Below are positions 1-64,000 of a stretch of DNA of 64,000 nucleotides, piece by piece. Position 1 is the first letter of the stretch; each line of letters opens with the position of its first letter. The translations under genes and the position numbers were made by a program. The notes beneath the pieces are model-generated. The model was not told the DNA's origin. It made no database searches and worked only from the letters and a program-made list of their open reading frames with translations. The stretch comes from Synechococcus sp. PCC 7335 (GTDB lineage Bacteria > Cyanobacteriota > Cyanobacteriia > Phormidesmidales > Phormidesmidaceae): positions 2,903,720 to 2,967,719 of the forward strand of contig NZ_DS989904.1 in NCBI RefSeq assembly GCF_000155595.1, written 5' to 3'.

Positions 1-1034
1 TAGGTAAGGAAGCCGATTCTTTACTGCAGCATGAGGCCAAAGTCTCCAAAGACCTGCTGCACTTACCTGGCTCGGATTGGGTAGATCGAATCTTTGCACA
101 AAGCGATCGCAATCCCCAGGTGCTGCGTAGTCTTCAGCAGCTCTACTCAACTGGTCGGCTAGCCAATACTGGCTATCTTTCTATCCTGCCTGTCGATCAA
201 GGTCTAGAGCACTCGGCTGCAGCTTCTTTTGCCCCCAACCCTATCTACTTTGATAGTGAGAACATCGTGAAGCTAGCTATCGAAGGCGGCTGTAATGCGG
301 TTGCTACTACCCTAGGTGTGCTTGGCTCTATCTCTCGCAAGTATGCTCACAAAATTCCTTTTATCGTTAAGCTCAACCACAACGAACTGCTCAGCTATCC
401 CAACACTCACGAGCAGATTATGTTCGCCTCCGTAGAGCAAGCTTGGAATTTAGGAGCTGTTGCTGTCGGTGCTACTATCTACTTCGGCTCTTCTGGATCA
501 CACCAGCAGATCCAAGAAGTCCGTAAAGCTTTTGCCCGGGCTCACGAACTAGGCATGGCTACTATCCTCTGGTGCTACCTGCGCAACGATGTCTTCAAGC
601 AGGACAAAGACTATCATTTGGCTGCTGATCTAACCGGGCAGGCAAACCATATCGGTGTCACTATCGAGGCCGACATCATCAAACAAAAGCTGCCAACTGT
701 CAACAACGGCTATGGCGCAGTCAATGAAATCGAGAGCTATGGCAGAACCGATCCTAGGGTTTATTCCGAGCTTTCTAGCGACCATCCAATTGATTTGACT
801 CGCTATCAGGTTCTCAACTGCTATGCGGGCCGCGCCGGACTAATCAACTCTGGAGGCTCGTCTGGTGATAGCGACTTTGCCGACGCTGTTCGTACTGCGG
901 TGATCAATAAGCGAGCCGGAGGCTGCGGACTGATCTCTGGCCGCAAAACTTTTCAGCGTCAGATGGAAGAGGGTGTCAAGCTATTTCATCTAATTCAGGA
1001 CGTTTATCTCTCTTCTGATATAACGGTTGCTTAA
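1..1034 (+). CDS. Fructose-bisphosphate aldolase class I, 5' truncated by the window edge
   Basis: This enzyme interconverts fructose 1,6-bisphosphate with DHAP and glyceraldehyde 3-phosphate through a Schiff-base lysine, in glycolysis and the Calvin cycle. The reading frame is open from base 3 with no stop upstream, giving about 343 visible residues against roughly 350 for the DhnA/FbaB-type family, so only a few N-terminal residues are missing. Landmarks are PVDQGLEHS near the start of the barrel, [13 protein letters not shown], a GATIYFGS strand, and a C-terminal [10 protein letters not shown] phosphate-binding loop followed by [15 protein letters not shown] at 120 could be taken as a start, but the residues before it ([15 protein letters not shown]) match the family, so it is internal. 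The assignment is firm; the true start lies outside the window. Confidence 0.93.
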
Positions 1035-1153
1035 AAGATCTTAAGAAGTCTTTTTGTATGCTTCTTGGGTGTGGTGAACGCCAGGAGCTGTCGTGTTAAT
1101 GGCTTCTGGTCGCTATACGGTAGTTGTTCGATCATTTGTACCCAGCCGTGGCA

Positions 1154-1948
1154 CTACTCGATTGCTGTCTTTAGCTGAGCACAAAACTCACTAATAGAAG
1201 CAAGCCCTTCTTCTGGCGTACCCGACGACAAACGCTTGACGATCGCACTACCTACAATCACACCATCCGCACCCCAATCTTTCAATTGTTTTGCCTGAGA
1301 TGGTTCTGAGACGCCAAAGCCTACCCCAACAGGTTTGTTCGTCGCGCTATGCAACTCAGCGATGAGTCCTTCGACGCGAGTGGCCACTTCTTGACGAATG
1401 CCTGTCACTCCTGTGACGCTAACCAGATAGACAAAGCCTCGAGTCCGATGGGCGATCGCCTCAATTCGCTCGTTTGTAGAAGTCGGTGCTACTAGCAGGA
1501 TCACCGCAATGCCGATGCTATCTGCCACTTTCAACAGATAATCCATCTCTTCGAGGGGCAGATCTGGCACAAGTAGTCCGCGAGCGCCAGCGGCATAGAT
1601 ATCTTTTAAGAACTTCTCGATACCTCGATTCAATATCGGGTTGTAGTAGGTGAAGAGAACCAGCGGAGCTGATAGCTTAGGCGCTACTTCCGCAACGAGA
1701 TCGATCACCGCTTCTAAAGTCACCCCTCGGTTCAAAGCTCTAGTTGCCGCCGCCTGAATGGTTGGACCATCTGCTAGCGGATCGGAATAGGGAATTCCTA
1801 GCTCAATAATATCTGCACCGTTTTGATCGAGTAACTGCAGTGCTTTGGCGGTAGTTGCTAAGTCAGGATCACCTGCGGTGATAAAGGGAATTAGGGCGCA
1901 TTGATTGCGATCGCGCAATTCGTCAAATTTCTCTTGAATAGACACCAT
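1154..1948 (-). CDS. trpA: Tryptophan synthase alpha chain
   Basis: TrpA cleaves indole-3-glycerol phosphate to indole and glyceraldehyde 3-phosphate, and passes indole to TrpB in the alpha2-beta2 complex. The 264-residue protein is a full-length TIM barrel. The catalytic Glu49 ([12 protein letters not shown]) and Asp60 (DPLADGP) fall at the E. coli positions, and the phosphate loops GFGVS and VIVGSAIV are present. The ATG at 1948 is chosen because it matches family N-termini and shares one base with the stop of the upstream DUF3007 gene (TGATG). A GTG three bases further upstream would give a four-base overlap instead. It is the last gene of the ndhL-DUF3007-trpA cluster, an arrangement seen across cyanobacteria. 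trpB is not nearby. Confidence 0.96.
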
Positions 1949-2277
1949 CACTCACTTATTCCTTGCTGAGCTTCTTCTAGCCGCTCTTTTTCTACCTCTG
2001 CCTGAAGTGCTGCTAGTTCCTCCGGACTCATCTCTTCTAGCCGCTTTTGTAACACCGCTTCTTCGTAGTCCTCTAGCTGCTGGTAGTAGGTCATTTTCTT
2101 ACCGGCAGCGCGGACTACATAAGTTGCCGTCCAGCCTAGCAGCCCAGCTATAAAAACCACCTGACTCCAAATTCCAGCAGACAAACCGTCCATCCCGGCC
2201 CAGCTGAAAACTAGATATAGCAAGCCGCCTGCCGCGAAGACGCCGATGCCAATACCAATAACGTCAATTCTTCTCAT
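1948..2277 (-). CDS. DUF3007 family membrane protein
   Basis: This 109-residue cyanobacterial and chloroplast protein has no established function. The first 60 residues contain two hydrophobic helices (about 5-27 and 36-58). They are followed by a conserved [22 protein letters not shown] block and a Glu-rich, probably helical tail. It lies between ndhL and trpA and its stop overlaps the trpA start, so the three genes are probably co-transcribed. The position beside ndhL suggests, but does not show, a role near the thylakoid NDH complex. The family call rests on the distinctive [18 protein letters not shown] opening. Confidence 0.88.
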
Positions 2278-2310
2278 CTGGGTTTCTCGCTGCCTCTGCT
2301 CGCAAGCGCC

Positions 2311-2547
2311 TTATACTTCACGCCGGTACGGACGGAAGTTCAAAAACGGACTTACTAGCAAGCACCCGGGGAAAAACACTAGCATTAATCCATAGCAGAT
2401 TAACCGCTCAATCGAACTCGCTGCAGTCCAGCGCTGCTTTAGATACAGCATCAGCGCTACAGGTACCACAACTAAATACAGCCCGCCCAAAGCCACATAT
2501 AAACCAAGAGCAACCAGCGCTGGAGATTCAAGACCAAGAAGTGTCAT
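2311..2547 (-). CDS. ndhL: NAD(P)H-quinone oxidoreductase subunit L
   Basis: NdhL is a small subunit specific to the photosynthetic NDH-1 complex of thylakoids, which carries out cyclic electron flow, respiration and CO2 uptake. The 78-residue length is typical. Two transmembrane helices (about 10-33 and 47-66) are followed by the family ending FLNFRPYRR. It is the first gene of the minus-strand cluster ndhL-DUF3007-trpA, 33 bp ahead of DUF3007. The spacer up to the tRNA on the other strand (2548-2798) should hold its promoter. Confidence 0.93.
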   Translation of the reverse strand: MTLLGLESPALVALGLYVALGGLYLVVVPVALMLYLKQRWTAASSIERLICYGLMLVFFPGCLLVSPFLNFRPYRREV

Positions 2548-2798
2548 CGGTAAGCAGTTATCCTATCTAAAACCAGTCAAGTCTCTCTATATTAGACCCC
2601 CGACCGCAATTCTCGCGCGCCCTTAATCAGAAGTGCCTTCTTTGTACCCTGACTTCTTCCCCCTTAGAAGATCCCTTTCTCTAGAACAATTCACTAAAAC
2701 CAGTTGCCAATCCGTCCGCTTGGTGGTGCAATAGACATCTGTGAGTACAATTCAGGCGATAGTAAACTCCTATTGACTGTTAACTCATAAACCCAAGA

Positions 2799-2882
2799 GG
2801 GGGCGTGGCGGAATGGTAGACGCTGCGGATTTAAAATCCGTTGATTGTAAAAATCGTGAGGGTTCAAGTCCCTCCGCCCCCA
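2799..2882 (+). tRNA. tRNA-Leu (UAA), intronless
   Basis: An 84-nt class II tRNA can be folded by hand. The acceptor stem GGGGGCG pairs with CGCCCCC at 2875-2881, and A is the discriminator. The D arm reads GCG-loop-CGC. The anticodon stem GCGGA/TCCGT encloses loop TTTAAAA, so the anticodon is UAA. A long variable arm follows, then a T arm with GGTTCAAGTCC. The CCA end is not encoded. The anticodon loop is uninterrupted, whereas many cyanobacteria carry a group I intron here. Confidence 0.95.
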
Positions 2883-2948
2883 TATAGCTTACAGGCGAGG
2901 CACTGTCCGGAAACGGGTTGAACACACATCCGGGCCAGTTAGATTTGG

Positions 2949-2979
2949 GCTATTTGGTTCTAGGCCATTTGATTCTAAG
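2949..2979. repeat. Imperfect tandem duplication, period 15
   Basis: Two adjacent copies of a GCTATTTGGTTCTAG-like unit, with three differences, lie in the spacer after tRNA-Leu. This is one of a series of short tandem duplications seen in spacers throughout the window. Confidence 0.6.
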
Positions 2980-3092
2980 CCATAGAGAGAACACTCTAAT
3001 ATGATTGCCTAAACAGTCACTGGGCAATCTATGAATGATATCGATCAACTTTTGTGTTGTGACCAGTAGGCTTTTTAACAAGATACCAACCA

Positions 3093-3314
3093 ATGGATAG
3101 CACTCAGCAGCTCTTGCAGGCCATAGTCGATTTACCAGATTCCCCAGATAAGAAGAAGTTAGTTAAAAAGTTTTTTGAAACACAAAAAGACCCTGCAAGC
3201 ATAGCTCTCGCCCGGTACTACCTTCTCAAGTATGAAGAAAAGAAGAAGAAGCTAGAAGTGGCGCAACAGAGTTGTCAATCAGACCAAGCGGACGTTTATT
3301 CTCCCCCAATATAG
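3093..3314 (+). CDS. Small hypothetical protein, 73 aa
   Basis: I do not recognise this protein. It has 73 residues, no signal peptide and no membrane segment. Residues 1-55 look like a compact helical unit (MDSTQQLLQAIVDLPDSP, then KKLVKKFF and a Lys/Glu-rich helix), followed by a polar tail. The ATG at 3093 follows a weak purine stretch. The gene stands alone between tRNA-Leu and the 3' end of larC. The amphipathic helical pattern and absence of a competing frame favour a real gene, but a chance ORF is not excluded. Confidence 0.5.
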   Translation: MDSTQQLLQAIVDLPDSPDKKKLVKKFFETQKDPASIALARYYLLKYEEKKKKLEVAQQSCQSDQADVYSPPI

Positions 3315-3339
3315 AAATTGAACAACGAATATCTTCGTA

Positions 3340-3367
3340 AGTAGCCCTATATCAGTAGCCCTATAAA
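3340..3367. repeat. Tandem duplication, period 14
   Basis: AGTAGCCCTATA occurs twice in tandem (3340-3353 and 3354-3367; 12-nt perfect core) between the small hypothetical gene and the end of larC. Confidence 0.8.
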
Positions 3368-3416
3368 CAATAACACCGTTTTTTTAGCACTACTTGAGCA
3401 CTACTACTATGGTCGT

Positions 3417-4721
3417 CTAATCAACCGCCAAATCACTCTGATGAGCTGCCTCACAGTAAGCAACTGCAGCCGTCATCGCGGCCTGATGTACCACTTTCCA
3501 AGCAAGATTGAGCGATCGCGCTCTTTCAGCTACATCTTCATACTCTGGCTGTACATTCACGACTTTTCCGTTTATCCGTCCTAGCTTCACCATTATCTCT
3601 CCGTATATGGTTGAGACGCTAACCATTTCTCTCGATAAAGCAGTCCGCTTCTGCCAAGTACGACGGATTCCTAAAGTTGTTGTTTCATTAAACAGAATGG
3701 TCTCACAGTCAATAACCCTTGATTCTGGGCAGATAACGGTCAGTAGCGTCCCTAGCCGGTTCTTCTTCATAGCTATGCCTTGCGTAAAGACATCTACAGC
3801 CCCTGCTAAGAATAGCCGCTCGAAAACAAATCCAATTACCTGAGGCGAGCAGTCATCTATCTGAGTCCGCAGCTCTACGATAGTCTCAAGGCCATGAGTC
3901 TCAGTGGGATGGATATAGCTTGAGGAAACAGGCGGCTGATCGGAAGCTGTATCAGCAATAGTGCCAATCCACAGACGAAGGATATTAGGAATAGATAATT
4001 CTCGCCCGCCTGCACCAAGACCCACCTTCTGTAGCCTAAAGCTAGGCGGAGGACCGAATGATTCGGATAAGGTGATGGCGATCGCACAACCTGTGGGTGT
4101 GACTAACTCCTTCTCTATTCCATTGCTATACACCGGAACTTCTGCGGCTTCTAGCATATTGAGCACCGCTGGTACAGGTACCGGTAGCAGACCGTGTTCA
4201 CAGCGCACTGTACCACCGCCTGTCGGTAGCGGCGAACAGACCAGATGATCGATATTCAACCAATCTAGGCCCAAACAGGTTCCGACAATATCAATGATTG
4301 CATCCGTTGCACCCACTTCATGAAAGTGAACCTGCTCGGGTGCAATGCTGTGAACACTAGCCTCTGCTGCTGCTAGCTTACCGAAAACAGAAAGGCTCCA
4401 CTGAGTAGCGCGTTGCGGCAAATCAGCCTGTTGAATAAGCTTCTCTATCTCAGGCAGTTTACGCGTGCCGTGGTGATGGTGATGGTGGTGATGGTGTTTT
4501 TCAAGCGAATGCTCTGTTAGTTCGACATGAACCTTGGTAGCCGCTTGCTGGCTGCGCAAGACCGATTCAGCCTGTAGCTTAAACTCATCGTCTATACCTA
4601 GCTTGGCAAACTGTTCTTTTAGATAGTCTATCGGTACTCCTGCATCAACTAATGCGCCTAGACACATGTCGCCAGCAATTCCGGTCGGACAGTCGAAGTA
4701 GGCTAACGTTTTCATAAGCAA
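3417..4721 (-). CDS. larC: Nickel pincer cofactor biosynthesis protein LarC
   Basis: LarC is a CTP-dependent nickel insertase that completes the nickel-pincer nucleotide cofactor first found in lactate racemase. The 434-residue protein opens with the family signature YFDCPTGIAGDMCLGALVDAG and has VHFHEVGATDAIIDIVGT (about 135) and GGGTVRCEHGLLPVP. Around residue 77 there is a run of nine consecutive histidines, which fits metal handling. The ORF is continuous; the well-known lactobacillar gene is split into LarC1/LarC2 and needs a programmed frameshift. No larA, larB or larE is seen in the window, so the enzyme served is unknown. Alternative ATG codons lie only two residues apart at the start. 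Confidence 0.92.
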   Translation of the reverse strand: MLMKTLAYFDCPTGIAGDMCLGALVDAGVPIDYLKEQFAKLGIDDEFKLQAESVLRSQQAATKVHVELTEHSLEKHHHHHHHHHGTRKLPEIEKLIQQADLPQRATQWSLSVFGKLAAAEASVHSIAPEQVHFHEVGATDAIIDIVGTCLGLDWLNIDHLVCSPLPTGGGTVRCEHGLLPVPVPAVLNMLEAAEVPVYSNGIEKELVTPTGCAIAITLSESFGPPPSFRLQKVGLGAGGRELSIPNILRLWIGTIADTASDQPPVSSSYIHPTETHGLETIVELRTQIDDCSPQVIGFVFERLFLAGAVDVFTQGIAMKKNRLGTLLTVICPESRVIDCETILFNETTTLGIRRTWQKRTALSREMVSVSTIYGEIMVKLGRINGKVVNVQPEYEDVAERARSLNLAWKVVHQAAMTAAVAYCEAAHQSDLAVD

Positions 4722-4869
4722 TAGAAGGTAAGCATCTTTACTTACTCGAATAGGGGTAGAGATATTAAGTAATTGTCTATAGCGATCTTAATAGGTCTAT
4801 CAATATCCAAGCTCAATCCTGCCTATTCTGTACGCTCCCTTTCCATTTTTCTTCTCCAGTTTTTTATCT

Positions 4870-5529
4870 ATGGCTACCCTGTACGAAGTCCATCCGGTTA
4901 CACCCGATCCTAGAACAATCAATGCATTGCGAGATGATCTTCGTCAGGGAGCAATTATGCTCTATCCCACGGATACGGTCTATGCTATCGGCTGCGACCT
5001 AAGTTCAAAGTCCGCGATTAAAAGAGTACGACAACTTAAACAGCTTTCCAACGACAAGCCATTGACTTTTCTGTGTGCCTCTCTATCGAACGTAGCTAGC
5101 TACGCCCACGTTACCGACCCTGCGTATAAAATTATGAAGCGTTTGATTCCAGGGCCTTACACTTTTCTTTTACCCGCGACCAAAGCAGTACCAAAGCTAG
5201 TGATCAATCCCAAAAGACGAACGACAGGTATTCGAGTACCCAACAGCCCACTGTGCCTATCACTGATAGAAGCGTTAGGCAATCCAATTATCTCAACTTC
5301 TGCTGCCTCTATTGTGAGTCGGTCGACAGAAGATGATATCGATACTCTGTCGAAGGTGATGCTGTTTGATCAGATAGAGAAGTTAGTTGATGTTGTCGTA
5401 GATAGTAATACTGAGCTTGGTCATCAGGTGTCTACTATTGTCGATGTAACAGATGGATCTCCGCTGGTGATACGTAGGGGACAAGGTTGGCAAGAAGCTA
5501 TCGAATGGGGAGCAGAACTAGCAGACTAA
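4870..5529 (+). CDS. Sua5/YciO/YrdC family L-threonylcarbamoyladenylate synthase
   Basis: Family members make threonylcarbamoyl-AMP from threonine, bicarbonate and ATP for t6A at position 37 of ANN-decoding tRNAs. YciO-branch members may have a different or weaker activity. The 219-residue protein has the YrdC core: YPTDTVYAIGCD (about 34-45), KRVRQLKQLSNDKPLTFL, IPGPYTFLLPA, and GIRVPNSPL. There is no C-terminal Sua5 domain. The overall form (residues about 85-145) looks closer to YciO, so t6A synthesis should be considered probable rather than certain. It is divergent from larC, with a 148-bp shared upstream region. Confidence 0.85.
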   Translation: MATLYEVHPVTPDPRTINALRDDLRQGAIMLYPTDTVYAIGCDLSSKSAIKRVRQLKQLSNDKPLTFLCASLSNVASYAHVTDPAYKIMKRLIPGPYTFLLPATKAVPKLVINPKRRTTGIRVPNSPLCLSLIEALGNPIISTSAASIVSRSTEDDIDTLSKVMLFDQIEKLVDVVVDSNTELGHQVSTIVDVTDGSPLVIRRGQGWQEAIEWGAELAD

Positions 5530-5554
5530 CCTTGCTTATTACTATGACAATCGA

Positions 5555-5576
5555 TGTATGGACACTGTATGGACAC
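5555..5576. repeat. Perfect tandem duplication, period 11
   Basis: TGTATGGACAC is repeated twice without a gap in the convergent spacer between the YrdC gene and the broken response regulator. Confidence 0.75.
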
Positions 5577-5679
5577 CAGGTTGCCATAGCTCGATTTTGC
5601 AGACTAATCGCAGTCAGCACTCCTAACCTAATAATGAGTAATGAGGCCTAATAAAGGTAGAAAGTATCGTTAGAAAGAC

Positions 5680-6387
5680 TCACCCGTTTTCTGCCGTTTC
5701 AGGGGGCTCAAACTTATAGCCAACCCCACGCACCGTTTGAATGAGTGTCGGTTGGGTCGTATCGATCTCAATTTTCTTTCTGATTTGACCGATATGCACA
5801 TCGACTACTCTTTGGTCACCTACATACTCGTAGTCCCATACCTTCTGAATCAGTTCCGCCCGACGCCATACCCGGCCCGGATGTCCAGCTAGAAAATGTA
5901 GTAGGTCAAACTCTAGCGCAGTCAACGGTACTAAGTCATTCGCTAGGGTGACTTCACGACGGATTGGATCAATCGAGAGCTTGTTGAAGGTTAGGCGCTG
6001 CTGCTCAGCGATCGTCACAGGGCGTTGCCGTTTCAAAATGGCACCTAGCCTAACTTCCAACTCGCCCAGACTAAACGGCTAAGTGATATAGTCATCGGCG
6101 CCGGTGTGGAATCCGCGAATTTTGTCCGCCTCATCAGTGCGGCTTGTCAACATCAGCACGAACACGCCCGTTCGAGACTGCATTTCCTTACATAGGTCAT
6201 ATCCATTAGCATCAGGCAAGTTGACATCAAGAATCACCAAGTCAGGGTTGAATTGCTCGAAAATCGCGAGCGCAGTTTTCCCATCCTCAGCCGATTCCAT
6301 CTGATAATCTTGTTTGGCTAAGAAGCGATGAATCAGGTTGCGAATAGCGGGTTCATCATCGACCACGAGGATTTTGGCATCGGCCAT
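5680..6387 (-). pseudogene. OmpR-family response regulator interrupted by an in-frame TAG
   Basis: A receiver plus winged-helix regulator of 235 codons is read in one frame, except for a TAG at 6081-6079. The receiver (codons 1-115) has the acidic pair DDE (10-12), phospho-acceptor Asp54 and Thr81. The stop replaces codon 103, the invariant lysine that follows GADDYIT and precedes PFSLGE. The frame then continues without damage through a full trans_reg_C DNA-binding domain (LTALEFDLLHFLAGHPGRVWRR, then VVDVHIGQIRKKI and VRGVGYKF). One base (AAG to TAG, plus-strand 6081) explains it. Either the gene is a fresh pseudogene, or the base is an assembly error, or the stop is suppressed. A TTG at 6060 could start the DNA-binding half alone. 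The partner kinase is not adjacent. Confidence 0.8.
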
Positions 6388-6917
6388 AATTTAGAATCCT
6401 GGTACTAAAGCAAATCAAAAGCAGACAAAACGGAATCTAGTAAACACCAGGTTCACTCAAGTTTAAAGTTTGAATAACCCAGTGCTTATCGCAGAAGAAT
6501 CAATCAGTTTATGTGCCTTACATCCTAAGTTTGTGAAGCTTCAGCGTGATTTTTTTATAGCGCATCCACACCTTAGCAAGAAATTCATCATTTGCTCATG
6601 GGATTTTCGCGGAAAATTTACCTTAGCTTCATATATGATCTTTTCTATACCCAGTTTGAAAGCAGTCTTCAATACACTTAACAACTTTTATAGAAGTGAT
6701 GACGCAATCGGAACTTTAGCTGCTATTCGTTTCAGCCTGTCTCCCGCTACACTGTTAATTATGTATATTTTAAGTAAGAATATTTTCTTGACAAAAGGAG
6801 TCTTTTCAGTAAGTTTCTAGCGATAAGGTCGGATGAACGAAGTCTATCGCATGATTTACCGTTAGGTTTTCGCCATTATACTTTATATAGATTACTAGGC
6901 CGATTCGGAGGTTGGGC
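6388..6917. other. AT-rich divergent spacer, 530 bp
   Basis: This noncoding stretch separates the minus-strand response regulator from the plus-strand CPP1-like gene, so it should hold both promoters. A 116-codon frame at 6470-6820 starts with TTG, has unlike composition and resembles nothing, and I do not call it. I see no RNA gene or long repeat. Confidence 0.55.
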
Positions 6918-7562
6918 ATGAGCGAACAAAACGTTCACTATGAAACGTTAGGACTGACGGAAGCATCCTCATTTGAGGAGGTTCAGTCTGCTCGCGCACA
7001 GTTAGTAACCGCGTGTAAGGATGATCCTAAAAGGCAACAGGAAGTCGAGGCAGCCTACGACGCAATTTTAATGGAGAAGTTGAGGTTACGTCGAGAGGGC
7101 AAGATTAAAGTACCTGATAGAATTCGGTTCCCCGAAGATCAAACTCGTTCTAAACCGTCCCTTCCTACTTTTGGAGGAAATAGCGAAAGGCTTAGACCAC
7201 AGTGGTTTTCAGACTTGCTAGACCAGCCTGAAAGTAGTGGGGAACTGCTTTGGCCGTCGGTTATCTTTGCTAGCCTAGTGGGTTTAGCTTGGTTTTTGCA
7301 GTCGGATGAGGCTGTGGGTGCTTCTGTGGCTTTGGCACTGGGTCTGATGGCAGCGGTTTATTTTTTGAATCAGAAGACCCGAAAGCTTTGGCGCTCGGTG
7401 GGACTCTCTACTCTGAGCCTGATTGTTGGGCTATGCTTAGGGCTTCTAGTCGCACAGATCTTAAGGGGTCAAGGAACGATGTTGCCAGCTAGCCAAGTTT
7501 CCTCTCTTTCTACGAGTATTACGCTAGCGGTGCTGTGGTTTGTTACGGGTTTCCTGAGATAG
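6918..7562 (+). CDS. CPP1-like (DUF3353) J-like membrane protein
   Basis: Members are related to plant CPP1, a chloroplast J-like protein that stabilises protochlorophyllide oxidoreductase. The cyanobacterial role is not established. The 214-residue protein has an N-terminal helical J-like region (YETLGLTEASSFEEVQSAR, about 8-60) without an HPD motif, so it should not stimulate Hsp70. Next is a linker with PDRIRFPEDQT. At least three hydrophobic helices follow (about 108-125, 130-150, 155-180), with a further one at the C-terminus ending VTGFLR. The ATG at 6918 is preferred to a TTG two codons upstream because GGAGG lies a few bases before it. Confidence 0.85.
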   Translation: MSEQNVHYETLGLTEASSFEEVQSARAQLVTACKDDPKRQQEVEAAYDAILMEKLRLRREGKIKVPDRIRFPEDQTRSKPSLPTFGGNSERLRPQWFSDLLDQPESSGELLWPSVIFASLVGLAWFLQSDEAVGASVALALGLMAAVYFLNQKTRKLWRSVGLSTLSLIVGLCLGLLVAQILRGQGTMLPASQVSSLSTSITLAVLWFVTGFLR

Positions 7563-7641
7563 GCTTTGCAGCCATAGTCTGAAATCCTGCTGACTACAAG
7601 CTTGCTAGAAACTGGCTATGTGGGTAGAAACTAAGCGAACA

Positions 7642-7676
7642 AGAGGACGGTTCTTTGAAAGGGACGGTCCTTTTTA
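7642..7676. terminator. Possible terminator between convergent genes
   Basis: AGGAC pairs with GTCCT through an imperfect stem with a loop of about 20 nt, followed on the plus strand by TTTTTA. It lies between the CPP1-like gene and the hppD stop codon, which is inside the T-run. The stem is weak, so this is tentative. Confidence 0.35.
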
Positions 7677-8837
7677 CTTGCAAGGTTCGTCCTTATCCGG
7701 CAACCCTTCTCTTTCTAGCTGAGAGCGCTCAATCGCCTCAAACAGCGCCTGAAAATTTCCTTCTCCAAATCCTTTGACAGCTTTTAGTTGACCGTTTTCT
7801 ATATAACCGCGCCGCTCAATGATTTCGAAGAAGAAAGTAGGTTCCTCAAAAATAGGTTGAGTGAATGTCTGTAGTAGCAAGCCTTGCTGTCCGCCTTGGG
7901 GCCAGTCGATTAGAAGCTGCTGCCGGCTAATTGCAGAAAGGTCTTTGATTGGGCAATCCTGACGCTGATGAAGGCTGTCGTAGTAGGTGGAAGGTACGTC
8001 AAGCAAGTTGAGTCCTTGCGCTCTGAAGTGAGCGATCGCATCTACCGCATTTCCACTTCGCAGAGCCACATGCTGTACGCCTGCTCCCCGATTGTGTAGT
8101 AAAAATTCTTGAATTTGAGAATTTGGCGAGCTTGGCTCATTAATCGGTAGCTGTAAAGGGCCGTCAGGATGAACGAGCACTTGGCTGTGTAGACCTGAAC
8201 GGGCAGTCTGGATATCAAATTGCTGTCCTAATACCATACCAAATACCTCTTGATACCAGCCGGCAGCCGCATGCAATTCGTCTTGTGGCACGTTGATTAC
8301 GACATGGTCGATATCAGAAAGTTTAGGCTCTGATCTAAACCCTGATACTAAGGCTATCGAGTCTGGTAGCTCCGTATGTTTTTGTGCCGCAGTCCACTGG
8401 CTGGAGACTTCCACTAAGGTGTGGCGTAGATGCGCCCAGCCGTTGATCTGACACTGGCGTTGGCCCGACTCGTCATAAGTGACTGGCTCTAATAGCCTTG
8501 CGCCCCCATCTAGAGCTTGTCTTAGAACTGCGTCAAAATTTTTAGTTGCAAAAGCAATATCTACCAGTCCTGACGGATGTTGTTCCAAGTAGCTCTCTAC
8601 TGGACAAGGATCCCTATCAGCGCGATTGAAGCAACTAGTTCGAACCGGAGCAGAGAGTCGGATTTCTATATTACCTTGCCTTAAAGTCTCGTAGGGCTGA
8701 ATACATGGATATCTAAAGCCCTCTGAATGCTCGAAAGGCGAGTTTTTTGAAGACGAGTTGAATGATAGCTTTTGGCTAAACCACTTCTGCCAAGCCTCGG
8801 TATCTTGTACATAGAAGTGCAGATGGTGAAAGTACAT
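7674..8837 (-). CDS. hppD: 4-hydroxyphenylpyruvate dioxygenase
   Basis: This non-heme Fe(II) enzyme converts 4-hydroxyphenylpyruvate to homogentisate, in cyanobacteria mainly the entry to tocopherol synthesis as well as tyrosine breakdown. The 387-residue protein has the two vicinal-oxygen-chelate halves. The three iron ligands are visible: His178 (SDIDHVVINV), His256 (GVQHVALRS) and Glu338 (FFFEIIERRG). The C-terminal gating helix GFGEGNFQALFEAIE is intact. It is transcribed away from the RlpA-like gene, with a 106-bp shared control region. No homogentisate phytyltransferase is nearby. Confidence 0.94.
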   Translation of the reverse strand: MYFHHLHFYVQDTEAWQKWFSQKLSFNSSSKNSPFEHSEGFRYPCIQPYETLRQGNIEIRLSAPVRTSCFNRADRDPCPVESYLEQHPSGLVDIAFATKNFDAVLRQALDGGARLLEPVTYDESGQRQCQINGWAHLRHTLVEVSSQWTAAQKHTELPDSIALVSGFRSEPKLSDIDHVVINVPQDELHAAAGWYQEVFGMVLGQQFDIQTARSGLHSQVLVHPDGPLQLPINEPSSPNSQIQEFLLHNRGAGVQHVALRSGNAVDAIAHFRAQGLNLLDVPSTYYDSLHQRQDCPIKDLSAISRQQLLIDWPQGGQQGLLLQTFTQPIFEEPTFFFEIIERRGYIENGQLKAVKGFGEGNFQALFEAIERSQLEREGLPDKDEPCK

Positions 8838-8863
8838 AGCCTTTTAATCGTGTCCTAGCCTAT

Positions 8864-8883
8864 CGCAAGCGTTTGAGCTTGCG
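8864..8883. promoter_or_regulatory. Inverted repeat between hppD and the rlpA-like gene
   Basis: CGCAAGC and GCTTGCG form a perfect 7-bp inverted repeat around a 6-nt spacer. It lies 27 bp upstream of the hppD start and just upstream of the candidate promoter of the RlpA-like gene. This is a plausible operator; the binding protein is unknown. Confidence 0.4.
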
Positions 8884-8912
8884 TTGCATTGAATTGCATC
8901 CCTTGGCATAAT
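8884..8912 (+). promoter_or_regulatory. Candidate sigma-70 promoter of the RlpA-like gene
   Basis: TTGCAT (8884-8889) and CATAAT (8907-8912) are 17 bp apart, the ideal spacing. An AGGGG stretch about 8 bp before the ATG at 8944 can serve as the ribosome-binding site. Called by eye. Confidence 0.5.
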
Positions 8913-8943
8913 AGCTGCGATAATTGATAAAAGGGGTTTTCCG

Positions 8944-9327
8944 ATGGGTTACTTTAAGTCTCTAGATGGCCTGAGTAGCTCTGTTTTTGTCTGTGTCGGC
9001 ATCGGAGTGATGCTATTGACCATACCGTATCGGGTTCAAGCTGAGCCTATGCCTGTCAGCTGGTACGGCCCTGGTTTTGACGGAAACTATACGGCAAATG
9101 GTGAAGTCTTTGATCGATACGCCCACACGGCGGCTCACCCAAGCTGGCCGTTTGGTACGCTGGTACAGCTCACAAACTACACCACTGGCGCGGTCGTAAT
9201 TGTTAGGATTAATGACCGTTCTGGTGGTGTTCTAGATCTTTCAGAGCAAGCCGCTCGCGATCTAGGGACCTATCGCGCTGGAGTCGCTTCTGTAGATGTT
9301 GAAATCGTTCGATGGGGCACAGAATAA
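8944..9327 (+). CDS. RlpA-like double-psi beta-barrel protein
   Basis: RlpA proteins are septal lytic transglycosylases that cut denuded glycan strands of peptidoglycan. The 127-residue protein has an N-terminal signal sequence (hydrophobic about 12-27, cleavage probably near VQA-EP) and then only a DPBB domain: SWYGPGFDGNYTANGE, TAAHPSWPFGTLVQLTN and VRINDRSGG. The residues matching the catalytic His and Asp of Pseudomonas RlpA are His65 and Asp91. There is no SPOR domain, so septal targeting by denuded glycan is not expected. It is a single gene with a convincing promoter and ribosome-binding site. Confidence 0.88.
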   Translation: MGYFKSLDGLSSSVFVCVGIGVMLLTIPYRVQAEPMPVSWYGPGFDGNYTANGEVFDRYAHTAAHPSWPFGTLVQLTNYTTGAVVIVRINDRSGGVLDLSEQAARDLGTYRAGVASVDVEIVRWGTE

Positions 9328-9535
9328 AGCTGACAAACTATGAGTTTTCCTAAAAAATCATCTAGATTAGAGTTCGTCTGGTTGAAAGCTCTGATAGAGT
9401 CCTAGTCTCATCAAATAGATCGAGGCTGATATCTAAAGAATACGACGGCAGCTTACTACTGCTGTTATAGCGCTAAATACAATAGTCACCGAAAGACAGT
9501 CACTGTCCTTATCCCTGATACTTCCCTTGTTTCAT

Positions 9536-10279
9536 ATGGTTCAGCGAATAACGGTAACCGCGAACCAACTTAAAGAAGAGTGCTTGCTCTTAACATCGGA
9601 GCAGATACATTATTTACGCCGGGTGCTGCGGCTAAATTCAGGCGATCGCTTCATCGCTCAAGACGGTAGAGGGAAGCAATGGCTAGTGATGCTGAGCGAT
9701 CAAGTAGACCAAGCGTCTATCGAGCAGGTTATCTCTGCTGACTTATCGGCTGTTGGGCCAGCTACTGGGCCGCTTCGTTTAGCGGCGGCCTTGCCTAAAG
9801 GAAATAGTTTCGACCAGGTAGTGCGTCAGGCAACGGAGTTAGGCGTCACGCATATCTATCCGCTCATGAGCGATCGCACCCTACTTAATCCTAGCGCTAG
9901 CCGGTTAACCCGCTGGCATCGCATTGCTCAAGAAGCCTCGGAACAATGCGAACGAGCTACCACTCCCGAAATTTTCTCCCCTACTACTCTTCAACAGTTC
10001 GTGATTGAGTCTAATTGGTCAGGGATACGATATATCTGCGCGACTAGGCAGAACAGTCCTCATCTTCTATCAAAAATTCAGCATGATCTAGTATCCGTAG
10101 GTTCACATGATGTCACATTACTCGTAGGCCCAGAAGGTGGGTGGACACCTGGCGAAATTACGGTTGCTACGGACAGTGGCTATGAGATTGTCTCTTTAGG
10201 AACAGCAATTTTACGGGCAGTTACTGCCTCTGTGACCGCACTATCTCTAGTCGGTGCAGCTAAAGAACTACTGATATAA
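9536..10279 (+). CDS. rsmE: 16S rRNA (uracil-1498-N3)-methyltransferase
   Basis: RsmE is a SPOUT-class enzyme that methylates N3 of U1498 in 16S rRNA. The 247-residue protein has an N-terminal PUA-like domain (LTSEQIHYLRRVLRLNSGD) and a C-terminal knotted SAM domain: AAALPKGNSFDQVVRQATELGV, IAQEASEQCERA, LLVGPEGGWTPGEI and the final LGTAILRAVTA knot. The ATG at 9536 is favoured over a TTG three codons upstream. It is followed after 134 bp by an ArsR-type regulator with no obvious link. Confidence 0.95.
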   Translation: MVQRITVTANQLKEECLLLTSEQIHYLRRVLRLNSGDRFIAQDGRGKQWLVMLSDQVDQASIEQVISADLSAVGPATGPLRLAAALPKGNSFDQVVRQATELGVTHIYPLMSDRTLLNPSASRLTRWHRIAQEASEQCERATTPEIFSPTTLQQFVIESNWSGIRYICATRQNSPHLLSKIQHDLVSVGSHDVTLLVGPEGGWTPGEITVATDSGYEIVSLGTAILRAVTASVTALSLVGAAKELLI

Positions 10280-10413
10280 CTTGATTTCATCGTATATGCT
10301 CGGATGGCCAAACTGATTTAGCTTGTTTAAGCTTCTAGTATCCAGCAGCACATAGAAATTTTCTTTTGCTTAGGGACTAGAGCTACCTCCAAGTCAAACT
10401 CAAAGCACTCAAA

Positions 10414-10689
10414 ATGGCAAAATCATCAGATCCTGTTTTTTCTGGTTTCCACGCATTATCTGAGCCAATTCGTATCCAAGTGATTGAGCTTTTGCAAGAG
10501 CGAGAGTTCTGTGTCGGTGATATGTGCGATCGCCTCGGTATTGCCCAGTCTAAACTTTCATTTCATCTCAAAACGTTAAAAGAAGCAGGGCTAGTCAATG
10601 CTCGTCAGCAAGGTCGATGGATGTATTACAGCCTCAACTGTGATAGATTTCATGTCCTCGAAGGCTATCTCAGTAGCTACGGCCACTGA
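10414..10689 (+). CDS. ArsR/SmtB-family transcriptional regulator
   Basis: This 91-residue winged-helix protein has the ArsR layout: LSEPIRIQVIELL, then a recognition region with SKLSFHLKTLKEAGLV, and a wing RQQGRWMYYSL. Cys33 and Cys38 sit in FCVGDMC, the place of the ELCVC metal site of ArsR, so arsenite or another thiophilic ligand is plausible. The motif lacks one of the usual cysteines. No arsenic resistance gene or other target lies beside it; the spacer downstream holds repeats but no gene. Confidence 0.85.
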   Translation: MAKSSDPVFSGFHALSEPIRIQVIELLQEREFCVGDMCDRLGIAQSKLSFHLKTLKEAGLVNARQQGRWMYYSLNCDRFHVLEGYLSSYGH

Positions 10690-10724
10690 TAAAGAGAACT
10701 ATCAGCGAGCGATTACGTAAGCTA

Positions 10725-10756
10725 GTTGACATAGTATCTGGTCAACATAGTAGCTT
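10725..10756. repeat. Tandem duplication, period 16
   Basis: GTTGACATAGTA and GTCAACATAGTA cores are repeated 16 nt apart with two differences. The first three bases of each copy differ in a way that also makes GTTGAC/GTCAAC an inverted pair. Confidence 0.6.
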
Positions 10757-10780
10757 GACTCTTCGCTAACCAAGTAGTCA

Positions 10781-10818
10781 GCTTTAGCTACTAAAATATC
10801 TGCCGAAGTAGCTAAAGC
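10781..10818. repeat. Perfect 11-bp inverted repeat
   Basis: GCTTTAGCTAC (10781-10791) pairs exactly with GTAGCTAAAGC (10808-10818) across a 16-nt loop. No T-run follows on either strand, so it is not a canonical terminator. It could end the arsR or opcA transcripts in a factor-dependent way or bind a protein. Confidence 0.6.
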
Positions 10819-10987
10819 AGGTTATCGACTCCAACTATCATCTAGTGATAATCAATCTTGCTCAAGAGCATCTTGATAGATTTAGCATCTTTGCTACCTA
10901 ACCGCTACATAACCAATTACGTCTTTATTTGCATCTTCCCTTACCTAGTTGAGACGCAAGGGTCGTTGACTATAGTTCCTTTGTGCC

Positions 10988-12313
10988 TTAATTCGTCAGC
11001 TCCAATATGCTAGAGGTTACAGCCAGACTCTCTTCGAACAGTACATCTTCGCCCCAGCTCTGTAGCTGCTGCTCTAATAAAAGATCTGAGCGTTGATCAG
11101 AAAGTGATGTGACTTCTTCTACCAAACTGCTCTGGGCGCTACCGCCAGACTCCATTCGCATACAACCCGCTGTTTTAGAGCACAAGATAGTATTACAGTT
11201 GGCATCATGGTTAGTTGATTCCAAACGTACACCCGTGAGATCCCCAAGAATCTCTCCTGGATTAGCTACTGGAATAGCCGCTAGCTCTGCCTGAATTTCC
11301 CGACCGCTCTCACTTTCAAAGCTAATTCGCTTCAAGTCGTAATCGCCTCCCTCATTTTCGTAAGCAACGGGCTGCCAGTTTAATCGACTTGCCAACCAGC
11401 CCAGAAACATTAATGCCTGTGCCGGATTCCCTTTTTCATAATCGATCCCAACGCGATCAACTTCAGTGATAGCCATACGTCGTTCTGGTGGATCAAACGC
11501 CTCAGCGGTTAGCTCTTGCCAAGGTGCTAAGCGATACCAATTCAGGTCTGCAATGTTTGTGCGCTCGTTCACTAAGGTCTGAATTTTTAGAATTTCGGAC
11601 TCCGCGTCACCGTAATAACTCGAATCCAAAATTAAGCAGCTGCTAGCGAGTGCCAGTTTTTGAAACAATATTTGTTCAGGATTTGGCGTTGCTTTCCACC
11701 AGATGAACTTAGGCAAATCTGAAACGACCAAAGAATTAACTAGATCGCTTACTCGTTCTAACGCTTCTTTAGTACCTCGCAGCGTAATGTACTCACAGCA
11801 CACCAGATTGCTACTATGACTTTTTTGCACCGGGCAATAAGCTGATACTTGAGCACTAACGCCTTCGTCGTCACCAAAGGTAGGACATAGTGTAATAACG
11901 CGACAGGGGTTTTGGGCTGCTAACGAATTAAAGCTATAGCCACGAACGTCTTCATTCTTAAACTGGGGGCGTCCAGCAGGCAACTGACGCACTTCCGATC
12001 TTAGGCGTGCTAGCGTTTCGGTATCAACTTGCCCACTCAGCCTTAGTCCAAAGTCTTGTTGCGCCGCTAGGATTGCTTCTCTAGTATCGTTCCCGTGAGA
12101 ACCGTCGATTTCACCTGCATAGAAACCTAGTGATGCCAGTAGCTGTTGAATTTCATCCGGCTCATAGACCACAAGTGTGAATGTTGTCGCTCTAGTGGCG
12201 ACTGGCGCAGAGCCGCCATCGTTTTGAACGCGCCAGATATTACGTAGCTCCGTTTCAATCTCGTCAAGAGAGATATCTTTTGGTTTTTGTAGTGCTAGAA
12301 GAGAAGTTGCCAT
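10988..12313 (-). CDS. opcA: Glucose-6-phosphate dehydrogenase assembly protein OpcA
   Basis: OpcA activates cyanobacterial G6PDH allosterically and links the oxidative pentose phosphate pathway to redox state through thioredoxin. The 441-residue protein has an N-terminal segment and a peptidoglycan-binding-like fold (about 50-110, LLASLGFYAGEIDGSHGNDT, ALAAQQDFGL-type repeats). The OpcA core follows (CPVQKSHSSNLVCCEYITLRG, DLPKFIWWKATPN). Several cysteines in the core (about 165-175) and near the C-terminus are candidates for redox control. It is the last gene of fbp-zwf-opcA, 112 bp after zwf. Confidence 0.92.
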   Translation of the reverse strand: MATSLLALQKPKDISLDEIETELRNIWRVQNDGGSAPVATRATTFTLVVYEPDEIQQLLASLGFYAGEIDGSHGNDTREAILAAQQDFGLRLSGQVDTETLARLRSEVRQLPAGRPQFKNEDVRGYSFNSLAAQNPCRVITLCPTFGDDEGVSAQVSAYCPVQKSHSSNLVCCEYITLRGTKEALERVSDLVNSLVVSDLPKFIWWKATPNPEQILFQKLALASSCLILDSSYYGDAESEILKIQTLVNERTNIADLNWYRLAPWQELTAEAFDPPERRMAITEVDRVGIDYEKGNPAQALMFLGWLASRLNWQPVAYENEGGDYDLKRISFESESGREIQAELAAIPVANPGEILGDLTGVRLESTNHDANCNTILCSKTAGCMRMESGGSAQSSLVEEVTSLSDQRSDLLLEQQLQSWGEDVLFEESLAVTSSILELTN

Positions 12314-12425
12314 TGTTGTTTATTGAAGTGGTATTGCAGGAAGTAGTCTCGTACCTAGATTATGTAGAATAACGATTCTAGAAGAAAGTAGCTTCGAAGA
12401 TTGTGGCTTTTCACACCATCAGAAT

Positions 12426-13961
12426 CTACAGCCTCCTCCAGCGGCGATTGGTTTTGTTTAGCAGCAGCTCTGCCTCAATTGGCCCCCAGGTACCAGCTTC
12501 ATACATAGCAATACTATCGGCTGGGGCCGGAGCATCCCACACCTCTAGCAGGGGAGTTAATACCCGCCAAGATTGTTCTACCTCATCTCCACGAGTGAAT
12601 AGCGTTTGATCACCTAGCATCGCATCTACAAGTAAGCGGCTATAGGCATCCGTACTTGGTTTGCCAAAGGCTGCGTCGTACCGAAAGTCCATATCTACAG
12701 AACGCGTTCTGAGCGAAGAGCCCGGCGTCTTTACTTCAAACCGCATCGCGACCCCTTCGTTAGGCTGAATCCTCAGAGCTAAAATATTAGTATTCATCTG
12801 TTTAGCAGCTGATTGAAACATCAGATGAGGAACTGTTTTGAAGTGGATAGAGATTTCGGAAACTTTCTTAGGCAGACGTTTGCCAGTCCGTAAGTAAAAG
12901 GGAACGCCTTGCCAGCGCCAGTTATCGACTCGTAGCTCTAAGGCAGCAAAGGTATTATTGGTAGATTCTTTAGGTGCATCCTCTTCACTCCGATAGCCAG
13001 GTACCTCTTTTCCCTTCATCCAACCCGAAGAATACTGGCCTCGAACGGCGCACTGAGATAGGTCGGCATCGTTGGCCAACCTAGTTGCCTGTAATACTTT
13101 CACCTTCTCATTGCGGATGCTAACTGCATCGAGCGAGTTGGGAGTCTCCATTGCAGTTAGGCAAAAAAGCTGCATCAGGTGATTTTGTACCATATCGCGA
13201 ATTGCGCCTGCTGTTTCGTAGTAGCCTGCGCGCCCTTCAAGTCCAACAGTTTCAGCTACGGTGATTTGGACATGATCGACAAACTGACGGTTCCATAAGG
13301 GCTCAAAAATGGCATTAGCAAAGCGAAAGACCAGCAGGTTTTGTACGGTCTCTTTCCCTAGGTAGTGATCGATCCGATAGATCTGCTCTTCTTTGCAGAC
13401 ATTGCGTACTTTGTAATTGAGCGACTGAGCAGAAGCAAGATCTCTACCGAAGGGTTTTTCAATGACGAGTCTTTGTTTACTAGGGTCGGCTAGCATACCC
13501 GCACCCCCTAACTGTTGAGCGGCCTCTGCAAAGAATCGAGGTGCGACAGAAAGGTAGAAGGTACGGTTGCCCTGAGTGTTCCTCTTCTCATCTAGCTCTG
13601 CTAAAAACTGCTTTAGTCGCTGATAGTCTTCTGGCTTGTCGATATTACCAGGACAGTAAAATAATCCCTGAGCAAACTTATCCCAAATTGTCTGATTGCT
13701 ATCATCGATACCCTCACCGAACTCTCGCACACCTTCTTCCATGTGCTCTCTAAAAAATTCGTGACTCCACTCGCGTCTAGCGACACCAACAATAGTTAGT
13801 TCAGGGGGTAAACGGCGCTCTAACCTCATCTGAAACAAGGCAGGAACGAGTTTTCTCTGAGTAAGATCACCTGAAGCGCCAAATATAACTAGGATCTGAG
13901 GAGCCGGAATTTTGTCGTGTTGGAGTCCGACGCGAAGGGGGTTTTCGAGGAGAGAGACCAT
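12426..13961 (-). CDS. zwf: Glucose-6-phosphate 1-dehydrogenase
   Basis: Zwf oxidises glucose 6-phosphate to 6-phosphogluconolactone with NADP+ and is the main source of NADPH in the dark. The 511-residue protein has the nucleotide-binding [11 protein letters not shown] (residues 28-38), the substrate signature RIDHYLGKE and the EKPFGRD loop. One cysteine sits just before the signature ([13 protein letters not shown]), matching a redox-regulated cysteine known in cyanobacterial enzymes. I do not see a clear match for the second, C-terminal one. The ATG at 13961 is chosen because [14 protein letters not shown] is the usual family start; a TTG three codons upstream is unlikely. Confidence 0.96.
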
Positions 13962-14018
13962 AGTGCACAAGTAAAAAGATAACAGAATTTGAAAGCCAAG
14001 GGTGGATGTAACTAAGTG

Positions 14019-15086
14019 TTAGGCCACGCCGCTAGGGATAGAGGGGCGTTCTATCTTATGATCTTGGATAAAAGACTCTACAAGCTGAACGTCCTCTTTG
14101 CTGCCAATGATCAGAGGGGTGCGCATGTGAAGTTGATCAGGCACAAAGTCTAGAACTGCTTGCTCCCCAGTTGTCGCTTTGCCACCTGCTTGTTCGGCAA
14201 GGAAGGCTAGGGGGGCGGACTCGTAGAGCAGTCTAAGTTTGCCCTGCGGATTTTTAATGGTGCCAGGATAGAGGAAAACACCACCCTGCATTAAGACACG
14301 ATGGAAGTCACCCACAAGAGCACCGCTGTAGCGGCCACTGTAGCCTTCGTGTCGGTGCATGTAACGAATGTAGTCGCGGTAGGGATCATCCCACTGCCAA
14401 AAGTTTCCTTCGTTAACACTGTAGTTGGAGCCGTGCTGAGGGATCTGAATATTTTCACTGGCTAGAATAAACTCTCCCAAGCTGGGATCAAGCGTAAACG
14501 CATGCACCCCTTTGCCAATGGAGTAAACAAGCACGGTGCTAGGTCCATAGAGGATGTAGCCTGCAGCAACTTGATTGCGCCCATGAGTAAGCAAGTCGTT
14601 ACCAGTTTGGTCAAAGTCATCTCCGACCTGACGGCGCACAGCAAAAATAGAGCCAACGTTGAGGTTGATATCCACATTTGAAGAACCATCAATCGGATCG
14701 TAGAGTAGCGTATAGCGACTGAGTGGGCAGTTCTCGGGCATGTAGTAGATTTCTTCCATCTCCTCAGAAACCAGTCGGCAAACTAGGCCGCTTTGCTCAA
14801 AGACAGAAACGAAGACATCGTTGGCATACACATCCATCTTTTTGACGGATTCACCTTGCACGTTGGTGCGACCAGTAAAGCCTAAAGCATCTTCTACCAA
14901 GCCAGCGCGGGTAAGCCGGCGGGCGACAAGCTTTCCGGCGAAGGCAATTCGATTCATCAAAGCGCTGAGGTCCTGTGCATCTGGACCAAAGCTTTGAAGC
15001 TGCTGCAGAACATGTTGAGATAGTGTCATGCTATCTCTTCCGATTGCACCGCCCACTCTAGGCTGATAAGTCTGTGCGTTTGTCAT
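14019..15086 (-). CDS. fbp: Fructose-1,6-bisphosphatase class I
   Basis: This enzyme hydrolyses fructose 1,6-bisphosphate to fructose 6-phosphate. In cyanobacteria the class I enzyme is thought to act mainly in gluconeogenesis and dark metabolism, beside the GlpX-type F/SBPase of the Calvin cycle. The 355-residue protein has SEEMEE, the metal-binding [12 protein letters not shown] loop, and [22 protein letters not shown] near the active site. It is the first gene of the conserved fbp-zwf-opcA operon, 57 bp ahead of zwf. No tal gene is inserted, unlike in Nostoc. A 560-bp spacer upstream carries an NtcA-like promoter. Confidence 0.96.
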
Positions 15087-15646
15087 TCAAAACATCCTCT
15101 TCATCTTCAGCCAGGTAGATTGAGCCTAAGTTAAGTTAGGTTTTCCCATCTACATACTAAGAAAACAAAATGGGTTAGGAAATCAACCTTTAGATCAACT
15201 ATAGAAAGCGTCTTTAATAGATAGTTTTCTTTACAGAAACGCTCATAAACTCATTGATCTCTAAGGTTTTGTAGCTTTGCGTAACTTTAGTACTGCTACG
15301 GCTTTTTTCATTGTTTTATTAACTGGAATTCAACAATGTCGGCAAAGTACTATATTTGGGTGGTAGAGGGTAGCAAGATATACTGAAATCATAGACGTAT
15401 GGAACTATCCAACGTGTTGCCACTGATCATTATTGAATCATCATCAAGTAGTTATCGCGCTTGGATATGGTAGTTAGATATTTCAGATAGCAAAGAAAAG
15501 CCCACCAAGAGCTAGGCATGCATCCTTACTTTACTACACGAATCAAGTTGCTAGTGGTGTCAGACTCAAACGCTTAGTTCAAACGCCACTTTCAAAATGC
15601 AGCTCTGTACATCTCTAAGTGCATCTTTGATACAACGTGAGGAATT
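15087..15646. other. 560-bp spacer, control region of the fbp operon
   Basis: This noncoding stretch lies between the fbp start and the glmU stop, both on the minus strand. It holds the NtcA-type box at 15370-15383 and otherwise AT-rich sequence. I see no gene or RNA that I can support. Confidence 0.6.
15344..15383 (-). promoter_or_regulatory. Candidate NtcA-activated promoter of fbp-zwf-opcA
   Basis: GTA-N8-TAC is perfect at 15370-15383. On the minus strand it is followed after 20 nt by TACTTT (15349-15344), a TAN3T -10 element, giving the class II NtcA promoter layout in the fbp direction (usual gap about 20-24). The predicted transcript would have a leader of about 250 nt. Found by eye; the consensus has six fixed bases and can occur by chance. 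Confidence 0.5.
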
Positions 15647-17008
15647 CTATCTAAGATACTTTGGTTTCCAACCAGGAATAGACTTTTGAGGAGTCCGGGT
15701 GAAAACGAGACAGTCAGGTTCTACGTCTTTGGTAAGGACTGAGCCAGCGCCAATGGTAACGTCTTCACCGACAGTGATTGGAGCCACTAGGCAGCTGTTC
15801 GCCCCTGTTTTAGTGCGATCGCCCAGTACAGTTTTGTGCTTATTTTTGCCGTCATAGTTCACCGTGATTGTTCCTGCCCCAACGTTCACCTGACTGCCTA
15901 GCTCAGCATCACCAATGTAAGAGAGATGTGCTGCATTGCTCTTAGCTCCTACAGTCGATTTCTTGATCTCGACAAAGTTGCCAATTCGACAATTCTCTCC
16001 GATCTCGGCTTGACCACGTAGATGTGCAAAGGGTCCAATCCGGCCACCTGGGTTTATTTTACTGTCGGTAACAACAGAATGAACAACTGTTGTATTCTCA
16101 CCAATAGTGCTGTTTTCGATCAGGCTGCCTGGTCCAATTCGACAGCCTGTGCCAATCTCGGAATGTCCCCGCAGGTTAGTTTGCGGCTCAATAATTACAT
16201 CAGGCGCTATAGTGACTGCAGCATCGATAGTGATGCTCTCAGGGTTAATTAACGTGACTCCCGAAAGTAGCAGGTCGTCTTTGATGCGTTTTTGCATTAC
16301 CGCTTCTGCTTCCGCCAACTGTTTGCGGTTGTTAATGCCGGCAATTTCTGCAGGTGAGGCATCAACAGCCATTACAGGAGAAAGATCCTTAATCACGTCA
16401 GTAAGATAGTACTCTTGCTGGTCATTGTCTGCCTTGAGATGTGGCAAAATAGTCATCAGAGCTGACCAGCTAAAGCAGTAAATACCTGCGTTGATGCGAT
16501 TATTTTCTCTTTGTTTGTTTGTACAATCTCGATGTTCAATAATCTCTTGAACAATGAGTCTATCGTCACAGAACACTCTGCCATAGCCTGTCGGATCTTC
16601 TATCTGCGCGGTCAAGATAGTAGCTGCATTTCCACGTTCTATATGGGTCTCAACCATGTTTTTGATGGTTTCTGGCTTGAGTAGTGGCACGTCACCATTG
16701 AGCACTAGCAGATTTCCTGTAAAGCCCTCTAGGGAAGGGATTACCTGCTGCACAGCGTGGCCTGTGCCTAGCTGCTCGGTTTGCATAGCAAATTCCAAAT
16801 TAGGAACAGCAGCTAAAGTTGTCTTCACTTGCTCGGCGGCGTAGCCCACAATCGCGATCTTACGTGTAGGGTTTACCAGGCTAGTACTGGCGATGACGTT
16901 TTCTACTAGGGTTAAGCCGCTAAGACGATGAAGCACTTTGGGTAAGGATGAGCGCATTCGGGTACCTTTGCCGGCTGCTAGAATCGCGATCGCAAGTGAA
17001 TCAGTCAT
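15647..17008 (-). CDS. glmU: Bifunctional N-acetylglucosamine-1-phosphate uridyltransferase / glucosamine-1-phosphate acetyltransferase
   Basis: GlmU acetylates glucosamine 1-phosphate and then makes UDP-GlcNAc for peptidoglycan and envelope polysaccharides. The 453-residue protein has the N-terminal uridyltransferase Rossmann domain ([18 protein letters not shown] at about 10-27, [15 protein letters not shown]). The C-terminal half is a left-handed beta-helix of hexapeptide repeats with the acetyltransferase region [18 protein letters not shown] and [19 protein letters not shown]. The length is normal. It is transcribed alone, upstream of the fbp operon on the same strand but 560 bp away. 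Confidence 0.97.
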
Positions 17009-17192
17009 ACTTCCCTTCTTACGTTTTCTCTATGAGTCAAGGCTAATCATTCGCAAGCGTGGCCATGAAAATCGTGTATTTGCTCGCTTGTATAGTAGGT
17101 GTGAATTACTTGTATATAAGTGTGAATGTATTAGCTGTGGGGATCTATTGCCCTAGAGCTTATAAACTATCTATTCACACTAGTCACAAATA

Positions 17193-17582
17193 CTATTTAG
17201 TCACCATAGCGATACAGTCGATCTCCACTAACACATCTTTTGGTAGCCGCGCTACTTCCACACAAGCTCTAGCGGGCCCAGTCTCACTATCAAAATGCTT
17301 TGCGTACACTTCGTTCATAGCACCAAAGTCATTCATATCTTTTAAGAACACGGTCGTCTTGACCACTTGAGAAAAGTCTGAGCCTGCCGCTTCGACAACA
17401 GCCGCTAAATTTTGTAGAGACTTTTCAGTTTGCTCGCCGATAGCCGATCCTACTAACTTTCCAGTTTTAGCATCTAGGGGAATCTGCCCAGCTACGAAAA
17501 GCATTGCGCCAGAAGCTACGATGCCTTGGTTATAAGGCCCAACAGGGGCGGGGGCTTGGTCGGTCTGAATAATTTTTCGCAC
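17193..17582 (-). CDS. ridA: RidA family reactive intermediate/imine deaminase
   Basis: RidA hydrolyses 2-aminoacrylate and other reactive enamines and imines formed by PLP enzymes. The 129-residue form starts at GTG 17582, where RKIIQTDQAPAPVGPYNQG aligns with the family N-terminus and a GAGAG-like stretch precedes it. A GTG at 17627 would add 15 residues of no family resemblance. The catalytic arginine is in GPARACVEVARLPKDVLVEIDCIA near the C-terminus, and the SLQNLAAVVEAAGS and VVKTTVFLKDM motifs are intact. It is a single gene. Confidence 0.92.
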   Translation of the reverse strand: MRKIIQTDQAPAPVGPYNQGIVASGAMLFVAGQIPLDAKTGKLVGSAIGEQTEKSLQNLAAVVEAAGSDFSQVVKTTVFLKDMNDFGAMNEVYAKHFDSETGPARACVEVARLPKDVLVEIDCIAMVTK

Positions 17583-17859
17583 GATTTCTATACACTCTCT
17601 GTTCTCTAGGGTCTTTGGAGCCACCACTTAGTATGGACGCACACTGATCAAGCTAAGTTGCTATGTCAAGGACCACGGAACAATTCTAAGGGGTTGAGTG
17701 TGATTTGACGCCAAGTTAAGCCAGCATAAATTTGTGACAGCATGATGACGGCGTTGAATTAGCTCCTAACCAAAGCTCTCCATTGATTGTGGACACTGAT
17801 TGCAGACACAATCTATTGCAGACATATCCGGTTGCAGGTCATCCTCGATGGTTACTACA

Positions 17860-17901
17860 ACCAACTTGTCACCGAGTTGGTCATCTAGATCGATTATCTA
17901 G
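17860..17901. repeat. Two adjacent inverted repeats after the Nudix gene
   Basis: ACCAACT/AGTTGGT (17860-17881, 8-nt loop) and CTAGAT/ATCTAG (17885-17901, 5-nt loop) are both perfect. The second overlaps the Nudix stop codon. They may form the 3' end of the minus-strand Nudix transcript; no T-run follows. Confidence 0.45.
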
Positions 17902-18380
17902 AGCGACAGTCTAGGCCGGTGGCCGTAGTGCCGATAGCACCAGTAGTCTTGTAGGATCTTGGAGTGATCAAAGCATAAATCTAAAGGTACTTCCCACGGA
18001 TTGAAGATTCTTAGGCTCTTAGCATCATCCTGGGCAGTTGGCTGACCTATAGCAGTAGCGATGAAGACAATACTAAGCGTGTGTTTACGTTCGTCCCTAG
18101 TAGGAGCAGAATATACCTGGAACTGCTCAATGAGCCTAACAGATAGATCAGTTTCTTCTTTGGCCTCTCTTGTAGCGGCTGTTTCTACTGACTCACCGTA
18201 GTCTACAAATCCACCAGGTAGAGCCCATCCATAAGGCTGGTTGAGTCGTTCAATCAAGATAATGGGCCGATGGGGACGGTCGATCATTTCAATGATTAGA
18301 TCGACTGTGGGCGCGGGATTTTTGTGGGCCATAACCGCAGCGGTAAGAACAGTTTTATAGGGTTCCTGACATTCTCTCAT
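17898..18380 (-). CDS. Nudix hydrolase
   Basis: Nudix enzymes hydrolyse nucleoside diphosphates linked to another moiety. The 160-residue protein has a near-complete Nudix box beginning GGFVDYGE and ending REAKEETDL, in which the usual glycine of the EExG part is Asp. The preceding PYGWALPGG is typical. The ADP-ribose or NMN-adenylate class is possible from the FVDYGES form, but the substrate cannot be fixed from sequence. It ends at a pair of inverted repeats and is divergent from malQ with an 84-bp gap. Confidence 0.85.
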
Positions 18381-18464
18381 CCATCCTTCACAGTTCTTTC
18401 AAAAAGCAGAGTTTTGCTGATATCTACCCGTGATAGAGTCTGAGCAATCCTTACAAACTACCTA

Positions 18465-19979
18465 ATGTCTTTTCCTAGAGCTAGCGGCATTTTGCTACAT
18501 CCCACCTCACTCCCGGGCCGTTTCGGTATTGGAGAGCTAGGTCGACATGCGTATGAATTCGTTGACTTTCTAGAAGAGACCCAGCAGACGCTATGGCAGA
18601 TCTTGCCGCTCGGCCCAACAGGACATGGGAATTCCCCCTACATGTCTTACTCAGCGATGGCGGGAAACCCTATGCTGATCAGCTTAGACAAGGTGCATGA
18701 GGAAGGACTGCTGCATACTGATGAGCTAATGCCATCTCAGCACTTTCCGGCCGATACCGTGGACTATGACAAGGTCAGCGCCTTCAAGCTATCGCTGTTG
18801 GGAAGGGCAGCGGAGCGCTTCAAACAGGCCGCTAGTGAAGAGATAAAAGCTGCGTTCAGCCAGTTTAGAGTAGAGCAGGCTAGCTGGCTAGATGATTATG
18901 CGCTGTTCATGGCTCTTAAGGGGGCAAACGGTGGGGTACCGTGGTCTGAGTGGGAGGATTCTGTAGCGGGCCGCGATGCTGATGCGCTCAACCGTGCCCG
19001 CGTCGATCTGGCGACCGACATTTTCTTTCATGAGTACATGCAGTTCGAGTTTTATCGACAGTGGTGTGCGCTCAAGAGCTACGCCAACAGGCGCGGTATC
19101 CAGATTGTGGGCGATATGCCTATCTATGTCGCGCACGACAGCGCTGATGTGTGGGCGTATCCTCAGAAATTTATGCTAGATCCAGAAACGCGAAGGCCCT
19201 CTCAAATGGCAGGAGTGCCACCGGATTATTTTAGCGAGACAGGGCAGCTCTGGGGCAATCCTACCTACAATTGGGAAGTCATGCAGGCGGATGGCTTTGA
19301 CTGGTGGATGCGGCGAATCCAGTCACTGTTAGGCTTTGTCGATTTGATTCGGATTGACCACTTCAGAGGATTTGAAGCATTTTGGGCAGTCCCTGAAGGC
19401 CATGACACAGCGATGCATGGCGAGTGGATAAAAGCCCCAGGGGTAGAGTTCTTTGAGAAGGTGGAAGCAAACTTGGGTCAGCTCCCTTTCTTGGCAGAGG
19501 ATCTAGGTTTGATTGATGAGGCGGTTGAGGCGTTGCGCGATCGCTTCGATTTCCCGGGTATGAAGATTCTTCAGTTTGCTTTTGGCTCAGACCACCTAAA
19601 TCCTTATCTGCCATACAACGTTGATCGAAACTCGCTGATTTATACCGGTACCCATGACAACGACACTACTGTTGGCTGGTATCAAAATGCTCCTGACTTT
19701 GAGAAACAAAGAATAGCGACTTACCTAGGGGCTTTTGAACCTATCTCTGTTCACTGGTCTATTATTCGTTTGGCTTTAAGTTCCATTGCGAATCAGGCAG
19801 TCATCCCTATGCAAGACATCTTGGGCTTAGGTTCTCAAGCTCGGATGAATACACCGGGCGTGGGTGAAGGTAACTGGGGCTGGCGCTATTCAGAGGCTAT
19901 GCTCACGCAAACTATCAAGACCTATCTGAAAGAACTCACTGAGCTTTACGGACGAGCGCGCGATCAGCCTTCGACTTAG
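18465..19979 (+). CDS. malQ: 4-alpha-glucanotransferase (amylomaltase)
   Basis: MalQ transfers alpha-1,4-glucan segments between acceptors and in cyanobacteria works in glycogen breakdown and maltodextrin recycling. The 504-residue GH77 protein starts with RASGILLHPTSLPGRFGIG. The catalytic residues are visible in IRIDHFRGFEAFW (nucleophile Asp), FLAEDLG (acid/base Glu) and YTGTHDNDTTVGW (transition-state Asp). The C-terminal RMNTPGVGEGNWGWR loop is complete. It is not in an operon with other glycogen genes, although pgm and a GH15 enzyme lie elsewhere in the window. Confidence 0.96.
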   Translation: MSFPRASGILLHPTSLPGRFGIGELGRHAYEFVDFLEETQQTLWQILPLGPTGHGNSPYMSYSAMAGNPMLISLDKVHEEGLLHTDELMPSQHFPADTVDYDKVSAFKLSLLGRAAERFKQAASEEIKAAFSQFRVEQASWLDDYALFMALKGANGGVPWSEWEDSVAGRDADALNRARVDLATDIFFHEYMQFEFYRQWCALKSYANRRGIQIVGDMPIYVAHDSADVWAYPQKFMLDPETRRPSQMAGVPPDYFSETGQLWGNPTYNWEVMQADGFDWWMRRIQSLLGFVDLIRIDHFRGFEAFWAVPEGHDTAMHGEWIKAPGVEFFEKVEANLGQLPFLAEDLGLIDEAVEALRDRFDFPGMKILQFAFGSDHLNPYLPYNVDRNSLIYTGTHDNDTTVGWYQNAPDFEKQRIATYLGAFEPISVHWSIIRLALSSIANQAVIPMQDILGLGSQARMNTPGVGEGNWGWRYSEAMLTQTIKTYLKELTELYGRARDQPST

Positions 19980-20164
19980 GCTGTTCTTTGTTCGGCAGGG
20001 GCACTGTCCGTTTCGGATGATTTTGCGGGTGTGACTTTGTTTGCATGACTTCAAGAATTATCAGCGACCGGATCACCCGAACCAGAAAACCGAACCTTTA
20101 AACTGGGCGGGCTTTGCTACGCTGAGCTTGAAGGGAGTTTAGTGAGTAAGAGAGCAAGATTCGT

Positions 20165-21217
20165 ATGGCAGCAACTGACTTTAAAGACTACTACGCCATT
20201 TTAGGGGTCAGTAAAACAGCAGATGCCGCCGATATCAAGCGCTCGTTCCGTAAGCTAGCTAGAAAGTATCACCCCGATGTCAACCCAGATGATAAGGCGG
20301 CTGAAGCTAAGTTTAAGGAAGTCAGCGAAGCCTACGAGGTACTTTCTGACCCGGACAAACGTAAGAAGTACGATCAGTTTGGTCAGTATTGGCAGCAGGC
20401 TAGCCGGGCGGGTGGCGGTGTTCCGGGAGGGGGCGTTCCTGGCGGGGCAGGCGGATTTGACTTTGGTTCATACGGTAGCTTCGAAGAATTTATCTTTGAG
20501 CTGCTAGGTCGTAAGGGTGGCTTTGGGGGCCCTGGCGGTGCGCAAACACGAACGCGCTATCAAACGAGACCTGGCAGCAGCGGCTTTGGTAGCACCGGCT
20601 TCGATACGAGTGGATTTGGTAGCAGTGGTTTTGGCTTTGATCCTAGGACAGCGAGCGGCGCTTCGTCCAGTCGGGGCATGTACGATCAAACAGCCGAACT
20701 GAAGCTGACTATGTCTGAAGCATTTCACGGTGTAGAAAAGCGCTTTAGTATTGGTGGCGAATCGGTAAAGGTGCGAATTCCGGCCGGTGTAAAGCCCGGA
20801 AGCAAGATTCGGCTGAAGGGAAAAGGCGCTAGGAATCCGCAAACCCAACAGCGCGGGGATGTGTATCTAACCGTGGAAATCGCACCTCACAACTTTTTTC
20901 AATTCGATGGCGACAATTTAGTTTGTGAAGTGCCAATCGCTCCTGATGAAGCCGTTCTAGGGGCTAAAGTGGAAGTACCTACTCCCGACGGTAGTGTCAC
21001 GGTTAGCATTCCGGCTGGAGTGAAGTCAGGTCAGTCCCTACGACTGCGAGGGAAGGGATGGCCCAAGAAGAAAGGTAGCGATCGCACTGATCAGATTGTG
21101 AAGGTAATGATTACCCCTTCTAAGAACTTAAGCGAGAAGGAGAAATCTCTCTACGAGCAAATCAAAGACAATCGTACAAGCGATCCTAGAGCAGAGATAT
21201 CTAACATCAGACTGTAG
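20165..21217 (+). CDS. DnaJ-type co-chaperone, type II (CbpA-like)
   Basis: This protein stimulates Hsp70 ATPase and delivers clients. The 350-residue protein has an N-terminal J domain with the essential HPD at KYHPDVNPDD (residues about 37-46). A long Gly/Phe/Ser-rich linker follows (about 82-175, many GFGSSGF-like repeats). The C-terminal substrate-binding barrels contain RIPAGVKPGSKIRLKGKG and SIPAGVKSGQSLRLRGKGW. The zinc-finger CxxCxGxG repeats of DnaJ are absent, so it is type II. No dnaK or grpE is adjacent; the sensor kinase gene follows after 105 bp. Confidence 0.92.
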   Translation: MAATDFKDYYAILGVSKTADAADIKRSFRKLARKYHPDVNPDDKAAEAKFKEVSEAYEVLSDPDKRKKYDQFGQYWQQASRAGGGVPGGGVPGGAGGFDFGSYGSFEEFIFELLGRKGGFGGPGGAQTRTRYQTRPGSSGFGSTGFDTSGFGSSGFGFDPRTASGASSSRGMYDQTAELKLTMSEAFHGVEKRFSIGGESVKVRIPAGVKPGSKIRLKGKGARNPQTQQRGDVYLTVEIAPHNFFQFDGDNLVCEVPIAPDEAVLGAKVEVPTPDGSVTVSIPAGVKSGQSLRLRGKGWPKKKGSDRTDQIVKVMITPSKNLSEKEKSLYEQIKDNRTSDPRAEISNIRL

Positions 21218-21258
21218 TGCTTAAGTTAGTAGCGCTTAAGATGGTAGTGCTTAAAACG
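21214..21258. repeat. Three tandem copies of a 15-nt unit
   Basis: GTAGTGCTTAAG-like units are repeated three times at an exact 15-nt period, starting at the dnaJ-like stop codon and running into the spacer before the sensor kinase. Copies differ at a few positions. Confidence 0.75.
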
Positions 21259-21322
21259 CTTACTTTTGAAGCGGTAGCTCCTAGAGCTGTAAATATTTAG
21301 ATCGTAGAGGCATGAGTCTCTG

Positions 21323-22774
21323 GTGCAGCTTCAATCCTTCCGCATTCGCATTGCTCTGCTCTCCGTCGCACTAGCAGGTAGTGCGCTAATTGGATTTGCT
21401 TTTGTGGCTTGGCGACTAATTTATGTTGCCAAGATTGGTAGCTTGGATGCCAAGCTAAGAGAGCAGCTACAGCAGATGACAGTTGTGCGATCGCCCGAGT
21501 GGTTTCAAAGCTTTAGCCAAGAGCTGCCTGGAGAGATTGTCACTCAAATTGGCACACCTATTATCTTGCTAGCTACTGATTCGATAGGAAATACGCGGCA
21601 CTATTCTGTTAGAGGAGCCCAGTTAGGCGGTGAGCCTTTAGAAACAAATGAGCTGATGAAAACAATTGGTGATCAGCTCTCAAACGACATTGCAGAAGCG
21701 GTTGCGGTAGGGACTGCGACTTTCCGTCGGAGTAGTGCCAAAACTGTGCTGACGCGGAATACCGCAACGGGTAGCTGGCGAATAGGGATCGTCCATTCTG
21801 AGGCTGGAAGAGGCGTGATTGCCGTTAGTCTGCAGACTATCGATCGAGATATGGCGATCATCCGTAATATTTTTCTTGTGGTGATCCCAGCGACGACACT
21901 GATGATCGCGGTTGGCGCTTGGATCCTATCTGGCAGCGCGCTCAAGCCAGTTGAAAAGCTCACTGGTGCAATCAAACAGGTCACAGCAACTGGGCTAGAT
22001 CAGCAAGTTCCCATTGGCAGCAGCGATGTGGAATTTGTTGAGTTAATCGAAGTATTTAATCAAATGCTTGCTCGCTTGGCACGTAGCTTCAAGCAGTCTT
22101 CTCGGTTTAGTGGCGATGCAGCGCATGAGCTAAAGACGCCTCTAGCAATTCTACGTGGCGAGCTAGAAAGGGTGATGCAGCAGGCTGAGCCTGGATCTGA
22201 TTTACAGCAGAGCTTGAGCCAACTAATGGATGAGGTATCGCGGCTGAGTACGATTGTACGGAAGCTGTTGCTGCTATCGCTAGCGGATGCTGGACAGATG
22301 AGCCTACGTCAAAAACCGGTAGACATAGGCGAAATTTTGACTTTGTTGCTAGAAGATGTGGAAATGCTTGCGCCTGATCTGCTAGTGAAAGTGGATCTAA
22401 CCACAAAGCTGAATGTGCAGGGCGATCGCGACTTACTTACTCAGGTTCTGCAAAATCTAATCGACAATGCCATTAAGTACAACTTGCCAGAGGGTTCGAC
22501 TAATCGATGGCTGTCGATTGAGGGCAAAGAGGAAGGCATGATGATTGCGATCACCATGACTAATTCGTCTATTGGTATTCCTAATGAAGATCGCGATCAC
22601 ATTTTTGATCGGTTCTATCGCGGCGATCTCTCTCGCAATCGCAAGCGAGAAGGGTTTGGGCTGGGCTTAAGCTTGTCTAGAGAAATTGCTAGAGCCCATA
22701 AAGGAGAGTTAAAGCTAGAGAACACTCAACCTGGCGTCGTAGCTTTTACACTGGTATTACCGATCCAATCTTGA
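21323..22774 (+). CDS. Sensor histidine kinase (HAMP, HisKA, HATPase)
   Basis: This is a 483-residue membrane sensor. A first membrane helix lies at about 9-32. An extracytoplasmic domain of about 150 residues follows, then a second helix at about 187-205 (FLVVIPATTLMIAVGAWIL) and a HAMP domain. The HisKA box GDAAHELKTPLAIL carries the phosphorylated His268. The ATPase domain has the N box NLIDNAIKYN and G box GFGLGLSLSREIARAH. The G1 region is TNSSIGIPNED rather than DNGxGI, as in CusS-like kinases. The start is GTG at 21323. No response regulator is adjacent; the carotenoid oxygenase starts 9 bp downstream, suggesting one transcript. The signal sensed is unknown. Confidence 0.92.
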   Translation: MQLQSFRIRIALLSVALAGSALIGFAFVAWRLIYVAKIGSLDAKLREQLQQMTVVRSPEWFQSFSQELPGEIVTQIGTPIILLATDSIGNTRHYSVRGAQLGGEPLETNELMKTIGDQLSNDIAEAVAVGTATFRRSSAKTVLTRNTATGSWRIGIVHSEAGRGVIAVSLQTIDRDMAIIRNIFLVVIPATTLMIAVGAWILSGSALKPVEKLTGAIKQVTATGLDQQVPIGSSDVEFVELIEVFNQMLARLARSFKQSSRFSGDAAHELKTPLAILRGELERVMQQAEPGSDLQQSLSQLMDEVSRLSTIVRKLLLLSLADAGQMSLRQKPVDIGEILTLLLEDVEMLAPDLLVKVDLTTKLNVQGDRDLLTQVLQNLIDNAIKYNLPEGSTNRWLSIEGKEEGMMIAITMTNSSIGIPNEDRDHIFDRFYRGDLSRNRKREGFGLGLSLSREIARAHKGELKLENTQPGVVAFTLVLPIQS

Positions 22775-22783
22775 TTCGCTGCT

Positions 22784-24289
22784 ATGGCTTCCTCGTTGAC
22801 TAGTTCGCTCTCCTCGGTTGATACCGCTAGTAATGCACTTGGTAACAAGATAGCCTCTGATAACGAACCACAGCCCTGGCATGGTGCCTTTGCCGAACCG
22901 GCAAAAGAGTTTCCGCCAACGGATCTAGCGGTTCTCTCTGGGGACATTCCTGAAGACTTACAAGGCACGTTCTATCAAAATGGAACCGGGCGATTGGAAC
23001 GTGGTGGACAGCCTGTGGGTCACTGGTTTGATGGTGACGGTGCGGTTCTACGAGTGAAACTCTCACCAGCGGGGGCAAAGGCTACCTATCGCTACGTGCA
23101 AACGCAGGGTTATAAAGCAGAGAGTGAAGCGGGCAGATTCTTGTTCGGCAACTATGGAATGCGATCGCCTGGCCCCTTATGGAAACATATGCTAGGCCTA
23201 TTTAACGGTACTGCTATCAAAAATTCTGCCAACACGTCTGTTTTTGCCTTAGAAGACAAACTCTTAGCGCTGTGGGAGGCGGGAAACCCTCACAGCCTAG
23301 ATCTAGAAACGTTAGAAACGATTGGCTTAGAGTCTTTGGGCTGGCTAAAAACAGCTCAACCTTTCTCCGCTCATCCTTTAAGAGATCCTATCAGCGGTGA
23401 AATTTATAGTATTGGCGTGGATTCTTTGTGCGAGCTATCGATCTATCGATGCGATGCGAGCGGTGGATTGGTTAAGAAACGGGCGATCGCCCTCAAAGAA
23501 ATTCCACTAGTGCATAGCTTTGTCATTGCCGGACCGTATCTAATATTTCTGGTATCACCTGTCAAAGTGAACCCGCTACCGCTGCTGTTGAACAAACTTG
23601 CCTATGCCGATGCGGTAAAATGGGCGCCAGATCTAGGAACGCGCACTATTGTTGTGGATCGCGAGAGCTTAGAAACTGTTTCTGATAGCTATACTGATTC
23701 GTGGTTCCAGTGGCACTATGGCAACGGCTGTCTAGAAGCAGATGGCAGCATTCGTCTAGACTACGCTCGGTTTGACGATTTCGCTCATATTAATGAAGTC
23801 CTTAGAGAAGTGCCTTCCGGGCGGATGAAAACCAAAGCCTATGGCAGACTTTGGCAGCTCAAACTAGAGCCAAAGTCTGGCCGCATACTCAGCAACGACT
23901 GTGTAGTCGACCAAGACTGTGAATTTCCCCAAGTGCCAAGTAATCAGGTAGGTCTGCCGTGGGAGCAAACCTATGTGCTGATGCACCGTGAGGGAGTAAA
24001 GACGGGGGAAGACTGGTTTGGTGCAGTCGGTCGGTTTGACTATACAACACAGCAGTTGACTCAAACGGATCTAGGCGATGGCGTCTATGGGAGTGAGCCG
24101 CTGCATGTCGTAGGTAGGCAAACAGCAAAGACCTCAGAAGGATGGCTTTTGATAGTCGTCTACAACTCGCTAAACAGCCGTAGTGAACTGTGGATTTTTG
24201 CGGCTAAGACCTTAGGTGAACCCGTTTGCCGTGTGGCCCTACCCAGTGTAGTCCCAATTGGATTTCACGGTACTTGGCAAGCGTCTTAG
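22784..24289 (+). CDS. Carotenoid oxygenase (apocarotenoid cleavage type)
   Basis: RPE65-family enzymes cleave carotenoids or apocarotenoids with a four-histidine Fe(II) centre; the nearest studied relative type is the cyanobacterial apocarotenoid-15,15'-oxygenase that forms retinal. The 501-residue protein has PEDLQGTFYQNGTGRLERGG and WFDGDG at the front. All four ligands are present: His197 (SAHPLRDP), His244 (VHSFV), His311 (WHYGNG) and His495 (FHGTW). No signal peptide or membrane segment is seen. It starts 9 bp after the sensor kinase and is probably translated from the same mRNA. The exact substrate is inferred, not shown. Confidence 0.92.
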   Translation: MASSLTSSLSSVDTASNALGNKIASDNEPQPWHGAFAEPAKEFPPTDLAVLSGDIPEDLQGTFYQNGTGRLERGGQPVGHWFDGDGAVLRVKLSPAGAKATYRYVQTQGYKAESEAGRFLFGNYGMRSPGPLWKHMLGLFNGTAIKNSANTSVFALEDKLLALWEAGNPHSLDLETLETIGLESLGWLKTAQPFSAHPLRDPISGEIYSIGVDSLCELSIYRCDASGGLVKKRAIALKEIPLVHSFVIAGPYLIFLVSPVKVNPLPLLLNKLAYADAVKWAPDLGTRTIVVDRESLETVSDSYTDSWFQWHYGNGCLEADGSIRLDYARFDDFAHINEVLREVPSGRMKTKAYGRLWQLKLEPKSGRILSNDCVVDQDCEFPQVPSNQVGLPWEQTYVLMHREGVKTGEDWFGAVGRFDYTTQQLTQTDLGDGVYGSEPLHVVGRQTAKTSEGWLLIVVYNSLNSRSELWIFAAKTLGEPVCRVALPSVVPIGFHGTWQAS

Positions 24290-24536
24290 GCGTTAGCGCT
24301 TACACAGGTGTTCGCTAACCGTAATTTTCAATCCAAGAAAATAGAGTCTGATGATTGTGAATTCTTTAGAGACTGCTAGAGACTGCGCCTAAAGATGAAA
24401 TTTGTTTGAATTAACTAGTAGACCAACTAGTAGAATTCTCGGAAATCTTAGAAAAATCTCAGAGTCAGCTCAAAAATTAGCTTAGGATAAGGTCGAAGTT
24501 GCGTCCTGACAGTTGAGCTGTCAGCAGAAAAGATCA

Positions 24537-26432
24537 GTGAAATACCAGCCTATCGAAGACTACGGCTTGATTGGTAACATGCGTACGACTGCGCTGATTG
24601 GGCTAAATGGATCGATCGACTGGTTCTGCCATCCTCGCCACGATTCTCCTAGTATCTTCGGCTCTATCCTCGATGCCGACAAGGGAGGCCACTTCAAGAT
24701 CGAGTCCCTAGTAGAAAACGACCATCATAAGCAGTTTTACTACCCTGAAACGAATATCTTGATTACTCGATTTCTTTGCGACTGCGGTGTCGGAGAAGTG
24801 GTCGACTTCATGCCGCTTGGCAATTCTCACATGCGCAACTGGATTATTCGCCAAGTTCGCACTGTTCGCCGAGAGATTACCTTTCGAGCGGAGTGCTACC
24901 CAGCTTTTGAATATGGCCTGGCAACGCACAAGACTAAAGAGATTGCTAACGGAGCCGCTTTCTTATGCGATCGCAACCCCTGCAGGGACACCCGCCCCCT
25001 TGATCCTAATGATGAGTCTGAGTCGATTGAATGCGAGTACTTTGAGCTGATTACCGACATCCCACTCCGGATTAACGATAGGGGCGCTTTTGCTGAGTTC
25101 ACTTTAACAGAGGGAGAAAGTGCTGTCTTTATCTTTCGACCGGCTGGTCAATCGGCCAAAAGCGAACAGTTCGACAATCTCAATCAGGCGGCTGAGACTT
25201 TCTTTCACGAAACAACAGACTACTGGAGAGATTGGCTTTCTCACTGTGTTTATACAGGCCGATGGAGACGCCGAGTTGAGCGCTCGGCACTAGCGCTAAA
25301 GCTGTTGACCTACGAGCCTACGGGCGCAATTGTGGCTGCGCCTACCACCAGCCTGCCAGAACAGATTGGCGGTGAGCGCAACTGGGACTATCGCTACACT
25401 TGGATTCGCGACGCTGCCTTCACCGTGTATGCCCTAATCCGAGTGGGATTTACAGAAGAAGCAAGGGCATTTATGGGTTGGCTAGAAGCTCGCTGTCAGG
25501 AGCTAGGAGAAGGGGGTAGCTTGAAGATTATGTATCGCATAGATGGCGAGCTAGATCTCAAAGAAGAGCATCTAGACCACCTTGAAGGCTACAAAGGTTC
25601 TAAGCCTGTGCGCGTCGGCAACGGAGCTTACGATCAGCTACAGCTAGATATCTGTGGTGAGCTAATGGACTCTGTGTATCTCTACAACAAGCATGGCGAT
25701 TTTATCTCTTATTCTTTTTGGACGCATCTGCGCTATCTGACTAACTGGGTTTGTGACAATTGGCAACGCAAAGACCAGGGCGTCTGGGAGTCTAGAGGCG
25801 GCCCGAAAAATCATGTCTACTCTCGGCTGATGTGTTGGGTAGCCGTTGACCGGGCGCTTCGGATTGCAGAAGAGCGGTCTTTTCCAGCCGATCGTTCTCG
25901 CTGGCAAGAAGTGAGAGACGAAATCTTTGAAGAAATTCTAGAGAAGGGTTGGGACGAAGAACGAGGTGCTTTTGTACAAGCTTACGGTTCAAAAGATTTA
26001 GATGCAGGCTGTTTGATTATGCCGCTAGTCTTCTTCATGGGGGCTAGCGATCCAAAGATGCAGAGCACCATTGAAGCAGTGAGAAAGCCACCCCGACAGG
26101 GCGGATTAACGGCGAATAGTTTGGTATACCGATACAATCCTCTAAATTCCGAGGGCGAATCGAGCGATGGATTAGACGGCGAGGAAGGTACCTTCAACCT
26201 CTGTACTTTTTGGCTGGTAGAAGCCCTGACCCGAGCAGGCTCTACGCACCCTGATTCGCTCAACGAAGCTCGAAGGATCTTTGAAGAGATGCTCACCTAC
26301 GCTAATCATGTAGGCCTATACGCAGAGGAAACTGGCACTAGCGGTGAAGGTCTAGGCAATTTCCCTCAGGCCTTTACGCACATTGCTCTAATTAGTGCTG
26401 CCTGGAACCTTAGTGAGGCGTTAGAGGCTTAG
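24537..26432 (+). CDS. Glycoside hydrolase family 15 protein (glucoamylase/trehalase-like)
   Basis: GH15 enzymes release glucose from alpha-glucans or trehalose with inversion. The 631-residue protein has the bacterial two-part layout: an N-terminal beta-sandwich (MKYQPIEDYGLIGNMRTTALIG, GSIDWFCHPRHDSPS) and an (alpha/alpha)6 barrel. The barrel carries ERNWDYRYTWIRDAAFT, and a C-terminal EEGTFNLCTFWLVEAL holds a likely catalytic glutamate. GTG 24537 is chosen because family members start at this point and AGAAAAG precedes it; a TTG 24 bases upstream is less likely. No signal peptide is seen, so it is cytoplasmic and could feed glycogen-derived glucose into metabolism. Whether it acts on glucan or trehalose cannot be told here. 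Confidence 0.9.
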   Translation: MKYQPIEDYGLIGNMRTTALIGLNGSIDWFCHPRHDSPSIFGSILDADKGGHFKIESLVENDHHKQFYYPETNILITRFLCDCGVGEVVDFMPLGNSHMRNWIIRQVRTVRREITFRAECYPAFEYGLATHKTKEIANGAAFLCDRNPCRDTRPLDPNDESESIECEYFELITDIPLRINDRGAFAEFTLTEGESAVFIFRPAGQSAKSEQFDNLNQAAETFFHETTDYWRDWLSHCVYTGRWRRRVERSALALKLLTYEPTGAIVAAPTTSLPEQIGGERNWDYRYTWIRDAAFTVYALIRVGFTEEARAFMGWLEARCQELGEGGSLKIMYRIDGELDLKEEHLDHLEGYKGSKPVRVGNGAYDQLQLDICGELMDSVYLYNKHGDFISYSFWTHLRYLTNWVCDNWQRKDQGVWESRGGPKNHVYSRLMCWVAVDRALRIAEERSFPADRSRWQEVRDEIFEEILEKGWDEERGAFVQAYGSKDLDAGCLIMPLVFFMGASDPKMQSTIEAVRKPPRQGGLTANSLVYRYNPLNSEGESSDGLDGEEGTFNLCTFWLVEALTRAGSTHPDSLNEARRIFEEMLTYANHVGLYAEETGTSGEGLGNFPQAFTHIALISAAWNLSEALEA

Positions 26433-26502
26433 GCATGACCTATATGCGCTCTATCTTTATGTACGCTCAATGTGAGCTGCAGTTTTTAGTGGCACGTAGG
26501 TT

Positions 26503-26697
26503 CTATTGCTCTCTAGAGTCGATAATAAGGCCCCGAGCAGATTGGGCAGCAGATTCTCGGGTGGGATGGACTTCGCCATCGTCTAGAACCGTAAAGTCTG
26601 GAGTGAAGACCCAGCAGCGATAACCGAGTTCTGTGCGGGCGATCGCAATTACCCAATCGGGCTGGGTCAAAATATCAACAAGCTGACAGTATTGCAT
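26503..26697 (-). CDS. Small hypothetical protein, 64 aa
   Basis: I do not recognise a named family. The 64-residue protein (MQYCQLVDIL start, then GYRCWVFTPDFTVLDDGEVHPTRESAAQSAR) looks like the short single-domain proteins common in cyanobacteria, in which a beta-hairpin with an aromatic core is followed by a helix. No membrane segment is seen. It converges on the GH15 gene with a 70-bp gap. A plus-strand frame over the same bases is less protein-like. Confidence 0.5.
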   Translation of the reverse strand: MQYCQLVDILTQPDWVIAIARTELGYRCWVFTPDFTVLDDGEVHPTRESAAQSARGLIIDSREQ

Positions 26698-27121
26698 AGT
26701 TAAAACGGGTGCTGCGTAGATCGCTGCAAATAGAAGCTAGTACAAAGAACCTGTTAGCAGCCAAAGGTTAGAGCTAATAAGTTAAGTTCAACATCAGCTA
26801 AGTTCAACATCCCATCAGCATCTCAAAATCAGCCCCTAATCACTTCCACTTTCGAACGGCGGTCATCTCGAATTTATCTATAGGTTGACTATGTGCGATA
26901 AAGATGTAGATTACGTTAGGCTTAGACACATTTGAGCGGCGTAGCCGTCACGCATCAACATATGTTTCAAAGGTGCGTTTCAGAGGTGTCGATTTAGTTC
27001 AGGTGTACTAAAATCAGTATAGCGAATTCCACCTGGATTAATTTTACCTCCAGCTAACTTTACAAACCTTTCAATTCACTTCTTAGAATTTAGCCAAACA
27101 ACTCTGCGGAAATACTGACTT
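26698..27121. other. 424-bp spacer, recA upstream region
   Basis: This noncoding stretch lies between the small hypothetical gene (minus) and recA (plus). It holds a period-16 tandem duplication at 26783-26813 and presumably the recA promoter. A search by eye for a cyanobacterial LexA box (AGTAC-N6-GTACT type) found none that is convincing. Confidence 0.55.
26783..26813. repeat. Tandem duplication, period 16
   Basis: TAAGTTCAACATC is repeated 16 nt apart in the recA upstream spacer (26783-26798 and from 26799). Confidence 0.75.
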
Positions 27122-28258
27122 ATGGCTGCTAACGCCTCTTCTGAAAAGCAAAAAGCTCTGACTTCTGTGCTGACTCAAATTGAGCGCAACTTTGGTAAAG
27201 GCTCCATCATGCGGTTAGGCGAAGCTAGCCGTATGCAGGTAGAAACTATTCCTACTGGCGCGCTGACTCTAGATATGGCTTTAGGCGGCGGATTGCCTAA
27301 AGGCCGGGTAATTGAGATATATGGTCCAGAGAGTTCGGGTAAGACAACACTGGCTTTGCATGCGATCGCAGAAATTCAGCGTCAAGGTGGGGTAGCTGCC
27401 TTTGTTGATGCAGAACATGCGCTTGATCCTTACTATGCTGCGAACCTAGGTGTGGATGTGGAGAATCTGCTGATCTCTCAACCGGATACGGGCGAGATGG
27501 GCCTAGAGATCTGCGATCAGCTCGTGCGCTCTTCGGCAGTCGATTTGATTGTTGTAGATTCTGTAGCCGCGCTTACGCCTCGCGCCGAAATTGAAGGTGA
27601 AATGGGTGACTCTCATATGGGTCTTCAGGCCCGGTTGATGAGTCAGGCGCTAAGAAAGATTACCGGTAACATCGGCAAGTCGCAATGCACTGTTATCTTC
27701 CTCAACCAGCTACGTCTAAAGATCGGTGTTACCTACGGTAATCCAGAGACTACCACGGGCGGGAATGCGCTAAAGTTTTATGCCTCTGTGCGTTTAGACA
27801 TTCGCCGCATTCAAACGCTGAAGAAAGGCAACGATCAATTTGGTATTCGAGTAAAAGTCAAAGTTGCTAAAAACAAGGTAGCTCCACCTTTTCGCATTGC
27901 CGAGTTCGATATTATCTTTGGCGAGGGTATTTCCATCCTAGGCTGCCTGTTAGATATTGCCGAAGAACACGACATTGTTGTACGCAAAGGTGCATGGTAC
28001 AGCTATGAAGGTAATAACGTTGCTCAGGGCCGAGATAACACTATTATCCGCATGAAGGAAGACCCAGAGTTTGCGGCGAAAGTGAAAGCACAGGTAATGG
28101 AGAAAATCAAACCAGAGGCTATTCCAATTGAGCCCGAGGTAGAAAGTGTCGTTACCCCACCTGAAGAAGTAGATGTCAGTGCTGAGACGGCTGGCACTGA
28201 AGCTGAAACTGTAAAGGAAGCAAAAGCTAGAAGCAGCCGCAGCAAAGCAAAGAAATAG
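27122..28258 (+). CDS. recA: Recombinase RecA
   Basis: RecA forms the nucleoprotein filament for homologous recombination and recombinational repair. The 378-residue protein starts conventionally ([25 protein letters not shown]). It has the Walker A motif [10 protein letters not shown], the Walker B region [11 protein letters not shown], and loop 2 near [14 protein letters not shown]. The C-terminal tail is acidic and then basic (ending RSSRSKAKK). The long upstream spacer is described separately. recX and lexA are not nearby. Confidence 0.98.
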
Positions 28259-28366
28259 CCTCAATCTAGAATCTAGCTAGCCACCTTCTCAAAGCCCAAG
28301 CTAAACACAGCGGTGCGTAGATGCACAACTACATCGACAGCTTGAGATGATCATCTTAGACGAAGG

Positions 28367-28900
28367 TTAGTCTGCGCCTTGCTGTGCTAGGTCATTAAAG
28401 GCTAGTCGGATCTGCTCAACTCGGCGACGATTGACGCCTAAGTCAGATTCACCCATACGAGCTGCCGCACGGACTTGGATGACGTTCTTATCTGCTGGAA
28501 AGTAGAATTCAGTGTCATCGACAAAGCCCATTAGTCGGCTTTCGGATTCCGCTAGAATATAGTTGTCCGTTTCTTCAACAATCTTTGTCCGAGGAACCAC
28601 GCCGAGAATATCGACGATGTTTGCCTTTGCTGCTTCTCGTTCACCTTTGTAGATAATTGGCGCGATCGCATGTTCCTCGTCGGCATTTTGACTAACGACG
28701 CAGTTTGGGGTGGTAGGGCAGTCTGCTAGCTTGCCGTCGATAACGCCGATGTTGTCAGGGTGATCGCCCGTGAAGACACCGCTTAAGCCTGGTAACACCG
28801 CTGGCTGAGAAAGCGTTGCCGCGCTAGCTACGAGCGGACTGGCAAAAACTATGAGGACCGACAAGGCAATTGTAAAAAAAGTAGACGAAACAGATCTCAC
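28367..28900 (-). CDS. DUF1499 family secreted or membrane-anchored protein
   Basis: The function is unknown. The 177-residue protein from GTG 28900 starts with a signal sequence (SSTFFTIALSVLIVFASPL, probable cleavage after ASA), followed by the DUF1499 domain: KLADCPTTPNCVVSQ, and ESRLMGFVDDTEFYFPAD, VRAAARMGESDLGVNRRRVE. AAGGAG is 12 bp upstream of this GTG, and the hydrophobic stretch would then sit at the very N-terminus. A TTG 13 codons upstream would give a less natural leader. It converges with recA. Confidence 0.85.
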   Translation of the reverse strand: MRSVSSTFFTIALSVLIVFASPLVASAATLSQPAVLPGLSGVFTGDHPDNIGVIDGKLADCPTTPNCVVSQNADEEHAIAPIIYKGEREAAKANIVDILGVVPRTKIVEETDNYILAESESRLMGFVDDTEFYFPADKNVIQVRAAARMGESDLGVNRRRVEQIRLAFNDLAQQGAD

Positions 28901-29086
28901 AGTAACTGCATGCTCCTTAAGATTATGGTTTAGGTTCAATATTAGAACGGTGCATCCTCTAGAGTTGCATAGTTTATGGCGCAGAATCTCAAGCTGTACA
29001 AAACTGCAGGTTGTAGAGCGCTCTAAACTGCAGTGGTTAGAATAATGCGCTCAAACTTAGCCCAAACTTGATTGGGGAACGTGACT

Positions 29087-29557
29087 ATGGGGTTAGAGAA
29101 GCCACTTTTGGCTCTAGCGTGGATTGACTTACCGGATTCTCTTGAGACCTTGGGAAACCTTGCTGTTCAGCTACAGCGGTTGATCTCAGAGGCTGTGTCT
29201 CATCCGATCTTAGCTGTGGTAATCGTGATACTTAGCATCGGCTTGATTCAGTTGGTTGCCGATCTTGTCAAGCGAACAATTCAGGCTAGCTTGAAGTTCA
29301 TCTTGACCCTGCCGCTGACGCTGAGCCAACGCCTATGGAAACAACTCACCCTCAATCCTGATACTAAACAAACCCAGATCAACCAGCTACTTGAGCGATT
29401 AGAAGTCTTGCGACAGGAACAAGACCAGGTGATCGCAGAACTCAAGCCGTTATTATCGCCGGGCCCTACATCCGTTCCTGTAGTTTCTGCCAAAGAGTCT
29501 CTAGGACCGCTTAAAGAAACAGACTCCTCGCAGCTCCCTACTTCCCCAACTTCCTAG
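29087..29557 (+). CDS. Conserved-type hypothetical membrane protein with coiled coil
   Basis: I do not recognise a named family. The 156-residue form begins with a short amphipathic region and has one strong membrane helix (about 43-62, ILAVVIVILSIGLIQLV). An amphipathic stretch with LTLPLTLSQRLWKQL follows, then a coiled coil (about 97-125, QINQLLERLEVLRQEQDQVIAEL) and a Pro/Ser/Thr-rich tail. GTG 29081 and TTG 29072 are alternative starts. The layout suggests a membrane-anchored cytoplasmic coil. Confidence 0.7.
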   Translation: MGLEKPLLALAWIDLPDSLETLGNLAVQLQRLISEAVSHPILAVVIVILSIGLIQLVADLVKRTIQASLKFILTLPLTLSQRLWKQLTLNPDTKQTQINQLLERLEVLRQEQDQVIAELKPLLSPGPTSVPVVSAKESLGPLKETDSSQLPTSPTS

Positions 29558-29626
29558 ACCTACCAATCTAGAACTCCAATTTAGAACTATCGCCTTCTGC
29601 TGGCGGCTTAGAAACACGCGCTACAG

Positions 29627-30478
29627 TCACACTGGCATTGCCTGATGTAATGTCAGCTTCACTGTTTCACCTGAGACTGGCTGAATTACCTGCGTTTCAA
29701 GCCCCTTCGCTGCTAGCTGCGATCGCACTTCATCGACGCCGCCACTCGCTTTGATTGCGCCTGCTATCAGTCCGTCATAGGTCACCTTTCCAGCCTCTGC
29801 AGTTGGTAGCATCACTTGCGGCCGTAGCAGTTCAGCTAGCTGTAATGCCACTCCACCGCCCCGAACAACCGGAGCCAAGCCCATCAGCTTGATGTCAGCT
29901 AATGGCGTAATCACCACGTCAACGCGGCCTAAGTCTTTTAGATGCTTGGTATCAGGATAACCGTGAGGTTCGTAGTATAGGCGTATGTGGCTTGTACGAG
30001 TACTATTTGTAGTATCGCTGTCAGCTTTAGAGTCGTCTGAGTTACTATTTGAATCGTCCTCTGAATGGAAGGTCAGCACGTAGGCATTCTCCTTCTTATT
30101 CATACCGACAACAGCACCGATAAAGGTTTGTACCGTCAGCGCTCCGCCAGCTATGGTCGCTGAGTCGCCATGCTTGAGGGCTGTAACTCGCTTGAATCCT
30201 AGCGAGGTAGCAACTGCTGCGCCATCGGGAGAGGCCATTACAGGAATTGACTTATCTAATTGCTTAAGCGTTGGCGGATGGGCATGGTCCGCTAATCCCT
30301 GGGAAAGTAAAATCAAATCGATTCCGCTAGGTATGGGCGCGGGGTCAGTTTTGATACCGCGTACTAGCCATGGCAAATCCCCAAAGGTCAAATCGTCTAC
30401 AAACCAAGGGTCTACTAAGATTCGCTTTCCAGCAGCTTCGACCAGCCAAGTATTTGCATCAAACCAAGTTAGCTTCAT
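29627..30478 (-). CDS. MBL-fold (metallo-beta-lactamase-like) protein with degenerate metal motif
   Basis: The 283-residue protein has the UlaG-like form of the metallo-beta-lactamase fold (MKLTWFDANTWLVEAAGKRILVDPW). Where HxHxDH is expected it reads LSQGLADHAH: the first two histidines are absent while D and H remain. I recall the same SQGL-DHxH form in plant and cyanobacterial relatives, so it is probably a family trait rather than decay. Residues about 142-165 are an acidic Ser/Asp/Asn insert. A two-zinc hydrolase activity should not be assumed. It is convergent with the upstream coiled-coil gene. Confidence 0.8.
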   Translation of the reverse strand: MKLTWFDANTWLVEAAGKRILVDPWFVDDLTFGDLPWLVRGIKTDPAPIPSGIDLILLSQGLADHAHPPTLKQLDKSIPVMASPDGAAVATSLGFKRVTALKHGDSATIAGGALTVQTFIGAVVGMNKKENAYVLTFHSEDDSNSNSDDSKADSDTTNSTRTSHIRLYYEPHGYPDTKHLKDLGRVDVVITPLADIKLMGLAPVVRGGGVALQLAELLRPQVMLPTAEAGKVTYDGLIAGAIKASGGVDEVRSQLAAKGLETQVIQPVSGETVKLTLHQAMPV

Positions 30479-30944
30479 TGAATTTAATCGATTGTTAGCA
30501 CAACCCCTTTAGTGTGACTAATTCTGATGAAAGTCGTCTGGCTTTAAAAGGGACTGTCGTATTTTTAAGGGGACTTTCGTAAGTTTCGTTTGGTATAAGC
30601 ATAGATTTGTCAACAAGCAGCCAGGTTTATCTACCAAGATAGCTGTAGAGATACCGATCGATTTTCCCCTATCCCATAGTGGCCAGGAGATAGCTAGGGT
30701 TCAATCAATTTTCTACCGCTAAAGATATATCAAAAGACATAGAAGATGCATATCTTGTGAAAGTTTTTACTGACTTTTCTTTTCCTTATCGGTCTATACC
30801 GAGGAATACAGAAAACTAAAAGTTACTCACAGCTGGTTCAGTGATCCCCATATAATTGCTTAATTGTTAAGAAAAAAGAAGCTGATTGAATTCGTGTAAT
30901 AACGCTGTGCAAACGGCTATGCGAACAGAGATTCTCAACTATTC
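30479..30944. other. 466-bp divergent spacer
   Basis: This noncoding stretch between the MBL-fold gene (minus) and the M23 peptidase gene (plus) should hold both promoters. A period-20 imperfect tandem repeat lies at 30549-30581. The rest is AT-rich with no gene I can support. Confidence 0.55.
30549..30581. repeat. Imperfect tandem duplication, period 20
   Basis: AGGGACTGTCGTA and GGGGACTTTCGTA are 20 nt apart with two differences, in the divergent spacer upstream of the MBL-fold gene. Confidence 0.6.
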
Positions 30945-31943
30945 ATGCGCCAGAAGCTCCAAACCAAAAACGCTACGAAGGCTCCCACTTTTAACGGTGG
31001 CGATCGCCGAGGAATCACAATTACACCGCTAAGAGGCTTTCTTCTAACGCTGCTATGCCTTAGCATTCCAACCGTGTCTTTGGGAACTGCTTGCCTAGCT
31101 TTAGCCAAAAACAATCTGCAACTTAACGAAAAGAATGAGAAGCTAGACCAAATCGCTTTTGAGGTTAAGGCTGAAGTTGATTCGTTAGGCGAGGAGATCG
31201 AAGACTTACGAGAGTGGGTTGATACGGAGTTAGAGGTCCCTTTGCCGCAGACTGTTGCAACTGAGGCTAAGGCCGATTCAGAGTCTTCCCCTGATACTTC
31301 TAACGCTTCTTCTGTAGCGACCTATGAGCGCAGTATTGACAAAGAGTCAGCTTCTAGAAACTTTAGTAGAAGTAATGCCAGCCAAGTTAGCAAAGATTTT
31401 CCACCTAAAGGCGGACCGGCTCAGTCGATCGATTCGTTAGCGCTATTGGAAGGGCTGAGCCAGCAGGTACCCACGCTGAACCAAACGCTAGATTCTCAAG
31501 TTAAGCCGGCTGTGGAAGAGGCGATCGCGAAAGAAGCAGCCTATCCTAATGGCACGCCTGTTGTAGGCAAAATCGAAGTTTCTTCCGAATACGGGATTCG
31601 CAGTAATCCGTTTGGCGGTGGCGGCTACGAAATGCACGAGGGCATAGATTTTGTCGGCAAAACAGGCGATGTCATTGTAGCGGCAGGCGACGGCGTGGTT
31701 GCGATGTCAGGTCACAACGGCGGCTATGGGATTGTTGTGACTATCGATCATAAAAACGGATACGAGAGTTTGTATGCCCATATGTCAAAAGCCTCTGTCG
31801 AGGTTGGAGAGTCTGTCCAGCGAGGAGACGTTATTGGCTATATTGGTAGTACAGGTCGCTCTTCAGGGCCGCACTTACACTACAGCTTGTATAAGGATAA
31901 GCAGGCAATTAATCCACGTCAGCTTCTGAAGCTGGCCGATTAA
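30945..31943 (+). CDS. M23 family peptidase (LytM domain), membrane-anchored
   Basis: These are zinc endopeptidases of peptidoglycan, or inactive activators of amidases. The 332-residue protein has a membrane helix at about 27-50 and a coiled-coil stretch (about 53-85, NEKNEKLDQIAFEVKAEVDS). A Ser/Ala-rich spacer leads to a C-terminal LytM domain. Both zinc motifs are present, HEGIDF and HLHY, with the second-sphere region YAHMSKASVEVGE, so activity is likely. The start is ATG 30945. The position in the envelope after one helix is type II topology. Confidence 0.9.
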   Translation: MRQKLQTKNATKAPTFNGGDRRGITITPLRGFLLTLLCLSIPTVSLGTACLALAKNNLQLNEKNEKLDQIAFEVKAEVDSLGEEIEDLREWVDTELEVPLPQTVATEAKADSESSPDTSNASSVATYERSIDKESASRNFSRSNASQVSKDFPPKGGPAQSIDSLALLEGLSQQVPTLNQTLDSQVKPAVEEAIAKEAAYPNGTPVVGKIEVSSEYGIRSNPFGGGGYEMHEGIDFVGKTGDVIVAAGDGVVAMSGHNGGYGIVVTIDHKNGYESLYAHMSKASVEVGESVQRGDVIGYIGSTGRSSGPHLHYSLYKDKQAINPRQLLKLAD

Positions 31944-31997
31944 TCATCGATTTGGTTGGATATCGATTTAATGAGTCATCTATTTTTACTTACCGAC

Positions 31998-32025
31998 TGA
32001 TGTAGCGGTAATGATGTAGCGGTAG
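31998..32025. repeat. Tandem duplication, period 14
   Basis: TGATGTAGCGGTA is repeated (31998-32011 and 32012-32025) in the spacer between the M23 peptidase and aroC. Confidence 0.8.
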
Positions 32026-32175
32026 GTTTAAAGATAGAGCTTAAGTCTAAAGATCATGCACTGAAGTGCCAGCAGGTGAACGACCCGTTTGCTGTTCTCG
32101 TAATACGGTAGGATCAAGATTGATTTTATAGCGTTTGTGTGAATTCTGGCGTTTGCGCAAGTACAGTAGCAGTTT

Positions 32176-33273
32176 ATGGGTAATTCTTTCGGACAGCTTT
32201 TTCGGATTACGACGTTTGGCGAATCCCACGGGGGTGGGGTGGGTGTGACGATTGATGGCTGTCCGCCGCTGCTAGAAATCTCAGCTGAGGAGATTCAAAA
32301 GGATCTCGATCGGCGGCGTCCAGGACAGAGCCGAATCACAACCCCTAGAAAAGAAACCGATACCTGCGAAATCTTATCTGGTGTGTTTGAAGGTAAGACG
32401 ACAGGCACACCGATTTCGATCTTGGTACGAAATAAGGATGCTAGATCGCAGGACTATGACGAGATGGCGAAGAAGTATCGACCTTCTCATGCGGATGCAA
32501 CCTACGACGCTAAGTATGGCATTCGTAACTGGCAGGGGGGGGGACGGTCTTCGGCAAGAGAGACCATTGGCCGAGTAGCCGCTGGCGCGATCGCTCGCAA
32601 AATTCTACTGCAGGCTGCCGGCGTCGAGATTATTGGCTACGTTAAGCGCATCCAGGACATTGAAGCCCCGCTTGATCCGGATACAGTGACCTTAGAGCAA
32701 GTAGAAAGTAATATTGTCCGCTGTCCAAATCAGGAGGTGGCCGAGCTGATGATTGAGCGGATCGACCAGATCCGCAAAGCAGGCGATTCAATTGGCGGTG
32801 TAGTTGAATGTGTTGCTCGCCATGTGCCTAAAGGACTGGGTGAACCCGTCTTCGATAAGCTCACAGCGGATTTGGCCAAAGCTGCAATGTCTTTACCTGC
32901 TACCAAGGGTTTTGAAATGGGTTCAGGATTCGCAGGTACTTTTTTGACAGGTAGCCAGCACAACGACGAAATGTATCGGGGAGAAGATGGGACTTTTCGC
33001 ACCCGTACAAATAGAGCGGGCGGCACCCAAGGTGGAATCTCTAACGGAGAGAACCTGGTGCTGCGTGTTGCCTTTAAACCGACAGCCACCATCCGCAAAG
33101 AACAAAAAACGGTAGACACTACAGGTCAAGAAACTACACTAGCAGGCAAAGGACGGCACGATCCCTGTGTTCTGCCAAGAGCGGTACCAATGGTAGAAGC
33201 AATGGTGGCACTGGTTTTGTGCGATCATCTGATGCGACAGCAGGCGCAGTGCGGTACGCTGCAGGTCTGCTAG
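32176..33273 (+). CDS. aroC: Chorismate synthase
   Basis: AroC makes chorismate from 5-enolpyruvylshikimate 3-phosphate with reduced FMN as cofactor; it is the last shared step to aromatic amino acids, and feeds trpA and hppD substrates. The 365-residue protein starts [21 protein letters not shown]. It has [19 protein letters not shown], the [10 protein letters not shown] signature and the C-terminal [20 protein letters not shown]. All are intact and the length is normal. It is followed after 37 bp by the Ap4A phosphorylase gene, probably in one transcript. Confidence 0.97.
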
Positions 33274-33280
33274 GTACGCT

Positions 33281-33306
33281 AAGTGAGCCAACCAAGTGAG
33301 CCAACT
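33281..33306. repeat. Tandem duplication, period 13
   Basis: AAGTGAGCCAAC is repeated in tandem in the 37-bp gap between aroC and the Ap4A phosphorylase gene, directly in front of its GTG start. Confidence 0.75.
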
Positions 33307-33310
33307 ATAG

Positions 33311-34252
33311 GTGAATCAGACAGCACAGAGATCTACATGGGCGCCGGGCAGCCTTTGGCAGAAGCTGAAGGCGCAAACTCAGCATGGTTTAGCGACAGGA
33401 GCGCTGCAATCGATTGAAACAGAGGCCGAACGGATAGAGGATGGCGGAGTCCGGTTTTTGGTCCGAGTGCTGACAAATTTATCCCGTAAAGAGAAAGCTC
33501 GAAAGCAACAGGGAAAGACTGCGCCTGTCAATCCGTTTTTGCCATACGAACAAGATTTGTATGTGACAGATATCTCAAAAACGCATGCTTGTTTGTTGAA
33601 TAAGTTTAACGTCGTGAATCATCACTTTTTGATCGTGACGCATGCGTATGAGCCCCAAGAGAACTGGTTGACGCTTGCAGACTTTGAAGCACTAGATAAA
33701 TGCCTAGGTGAAGTGGATGGACTGGGCTTTTTTAATGGGGGAAAAGTTGCTGGGGCGAGTCAGCCACACAAGCATCTACAGGTGGTACCCCTAGCAGATA
33801 TGGAGCTGCCGATCGAGACAGCAATAGCTCACGCGCTTGCTCAAGCAGAGAATGAGGCGATCGTGCGATCGCCCTTGCTGCCTTTTGAACATGCGATCAT
33901 CTGCCTAAATCCTCCCTCTTCTGATGCTAATTATCCTACCGAGCCCGGTAGTCAGTCTCATTGTCTTCTAGGCTACTATCAAAGACTACTCAATTCAGTT
34001 GGCATTCACAGTCCCAATGGTTGGAAAGGGACTCAAACAGCAGCCTATAATCTGCTTTGTACCCGTGAATGGATGATGGTCGTTCCACGCGCTCAAGAAG
34101 AATATGCCGGCATTTCGGTCAATTCTTTAGGGTTTGCTGGTTCGCTGCTAGTTAAGAACAAAACGGAACTAGAAAAACTTAAACAGCTAGGCCCAATACA
34201 ACTGTTAAGAGAAGTAGGAATAACGAATGATGAAGCAGGAAATCAGGAATAA
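33311..34252 (+). CDS. ATP adenylyltransferase (Ap4A phosphorylase)
   Basis: This HIT-superfamily enzyme phosphorolyses diadenosine tetraphosphate to ATP and ADP. The 313-residue protein has an N-terminal region (NPFLPYEQDLYVTDISKTHACLLNKFNVV) and the catalytic HxHxQ-type motif QPHKHLQVVP at about 155-164. Its C-terminal half is also typical (NLLCTREWMMVVPRAQEE). The start is GTG at 33311; the ribosome-binding site is weak, which fits translation coupled to aroC. Confidence 0.92.
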   Translation: MNQTAQRSTWAPGSLWQKLKAQTQHGLATGALQSIETEAERIEDGGVRFLVRVLTNLSRKEKARKQQGKTAPVNPFLPYEQDLYVTDISKTHACLLNKFNVVNHHFLIVTHAYEPQENWLTLADFEALDKCLGEVDGLGFFNGGKVAGASQPHKHLQVVPLADMELPIETAIAHALAQAENEAIVRSPLLPFEHAIICLNPPSSDANYPTEPGSQSHCLLGYYQRLLNSVGIHSPNGWKGTQTAAYNLLCTREWMMVVPRAQEEYAGISVNSLGFAGSLLVKNKTELEKLKQLGPIQLLREVGITNDEAGNQE

Positions 34253-34320
34253 GCTGTGCCTGATAGCGCTTAGATGAAAGAGAATGGTAATTGTTGCCGC
34301 TGCTCAGTAGCAACGGCAAT

Positions 34321-34351
34321 GCCATTATTTCCACACGATAGGGATAATGGC
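34321..34351. terminator. Inverted repeat between convergent genes, possible terminator
   Basis: GCCATTAT (34321-34328) pairs perfectly with ATAATGGC (34344-34351). A GCCCGGGC palindrome and TTTTCTT follow at about 34354-34368. It lies between the stops of the Ap4A phosphorylase and the ABC exporter, as expected for a shared terminator. Confidence 0.4.
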
Positions 34352-34380
34352 GGCCCGGGCTTTTCTTATCTTGAACTGGC

Positions 34381-36189
34381 TTAATCGATCAAGTCATTGC
34401 CAGCTTGGAGCTGATCTAGCTTCTGATAGAGTCCGTCTTCTGCAATCAGCGCTTGATGATTACCCATTTGGCTAATATGTCCTTGGTCAAGAACCACAAT
34501 CTGGTCAGCTTCCCGGACAGTGCTGAGCCGGTGAGCGATAATAATGAGAGTACGGGTGCCGAAAAGCGATCGCATCGCTAATTGAATGGCCCGTTCAGAC
34601 TCGTAGTCCAAACTAGAAGTTGCTTCGTCAAATACCAACACGTCTGGGTCAACAATCAGTGCTCTCGCAATTCCTACACGCTGTCTTTGTCCACCAGATA
34701 GCCGAACGCCACGTTCACCAACAGTCGTAGAATATCCTTTTGGAAGCTGTTGAATGAAGTCATGCGCTTGCGCAATCTTGCAAGCTGACGTCACTTGTTC
34801 GAAAGTGGCTGTAGGATTGCCATAGAGTAAGTTGTCTAGTAGCGTACCATTGAAGATATCAACTTCTTGATGGACAATTGCCAGCCGCTTACGATAGCTG
34901 CTGATATCAAGCTGTCGAATATCGATGCCATCGATCAGAATATTGCCGCTATCAGGTTCAAAGTAGCGAAACAACAGTTTTACTAACGTAGATTTGCCGG
35001 AGCCAGAGCGCCCAACTAACGCAACGGTCTGATGAGGCTCAATCAGTAGATTGATGTTTTTCAGCACTGGATTTTCAGTATTGTAGCCAAAAGTCATTTG
35101 GTGAAAATGCACCTTGCCTGTGAAGCGATAGTCAAGATCGTTGGGCAAGATCGCGCCCGCATCCCGCCCCGGTGGCAAAGCAGTGAATTCCTGGAAGCGT
35201 GCCATCGGTGCATATCGACGGGCAAACATCTCTGCTAAGTCACAGATAGGATCGACTTCAGCATAGGCCATACTAGCGATGGTCAAAGTAGTAACAAAGT
35301 GACCAATAGAAATCTTGTTGTTGAGAGTAAGCCATAGACTGATTGCAAGTACAACAAACATACAGCTCTGCACAAAGCTTCGCTGGTAGGCACTAAGGAT
35401 GGTGTAGCCTCTATGAATACGATAGTCGAGCACTTTAAACTCGCGATCTAATCGTTGGGTCTGGCGATGTAGTTCTGTGAGTTCATTTCCAAAGGCCTTA
35501 ACGGTTTTGATGTTGGTGATGATTTCAGAATTTCGGCTATCGGTATCTTCAATGTATTTATCGAGTTTTTCTTCCTTAGCGGATAATGCCTTTAGTCCCC
35601 AAAGGCTGTAGAACAAAATCCCTGCCACCGACAGCAGCACAAGCATGCCAATTCGCCAGTCGATCAAAGCGATGATCATAAATACACCGACAATTCGGAC
35701 AACCTTGGGTATGAGCATTGCTACTAAACCTGGATAGGTCCAGGTGAAGTTAGAGAGCCCTTTCGCGACTCTTGCAGCAATCCGGCCAGGGTTGTTTTCG
35801 TCGTAGAATTCGAGCGGCAGTGTCAGAATCTTCTTAAGCGCAGCTTCAGCGTGATGACGACGGGCTCTAAAGGCAGTATCCCAGCTAAACCAGCCCCCTG
35901 TTAGCGGTTGGAGTGGGGCAAGCAGAATCGATGACATGCCGATCAAAGCGACAAGTACCCACACAGAAAATTGAGGCGTGGCTGATTGGTTGAGGGCGAT
36001 CGCAATCCGATCAATCACCCTTTGCAAAGCAACATCCACCGATTGCTGAGAGATAATATTCAAAATTTGACCAGTCGCATAGGGAACGAACAGATCAATT
36101 AGTTGGAAAAAGCTGATAATTGCCGCAGTAAAAAGCGTAATAAGCCAATAATCCTGGTAGTAACTCAGGATTCTAAGAAACTTTTGCAT
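34381..36189 (-). CDS. ABC exporter, fused permease and ATPase
   Basis: The 602-residue half-transporter should work as a dimer. The N-terminal ABC1 membrane domain (about 1-330) has six predicted helices; the C-terminal ATPase has Walker A GRSGSGKSTL, signature LSGGQRQR, Walker B DVLVFDEATSSLD and the switch histidine IIAHRLST. The substrate is unknown; lipid or drug export is typical of the family. ATG 36189 is chosen because the helix-rich family N-terminus starts there (MQKFLRILSYYQDYW). The open frame continues 55 codons further upstream, through sequence that looks non-coding. Confidence 0.93.
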   Translation of the reverse strand: MQKFLRILSYYQDYWLITLFTAAIISFFQLIDLFVPYATGQILNIISQQSVDVALQRVIDRIAIALNQSATPQFSVWVLVALIGMSSILLAPLQPLTGGWFSWDTAFRARRHHAEAALKKILTLPLEFYDENNPGRIAARVAKGLSNFTWTYPGLVAMLIPKVVRIVGVFMIIALIDWRIGMLVLLSVAGILFYSLWGLKALSAKEEKLDKYIEDTDSRNSEIITNIKTVKAFGNELTELHRQTQRLDREFKVLDYRIHRGYTILSAYQRSFVQSCMFVVLAISLWLTLNNKISIGHFVTTLTIASMAYAEVDPICDLAEMFARRYAPMARFQEFTALPPGRDAGAILPNDLDYRFTGKVHFHQMTFGYNTENPVLKNINLLIEPHQTVALVGRSGSGKSTLVKLLFRYFEPDSGNILIDGIDIRQLDISSYRKRLAIVHQEVDIFNGTLLDNLLYGNPTATFEQVTSACKIAQAHDFIQQLPKGYSTTVGERGVRLSGGQRQRVGIARALIVDPDVLVFDEATSSLDYESERAIQLAMRSLFGTRTLIIIAHRLSTVREADQIVVLDQGHISQMGNHQALIAEDGLYQKLDQLQAGNDLID

Positions 36190-36321
36190 GATCTGTAGGT
36201 AAGCGCAGGTTAAAAGAAAATTTGTGTTCGTTGGGGTAACAGAAATTATCGAGGTATAGCAGTCTCCAGTACGTGTAGCTTTTTCTTTGAGTATGCAGCC
36301 CAAGCTCAAGCCATAGCTTTG

Positions 36322-36371
36322 TTCGGCAAAGGCTAACACCTTTCTGTTTGGCAAAGGCTAACGCCTTTATC
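36322..36371. repeat. Tandem duplication, period 25, each copy with a hairpin
   Basis: Two adjacent 25-nt copies (36322-36346, 36347-36371) differ at a few positions. Each contains AAAGGC-TAAC-GCCTTT or a close variant (AAAGG..CCTTT in copy one), so each can fold as a short hairpin. They lie about 130 bp upstream of the ABC exporter start. Confidence 0.8.
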
Positions 36372-36703
36372 AGATAAAGCTGAAGTTAGCTTAGGAGCTA
36401 AGCGCAGGTTGCTATAGAAAGGCCATCAGACTTACTTAGACAACTGTTCTTCTGAGTATGGACAGCGATTTAGATGGGAACTTTTACTTGAAAACTCTTG
36501 GAAGAACTGGCACGACAAACCTACGTTGCCGCTACGCTGTGGCTCAGCACAACCGGCTACGAACGAAGCAAGCAGCTAGAAGAAAGCTACGCACGCAGCC
36601 GCCCCATACAAAGTACAGAAGGTTCCGATAGTCCTAAAAAATCAACAAAGGACTACCGCCAAAGCGGTCATAGAGCTTTTCTCGTTTAGTTAATCTGTAA
36701 AGA

Positions 36704-36754
36704 TTACGCCCGGATTCGAGGCTGATGGCTGGCGAAGAAAATAATCAAGAACAT
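36704..36754 (-). CDS. Putative 16-aa hydrophobic peptide with perfect Shine-Dalgarno
   Basis: The sequence AGGAGGT (complement of 36761-36767) is seven bases ahead of an ATG at 36754. It opens a 16-codon frame with a very hydrophobic front (MFLIIFFASHQ) and a basic end (RIRA), closed by TAA. Such a complete Shine-Dalgarno is rare in this window. It may encode a tiny membrane peptide or a leader peptide for the ABC exporter 515 bp further on. No homologue comes to mind; the peptide may simply be a chance match. Confidence 0.35.
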   Translation of the reverse strand: MFLIIFFASHQPRIRA

Positions 36755-37440
36755 AGTAGAACCTCCTAAATATTTCTGAAATTCTGAATGCTGGTGCTTT
36801 CTTAGCTTGTCCTGATAAAGTTGTCGTACTAGGTTTGCGGTGTGTCTGAAGGTAAGCTACCTAGTGACGACTGATAGAAGGTTACTTAATCATAGGTTTT
36901 CTCTGACATCATTTCTCTAACACTGTTAGATTCTCCAACGCTGTTAGAGCCGTCTTCATCTAAAGATTGCCAACTTTGCAATGGTAGCGAGAGAACGCTG
37001 ATCCTGCAACTGTTTTTGAAACTTCCTTATCTGCTGACGAGAGAATTTACAGACTGTATGAAGATGCTTTAGTACTAAACAAATCCTTATAGTCATGCAT
37101 ACGGTCAACAGATAGCTGACAGAGTAGTGAGTAGAGAAGGCAGAGCTTAAAGCAAGTGTTCTGAAGAGTGAACGACAAGCGCTGATGCGACATCATGTCT
37201 TACAAATTGGCATTGGTGAGGCGGGGAACTGGAAAAGTCGCTGAATCGAGCCATCCCTAAACTTGTCCGAATCTTCTACTTGTGAAAGAGCCAACGATAC
37301 GTTGACACTGCACTATTTGGTAAAGAAAGTGATAATTCAGCTAGTTAAAGAAGAGGATGACTAGGACTCTGGTGTAGCATTCTAATGGCCGAAACTTATC
37401 ATCCAGTTGTTCGTTCTAAATTAATCTGCCGCTATCTCCT

Positions 37441-40400
37441 ATGACCCCTCCTGTTCAGCAGAACAATCAAGCGTTTCTACAAACCATAGAGGAACGCCAT
37501 TTGATGCTGGAGGAAAGCGGTCGCATTTTGACGGCGACGGTAGCGGCGGCAAATGTGATGCTTACTCAAGATGACTTTGATATCGCTGTGAATATGGCCT
37601 TGCCGATTGTTGGTAAGGGATTGAATGTTGATCGTGTGATACTCAAAGAGCATTTCGATCCAACTTCTGAGCGACCGGCAGGCTATTTTCGCTTTGTCTA
37701 TGAGTGGGCCTCTGAAGATGTGCCTTTGCAAACTGAAGATCCAGCAGGAATAGAAATAAGCGATCAAGGCATGGAGTTTGTGCTTGAGTCGCTTAAAAAC
37801 AACAAAATCTTTGGTGGTAGTGTCGAACGTCTTCCAGAACCTTTGCGTAGCGTTCAGATGAAGCTAGGAGTAAAGTCTACTTATGCTGTGCCTATTTGGG
37901 TAGATAGTGAGTTCTGGGGCGTGATTGCGCTCGATGATTGCCACCGTACTACCCAACGTAGCGAAGCTGAGTTAGAAGCATTGATTACTCTGTCGAACTG
38001 TATCGGCAGTGCTATTGCGCGTGATCGAACCCGCACTGAAAAGGAAACGATCGCCCTTGCTAGGGCAGCCGAGTTAGAAGCCTATAACCAGGATTTAAGA
38101 GATCGTGACGCCCTACTTAATTGTGTAAACCTAGCGGTGCAGCGACTAGTGGCTACTGACGATCTTAGCATGGCGCTACCTGCGGTTTTAGAAATCTTGG
38201 GGATAGGTACTCGGCAGTGCCGTTCCTACATTTTGCAAAATATTTGGGATGAAGAGGCTCACTGCTCTAATTTTGAACTGTTATTAGAGTGGGATGCGCC
38301 CCATATTCCTGATAAGCGCAAAACAGGAGGGCAATTTCCAGTCCCGATTGATAGTTTTCCTGATCGACTAACCGCACCGCTAAAGGCTGGTAAATCGACG
38401 CAGTTCTTAGCTCGTGATCTAGACGGTGTTTTGCCCGCAGACCGGATGAGCGGTCAGGCACGATCGCTCGTAGGGGTGCCGATTATGATCTCTGGGGAAT
38501 GGTGGGGACTATTGGGTCTAGACGACTGCATCGCAGAGCGGATCTGGAGCGAGGCAGAGATAACGGTATTAGAGACCGCCGCAACGGCGATTGGCAATGC
38601 GATCGCTCGTGACCGGGCGCGCCAGGCAAAGGCAGCAGCAGAACGGTTAGCCTTGATCGAACGTGAGCGAGCTGCGCGAGCTGAGGAACTAGAGATAGCA
38701 AACGCGGTGTTGACTAAGCGTGATCGCTGGCTAGAGACTACTGCGGCCGCTGCCAATCAACTGCTGTCAGCCACTGATGTGGCCGCCAGCGTACAAGCGG
38801 CCCTTGCAACCATCGGCGAGAACTTAGAGTGTGATCGCGTTTCTGTCATGCAGCACCGGGTTGAAACAGATGCGCCTGCCAACAGTTTGGGCTTCTTGCG
38901 CGTCCTCTACGAATGGCAGGCGGAAGACACGGGTACTGAAGCTGATGGCCAGGGTGACAATCGGGCTAATCATCAGGCCAATCGCTTCAAACGATACAAC
39001 ATCTCGTCTGTTGGAATTGAGGATTGGTTTCGCCAACTGCTAAACGGACGGTGGATGGGCGGTATCGTCGATGAGATAGAAGAACCTTTTCGTAGCTTTC
39101 AGCAATCGCGAGGGGTGAAGTCCATTTATGCAATGCCAGTTTTTATAGAGGAAAGGCTTTGGGGTATTGTCAGCATTGAGCATTGTCATGAGGCAAAGCA
39201 GCTAAGCGCAGCAGAAATTGCTGTTTTTCAAACGGCAGCGACCTGTGTGAGTAGTGCTATCTACCAGGCAAACGTCAGACGGGACCGGGCCGCTCAGGAG
39301 CGATCGCGTCTGCTGAGCAGTGTGGCCGAGGCGGCAAATTTACTGTTGAAATCTGGTGACTATACTCAGGTGCTTTTTGACGTGGTGCAGCTGCTTGGTA
39401 AGGCAGTAATGTGCGATCGCTGCTCAGTCACTCGCACCCTAGCGCAGCACATCGGTGATGAACAGGGATTCCTCAAACTGAAGTTTCTACAAGAGTGGCA
39501 TAGACCCGGCATTACTAGTTCACCGCCGGCATTCTTTGAAGAGGTAATGATGCCGTTAGCAGGTGATCTGTTGGCATTTCGCCGTCAGCTGATGCAAGGA
39601 GAGGCGGCAAGCTTTGTTAGTCCGAATTCAGGAAGAGACTACCAGCAAAACATTCTAGAGGGGCATAGCATAGCTTCTATGGTGGTTGTACCAATCATGG
39701 TGCAAGAAGAGTACTGGGGGGAGATTAGCTTTGCTAACTGCAGCGAGCCAAGAGTGTATAACAAAGCCGAAGCTGCTATCTTACAGGTCGCTGCTGAGAG
39801 TGTTGCCGCTGCGATCTCTAGACAGGCGCAAGATGAGGCGCTGCGGCGAGCGGAGACCACTGTGCTTGAAGAAAGAGAATGTGCAGCTAGAAACCGCGCC
39901 GCCGAACTGGTCAAACTCAACGAAACTATCGCGCGATCGCTTAGCACGCTAACGGCCACACCAGAGCTCGATGATTTTCTAGGACAGCTATTGGATCAGA
40001 TGTCTGAGCAAATTGGTGCTTGCAAAGCCTATCTATTCTTGTATGACAAAGACACAGACACGCTCAATCAATATGTAACTGCTCAAGCAGGCGAGATACA
40101 TCGAGGCGTAGCGCCAGGCGATCCGGAAATGTTTCGCCATCCGATTCCTTCAGATCGATCCGAAGTCTGGAAAATGATTGTGAACTCGTCCAAACCGTTT
40201 ACATTAGATCGAAAGCAGCCAGCACAAGCCGAACTCTGTTGGCCGGATACTTTACCCTGGCACGAGGCCGAAGGGCACCTTGGTGCGACTTGCGCCTGCA
40301 TGAAAGTCGGCAATAAGCCAATTGGGTTTATCACTTTTGCCTTTCGTCATTTACCGACACTCACCGACGAACAGCTCGAGTTCATTCAAGCACTTACTAA

Positions 40401-41178
40401 CCAGGCTACCCTAGCTATTCACCTTACCCGTCTTGCTAAGCGTAGCCAAACCGCTGCTCTATCTGCTGCCCTTACCGATGAACGCAATCGTCTCGCCCGT
40501 GAGATCCATGACACCCTTGCTCAATCCTTTACCGGTATATCGCTTCAGCTAGAAGCTGCGAAAGGGCTTATTCATGCCGCCAGCACTTCGAAGATATTGA
40601 ATGATATCCCAGATAAATTCGAACTCTCGCTGACAAGTAAGACCGAAGTCTTGGACGCCACTGCTGGGCTAAGCGAAGCCGAAGTCTACCTCAACCGGGC
40701 TGGAAAGCTAGCTCGTCAGGGACTTTTGGAAGCACGCAGATCTGTACGGGCTCTACGCGCTCAAGCGCTTGAGACTGACACGCTGCCTAAAGCTCTTAAA
40801 ACCGCTATCCAAGAAATGACTCTAGATAGTGCTATGCAAGCTGAGTTTACTCTAATAGGCACTCCCTACGATCTCCCTGAAGATATTCAAACTAATATCC
40901 TACGTATCGGCCAGGAGGCGCTAACTAATGCCCTGCGGCATGCTCAGGCCCAGCATTTTTCTCTTACTTTACAGTTCGAGCCACATCGAATACAGCTGCG
41001 TATTGCCGACGACGGCCAAGGCTGTGAAATCGAGCCTTTCTCCAATCTTGAAAGTTTTGGCCTAATTGGTATGCGTGAGCGAGTGCTGTACTTTGACGGA
41101 GAGTTTACGTTTGATAGCGCCCCTGGAAAGGGCACAGTCATCAATATTGTAATTCCAGTGCATAGAGCTGGTACTTGA
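37441..41178 (+). CDS. Multi-GAF histidine kinase, NarL-partner type
   Basis: The 1245-residue soluble kinase has five GAF domains in a row (about 40-205, 240-400, 445-620, 640-800 and 840-1010), linked by helical connectors. The first four share a WGxxxxxxC block (ALDDCH, GLDDCI, SIEHCH, SFANCS); GAF5 lacks it. A HisKA_3 dimerisation domain follows, with ERNRLAREIHDTLAQSFTG placing the phosphorylated histidine at 1023. An ATPase domain with EALTNALRHA, DDGQGCE and GLIGMRERV ends the protein. No membrane helix is seen, so it should be cytoplasmic. The HisKA_3 domain appears to hold an insert of about 25-30 residues. The NarL-type regulator 303 bp downstream is the likely partner. Ligands are unknown. 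Confidence 0.92.
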   Translation: MTPPVQQNNQAFLQTIEERHLMLEESGRILTATVAAANVMLTQDDFDIAVNMALPIVGKGLNVDRVILKEHFDPTSERPAGYFRFVYEWASEDVPLQTEDPAGIEISDQGMEFVLESLKNNKIFGGSVERLPEPLRSVQMKLGVKSTYAVPIWVDSEFWGVIALDDCHRTTQRSEAELEALITLSNCIGSAIARDRTRTEKETIALARAAELEAYNQDLRDRDALLNCVNLAVQRLVATDDLSMALPAVLEILGIGTRQCRSYILQNIWDEEAHCSNFELLLEWDAPHIPDKRKTGGQFPVPIDSFPDRLTAPLKAGKSTQFLARDLDGVLPADRMSGQARSLVGVPIMISGEWWGLLGLDDCIAERIWSEAEITVLETAATAIGNAIARDRARQAKAAAERLALIERERAARAEELEIANAVLTKRDRWLETTAAAANQLLSATDVAASVQAALATIGENLECDRVSVMQHRVETDAPANSLGFLRVLYEWQAEDTGTEADGQGDNRANHQANRFKRYNISSVGIEDWFRQLLNGRWMGGIVDEIEEPFRSFQQSRGVKSIYAMPVFIEERLWGIVSIEHCHEAKQLSAAEIAVFQTAATCVSSAIYQANVRRDRAAQERSRLLSSVAEAANLLLKSGDYTQVLFDVVQLLGKAVMCDRCSVTRTLAQHIGDEQGFLKLKFLQEWHRPGITSSPPAFFEEVMMPLAGDLLAFRRQLMQGEAASFVSPNSGRDYQQNILEGHSIASMVVVPIMVQEEYWGEISFANCSEPRVYNKAEAAILQVAAESVAAAISRQAQDEALRRAETTVLEERECAARNRAAELVKLNETIARSLSTLTATPELDDFLGQLLDQMSEQIGACKAYLFLYDKDTDTLNQYVTAQAGEIHRGVAPGDPEMFRHPIPSDRSEVWKMIVNSSKPFTLDRKQPAQAELCWPDTLPWHEAEGHLGATCACMKVGNKPIGFITFAFRHLPTLTDEQLEFIQALTNQATLAIHLTRLAKRSQTAALSAALTDERNRLAREIHDTLAQSFTGISLQLEAAKGLIHAASTSKILNDIPDKFELSLTSKTEVLDATAGLSEAEVYLNRAGKLARQGLLEARRSVRALRAQALETDTLPKALKTAIQEMTLDSAMQAEFTLIGTPYDLPEDIQTNILRIGQEALTNALRHAQAQHFSLTLQFEPHRIQLRIADDGQGCEIEPFSNLESFGLIGMRERVLYFDGEFTFDSAPGKGTVINIVIPVHRAGT

Positions 41179-41481
41179 TGGCAATACCCAAAGCCAGTAT
41201 CTCAAGACCGGTCAAAGCATAGTACTCTACCGGTTGAAGCGCCACTGAAGCGACCACTACACTTAGGAAGAAAGTTAGGAAGTAGAAAGGAAAGAATGCT
41301 TGCTTTGCGAATTGGGCTAGCCGCTGGCACTAAAGAATTCTAGAGATATCCCTTCCCTTAACTAATTTCATCGATGCATTCAATAGATGCAATAGTAGCG
41401 TTAGTTGGTTGTGCCTAACGGCTATTCTAGATAGGACAATACAGTAAGGTCTAGTACCTTGTATCCTCGTACCTTTCATCT
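41179..41481. other. 303-bp spacer between kinase and regulator
   Basis: The region contains two copies of ACCGGT about 20 bp apart but no gene I can support. It is long enough for the regulator to have its own promoter. Confidence 0.5.
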
Positions 41482-42117
41482 ATGGACTTAGACATTCCTA
41501 TACGGGTGTTAGTGGCTGAAGACCACAATATTGTGCGGCAAGGTATCGTGGCTATTCTTAACCAGCAAGCACAGATCACCGTGATTGCAGAAGCTAAGAA
41601 CGGTGTAGAAGCGGTTGAAATGCATGCGCTTCACCAGCCCGATATCACGCTGATGGACTTGCGTATGCCCCAAATGGAAGGACTAGAAGCCATCAATAGA
41701 ATTCGAGAAGCAACGCCCGCTGCCTGTATTATTATCTTGACGACCTACGATACTGATGAAGATATCTATCGTGGGCTACAAGCGGGTGCTCGTGGCTATC
41801 TGTTGAAAGATACCACTGCCGAAGACTTAGCGACTGCTGTTCGTCAGGTTCATCATGGCAAACGCTACATTCCTATAGAAGTCGGCATTCGTCTTACTGA
41901 ACGTATTCAAGAATCCGATCTAACCGATCGCGAGTTAGAAGTGTTAGGAGAACTGACTGAAGGGAAAAGTAATCTAGAGATTGCTAAAGCACTCTCAATC
42001 TCTGAGGGAACTGTCAAATTTCATATCAACAACATTTTGAGTAAGTTTGGCGTAAGTGATCGTACCCAGGCGGTTATCACTGCGCTGAGACGCGGAATTA
42101 CTCGAATACGCTATTAG
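41482..42117 (+). CDS. NarL/LuxR-family response regulator
   Basis: The 211-residue regulator has a receiver domain (VLVAEDHNIVRQG, phospho-acceptor Asp59 in LMDLRMPQM, Thr/Thr at IIILTTYD, Lys in YLLKD). The C-terminal LuxR-type helix-turn-helix reads LTDRELEVLGELTEGKSNLEIAKALSISEGTVKFHINNIL. It follows the multi-GAF HisKA_3 kinase, the usual partner class, so the two probably form one signalling pair. Targets are unknown. Confidence 0.93.
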   Translation: MDLDIPIRVLVAEDHNIVRQGIVAILNQQAQITVIAEAKNGVEAVEMHALHQPDITLMDLRMPQMEGLEAINRIREATPAACIIILTTYDTDEDIYRGLQAGARGYLLKDTTAEDLATAVRQVHHGKRYIPIEVGIRLTERIQESDLTDRELEVLGELTEGKSNLEIAKALSISEGTVKFHINNILSKFGVSDRTQAVITALRRGITRIRY

Positions 42118-42246
42118 CTAAATACTGCCTGCTCGAAGCCCCACGTATGAAGGTGTGATCGCCTACCGTATAATGCGATTGGGTTAGAGTAGTCATCAGC
42201 CTTGAAACAGTATCTATCTTTCCAAATTAGGAATCTTTTTTCATCT

Positions 42247-42762
42247 ATGGGACTTTTTGATCAGGTCATGAAGGCGGTTGCAGATCCTAGTCGTCAGGCT
42301 AATGTAGGACAACTCAGCCAGATTCTAGGCTCAGCGAAGCAGATTGCAAACGAGAACAATGCCGATACCGATGCCATGAAGCAAGCAATGTCGGTGATTG
42401 GCGGCTTTGTCCGTTCGTCGTTAAATGATACTCGCCGAGCGCAGGGCAACGATGCGGCCCAATCACTGATCGAAGAAGGCGCAGCTAATGGCGAATCGGT
42501 AATTCCTAAGCTGTTTAATAACGCCCAGTTAGCAGCGATGATTTCTGCAGTCACCCAAAAAACTAATCTGAATACAAATCAGGTTCAGAGGGTTTTGCCG
42601 ATGGTTCTGCCCCTAGTGATGCAGTTTCTTAGCTCAGGCAATGCCAAAGGCGGAGCGGCTCAGACCAGTAGCAACCCAATCCTGACTGCCTTTCTAGATG
42701 GTGACGGCGACGGTGATGTGGATATGGGCGATATGCTAGGCATGGCCAGCAAGTTTATGTAA
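42247..42762 (+). CDS. DUF937 (YidB-like) protein
   Basis: The function is unknown. The 171-residue protein (MGLFDQVMKAVADPS) has a helical body typical of DUF937 (about 70-130, NTNQVQRVLPMVLPLVMQFLS). It ends with an Asp-rich FLDGDGDGDVDMGDMLG stretch that resembles a calcium-binding loop followed by a helix. ATG 42247 is preferred to a TTG 15 codons upstream because family proteins start MGLFD. No signal peptide is seen. Confidence 0.85.
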   Translation: MGLFDQVMKAVADPSRQANVGQLSQILGSAKQIANENNADTDAMKQAMSVIGGFVRSSLNDTRRAQGNDAAQSLIEEGAANGESVIPKLFNNAQLAAMISAVTQKTNLNTNQVQRVLPMVLPLVMQFLSSGNAKGGAAQTSSNPILTAFLDGDGDGDVDMGDMLGMASKFM

Positions 42763-42912
42763 GCCAATAGAAATAGGTCAGTTGTGTAGGCGAGTTTAGC
42801 GCTTTAGGGCTTAGCTTCTTTGTTTTCGGTACCGAATTTGTCTTTTCGGTGTCACAATGAAGTGTTGAAAAACGCACCTAAAACAGCATCTCTCTTGTTG
42901 TGAGCGAAACTT

Positions 42913-44274
42913 ATGAGCGAAACTCGCCGCTATCACGTCACTACCTTTGGCTGCCAAATGAACAAGGCCGACTCCGAACGTATGGCAGGTATCCTTGAAA
43001 AGATGGGTATGCGCTGGGAGGAAGACCCCTTGCAGGCAGATGTGGTCCTCTACAACACCTGCACAATTCGCGACAGCGCTGAGCAAAAGGTATATTCATA
43101 CCTAGGTAAGCAGGCGAAACGAAAGCGCAAAGACCCGAATCTGACGATTGTCGTTGCCGGGTGTGTGGCTCAGCAGGAAGGCGAGCAGCTCTTACGCCGC
43201 GTTCCAGAACTAGATGTCGTCATGGGTCCACAGTATGCTAACCAGCTAGAAAGTTTGCTGGCGCAGGCTGCTCAGGGGAGTCAAGTCGTGGCGACTGATC
43301 CGGTGCATATCATGGAAGATATCACTAAGCCGCGTCGAGAAAGCGAGGTCAGTGCTTGGGTAAATGTGATCTATGGTTGCAACGAGCGCTGTACCTATTG
43401 CGTAGTACCAGGCGTGCGAGGGCTAGAGCAGTCGCGTACTAAAGAAGCTATTCGCGCTGAGATGGCAGCTCTAGGAGACCAGGGCTACGCTGAAGTAACT
43501 CTGTTGGGTCAGAATATTGATGCCTATGGTCGTGACTTGCCTGGTATCACCTCAGAGGGTCGGCGGGAGAATACGCTCACTGACTTGCTGCACTACGTTC
43601 ATGATGTGCCAGGGATTGAGCGAATTCGCTTTGCCACTAGCCACCCGCGCTATTTTACGGAGCGGCTGGTGAGGGCCTGCGCTGAGCTACCGAAAGTATG
43701 CGAACACTTTCATATTCCGTTTCAGTCGGGTAATAACCAGGTGCTGAAGGCGATGGGCCGAGGCTATACTCGCGAAAAATATCAGCGCATCATTGAGACG
43801 GTGCGGCGCTACGTTCCGGATGCTTCGATTAGCGCCGATGTGATTGTGGCCTTCCCCGGTGAAACAGAAGCGCAGTTCCAAGACACCCTTTCTTTAATGG
43901 AAGAGATTGTGTTTGATATGGTCAATACGGCGGCATACTCACCTAGGCCAGGCACACCCGCAGCAGAGTGGACCAATCAGCTAGATGAGGAAGTAAAGCA
44001 GGATAGGCTGCAGCGGATCAATCATCTGGTGTCGCAGCAGGCAGAAGTGCGATCGCAACGTTACCAAAACCGAGTTGAAACCGTCTTAGTTGAAGCTATC
44101 AACCCCAAAGACCCTAATCAAGTAATGGGGCGTACTCGGGGTAATCGGCTGACGTTTTTCAACGGGGATATCAACCTGCTCAAAGGTCAGATTGTACCTG
44201 TTGCCATTACAGAAACAAGAGCATTCAGCCTGACCGGAGAGCGCGTAGAAGAACGGCGCCTAGTCGCGGTTTAG
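42913..44274 (+). CDS. miaB: tRNA-2-methylthio-N6-isopentenyladenosine synthase
   Basis: MiaB is a radical-SAM enzyme that adds a methylthio group to i6A37 of tRNA. The 453-residue protein has the N-terminal UPF0004 domain ([43 protein letters not shown]) holding three cysteines for one cluster. The radical-SAM motif is [17 protein letters not shown], and a TRAM domain closes the protein ([10 protein letters not shown]). All motifs are intact. Two possible ATG or GTG starts lie close together; ATG 42913 is used. Confidence 0.96.
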
Positions 44275-44424
44275 CCCCGATTTAGCATCGCGCAGAGCTT
44301 TAAGGCACTTTCTGGGCAGTTAATTCTTTATTTTTTGCCAAATCTCATCAAATATTCAGACGAGCGCCGTGCTCTTGGTAGAAAATCAGGTGCATAGAGC
44401 AAGCGTGTAGCGTAGGAAAAGCCG

Positions 44425-45852
44425 ATGTCAGTAGAATACGATTTGGTTGTAATTGGTGGTGGTTCAGCAGGACTAGTTGCCGCTAGCGCTGGCGCACAAA
44501 TTAATGCAAAAGTTGCCCTAATTGAAAAGCACTTACTAGGGGGTGACTGCTTGCACTATGGTTGCGTCCCTAGTAAGTCGATGATCCATGCCGCGCAAAT
44601 TGCCTACAATGTCAAAACCGCTTCTCGCTTTGGGATTTATACCAACGAGCCCAAGATCAATCTGCAAGAAGCACTAGGTCATGTTCACGCTGTTATCGAT
44701 ACTATCCAAGCGCATGACTCTACTGAGCGCTTCGAAAAGCTAGGCGTTGATGTCATCTATGGCAAAGGTCAGTTTGTTGATGAGAAAACCTTTGAGGTGA
44801 ACGGTCGCCGGCTAAAATCGAGGTCTTTCCTGGTTGCAACCGGTTCTCGCCCCTCCGATCTCCCCGTGCAGGGGTTAAAGGAAGCGGGTTACCTGACGAA
44901 TGAACAAGTCTTTAATGTTAAAGAACGGCCAGAGACACTGGCGGTCATTGGTGCTGGGCCGATTGGCTGCGAACTAGGTCAGTCTTTCTCTCGACTGGGC
45001 TCTAAGGTGACGCTGCTAGCGAGTCGTGATGTGATCATGCCAAAAGAAGATCCTGAAGCTGCAAGGGTGGTGCAGTCCCACATGGAAGCGGAAGGCGTAA
45101 GGATTTTGACGAATACCCGGGCCAAAAGCGTCAAGGTGGTCGATGGCAAGAAGCATATTTTTACAGGGAGCGAAACAATTGTTGTAGATGAGATTCTGGT
45201 AGCAGCAGGTCGCAGTCCGAACGTTGAATCATTGAACCTAGAAGCTGCTGGGGTGACTTATGACAAGAAAGGCATTAAGGTCGATGCCAAGCTACGGACT
45301 AGTAACCATAGAATTTACGCGGCAGGCGATATTATCGGTGGCTATCAGTTCACCCATGTTGCTGGCTATGAAGCGGGCGTAGCGATGCAAAATGCGCTGG
45401 TCTTTCCGACTAAGAAGGCTGACTATAGGGTAATTCCGTGGGCAACCTTCACTGAGCCTGAGCTAGCTCGAGTCGGATTGACTGAGCGGCAGGCACGCGA
45501 TCGCTACGGTGACGATATCTATATTCTCAAGCAAGGCTTTGACGGTGTAGACCGGGCGCTGGCAGAATCAGCAGGCTACGGTTTCGCTAAGTTCATCACT
45601 AAAGGTAACGGTGAGATTTTAGGCGCGCATATTGTTGGGCCACATGCTGGTGAACTCATTCACGAGACGGTGCTGGCAATGGCGAACAACCTCAAGGTAA
45701 GTGCGCTGCAGTGCATCCATGTCTATCCCACACTCAGTGAAATTAGTCCTAAAACAGCTTTGCAACTGACCAAGCAAAAGTACGCTAAGAACACCTTTTT
45801 GCAGAACATTCTACGGAAGTTTTTCAACTTGCGGCGCTCGATTGCTGGGTAA
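44425..45852 (+). CDS. Pyridine nucleotide-disulfide oxidoreductase (mercuric reductase/lipoamide dehydrogenase-like)
   Basis: A 475-residue FAD flavoprotein: Rossmann motif VVIGGGSAGLVAASAG at the start, redox disulfide GGDCLHYGCVPSK (about 41-53), NAD(P)-binding GAGPIGCELGQSFSRLG, and IYAAGDI before the C-terminal dimer domain. The HVYPTLSE at the end matches the active-site His-Glu pair of lipoamide dehydrogenase. There is no MerA-type C-terminal cysteine pair and no N-terminal heavy-metal domain, so Hg reduction is not supported. No pyruvate dehydrogenase genes are nearby. Comparable single-gene proteins are widespread in cyanobacteria with unknown substrate. The last 25 residues are basic and hydrophobic. 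Confidence 0.88.
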   Translation: MSVEYDLVVIGGGSAGLVAASAGAQINAKVALIEKHLLGGDCLHYGCVPSKSMIHAAQIAYNVKTASRFGIYTNEPKINLQEALGHVHAVIDTIQAHDSTERFEKLGVDVIYGKGQFVDEKTFEVNGRRLKSRSFLVATGSRPSDLPVQGLKEAGYLTNEQVFNVKERPETLAVIGAGPIGCELGQSFSRLGSKVTLLASRDVIMPKEDPEAARVVQSHMEAEGVRILTNTRAKSVKVVDGKKHIFTGSETIVVDEILVAAGRSPNVESLNLEAAGVTYDKKGIKVDAKLRTSNHRIYAAGDIIGGYQFTHVAGYEAGVAMQNALVFPTKKADYRVIPWATFTEPELARVGLTERQARDRYGDDIYILKQGFDGVDRALAESAGYGFAKFITKGNGEILGAHIVGPHAGELIHETVLAMANNLKVSALQCIHVYPTLSEISPKTALQLTKQKYAKNTFLQNILRKFFNLRRSIAG

Positions 45853-46043
45853 GGGAAACTCCAGTGTACAAAAGGTATGCTTTGCTTCTATAGCTTTGAA
45901 GGCTAGGAGAGACTAGGGGAGGATAGAAATCAAAACAGACTAGAGCAATCGGTCAATTTAGCTACAGTGATTGTATAAAATGAATCGTATGCAACCACTG
46001 CGCGAAGCTCGATTACTAGCTAGCGCCTAGCGGATAGAGCCGA

Positions 46044-47267
46044 ATGGACTCAGATACGCCAAAAGAGACTGCTGATTTGCAGGCTGATCCAACAACCAAC
46101 CTAAAATTTCAGCCACAGTCCCAAAGATCGAAGCAATCCCAAAAATTGAACCTATGGAAGTGTAGGATTTCGGCGCTAGGTGTTGCTGTGATTCTAGCCG
46201 CAGGCGGCCTTATCAGCTGCGGGGCCAGTAGTGATCGCACATCCACCAATGCTTCGACTGACCCGTCTCTAGGCGACGAGCGCACTGAAGAACTACCGTC
46301 ATCCGAGGCACAAGAACCGTCGACCACGAACTCGACTGACTCAACTGCTGCGTCATCTCAGCTATCGTCCGCCTCTTCTGTTCCTTCACTGACGCTGGTA
46401 CGAACTCTTAGTGAGCTCAGTCAGGTATGGTCGGTGGCCACTTATGTACGTGAAGACGGGCACCTAATGGTGGCTGGTGGGAACGCTGAAGGGGATATCA
46501 AGATTTGGGATGGGCCGGTCAACAAGCTAGAGCGTGTGCTGATTGGGCATACCGACACCGTTAGAACAGTAGCCGTTACCGAATCGGGAAAAAGGTTAAT
46601 CAGCGGTAGTGGCGATGGCATTAAAATTTGGGAGCCTCGCTCCGGTGAACTGCTATATAGTTTGCCGACGCCAGCGGGGTCACCTGTCTGGACAGTGGCT
46701 ATTAGCCCTGACGAGCGCACGTTTATTAGCGGTGACTACAATGGGACGATTACCGTTTGGGATATGGAGAGTGGTGAAGCGCTCTATCGTCAGTCTGTAG
46801 ATATGCCAGTTTGGTCCATTGCGATCGCCCCTGATGGAAAATCTTTTGTCAGTGCCAACGATGACGGCACTATCATCCAGTGGGACCGAGCATCTGGGAA
46901 CGTTATCAAAGAATTTGTTGGTCACCGCAGCACTGCTCGCGCCGTCGCTATCACACCCGATGGCAACACCCTAGCTAGCGGTAGTTGGGATACCACCATC
47001 AAACTATGGGATCTCAACAGCGGTGATCTAAAAGCAACTTTAAATGAGCATAGTAGTCGTGTTGTTACTCTTGCTATTAGCCCAGACGGGAAAACGCTTG
47101 CCAGTGGTAGCGTTGATCGCACGCTCAAGACCTGGGATCTTTCTACCCAACAGCTCGCTAAAACGCTAGATATCAGCTCCAACTGGGTATTGACTGTAGC
47201 GTTTGATCCTGTAGAACAAACCCTAATCAGCGGTGGCAAAGATCAAGACGTCAAAATCTGGCAGTGA
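46044..47267 (+). CDS. WD40-repeat protein, probable lipoprotein
   Basis: The 407-residue protein has a polar N-terminal 40 residues and a hydrophobic helix ending in a lipobox (LISC, about residue 59), then a Ser/Thr/Pro-rich linker. Seven WD40 repeats form a beta-propeller; each closes with a motif such as IKIWDG, IKIWEP, ITVWDM, IIQWDR, IKLWDL, LKTWDL or VKIWQ. It would be tethered to the outer face of the inner membrane or to the outer membrane and act as a binding scaffold. The unusually long leader before the lipobox makes the signal-peptide call less certain. Partner unknown. Confidence 0.85.
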   Translation: MDSDTPKETADLQADPTTNLKFQPQSQRSKQSQKLNLWKCRISALGVAVILAAGGLISCGASSDRTSTNASTDPSLGDERTEELPSSEAQEPSTTNSTDSTAASSQLSSASSVPSLTLVRTLSELSQVWSVATYVREDGHLMVAGGNAEGDIKIWDGPVNKLERVLIGHTDTVRTVAVTESGKRLISGSGDGIKIWEPRSGELLYSLPTPAGSPVWTVAISPDERTFISGDYNGTITVWDMESGEALYRQSVDMPVWSIAIAPDGKSFVSANDDGTIIQWDRASGNVIKEFVGHRSTARAVAITPDGNTLASGSWDTTIKLWDLNSGDLKATLNEHSSRVVTLAISPDGKTLASGSVDRTLKTWDLSTQQLAKTLDISSNWVLTVAFDPVEQTLISGGKDQDVKIWQ

Positions 47268-47352
47268 ACTCTCCTTCTTCTGGAGGAAGGGACGACTGTG
47301 AAAAAATATCTACACTCTACTGAGATTTTGTTGAAGAGTAGTAGGACGATAG

Positions 47353-48093
47353 ATGAGTTCACAAGATGCGAATGTTGGCGAACAAGCGATCAGTAAGCTC
47401 GCTGAAGAAGGAATCAAATCACAATTAGATCAAGTCGAATCACTAGACGTAGATATTCGTACCGATCCTATCAAAGTCGCTCAAGGTGAGGTTGACGAAG
47501 CCACCATCAAGGGGCGCGGCATGGTGATTCAAAACGATTTGCGTACAGAAGAGATGACTTTGCGCACGGGTGCAGTTGATATCGATATGATCAAAGCTGC
47601 GTTTGGCAATATTGCACTAGAGCATCCAACCGATGCAACGGCAAGAGTTGTCTTAAAAGCAGAAGACATCCAGAATGCGTTCAATGCAGACTACGTCCAG
47701 CAAAAGCTCAGAGGTCAAAAAGTAGAATTACCCTCCGGTGAGAAAATCACGACTGACGCTAGCAATGTTAGTTTCACCATTCCAGAAACGGGCCGGGTTG
47801 CTGTTGCTGCGGATGTGATGATTTTTGAAAAGGCAGAGACTCATCATATTGCCTTCTCAGCTATACCCAAGCTAGTAGCAGGCGGATATGGTGTGACACT
47901 AGAAGATGTCAGTTATGAAGAGACTGATAATGACATGCCAGCTCTGACTCAAGGTTTGATTGATACAACAGAATCTCTGCTGGATCTTAAGTGCTTTGAG
48001 TTAGAAGGTATGGAGCTACAGTTCGATCAGCTAACAGTGAAAGAAGATTCGCTGCTAATCGAAGCCGGCGCAACGATTAGCTCTTTTGACTAG
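47353..48093 (+). CDS. DUF2993 (LmeA-like) protein
   Basis: DUF2993 proteins include the mycobacterial phospholipid-binding LmeA. The 246-residue protein here has no signal peptide but the family core: IKSQLDQVESLDVDIRTDP, EVDEATIKGRGMVIQ and NAFNADYVQQKL. Cyanobacterial members are unstudied, so a lipid-binding role is an inference from the family. It lies 85 bp after the WD40 gene and could be co-transcribed. Confidence 0.85.
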   Translation: MSSQDANVGEQAISKLAEEGIKSQLDQVESLDVDIRTDPIKVAQGEVDEATIKGRGMVIQNDLRTEEMTLRTGAVDIDMIKAAFGNIALEHPTDATARVVLKAEDIQNAFNADYVQQKLRGQKVELPSGEKITTDASNVSFTIPETGRVAVAADVMIFEKAETHHIAFSAIPKLVAGGYGVTLEDVSYEETDNDMPALTQGLIDTTESLLDLKCFELEGMELQFDQLTVKEDSLLIEAGATISSFD

Positions 48094-48260
48094 GGAGATT
48101 GACATAGCTCCTTAGATATAGCAATCTGCCATTAGCAAGCACTCTTATCGTCACTTGCAATTCTGTTCTTGGGTGAACGAATGCTCAATGAGCTCATCAG
48201 ATAGAGCAGATCAAGCAGAGTGCTCGCTAACTTGCTAAGCGCATTCAGAGGAGTGCATTT

Positions 48261-49094
48261 GTGTCTACGCTAAGGCTGAGTAATCTGACAATCTATCCTA
48301 TTAAGTCGGCAGCAGGAATTGAGTGTCAGCAAGCGACACTAACGCCTCAGGGGCTGCAGTACGATCGGCGATGGATGATAGCTTCTGCTGAGGGTCGATT
48401 TATGACGCAGCGACGATTTCCCAAAATGGCCTTGATCAGCGTCGCGTACGGAGGCGATCAAATGAAGATCAGCGCGCCAGGTATGCCATTGCTGTCTATG
48501 TCTATACGCTTGACAGCCGGAGATGAGATTGAAGTAGAGGTTTGGGGCGATCGCACCAGGGCCATTGCTGCTGGCCCAGACGCACAGAACTGGTTTAGCC
48601 AGTTTCTTTCTACGCCTTGTCAGTTGGTTTATATGCCAGAGACTACGCAGCGACCAGTCGATCACGGTAAATTTGGCATAGAAAAGGTTGTCAGCTTTGC
48701 CGATGCCTACCCCTATCTACTCTTGTCGGAAGCTTCCTTAAACGGACTTAATCAAAAGCTAGCTGCTCAGAGTCTTGCCCCTGTACCGATGAATCGATTT
48801 CGGCCAAACCTGGTGATCAGTGGTGATATTGTTCCGCATGCGGAGGATGATTGGAAAAGAATTCGTATTGGAGAGGCGGTGTTTGAAGTCGCTAAACCCT
48901 GCGCTCGGTGTTCAATACCGAATGTGGATCAAGCGTCAGGCGATCGCACCCTAGAACCGACTAGAACACTAGCTACCTATCGCGCTTGGGACAAAGCTAT
49001 CTGGTTTGGTCAGAACTTAGTAGAAGTAGATGTCTTAGAGACTAACCACCGCACTACATTAAATGTAGGAGATGACGTTGAAGTCCTAGCTTAA
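48261..49094 (+). CDS. MOSC domain protein with N-terminal beta-barrel
   Basis: MOSC proteins bind the molybdenum cofactor or related sulfur carriers; mARC-type relatives reduce N-hydroxylated compounds. The 277-residue protein has the MOSC_N domain (LTIYPIKSAAGIECQQA, YDRRWMIA) and a C-terminal MOSC domain (RFRPNLVISGDIVPHAEDDW, EVAKPCARCSIPNVDQ). The conserved cysteine PCARC is present. No [2Fe-2S] tail is fused. The start is GTG 48261, fixed by GAGGAG seven bases upstream. Electron partner and substrate are unknown. Confidence 0.9.
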   Translation: MSTLRLSNLTIYPIKSAAGIECQQATLTPQGLQYDRRWMIASAEGRFMTQRRFPKMALISVAYGGDQMKISAPGMPLLSMSIRLTAGDEIEVEVWGDRTRAIAAGPDAQNWFSQFLSTPCQLVYMPETTQRPVDHGKFGIEKVVSFADAYPYLLLSEASLNGLNQKLAAQSLAPVPMNRFRPNLVISGDIVPHAEDDWKRIRIGEAVFEVAKPCARCSIPNVDQASGDRTLEPTRTLATYRAWDKAIWFGQNLVEVDVLETNHRTTLNVGDDVEVLA

Positions 49095-49266
49095 AAAGGT
49101 TGTAAGAAGGTTGCTTCTGCTATAGCGTGCAAGGTGACCGGGGGGCAGCGCGTTGCCCACAATACTGCCGAGCTGACTGCTTTGTCTTACCATTTTCTTA
49201 GCAATCCGCAGATGTGAGATCATCAATTACAGATGCGGTTTTTTCCTAGCCCTCTGTAGTTTTTGA

Positions 49267-50925
<1,659 letters not shown>

Positions 50926-50972
50926 GTCAGTATTCCTAATATTGGGCAGGTTTAGCCCTGCCCCTATGCTTT

Positions 50973-51161
50973 ATGCAAACAACCGCCGGATACCATTGCG
51001 CCTTTTGTGGTGAACCTAGCACTACTTTCGTTGATCTAAGTGCGGGTAGTCGTCAGTCATACATTGAAGACTGTCAGGTTTGCTGTCGACCAAATCTTCT
51101 CTATGTGTCTGTCGATGAAGTTACGTTGGAAGTGACTATTCAAACTGATTATCAAGAGTAG
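50973..51161 (+). CDS. CPXCG-type cysteine-rich small protein
   Basis: The 62-residue protein holds two cysteine pairs, CAFCG near the start and CQVCC in the middle (about 8-11 and 34-38), so it should bind one zinc. Family members are short and widely distributed, with no known role. It sits 47 bp after pgm in the same direction. Confidence 0.85.
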   Translation: MQTTAGYHCAFCGEPSTTFVDLSAGSRQSYIEDCQVCCRPNLLYVSVDEVTLEVTIQTDYQE

Positions 51162-51550
51162 CGACCAAATGATGTGCTAGAAGTCGCAATTTGAAAGGGG
51201 TGATCAAACTCGATACAGATTGATTTGTCTTGTGATAGCTGTAACAACAAACATTGATTTTGGAAAACTTAACTATCTAGACGACGTTAGTGCTTACAAG
51301 CGTCTACTATCCGATTATTTTGTGAGTTACACTTCAAGGTGGTTTTCTGTCTAGCAATCTGCGCCCTGCTTGCACTACCGCCAAGAGCTGTAACCCTTGA
51401 TAGGTAGAGCCAGATAGATAGAGCTAAGTGCTTCGCAATCTGCGCATAGTTTTCTCTTTGAGTCTACTTCAGCAGTTTGAGTCTACTTCAGCAGACTACG
51501 CTGTACATACACTTATTTTGTGCATCTTAGGTTCCTTTAAAGCGAGAAAG
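51162..51550. other. 389-bp spacer before the acidic protein
   Basis: This noncoding stretch contains a perfect 19-nt tandem duplication (51457-51494) and presumably the promoter of the large acidic-protein gene. An open frame reaches back to 51428 but the duplicated sequence lies in it and looks non-coding. Confidence 0.5.
51457..51494. repeat. Perfect 19-nt tandem duplication
   Basis: TTTGAGTCTACTTCAGCAG occurs twice without a gap (51457-51475 and 51476-51494). Nineteen is not a multiple of three, which supports a non-coding role for this stretch. Confidence 0.9.
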
Positions 51551-54091
51551 ATGAAGTATTGGGAATTTCTGATTCAGAAGGAAGGCGACGAAACTTGGCT
51601 ACCGCTGGGAACCCATCGGATAGAGCTTTTAGAAGGACGCTATCGTATCGTTGCTCATACCCACCGCACTAATTCCCCAATCGACATCCGGATCAGTCGG
51701 CAAGCATCTACAGGAACTCCACCGTGCAAACAAGTTTTCAGCCGTAGTGATCACACTAACGAGGCGGGCCTAGCCGTCGTCATCCCCTACACGTATCTAG
51801 AACCTGGCCAATGGGAAATCGCTTGCGGCGGATGCAATACTACAGGTAGTTCAGATATAGATAGTTCAGATGACTGGCGATGCAGTCTACAGATAAATGT
51901 CTTTGCACCTACCGAAGAAAGTGGGCCTGAAGAAAGTGGGCCTGATTGGTCAACACTAGCTAGCGATAAAACAGAGGCTGTCGACGACTCACGACTACTC
52001 AATTTAGCTACTACTGTAAATCCAGATTTGCCTTTGATTCATGCTCAGAGTCAACTTCGCAATCAGTCGCACAATACCGGGCTCATCGTAGAGACGGAGG
52101 TATACGAAATCTCCCTATGTCAAAGCGCATTTCTAGCTCAAAATGATCAGCCCATAAGCATCATGGGAAGAGTGCGATCGCTATCTGCTCTGTCTGTCGA
52201 TCAAGATAAAAGTCAGCTATGCATACGATTGCGAGAACCAGAAACGACGCAGATGATTATGGAAGCGTATCGACCGATCAACTTAGCTCGATTACCTGCG
52301 GATTTTAAAATAGAGTTTCAGCTACCCAGGCAACTAACGACGCAAATCGTTTTAGGAGAAGTTTCTCTACACTCGGATGTACCGGAGAGCGATGCACAGG
52401 AGAGGAATGCATCTGAAAGAGCCACTTCAGAAACGCTACTTTGTTCTGCCGCCTTTACGATTACAGCTGGAATCACTCAGCTTTTAGAAGCTACTGTCAA
52501 TAGAGATCTAGATAGCACTTACTTAGTCGATTCTGATGAGGGAACTTCGATAGATCATCAACTAGAAGATGCTAACCATACCGACGATGCCTGCATAGAA
52601 GAAGATCAGCTACCGCCAGCCGCCTCGCCTCTATTTGTAAGTCCGCACAATGTATCATCCCCAGCGGTAGGTGTTGTCCTCCCACCTCATACCGATCAGC
52701 TAGCATATACGACACCAACCGACTGGATCGATTTGCCTCCTCCTTCCCCGAATCTGTTGATCGTTAGCGATCCGCAACAGTCGCATTCCCAGCAAGATAG
52801 CCGCTCTATTGACTCAGAATCGCCAGATATTACAGCTAACAATCTAGACGGTATTGAGCCAGGTTTAGATCAGGGCTTGAACAAGATAAGCTCAAATGAA
52901 CTTGACCTGGATGAGCTGTCAGATAAGCCCCACTTAGAATTAGACAAGCCCGACTCAGATAAGTCAGGTTCATCAGACTCAGTAGAGCTACCTCTGATAA
53001 TAGCTAAGCCAGCCCAGTTTATAGGTACTAGCCTTGTAGACAACGATCTAGAAGCTACTGAGATCACAGCTCTATTAGAGGATATGAACAACGATTTAGA
53101 ACCTGTTGTTTCTCCGGCGAACACTGCTTCACCCTCGGCTACCAGTTTTCTATCAGATACGCCAGAACCGCCTGATGGTTTGTCTGATGATCTAATAGAC
53201 GAAACGGAGCTTGCTACTGACCCTGAAAGCGATATCCCTGAGCCAACGCAAACAAGGGAGGCTATTACGGCTGCCTTCAAGTCTTTGAAACTTAGAGAAC
53301 GTTTCATGCACCGACTGTCTGCCCTAGCTCATAACGAGATTGGTCGATCTACTAGAGTCGCAGAAGATGTGCATACTGCTGGCGCGAGCTTAGAAGATTC
53401 GCAGACGATTGGGGAACCAAATAGCTTAGCTGATAAGGAAGTTGTTATCTTTGATGAGCGGCCTGCTGTAGAAAGCGTGCTAGCCGAACCGGGTATATTA
53501 ACGGCTTCTCTAGATCCTTCTATAGAAGATTCTCCATCCGAGCTGCCATATCATCAACAGCCTTTGCAAAGCACAACAACCCCACCGCAGCAGCAGCGAT
53601 CGGTATCTAGAACGTCTAGGGTCGATGACGTCCCCCTACCAGTAGAATCCGAATCAAGTATCGACCCTTCACCAGCTGCTGACTATACGCCTGAGGCTGC
53701 AGCCGATGAAGGTTCTGACGAAGGCTCGACGCCCTATGTAGAGGAGACTGCGGAAGAATTGCCAGAGATGGTACTACCGATTATCAGTGTTCCAGGAGGA
53801 GATCTTGTTGCTGGTAACCGTGTTGCAATTACGGTGCATACTCGCTCTTCAGTATTCAGGCCGTTCATTAAGCTATGGATGATCGATCGTCAGAGCCGTT
53901 CGCTAGTCTGTGAGCCTCAGCTATTGACTGATCTAGAACCCGATATCCTAGGTGATCTTCAAACTAGCACTGAGCTATTGGTGCCGATGAATTGTTTAGA
54001 GGTGCAAATTGCTGCGATCGCTATCGATATGGCTACCCAACAGGAAAGCCACAAAGCTATCGTCAACCGTCGCGTGGTTCCGCCTGTTTAG
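51551..54091 (+). CDS. Large acidic hypothetical protein with terminal beta domains
   Basis: This 846-residue protein belongs to a type I recall from cyanobacteria, without known function. ATG 51551 is preferred (MKYWEFLIQKEGDETWLPLG) with AGAAAG upstream. Three parts are visible. An N-terminal beta-rich region (about 1-125) mentions AHTHRTNSPIDIRI. A second beta-rich part lies at about 165-310. The long middle (about 320-730) is low-complexity, rich in Asp, Glu, Ser and Pro, and includes a small tandem ESGPEESGP. The C-terminal Ig-like domain (about 745-846) has LPIISVPGGDLVAGN, LWMIDRQSRSLV and IDMATQQES. It lacks a signal peptide and membrane helix. A disordered linker between folded ends is the simplest reading. 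Confidence 0.75.
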   Translation: MKYWEFLIQKEGDETWLPLGTHRIELLEGRYRIVAHTHRTNSPIDIRISRQASTGTPPCKQVFSRSDHTNEAGLAVVIPYTYLEPGQWEIACGGCNTTGSSDIDSSDDWRCSLQINVFAPTEESGPEESGPDWSTLASDKTEAVDDSRLLNLATTVNPDLPLIHAQSQLRNQSHNTGLIVETEVYEISLCQSAFLAQNDQPISIMGRVRSLSALSVDQDKSQLCIRLREPETTQMIMEAYRPINLARLPADFKIEFQLPRQLTTQIVLGEVSLHSDVPESDAQERNASERATSETLLCSAAFTITAGITQLLEATVNRDLDSTYLVDSDEGTSIDHQLEDANHTDDACIEEDQLPPAASPLFVSPHNVSSPAVGVVLPPHTDQLAYTTPTDWIDLPPPSPNLLIVSDPQQSHSQQDSRSIDSESPDITANNLDGIEPGLDQGLNKISSNELDLDELSDKPHLELDKPDSDKSGSSDSVELPLIIAKPAQFIGTSLVDNDLEATEITALLEDMNNDLEPVVSPANTASPSATSFLSDTPEPPDGLSDDLIDETELATDPESDIPEPTQTREAITAAFKSLKLRERFMHRLSALAHNEIGRSTRVAEDVHTAGASLEDSQTIGEPNSLADKEVVIFDERPAVESVLAEPGILTASLDPSIEDSPSELPYHQQPLQSTTTPPQQQRSVSRTSRVDDVPLPVESESSIDPSPAADYTPEAAADEGSDEGSTPYVEETAEELPEMVLPIISVPGGDLVAGNRVAITVHTRSSVFRPFIKLWMIDRQSRSLVCEPQLLTDLEPDILGDLQTSTELLVPMNCLEVQIAAIAIDMATQQESHKAIVNRRVVPPV

Positions 54092-54172
54092 GTTCAATTA
54101 CCCTCTCAGAGACTAAGCGCCGAAGGATAGCGAGATAATTCGGACCAAAGCATTGCTTACTAGGAAGAGAGT

Positions 54173-54679
54173 GTGAAAAAGTTACATCTGATTCGCCATG
54201 CCAAATCTAGCCATGACAATAGCTATCTGGCTGATATTGATCGTCCGCTGAATCAACGTGGGTTACAGGCGTGTGAGGTCATGGCAGCGCAAATTGCTAA
54301 GGCAGGCTGTCCATTTGATCCTATCTTTTGCAGTCCGGCGGTGCGGGCTCAATCGACCATAGAACAAATTAGCCAGGCGTTGCCAGAACGGCAGATCAGC
54401 TGGCAGGTAGATAATGCCTTATACACCTTTAGGTCGCAGGACTTATTAGGATGGTGCCAAGCGCTAGAAGAGGCGGTGAATGAGGTGGTGATTGTGGGAC
54501 ACAACCCAGCAATGACAGATTTCGTCAACGAGATTAGCGATCGCACCATCGATAACTTGCCAACCTGCGGCTACGTGCAACTCTTGTTTGAGAACGACTC
54601 ATGGCAAAACTTATCGGCAGACTCAGCAAAACTAGTCAGCTTCCTCAAGCAGACAAGCTCAACCAGACCGCTCGGTTGA
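54173..54679 (+). CDS. sixA: SixA-type histidine phosphatase, C-terminus altered
   Basis: SixA removes phosphate from phosphohistidine proteins. The 168-residue protein has the catalytic LIRHAKSSH (His9), DRPLNQRG, the second arginine region FCSPAVRAQST and VIVGHNPA with the second histidine. GTG 54173 is chosen with AGGAAGAG in front. The last 8 residues (TSSTRPLG) come from sequence that, on the other strand, encodes part of a transposase. The true C-terminus has thus been replaced by an insertion-sequence remnant. A related 3' fragment lies at 58781-58895. The catalytic core appears unaffected. Confidence 0.9.
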   Translation: MKKLHLIRHAKSSHDNSYLADIDRPLNQRGLQACEVMAAQIAKAGCPFDPIFCSPAVRAQSTIEQISQALPERQISWQVDNALYTFRSQDLLGWCQALEEAVNEVVIVGHNPAMTDFVNEISDRTIDNLPTCGYVQLLFENDSWQNLSADSAKLVSFLKQTSSTRPLG

Positions 54680-54857
54680 GCACGCGATGATAGCGCTGAA
54701 AGTTACGAGCCTGACTCAGTCCCATTACTCGTAAAACTGCGCTGACTGTACGTTTGCCCGGCGCTAGAATAGCGTCAACTAGCAGCACGATGGCTGAGTC
54801 CCACACCCGATGAGAGAATAAAGGAGCAAACAGGCTCAGCACACTTAGTATTTCCAT
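54645..54857 (-). pseudogene. N-terminal transposase fragment (IS remnant)
   Basis: The minus strand encodes about 66 recognisable residues of a DDE transposase N-terminus (LFSHRVWDSAIVLL, ILAPGKRTVSAVLRVMGLSQ, YHRVLNRAVW), resembling those of IS4/IS701-type elements in cyanobacteria. It starts at ATG 54857. The frame stops soon after RAVW, with no catalytic domain. The fragment overlaps the last codons of sixA, so the insertion boundary is near 54651-54655. No terminal inverted repeats or target duplication can be seen. Confidence 0.8.
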
Positions 54858-55030
54858 TTGCAGCAAGTCGGTTCTAACAACCCTATTGTGCTTGCTGCTT
54901 TCCTCTTACTCAATACATTTGGATAAAGTCAAGCTTAGACGTAAATGGAATAACGGCATAGTGATAACGATTGAGTTCGCTCTAAGGTGGCAGATTCCAT
55001 CATGGAAGAGAGTTCTGTTCGATGCGGATT

Positions 55031-55711
55031 CTACCGAAGCTTCTTGATTACTGGTACTCTAGCCCACTGAGTGAGTCTCCAAAGATAGACAAGTGTAAAG
55101 GATACAATAATCGCACCGATTCCCCACTTGATGGCGTTCTTTGTCGTGGAACGTTTCCTGCCGCGCTTGACTGCCGATGTTTCTTGCATGACGTTCTGTC
55201 GGGTTTCTACCAGATATTCTAGCAGCCGATCTTTTGATGAAACTGTAGGGTCACTATCTGCTGCCTGTATTCCCTGACTTTCCAGAATAGCCGCAATTTC
55301 CTCGGTAGATATCTCATCTACCTGTTCTTCTAACTGATCAATTTGAGCCATTTGTAAGCCGAACGAATCCCCTGCCTGCTGGTCAATTTCCCGGTTGATT
55401 CTAATAGTGCTGTTTGCACCTATTGGCATAAGTAGAAAGAAGCACACAGCAACCAATAAGCATGCCTGAGAGAGCAAGCGTACTAGGCGTTGCTCTAGCA
55501 CCCCTCTGTAAGCATCCTCTCCATAGAAAATAAGGAATGTGGCAAATAGTAGTAGTGGTGCCCCTTCTACCAAAGACCCAACTGTTTCTAGTTCCCAAAT
55601 AGGATTTAGAAACTGAGGAGGGACAAGGATATCTACCCAGTTCATAATGGTCATCAGGAGCAGGCTGTAGCCGATAGTGCGTGGGACGCTCAGGGAAGAG
55701 GGATTTTTCAT
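55031..55711 (-). CDS. HpsJ-like protein, cyanoexosortase A-associated
   Basis: HpsJ-like proteins accompany cyanoexosortase A systems and are also known from hormogonium polysaccharide loci. The 226-residue protein starts at ATG 55711 (MKNPSSLSVPRTIGYSLLLM). It has about four hydrophobic helices: about 13-30, 46-62, 72-95 and 195-212 (IKWGIGAIIVSFTLVYLW). An acidic soluble stretch lies between the third and fourth (EEQVDEISTEEIAAILES). It is the last gene of the exosortase operon, 52 bp after the associated-protein gene. Function is inferred only from co-occurrence. Confidence 0.8.
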   Translation of the reverse strand: MKNPSSLSVPRTIGYSLLLMTIMNWVDILVPPQFLNPIWELETVGSLVEGAPLLLFATFLIFYGEDAYRGVLEQRLVRLLSQACLLVAVCFFLLMPIGANSTIRINREIDQQAGDSFGLQMAQIDQLEEQVDEISTEEIAAILESQGIQAADSDPTVSSKDRLLEYLVETRQNVMQETSAVKRGRKRSTTKNAIKWGIGAIIVSFTLVYLWRLTQWARVPVIKKLR

Positions 55712-55763
55712 AGCTATTTGATAAGAACGATTACAACAATAGTTCGCAGATTGGAGAAGAACT

Positions 55764-56459
55764 CTACTTTTCCATCTCAAGGATTTGAACTGTCCACCAC
55801 TTGTACCAGCTTGACCAGGCATTCTCTATTAATATGCTCATTTCCTCCGGTGTTTTCTTCTGCTGTGCATCCGTTGATATGACAGACATATGAGTCCATA
55901 AGCACCGTTCGTCTTTTAGATTCTCGCCCAACAGCCACGGGACTAACCGATAGCGGATATCTTGGAAGTTTCTATTCTGTTTGTAAGCTCTAGCCGAGAC
56001 AGTACTTCCGCCATAGGGATTGATGCAACTACTGAGATGCAGAACTTCTGTGTCTGATGCGAGCAGCACAGAGCCTGACTGCTCAAAAGCGCGTACCTCC
56101 CAGATGTCTTTCGTCATCGTATCTTTGGCTAGGCTGGGAAAATATGTCTTGATAAACTCGGGAACGTTTCCGTTCGTACCGGAGAAGTAGCGGGCTTGAA
56201 CATCTAGCACTGCGCTACCGTTGATGTATTGGTACTCTCTACCCTCTACATAGCTTGGTTTATCGAGATCTTGATCTTTGAGTGCTGCTGTTGATCTAGC
56301 TTGCCAGCCTTCTACCGGAACGGCCTCTGGCAGATCAACACTTGTTTTAGTGCCTTTTTCGGTGGCAGGAGTCAGCGTTATCTTACCTAATACAAGCGTT
56401 ACGGTAGCAAAAACGGATACCAAAACCACCTGTCTACTCTTGTGCCAAAGCTGGATCAT
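55764..56459 (-). CDS. Cyanoexosortase A system-associated protein
   Basis: The 231-residue protein begins with a membrane anchor (VVLVSVFATVTLVLG, about 11-25). The rest is probably outside the cytoplasm, with LPEAVPVEGWQARS, YINGSAVLDVQARYFSGTNGNVPEFI and an S-C-I-N-P-Y-G-G-S stretch. This type of protein follows exosortase genes as the equivalent of EpsI in other bacteria and is thought to help processing. It lies 24 bp after the exosortase stop and 52 bp ahead of the HpsJ-like gene. Confidence 0.85.
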   Translation of the reverse strand: MIQLWHKSRQVVLVSVFATVTLVLGKITLTPATEKGTKTSVDLPEAVPVEGWQARSTAALKDQDLDKPSYVEGREYQYINGSAVLDVQARYFSGTNGNVPEFIKTYFPSLAKDTMTKDIWEVRAFEQSGSVLLASDTEVLHLSSCINPYGGSTVSARAYKQNRNFQDIRYRLVPWLLGENLKDERCLWTHMSVISTDAQQKKTPEEMSILIENAWSSWYKWWTVQILEMEK

Positions 56460-56483
56460 GATTGTCTGTCTGGATAGGAGAGA

Positions 56484-57404
56484 TTAGCCTGATGTCCTCT
56501 TATGACAAGATTCACTAGAAGAATCATCTGATATCGATTTATTGTCTAGTGCTACTGACGATGAACTGGCACTGGCCGTACTCTCTGGCAGTGGAAGAAA
56601 GAAGCAGTAGGCACCTAGTAAGACAACTGAAATCATCGAGAATAACAGCGAACCATCACCCTTATGCCAGTAGTCAAACATTGCTTTGTTTACAGGTTCA
56701 GACAGCGCTGCCATAATGCTAACTCTGACACCGTTAACAGCAAACGCAATACCCAAAGACACCATGGGAATCATCCATTTTTGCGCTTTGGTGGTAGGAA
56801 AAATGGCAATGAAAACGATAGCTAATCCGAAAAGATGAAGCATGTTGTCTACTCCAGAGCATCCAGAATATACTTCGACGCCGCCGTTGGGAACCAAGAT
56901 AAATTTGCCATCACGAGCGACCTGAAAGCCCGCATACCAAAGCAGCGCCGTAGAAAACTTAGCGGTGACTGCTGAGGTATCCACCACTCTTTCAAGCAGG
57001 CTAGGCGGCGGTGTCAGAAACAAAAGAATAGAAAGTTCTTTCCAAAACTGCCTAATGCCAGTGAACCCAGAGGCTAGAAATCCTAGTGCCATCATGGATA
57101 AAAAGGGCAATACTCTTAAGAACGGATCGTATCCCTGCATGAATGCGCTCTTGACTAAAACTAGAGACATCAGCAAAAGCCCTAGTAGGGTGCCATAGAA
57201 TCCACTGCGCAAGTTGAGAGCTTCTTTGCGCGACCAAACCATTGAGGCGACGGCTGCCCAGTACAAGATGCTGCTGCCAATCAAGCTACCGTCGTCCGCT
57301 TTGAGGCATAGACCAACGTTGATAGCAACTAACCCGGCGAAGATCGCTAAGAGCCACATCGAGTTGTCTTTGAAGCGTTTTATGGGTAGAGCGTTGATAG
57401 ACAT
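56484..57404 (-). CDS. crtA: Cyanoexosortase A
   Basis: Exosortases are membrane transpeptidases that recognise PEP-CTERM signals and release or transfer the protein at the cell surface. The 306-residue protein has about eight helices. The conserved active-site residues are Cys182 (VYSGCSGVDN), Arg227 (AVNGVRVSIM) and His247 (DYWHKGDG). The C-terminal tail is a Ser-rich cytoplasmic stretch (about 275-306). It is the second gene of the operon, 98 bp after its PEP-CTERM substrate gene, with a strong hairpin between them. Confidence 0.9.
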   Translation of the reverse strand: MSINALPIKRFKDNSMWLLAIFAGLVAINVGLCLKADDGSLIGSSILYWAAVASMVWSRKEALNLRSGFYGTLLGLLLMSLVLVKSAFMQGYDPFLRVLPFLSMMALGFLASGFTGIRQFWKELSILLFLTPPPSLLERVVDTSAVTAKFSTALLWYAGFQVARDGKFILVPNGGVEVYSGCSGVDNMLHLFGLAIVFIAIFPTTKAQKWMIPMVSLGIAFAVNGVRVSIMAALSEPVNKAMFDYWHKGDGSLLFSMISVVLLGAYCFFLPLPESTASASSSSVALDNKSISDDSSSESCHKRTSG

Positions 57405-57434
57405 CTGCCTGCTTGGGAATAAAGCTCGATAGGA

Positions 57435-57484
57435 AGAAGGTCTATGCGAGTGCGCAAGTCAATGCACAACCCCATAGACCTTCT
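57435..57484. promoter_or_regulatory. Strong hairpin between PEP-CTERM gene and exosortase gene
   Basis: AGAAGGTCTATG (57435-57446) and CATAGACCTTCT (57473-57484) form a perfect 12-bp inverted repeat. The 26-nt loop holds a smaller GTGC/GCAC stem. No clear U-run follows on the minus strand, so it is not a plain terminator. It may stabilise the upstream substrate transcript, or give partial termination so that the enzyme is made in lower amount. Confidence 0.7.
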
Positions 57485-57502
57485 GTAGATGACTGTGCTG
57501 AT

Positions 57503-58261
57503 TTATGAATCTTGCTCAGAAGCCTGAGACAAGCGGCGTTTCATCAATGCGCCAAAGGCAAGAGCCGCCCCTGACCCTAGCATAGTGATAGGCTCGGGCA
57601 CACCTGCTACGTCGTAGCTTCCAGTATCGCGAACCTTCCATCTCGATCCAGAATCGGTAAGGGTCACTTCACCAAAATCAGATCCTCGCCCAGCAACGCC
57701 AAAATCACCCTTGATGTTGATCTTGAAGGAATCCGAAAGGGCCAGTAGTCCTTTGTTCATCCGATTACCTCCATTACAACCCACAGCGCTGATACAGACG
57801 CCGCTGATTCTACCAGGACCGGGCAGATTATTTCTAACCTGGGCCTTACGGAAGACATCTCCCTTACGGGTAATCTCTACGCCAGTGACGTCTTGCTCGA
57901 TTCCTAGCCAAAGGCTAACGATAGAAGCATTGAAGTTGTCCTTAGTTTGATTGCGAACCTTCACATCTAGGGTGAGCATCGAACTAGTCAGCGCTTCTAT
58001 CTTCGCTGAGACCTGTCCCTTTAGATCGCCAAAGAGATTTCGTCTCTCGTTCTTTGCTAGGAAGTAATAAGAGTGATCGAGGTTTCGAACACCTGCTTCA
58101 TCACTATCAAACGTCATGTTGACCCGAGCCCTACCGTCGAGGGTCTTACGACCATTCATTTCGGTGGTAAAGGCAGCTTGAGCGCTAGAAGTATTGACGA
58201 AATCGTAAAATGCGCTACTCCCCAATATAAGGAGAGAGAGCATAAAAGCCTTTTTTCTCAT
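57503..58261 (-). CDS. PEP-CTERM sorting-domain protein, cistern-like
   Basis: This is the likely substrate of the adjacent exosortase. The 252-residue protein has an N-terminal signal peptide (FMLSLLILGSSAFYDFV, probable cleavage after AQA near 30). The mature part is beta-rich and contains a VCISAVGCNGG pair of cysteines (Cys156, Cys162), which resembles the PEP-CTERM family called cistern, from memory. The sorting signal is typical: VPEP at 221-224, a helix of about 16 residues and KRR at 241-243. It is the first gene of the operon; two copies of an 18-nt sequence lie just upstream. Surface or extracellular matrix localisation is expected. Confidence 0.88.
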   Translation of the reverse strand: MRKKAFMLSLLILGSSAFYDFVNTSSAQAAFTTEMNGRKTLDGRARVNMTFDSDEAGVRNLDHSYYFLAKNERRNLFGDLKGQVSAKIEALTSSMLTLDVKVRNQTKDNFNASIVSLWLGIEQDVTGVEITRKGDVFRKAQVRNNLPGPGRISGVCISAVGCNGGNRMNKGLLALSDSFKINIKGDFGVAGRGSDFGEVTLTDSGSRWKVRDTGSYDVAGVPEPITMLGSGAALAFGALMKRRLSQASEQDS

Positions 58262-58291
58262 GATGATTTTCAGAAGGTAAGTTACATATCG

Positions 58292-58330
58292 GTTCTAGTC
58301 AGCACACCCTTCGTTCTAGTCAGCACACCC
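58292..58330. repeat. Perfect 18-nt tandem repeat, period 21
   Basis: GTTCTAGTCAGCACACCC occurs at 58292-58309 and 58313-58330. It begins 30 bp upstream of the PEP-CTERM start codon, so it lies in the leader or promoter of the exosortase operon and could be a paired binding site. Confidence 0.85.
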
Positions 58331-58720
58331 ATTGCATATCTGGTTGGGATTTGTCACAGTTTTGGCCGCCATATAATCCTTGGAAATAGCCACTCTAAAA
58401 GAAGTATTACCGCAAGGATTATTCCCGCCGAAGACGAGTAATTATCAAAGGAAGCAGGCACCCATACATCTGGTGGCTACTTGATTTGGCTAGGTAGTCA
58501 ATCTAGCTAGCTGCGCTCATAGTGACCTGACACCTACTGACACCTAATGAATTTAGTGTAATGGCACCGAATATCCTTCGTCGCGTAGATATACCGAAGC
58601 TTCTCAGTATCTTCAAATTGTAGATGCGATCTATTACGTTACCAAGAACCCAGTAACGCGATGTGCAACTAATTGTATTCGTCCTCTAATTACGAATAAT
58701 GCCAGCGAACTGTAGAGGCA

Positions 58721-58757
58721 GACGTTGTTCACGACAGACAGACGTCGTTCACGACAG
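58721..58757. repeat. Imperfect tandem duplication, period 19
   Basis: Two units containing GTTCACGACAG lie at 58721-58738 and 58740-58757 with two differences, just ahead of the sixA fragment. Confidence 0.7.
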
Positions 58758-58780
58758 TTGAGAAAGACCATTAGGGTGTG

Positions 58781-58915
58781 AGCGATCGCACCATCGATAA
58801 CTTGCCAACTTGTGGCTACGTGCAGCTCTTGTCAAAAAACGACTCATGGCAAAACATATCGGTGGGTTCAGCAAAACTAGTTTGCTTCCTTAAACCAAAA
58901 ATGTTTGTAGCTTAG
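58781..58915 (+). pseudogene. Decayed 3' fragment of a second sixA
   Basis: Bases 58781-58895 match sixA 54536-54650 at about 86% by hand alignment, on the same strand. The sixA frame remains open (SDRTIDNLPTCGYVQLL, then AKLVCFLKPKMFVA and a stop near 58915). It covers only the last third of the gene, with neither catalytic motif, so it cannot be active. The similarity starts exactly at AGCGATCGC, a HIP1 octamer. Its tail after FLK differs from that of the 54-kb copy, and may reflect the original sixA ending. Confidence 0.85.
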
Positions 58916-59021
58916 GCAGCTAGAACTCCGGTCAGGTGAGATAGTTGAGCTGCTCTAGGCGATAAGAATGCCTTGCCCAACTGACACGCAGTATCAATTC
59001 GCTGTTCTATGAAAGCTAGCG

Positions 59022-59858
59022 CTAAGGGCCGATATCTGTTGGCTGGTATCCGGCTGGATAGCTACGAATAGACTGGTCGGCAAAGAAGTCAGGGAGCTTG
59101 CGAGGTGGCAGTCGGCGGAGTAAGCGACTGCGCAGCTGAAGGCACTTTCTTAGCGAGGTCGTCAGTAGAACAGGTGCCGGCTGCCAACCTAAAGCCTCAA
59201 GCAGTGGCGGATCGAGTAGAGCTGGCATGGCGGTATTGACGAGCGATCGCAACCCTTTTGGAAACCAGCTTACCAACATTTGTCTGGTTGCATCTGCTAC
59301 CCGGCGATTAGCATCCTGATAAACAAAAAACTTTTGTTCATAACTACGGTTGTACGCTTCAAAGCTGTGATAAGAGGCCGGAATATCAACAATCTTCATT
59401 CTATATCCCACCTCTTTCCAAAAGAAGTAGAGTGCCTGCTGTTCATGCTCGCTCAGCGGACGCCAGCCGAATTGTTGGATCCAGCGCACAGGCTCATAGA
59501 TAAACGTAGAAAGCACATAGAGATAATCTGCATTGTTAATCGAATAGCGCTGGTGAATTGCATTCATTCGCTCTAAAAATGCTTGGCCACGAGGATGGTG
59601 ATAGCCCCACTTGAACAGTTCTGAAACAACAATGCCAGTATCGTCATATCGCTTTTGAGTGTGGTTGCGAAATTCACCCGTATGATCTAATAGCTTGGCG
59701 ATTGAAGGTACGCAGAATGTTCGCAGTAAAGCTAGCTCTAGGGCACGGGTCATATCCCACGGAAATTCGTAGCCCGCGAGCAGATGGCAAATGGCGATCG
59801 CCTCTTTTTGCGCGTCCAACTGCTCGATCTTCCTGGCTATAGCGTATCGATCTTTCAT
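59022..59858 (-). CDS. DUF2236 (MpaB-like oxygenase family) protein
   Basis: The family includes the rubber-cleaving heme oxygenase Lcp and the fungal MpaB, but most bacterial members are uncharacterised. The 278-residue protein is helical and cytoplasmic in look, with FLERMNAIHQRYSINNADYLYVLSTFIYEPVRWI around residues 98-131 and a basic C-terminal stretch (about 240-262). The histidine and arginine near HPRGQAFLERMNAIH and STF-YEP may be heme-related. ATG 59858 is preferred to the TTG three codons upstream. Enzyme activity is not shown. Confidence 0.8.
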   Translation of the reverse strand: MKDRYAIARKIEQLDAQKEAIAICHLLAGYEFPWDMTRALELALLRTFCVPSIAKLLDHTGEFRNHTQKRYDDTGIVVSELFKWGYHHPRGQAFLERMNAIHQRYSINNADYLYVLSTFIYEPVRWIQQFGWRPLSEHEQQALYFFWKEVGYRMKIVDIPASYHSFEAYNRSYEQKFFVYQDANRRVADATRQMLVSWFPKGLRSLVNTAMPALLDPPLLEALGWQPAPVLLTTSLRKCLQLRSRLLRRLPPRKLPDFFADQSIRSYPAGYQPTDIGP

Positions 59859-59974
59859 GATTCTCAACTTGGGGCCTTTGGCAGCTAGCGTAGCAAAGTC
59901 ACTCCCTTTGGTAGAGTTTTGAAGTAACTGACTAAAGCTACAAATAGTAGTACATATTTATTAATTAAGCCAAG

Positions 59975-60355
59975 ATGACTATTCAAGACTTACGTAAGAA
60001 TAATACGATGGCTCACCTTCTAGATGCGTTGGATGAAGGGACTGATATTGGCCACTATGGGCGGCTGACCCTAGCGATGGTAGGACAGTATTTCGCCGAT
60101 GAAGAAGCGCTAGTATCCCAGCTACAGAAGGATAAAGACTTCAGCGAGGAAGAAGCTAGATCGCTGTATCAACAGGTCGCCAGCAAGCAATACAGCCCGC
60201 CGAGCCGAGAGAGCATATTGGAATGGCAGTCTAAACAAGACTTTCAAATTTGCCCCGATCCTGAAGATCCAGATGCGGGGAATGTGTATCAAGATCTTAC
60301 TTTTCCTCAAAGCGTTTATGAAAGTATCTCTGAGTACAACGAAGAGAAAAGCTAG
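59975..60355 (+). CDS. Conserved cyanobacterial hypothetical protein
   Basis: I do not know a named function. The 126-residue acidic protein begins MTIQDLRKNNTMAHLLDALDEG and has DIGHYGRLTLAMVGQYF. A middle helical part follows with DFSEEEARSLYQQV, then SRESILEWQSKQDFQICPDPEDPDAGNVYQDL. I recall close relatives across cyanobacteria. No membrane segment. It is 29 bp ahead of the NAD(P)HX repair gene and probably shares its transcript. Confidence 0.75.
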   Translation: MTIQDLRKNNTMAHLLDALDEGTDIGHYGRLTLAMVGQYFADEEALVSQLQKDKDFSEEEARSLYQQVASKQYSPPSRESILEWQSKQDFQICPDPEDPDAGNVYQDLTFPQSVYESISEYNEEKS

Positions 60356-60384
60356 ATATTTCCCTTTCATTCTCTAGGCAATCC

Positions 60385-61956
60385 ATGACCCGCTCATCTA
60401 TTCAACACTATTTAGTCACTGCGAAGCAGATGCAGCGTATTGAGCAGCGAATCTTTGACAGTGGAATGCCTGTCGAAGCGATGATGGAGAAAGTTTCGCA
60501 AAAGGTTACTCAGGCCTTAGTTGAATGGCTAGGACAAGATCGGGGGCCAGTAGGTGTCTTAGCAGGGCCAGGTCATAATGGCGGTGATGCGCTAGTCGTG
60601 GCACGAGAGCTACACTTTCGAGGTTATGAGGTGCAGGTTTATCAGCCATTTTCTCACCTAAAGCCGCTTACAAAACAGCACGCTCGCTATGCTAAGAGCT
60701 TAGGTATCGCTTTTGTAGAGTCGGTGCAAGACTTAGCCTGCAATGCGATTGTTGATGGCTGGTTTGGCTTTGGGCTGACGCGCTCAATTGAAGGTGCTTT
60801 GGCCACCGATATCGCCACGCTTAATCAACAAAACATTCCAGTTTTTAGCATTGATTTACCTTCTGGTATTCATACCGATACGGGAGAAGTGATGGGCGAA
60901 GCTATCCAGGCAAGCCACACTGCTTGTCTGGGTCTATGGAAAAGAGGATTTATGCAAGCGCAGGCACTGACCTATTTGGGTGAGTGTGAGCTGATTGATT
61001 TTGATATTCCACTTTTAGATGTCTCAGCAGTGCTAGGTGAGCGGCCTATCGTTCAGCGACTGACAGCCGAGCAGGCGATCACCCACCTTCCACTCAATCG
61101 CTCGGTGACAGCGCATAAGTATACGGCTGGTCATCTGCTACTAGTGGCCGGTTCTCATACCTACGCTGGGGCGGCGCTACTATCTGGGCTAGGTGCTGTC
61201 GCCAGCGGCGTTGGTATGCTGACAGTCGCTGTTCCAGAGTCTATCCGTTTAGCACTATTGCCGCAGCTACCTGGCGCTTTGCTGATCGGATGCCCAGAAA
61301 CGGACAAAGGGGCGATCGCTTGCTTCCCAGAAAGCTTCGAGATAGATAAATATGATGCGATCGCCTTTGGCCCTGGGCTGACGCCAACTGTACCAGCGCT
61401 ACTAGAAACAGTACTATCCGCCGACTGTCCATTGCTTTTAGATGCCGATGGGCTTAATTTGCTTGCTCAAGATGCGCCAATCAAAAAGCTGCAATCTAGA
61501 TCGATGCCGACGATTTTGACCCCTCATACTGGAGAATTCAAACGCTTGTTTCCAGAGGCGATAGATGCTGATATGCCGGGCGATGTTGTTCATCAGGCTT
61601 CGAAAGATAGTGGCGCAGTCATTTTGCTAAAAGGCCCTAGAAGTGCGATCGCCACGCCCGATCGGTTATGGTTCAATCCACATAGCACCCCCGCATTAGC
61701 CAGAGGTGGTAGCGGTGATGTCTTAACTGGGCTGATGGGAGGACTTGTAGCCAGCGTTGCCAAAGCAGGATCAAATGACAGACCAATGACTGAAGGCCAG
61801 ACACTGACTTCGGACACTGTAAACGCTGTTGTGAGTGCGGTATGGTGGCATTCGCAAGCAGCCATCTATGCCGCGAAAGGACGCACTGTCTTAGGCGTCG
61901 ACCCGCTACAGCTTGCGCAAAGTCTTAATCTAGCTTTGTCAGAAACTACTCTTTAG
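60385..61956 (+). CDS. nnr: Bifunctional NAD(P)H-hydrate repair enzyme
   Basis: The enzyme repairs hydrated NAD(P)H: the N-terminal domain epimerises R- and S-forms, and the C-terminal domain dehydrates S-NAD(P)HX at the cost of ADP. The 523-residue fusion has the YjeF_N part (about 10-215; GPGHNGGDALVVARELHFRGY) and the carbohydrate-kinase-like part (about 230-515; TPHTGEFKRLF, ARGGSGDVLTGLMGG). Its 3' end overlaps the convergent antiporter gene by 11 bp. Confidence 0.95.
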   Translation: MTRSSIQHYLVTAKQMQRIEQRIFDSGMPVEAMMEKVSQKVTQALVEWLGQDRGPVGVLAGPGHNGGDALVVARELHFRGYEVQVYQPFSHLKPLTKQHARYAKSLGIAFVESVQDLACNAIVDGWFGFGLTRSIEGALATDIATLNQQNIPVFSIDLPSGIHTDTGEVMGEAIQASHTACLGLWKRGFMQAQALTYLGECELIDFDIPLLDVSAVLGERPIVQRLTAEQAITHLPLNRSVTAHKYTAGHLLLVAGSHTYAGAALLSGLGAVASGVGMLTVAVPESIRLALLPQLPGALLIGCPETDKGAIACFPESFEIDKYDAIAFGPGLTPTVPALLETVLSADCPLLLDADGLNLLAQDAPIKKLQSRSMPTILTPHTGEFKRLFPEAIDADMPGDVVHQASKDSGAVILLKGPRSAIATPDRLWFNPHSTPALARGGSGDVLTGLMGGLVASVAKAGSNDRPMTEGQTLTSDTVNAVVSAVWWHSQAAIYAAKGRTVLGVDPLQLAQSLNLALSETTL

Positions 61957-63040
61957 CTGCTCCCTTGCGTCGAAAGGTCAGCCAGGTACGCCAGCTTAGC
62001 AGGCACAGCATCAATAGCGTTAGCGGCACAACAATTAGGTTGATCGAACCTGTCCAGATAGAATCCGGGTCCGCCGCATTAGCAACTAGATAGCCTACGT
62101 ACAGTACGTAGTAGCTTAGTAGCAAAATGCCTTCTCGCCTGGAGACCTGGTTATCAGTGAAAAAGATTGGCAAGCACATGATCGCTACTGCCAGCATAAC
62201 CGGAATATCAAACCTTTGAGCTGAATTGGAGATGTGAATTCCAGTTTCTGAGACAGCGCTGGTAAGTCCTAAGACCACCAAAATATTGAAGATATTACTG
62301 CCAATAACGTTACCTACGGCCAAGTCACGCTCCCCTCTAAAGGTAGCCATCACGGAGGTCGCTAGCTCTGGCAAAGAAGTCCCAAAAGCAATGATGGTCA
62401 GACCGATAATCAGTGGACTAGCCCCTAGAAAAGTCGCAATGCTCACAGCGCTCCCGACTAGCCAGCGAGAGCCGGCAACCAACATAGCCATACCAAGGAA
62501 AAACAGAAGCGCGCTCAGGCTAGTCTCTTTGAGAGAAAGCGATCGCGCTCCAAACTGTTCATACTCATCTTGAATAACAGGATTCTTTTCTTTTCGGCTT
62601 TGCACCAGCAAGAAGAGAGTATAGGCTATTCCCCCAATGAACAAAACTAGGCCGTCGGAGCGATCAAGCTGATTATCCAAACCGAAGAACATCAGTAGCG
62701 CCGACACGCCAATCATGATTGGCACATCTAGCCGTACTAGCTGCTGCGCAACAATCAAAGGAGCGATCACTGCCGAAATTCCCAATATCAGTAGCACATT
62801 GCAGATATTGCTACCGACCACATTCCCTAGAGCGATATCCGCTTGCCCATTGAGACTCGCGTTTAAACTGACGGCCAGTTCTGGGGCGCTCGTACCAAAA
62901 GCCACTACCGTCAAGCCAATGATCAAAGGGGGAACGCCAATTGTGGCAGCTAGCTTAGAAGCACCTCGAATTAAGAACTCTGCGCCCAGTACTAACAGAG
63001 CCAGGCCTACTACTAAAGAAACAACCGTAAAAATACTCAT
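61946..63040 (-). CDS. Calcium/sodium antiporter (CaCA family, YrbG-like)
   Basis: CaCA proteins exchange Ca2+ for Na+ or H+ across the membrane. The 364-residue protein has ten helices in two inverted halves, each with an alpha repeat: VAFGTSAPELAVSLNASLNG (about 47-66) and IAFGTSLPELATSVMATFRG (about 220). The conserved acidic residues in both repeats are present. A polar cytoplasmic loop lies between halves (QSRKEKNPVIQDEYEQ). Direction and ion specificity are not set by sequence. It converges on nnr with an 11-bp overlap. Confidence 0.92.
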   Translation of the reverse strand: MSIFTVVSLVVGLALLVLGAEFLIRGASKLAATIGVPPLIIGLTVVAFGTSAPELAVSLNASLNGQADIALGNVVGSNICNVLLILGISAVIAPLIVAQQLVRLDVPIMIGVSALLMFFGLDNQLDRSDGLVLFIGGIAYTLFLLVQSRKEKNPVIQDEYEQFGARSLSLKETSLSALLFFLGMAMLVAGSRWLVGSAVSIATFLGASPLIIGLTIIAFGTSLPELATSVMATFRGERDLAVGNVIGSNIFNILVVLGLTSAVSETGIHISNSAQRFDIPVMLAVAIMCLPIFFTDNQVSRREGILLLSYYVLYVGYLVANAADPDSIWTGSINLIVVPLTLLMLCLLSWRTWLTFRRKGAAKE

Positions 63041-63210
63041 AGGTGCCGTAGTTTTCAGAGCCTTTGCTGTTTTGAAGTCAGCGCTATAGCCCTTTCACTT
63101 ATATCAAATTACCTGTGCATAAGCGATTTAGAATGGCTATTACCATTGTGAAGCATGGCCCTTTACTAGTAACTTCTGCAGACATCTCTAAGCATAGGAC
63201 ATATCCATTC

Positions 63211-63801
63211 GTGTCTAGTTCTGATCTTGCACCGTGGCGATCGCCGCTTTCTAGAGCCTTGCATCGCAATCGTGCTCAGCCTGTGTGTCGATTCCTTCAG
63301 CTCGCAACCATTCGTCCAGAGGGGTCGCCCGCTAATCGTACGGTGGTATTTAGGGGCTTTCGGCAAGAGACAAATCAGCTGATGTTTATTAGCGATCGCC
63401 GCAGCGAGAAGATAGTCCAAATTCGGCAGAATCCGAGTGCAGAAGCTTGTTGGTATTTCACTAAAACCCGAGAACAGTTTCGCCTACGCGGTCAGCTAAT
63501 GATTATCACCGCCGATACAGTAGCAGCCGACCTCGGTGAAACGCGCCGACAGCTCTGGCAGAAGATATCAGACAGCGCTCGACTTCAGTTTGCTTGGCCC
63601 ACGCCCAAAGCCACTCGCAACCCGGATAGTGACGCCTTTGAAGCGCCGGAGATAGATTCGCGCACCCCCCCAGATACGTTTTGCGTCCTCTTGCTATTAC
63701 CTGAAGAAGTAGATTATCTCTGTTTGCGTGGAGAGCCCCAAGATCGGATTATCTATCACCTGTCGAAAGAAAGTTGGACGGTCACGTCTGTCAATCCTTA
63801 A
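63211..63801 (+). CDS. Pyridoxamine 5'-phosphate oxidase-like FMN protein (Alr4036 family)
   Basis: The family binds FMN in a split barrel; cyanobacterial members are annotated as PPOX-type proteins with no proven substrate. From GTG 63211 the protein has 196 residues and starts SSSDLAPWRSPLSRALHRNR, the usual family beginning. It continues with RFLQLATIRPEGSPANRTVVFRGF, ISDRRSEKIVQIRQNPSAEACWYF and TREQFRLRGQ, then a C-terminal VDYLCLRGEPQDRI. An open frame extends upstream to GTG 63115 or ATG 63133 and would add a 26-32 residue leader of unclear nature. It is divergent from the antiporter gene. Confidence 0.85.
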   Translation: MSSSDLAPWRSPLSRALHRNRAQPVCRFLQLATIRPEGSPANRTVVFRGFRQETNQLMFISDRRSEKIVQIRQNPSAEACWYFTKTREQFRLRGQLMIITADTVAADLGETRRQLWQKISDSARLQFAWPTPKATRNPDSDAFEAPEIDSRTPPDTFCVLLLLPEEVDYLCLRGEPQDRIIYHLSKESWTVTSVNP

Positions 63802-63926
63802 GCCGCTATTGACTCTTTTGGATAAAAATTGGTTAAAAAACAGAGGTTTGGATAAGAAACAGAGGCCGCGTAGCTACACCGACAGCCTTTCACTCTCCTT
63901 ATCTAGTAGCACATTATAAGTTTTGG

Positions 63927-64000
63927 TTAGTGAGTTCTACGTAAGGCTGCTTCTTCATAGGCGGCTCCATAGGCGATAAGGAAGCGAGCGAAGGCTTTGA
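63927..64000 (-). CDS. C-terminal end of an unidentified gene, cut by the window edge
   Basis: The minus strand from the window edge reads 23 codons (KAFARFLIAYGAAYEEAALR, then RTH) and a TAA at 63927. The amphipathic helical pattern looks like a real protein tail, but no family can be assigned from this length. Confidence 0.35.
   Translation of the reverse strand, partial: KAFARFLIAYGAAYEEAALRRTH

Follow-up and report, generated by a model that had tools for sequence, protein, structure and literature searches.

The interrupted frame and its neighbors

On the minus strand of the window (the whole 64,000-nucleotide stretch of Synechococcus sp. PCC 7335 DNA that was analyzed), positions 5680 to 6387 hold a frame of 235 codons plus a stop, interrupted by a single internal stop. 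This is the TAG at 6081–6079 (minus strand), codon 103, which falls within the motif GADDYIT-*-PF at the position of the receiver lysine. A preliminary description of the region had placed an amber codon at codon 103 of a 235-codon gene, and the reading is borne out once the minus strand, from 6387 to 5680, is specified; the coordinates stood, but no strand had been given, and frame 1 of the plus strand over the same interval contains many stops. When the frame was translated with an X at the stop, Pfam matched Response_reg (PF00072) to residues 6–112 at 100.3 bits (cut-off 30.2) and Trans_reg_C (PF00486) to residues 153–226 at 96.1 bits (cut-off 26.2). With a receiver and a winged-helix domain both above their cut-offs, and from frame reading and comparison with orthologs, the gene is by its domain content that of an OmpR/PhoB-type response regulator, in which TAG stands in place of the receiver lysine.

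Normal termination at this codon would be expected to give an N-terminal piece of 102 amino acids (6082–6387, minus strand), consisting of the receiver without the lysine and everything beyond it. Past the stop, an open frame of 126 amino acids begins at a TTG (5680–6060, minus strand) and would contain the winged-helix domain if, hypothetically, translation restarted there. The roughly 33 bases preceding the ATG (6388–6420, minus strand) are visibly conserved in five of the seven relatives aligned, as read by eye from the alignment, and the leader region of the gene seems intact. The regulator lies between two intact plus-strand genes, one for an L-threonylcarbamoyladenylate synthase (Sua5/YciO/YrdC; 4870–5529) and, on the promoter side, one for a CPP1-like (CHAPERONE-LIKE PROTEIN OF POR1-like) protein (6918–7562). 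An intergenic stretch of 150 bp (5530–5679), present in a single copy in the genome, separates the regulator from the synthase gene; the corresponding place in the sister genome L039 holds about 1.95 kb, including a gene for a HetZ-related protein.

The regulator resembles RpaB and RpaA, cyanobacterial OmpR/PhoB-type regulators, in having a receiver and a Trans_reg_C domain. RpaB (NF045944) was also the top NCBIfam model, but its score of 226.2 bits is so far under the equivalog cut-off of 330 that we rejected identity with RpaB and counted the regulator as belonging to an unnamed group; none of the 25 NCBIfam matches listed was an equivalog at its own cut-off. Among proteins of solved structure, RegX3 and MtrA are the closest by sequence, with RpaA also among the relatives, and in the RegX3 alignment the X of the regulator lies opposite the lysine of GADDYVTKP.

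Conservation of the gene and age of the stop

That a lysine is to be expected at codon 103 was confirmed by comparison with 80 named orthologous loci, the best 80 of 132 relatives found: all 80 have lysine at the aligned codon (55 AAG, 25 AAA), and none of the 80 matched stretches contains a stop. A single base change, as had been supposed, is sufficient to account for the stop. In a set of 58 genomes, which overlaps with the named loci, the regulator was matched at E ≤ 1e-60 in 50, PCC 7335 included, and only the PCC 7335 match has a stop; in two (G010 and G023) the match covers part of the protein only, and some of the eight genomes lacking a match at this threshold are incomplete assemblies. 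At E ≤ 1e-70, 48 of 146 genomes drawn from the phylum matched. No recurrent stop was seen in the 80 named loci, in 49 other matching relatives or in 47 other phylum matches, these sets overlapping. Two paralogs of about 62% identity had each been flagged for one TAA; in neither is the TAA internal, and the frame runs uninterrupted past the lysine and across the entire aligned region. In a frame conserved to this extent, a single TAG is not chance sequence.

Of the named relatives found, Cf. Phormidesmis sp. LEGE 11477 (L039) is the closest, with 98% identity in the regulator protein. Between the two genes pS was 0.588 and pN 0.013, giving a dN/dS of 0.011, and the ratio was similarly low on each side of the stop (0.008 for the N-terminal part, 0.006 for the C-terminal part). 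Three neighboring genes all evolve faster (YciO 0.067, CPP1-like 0.045, HppD-like 0.087). Within codons 1–233 the stop is the only residue absent from the 80 orthologs, in keeping with the earlier statement that the gene is undamaged apart from codon 103. These values point to very strong purifying selection on the regulator in its relatives. If half of the branch is assumed to belong to the PCC 7335 lineage, about 310 nonsynonymous changes would be expected on it under neutrality (Jukes–Cantor dS 1.15), and 3, 5 or 6 observed changes set the upper limit of unconstrained time at 2.5, 3.4 or 3.8% of that half-branch. The stop would thus have arisen within the last 2.5–4% of the lineage since the split, a neutral bound that is rough because pS is high and the half-branch is assumed, and one that is compatible just as well with an assembly error or with a gene that still works. 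The alternatives first offered for the stop, recent origin or assembly error, both draw support from the missing secondary damage and from this bound.

Among receiver positions 10, 11, 54, 82 and 103, which we take to form the phosphorylation site, codon 103 is the only one that a single base change can turn into a stop. The whole gene offers 76 such single-base changes, in 66 codons, one of them at codon 103; 29 of these, in 24 codons, affect positions that do not vary among the 80 orthologs. A stop at the lysine is therefore a coincidence of about 1 in 76, reckoned after the fact, and no special cause is needed.

Genetic code, release factor and suppressor tRNAs

TAG is in normal use as a stop in this genome. 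In 860 kb around the window, 360 frames of at least 300 codons end in TAG (155), TAA (126) or TGA (79), and release factor RF1 is intact, its model TIGR00019 being matched at 514.9 bits (cut-off 423.25). Reassignment of the code is rejected on both grounds, in agreement with the preliminary description. That description had also raised suppression of the stop and proposed a search for a suppressor tRNA with a CUA anticodon. None was present among the 36 tRNA genes found when 150 of 251 first-look candidates were scored, a list that appears incomplete, as Ser-UGA is missing from it and it has two CAU tRNAs instead of the usual three. A pattern search for CUA tRNAs, to which 31 of the 36 tRNAs of the genome itself would respond if given a CUA anticodon, returned 19 places, compared with 23 in a backward control, and no CUA tRNA was among the 19; ARAGORN identified two of them as Leu tRNAs and found no tRNA in the others. 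Neither mark of recoding, a CUA tRNA or a depletion of TAG among terminators, was thus found, allowing for the incomplete tRNA list. We conclude that a suppressor tRNA-CUA is unlikely, and with RF1 present and TAG undepleted we rejected amber suppression.

The missing HetZ-related gene

A feature of the locus that had escaped the preliminary description is the absence of a gene that adjoins the regulator in four of six congeners (L039, L041, L042 and L044). In these it lies 3' of the regulator and before tsaC/yciO; in L039, where it spans 4859–6316, and in L041, the two genomes in which frames were read, it stands tail to tail with the regulator. The other two congeners, L040 and L043, showed no HetZ-related match within the 4.0 and 2.0 kb, respectively, of their downstream flanks. 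The best model for the gene is NF037964 (HetZ-related protein), matched slightly under its equivalog cut-off of 612 (578.5 bits in L039, 563.8 bits in L113). All six congeners have the gene somewhere in their genomes at 680 bits or more. The best match in the PCC 7335 genome is another HetZ-like gene of 44% identity, followed by a partial match of 35%, and we infer that the HetZ-related gene has probably been lost from this genome. Nor did the window hold a credible remnant (best E 0.97).

Of the 80 named loci, 35 have a HetZ-related match on the 3' side of the regulator, a total that includes the L046 fragment and a short L045 match; six of the other 45 have less than 1.5 kb of downstream flank. 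In the 58 genomes, 43 have both genes, seven the regulator only (PCC 7335 included), two the HetZ-related gene only and six neither, counts that were tallied by hand, with HetZ-related proteins told from other HetZ proteins by a hand-drawn score line. The co-occurrence gives a Fisher p of 0.0009 if ancestry is ignored, and 0.0003 on the same basis if fragments are counted as present (45/5/2/6).

Two observations concern the place of the missing gene. In Vasconcelosia minhoensis LEGE 07310 (L046, 4732–5214), the only HetZ-related frame listed is C-terminal, of 160 amino acids, and lies beside an intact regulator. In the gap of the window where the gene would stand, an 11-bp sequence, TGTATGGACAC, occurs twice in tandem at 5555–5576. 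The idea that the 150-bp gap is the scar of a repeated mobile element was rejected: the gap is single copy in the genome, and the tandem repeat is all that it holds of this kind.

Origin of the stop

The reading that best fits these results, to which we give a probability of roughly 0.58, is that the TAG is a very recent null allele. In an OmpR/PhoB-type regulator with no close second copy, one base change would have turned the receiver lysine codon into an amber stop, at which RF1 would terminate translation after 102 residues. The truncated product would lack the lysine, the remaining receiver and the whole DNA-binding domain, and therefore a null allele is expected. The allele would have appeared not long before the strain was sequenced, either in nature or, as a guess, in culture, and recoding would not be required. 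Relief by a paralog was considered and rejected, as the second-best receiver in the genome is 44% identical over the N-terminal piece. The gene would on this evidence count as a nonsense pseudogene, in that an in-frame stop removes a conserved domain and the orthologs are uninterrupted. It resembles other nonsense pseudogenes and strain-specific null alleles in having one in-frame stop in a conserved gene with uninterrupted orthologs; it differs from a typical one in that the stop lies at a residue of the phosphorylation site and in that there is no secondary decay, from which we judge the stop to be very young.

The next most likely source of the stop, though a clearly less probable one, is a consensus error in the assembly, in which case the living strain would have an intact gene. 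A single deviant base, in a gene that evolves more slowly than the three neighbors compared with it and that shows no other damage, is what such an error would leave, and the only assembly of the strain used is a draft of 11 contigs (5,973,558 bases). Against this, 103 of 104 Response_reg matches in the genome are free of stops, the regulator at 5680–6387 being the exception, as are all 109 ABC_tran matches obtained by scoring 150 of 215 candidates, so that errors are not widespread in the assembly; open frames were also seen in the three neighboring genes compared. That the gene still works is improbable. It might do so by low-level read-through, or by restart at the TTG to give a free DNA-binding half, possibly one that binds DNA without control by phosphorylation, and the frame past the stop is indeed open for 132 codons and has a dN/dS against the sister as low as that of the N-terminal part. 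The recency of the stop, however, accounts fully for this selection signal. Read-through is without support, because TAG is a common terminator, RF1 is intact and no CUA tRNA was found, though in an incomplete tRNA list. At codon 110 the TTG encodes leucine, and 11 of the 80 orthologs have the same codon there, the sister having TTA, so it bears no sign of having evolved as a start. Neither suppression nor a split working protein has positive support.

Slightly more doubtful still is that a linked regulatory module is eroding, the unicellular strain having lost the HetZ-related gene, selection on the regulator having relaxed and the stop having followed. The stop and the loss would then be two steps of one event, a newly unicellular strain caught midway through dismantling a gene pair of the filamentous lifestyle, the relatives being called filamentous by their genus names alone. 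The presence of the HetZ-related gene in every congener, its position 3' of the regulator in many loci and its co-occurrence with the regulator are consistent with such a link, and a passage of PMC6104048 calls PCC 7335 unicellular. The regulator is intact, however, beside the HetZ-related fragment of L046 and in four genomes (G038, G041, G045 and G047) in which the HetZ-related gene was not matched, and the tail-to-tail arrangement means that the genes do not form one operon. The regulator was, moreover, strongly selected until very recently, which argues against an early release unless the HetZ-related deletion is recent too, and makes erosion possible, not likely. The link between the stop and the loss is weakly supported.

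A real stop would leave the sequenced strain without a response regulator that is kept almost unchanged in its sister species, and physiological results from PCC 7335, a strain that figures in papers on far-red light and nitrogen, would describe a regulator mutant. Loss of the HetZ-related gene offers a testable lead to the role of the unnamed regulator. The regulator gene is not named in the titles and opening lines of abstracts of the CC-licensed literature on PCC 7335 (response regulators, resequencing, hetR and morphology), nor in the passages available from PMC2821919, PMC4734447 and PMC6104048, and PMC3271361 does not mention 7335. In the CC-licensed literature nothing was found on the HetZ-related protein, on substitutions of the receiver lysine or on secondary loss of multicellularity in PCC 7335.

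Other interrupted genes in the genome

Interruptions are rare in the genome, yet that of the regulator is not alone. A scan for split genes in a single block of 860 kb (14% of the genome) found 10 of 956 in-line frame pairs to be coding-like on both sides of one stop; by eye, eight of the 10 looked like neighboring genes, one was the regulator and one was a TGA flanked by AAA_35 and WD40 parts. This TGA, at about 12193 of L207 (G000:C1:3172193), lies within a single line of frame, with an AAA_35 part on one side and a WD40-repeat part on the other, and none of the Pfam hits listed extends across it; the two frames may be one split gene or two genes. One of the 25 Trans_reg_C matches in the genome contains a stop and is a relic, with an in-frame TAA, at about 3192–3392 of L155 (G000:C1:3925191–3925391). 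At 2916–4938 of L156 (G000:C2, 31–40 kb), the frames of a histidine kinase and of an OmpR-type regulator both appear broken, and transposase-like frames lie a few kilobases from this pair; these labels were given by eye, and the receiver and DNA-binding pieces come from the Response_reg and Trans_reg_C matches.
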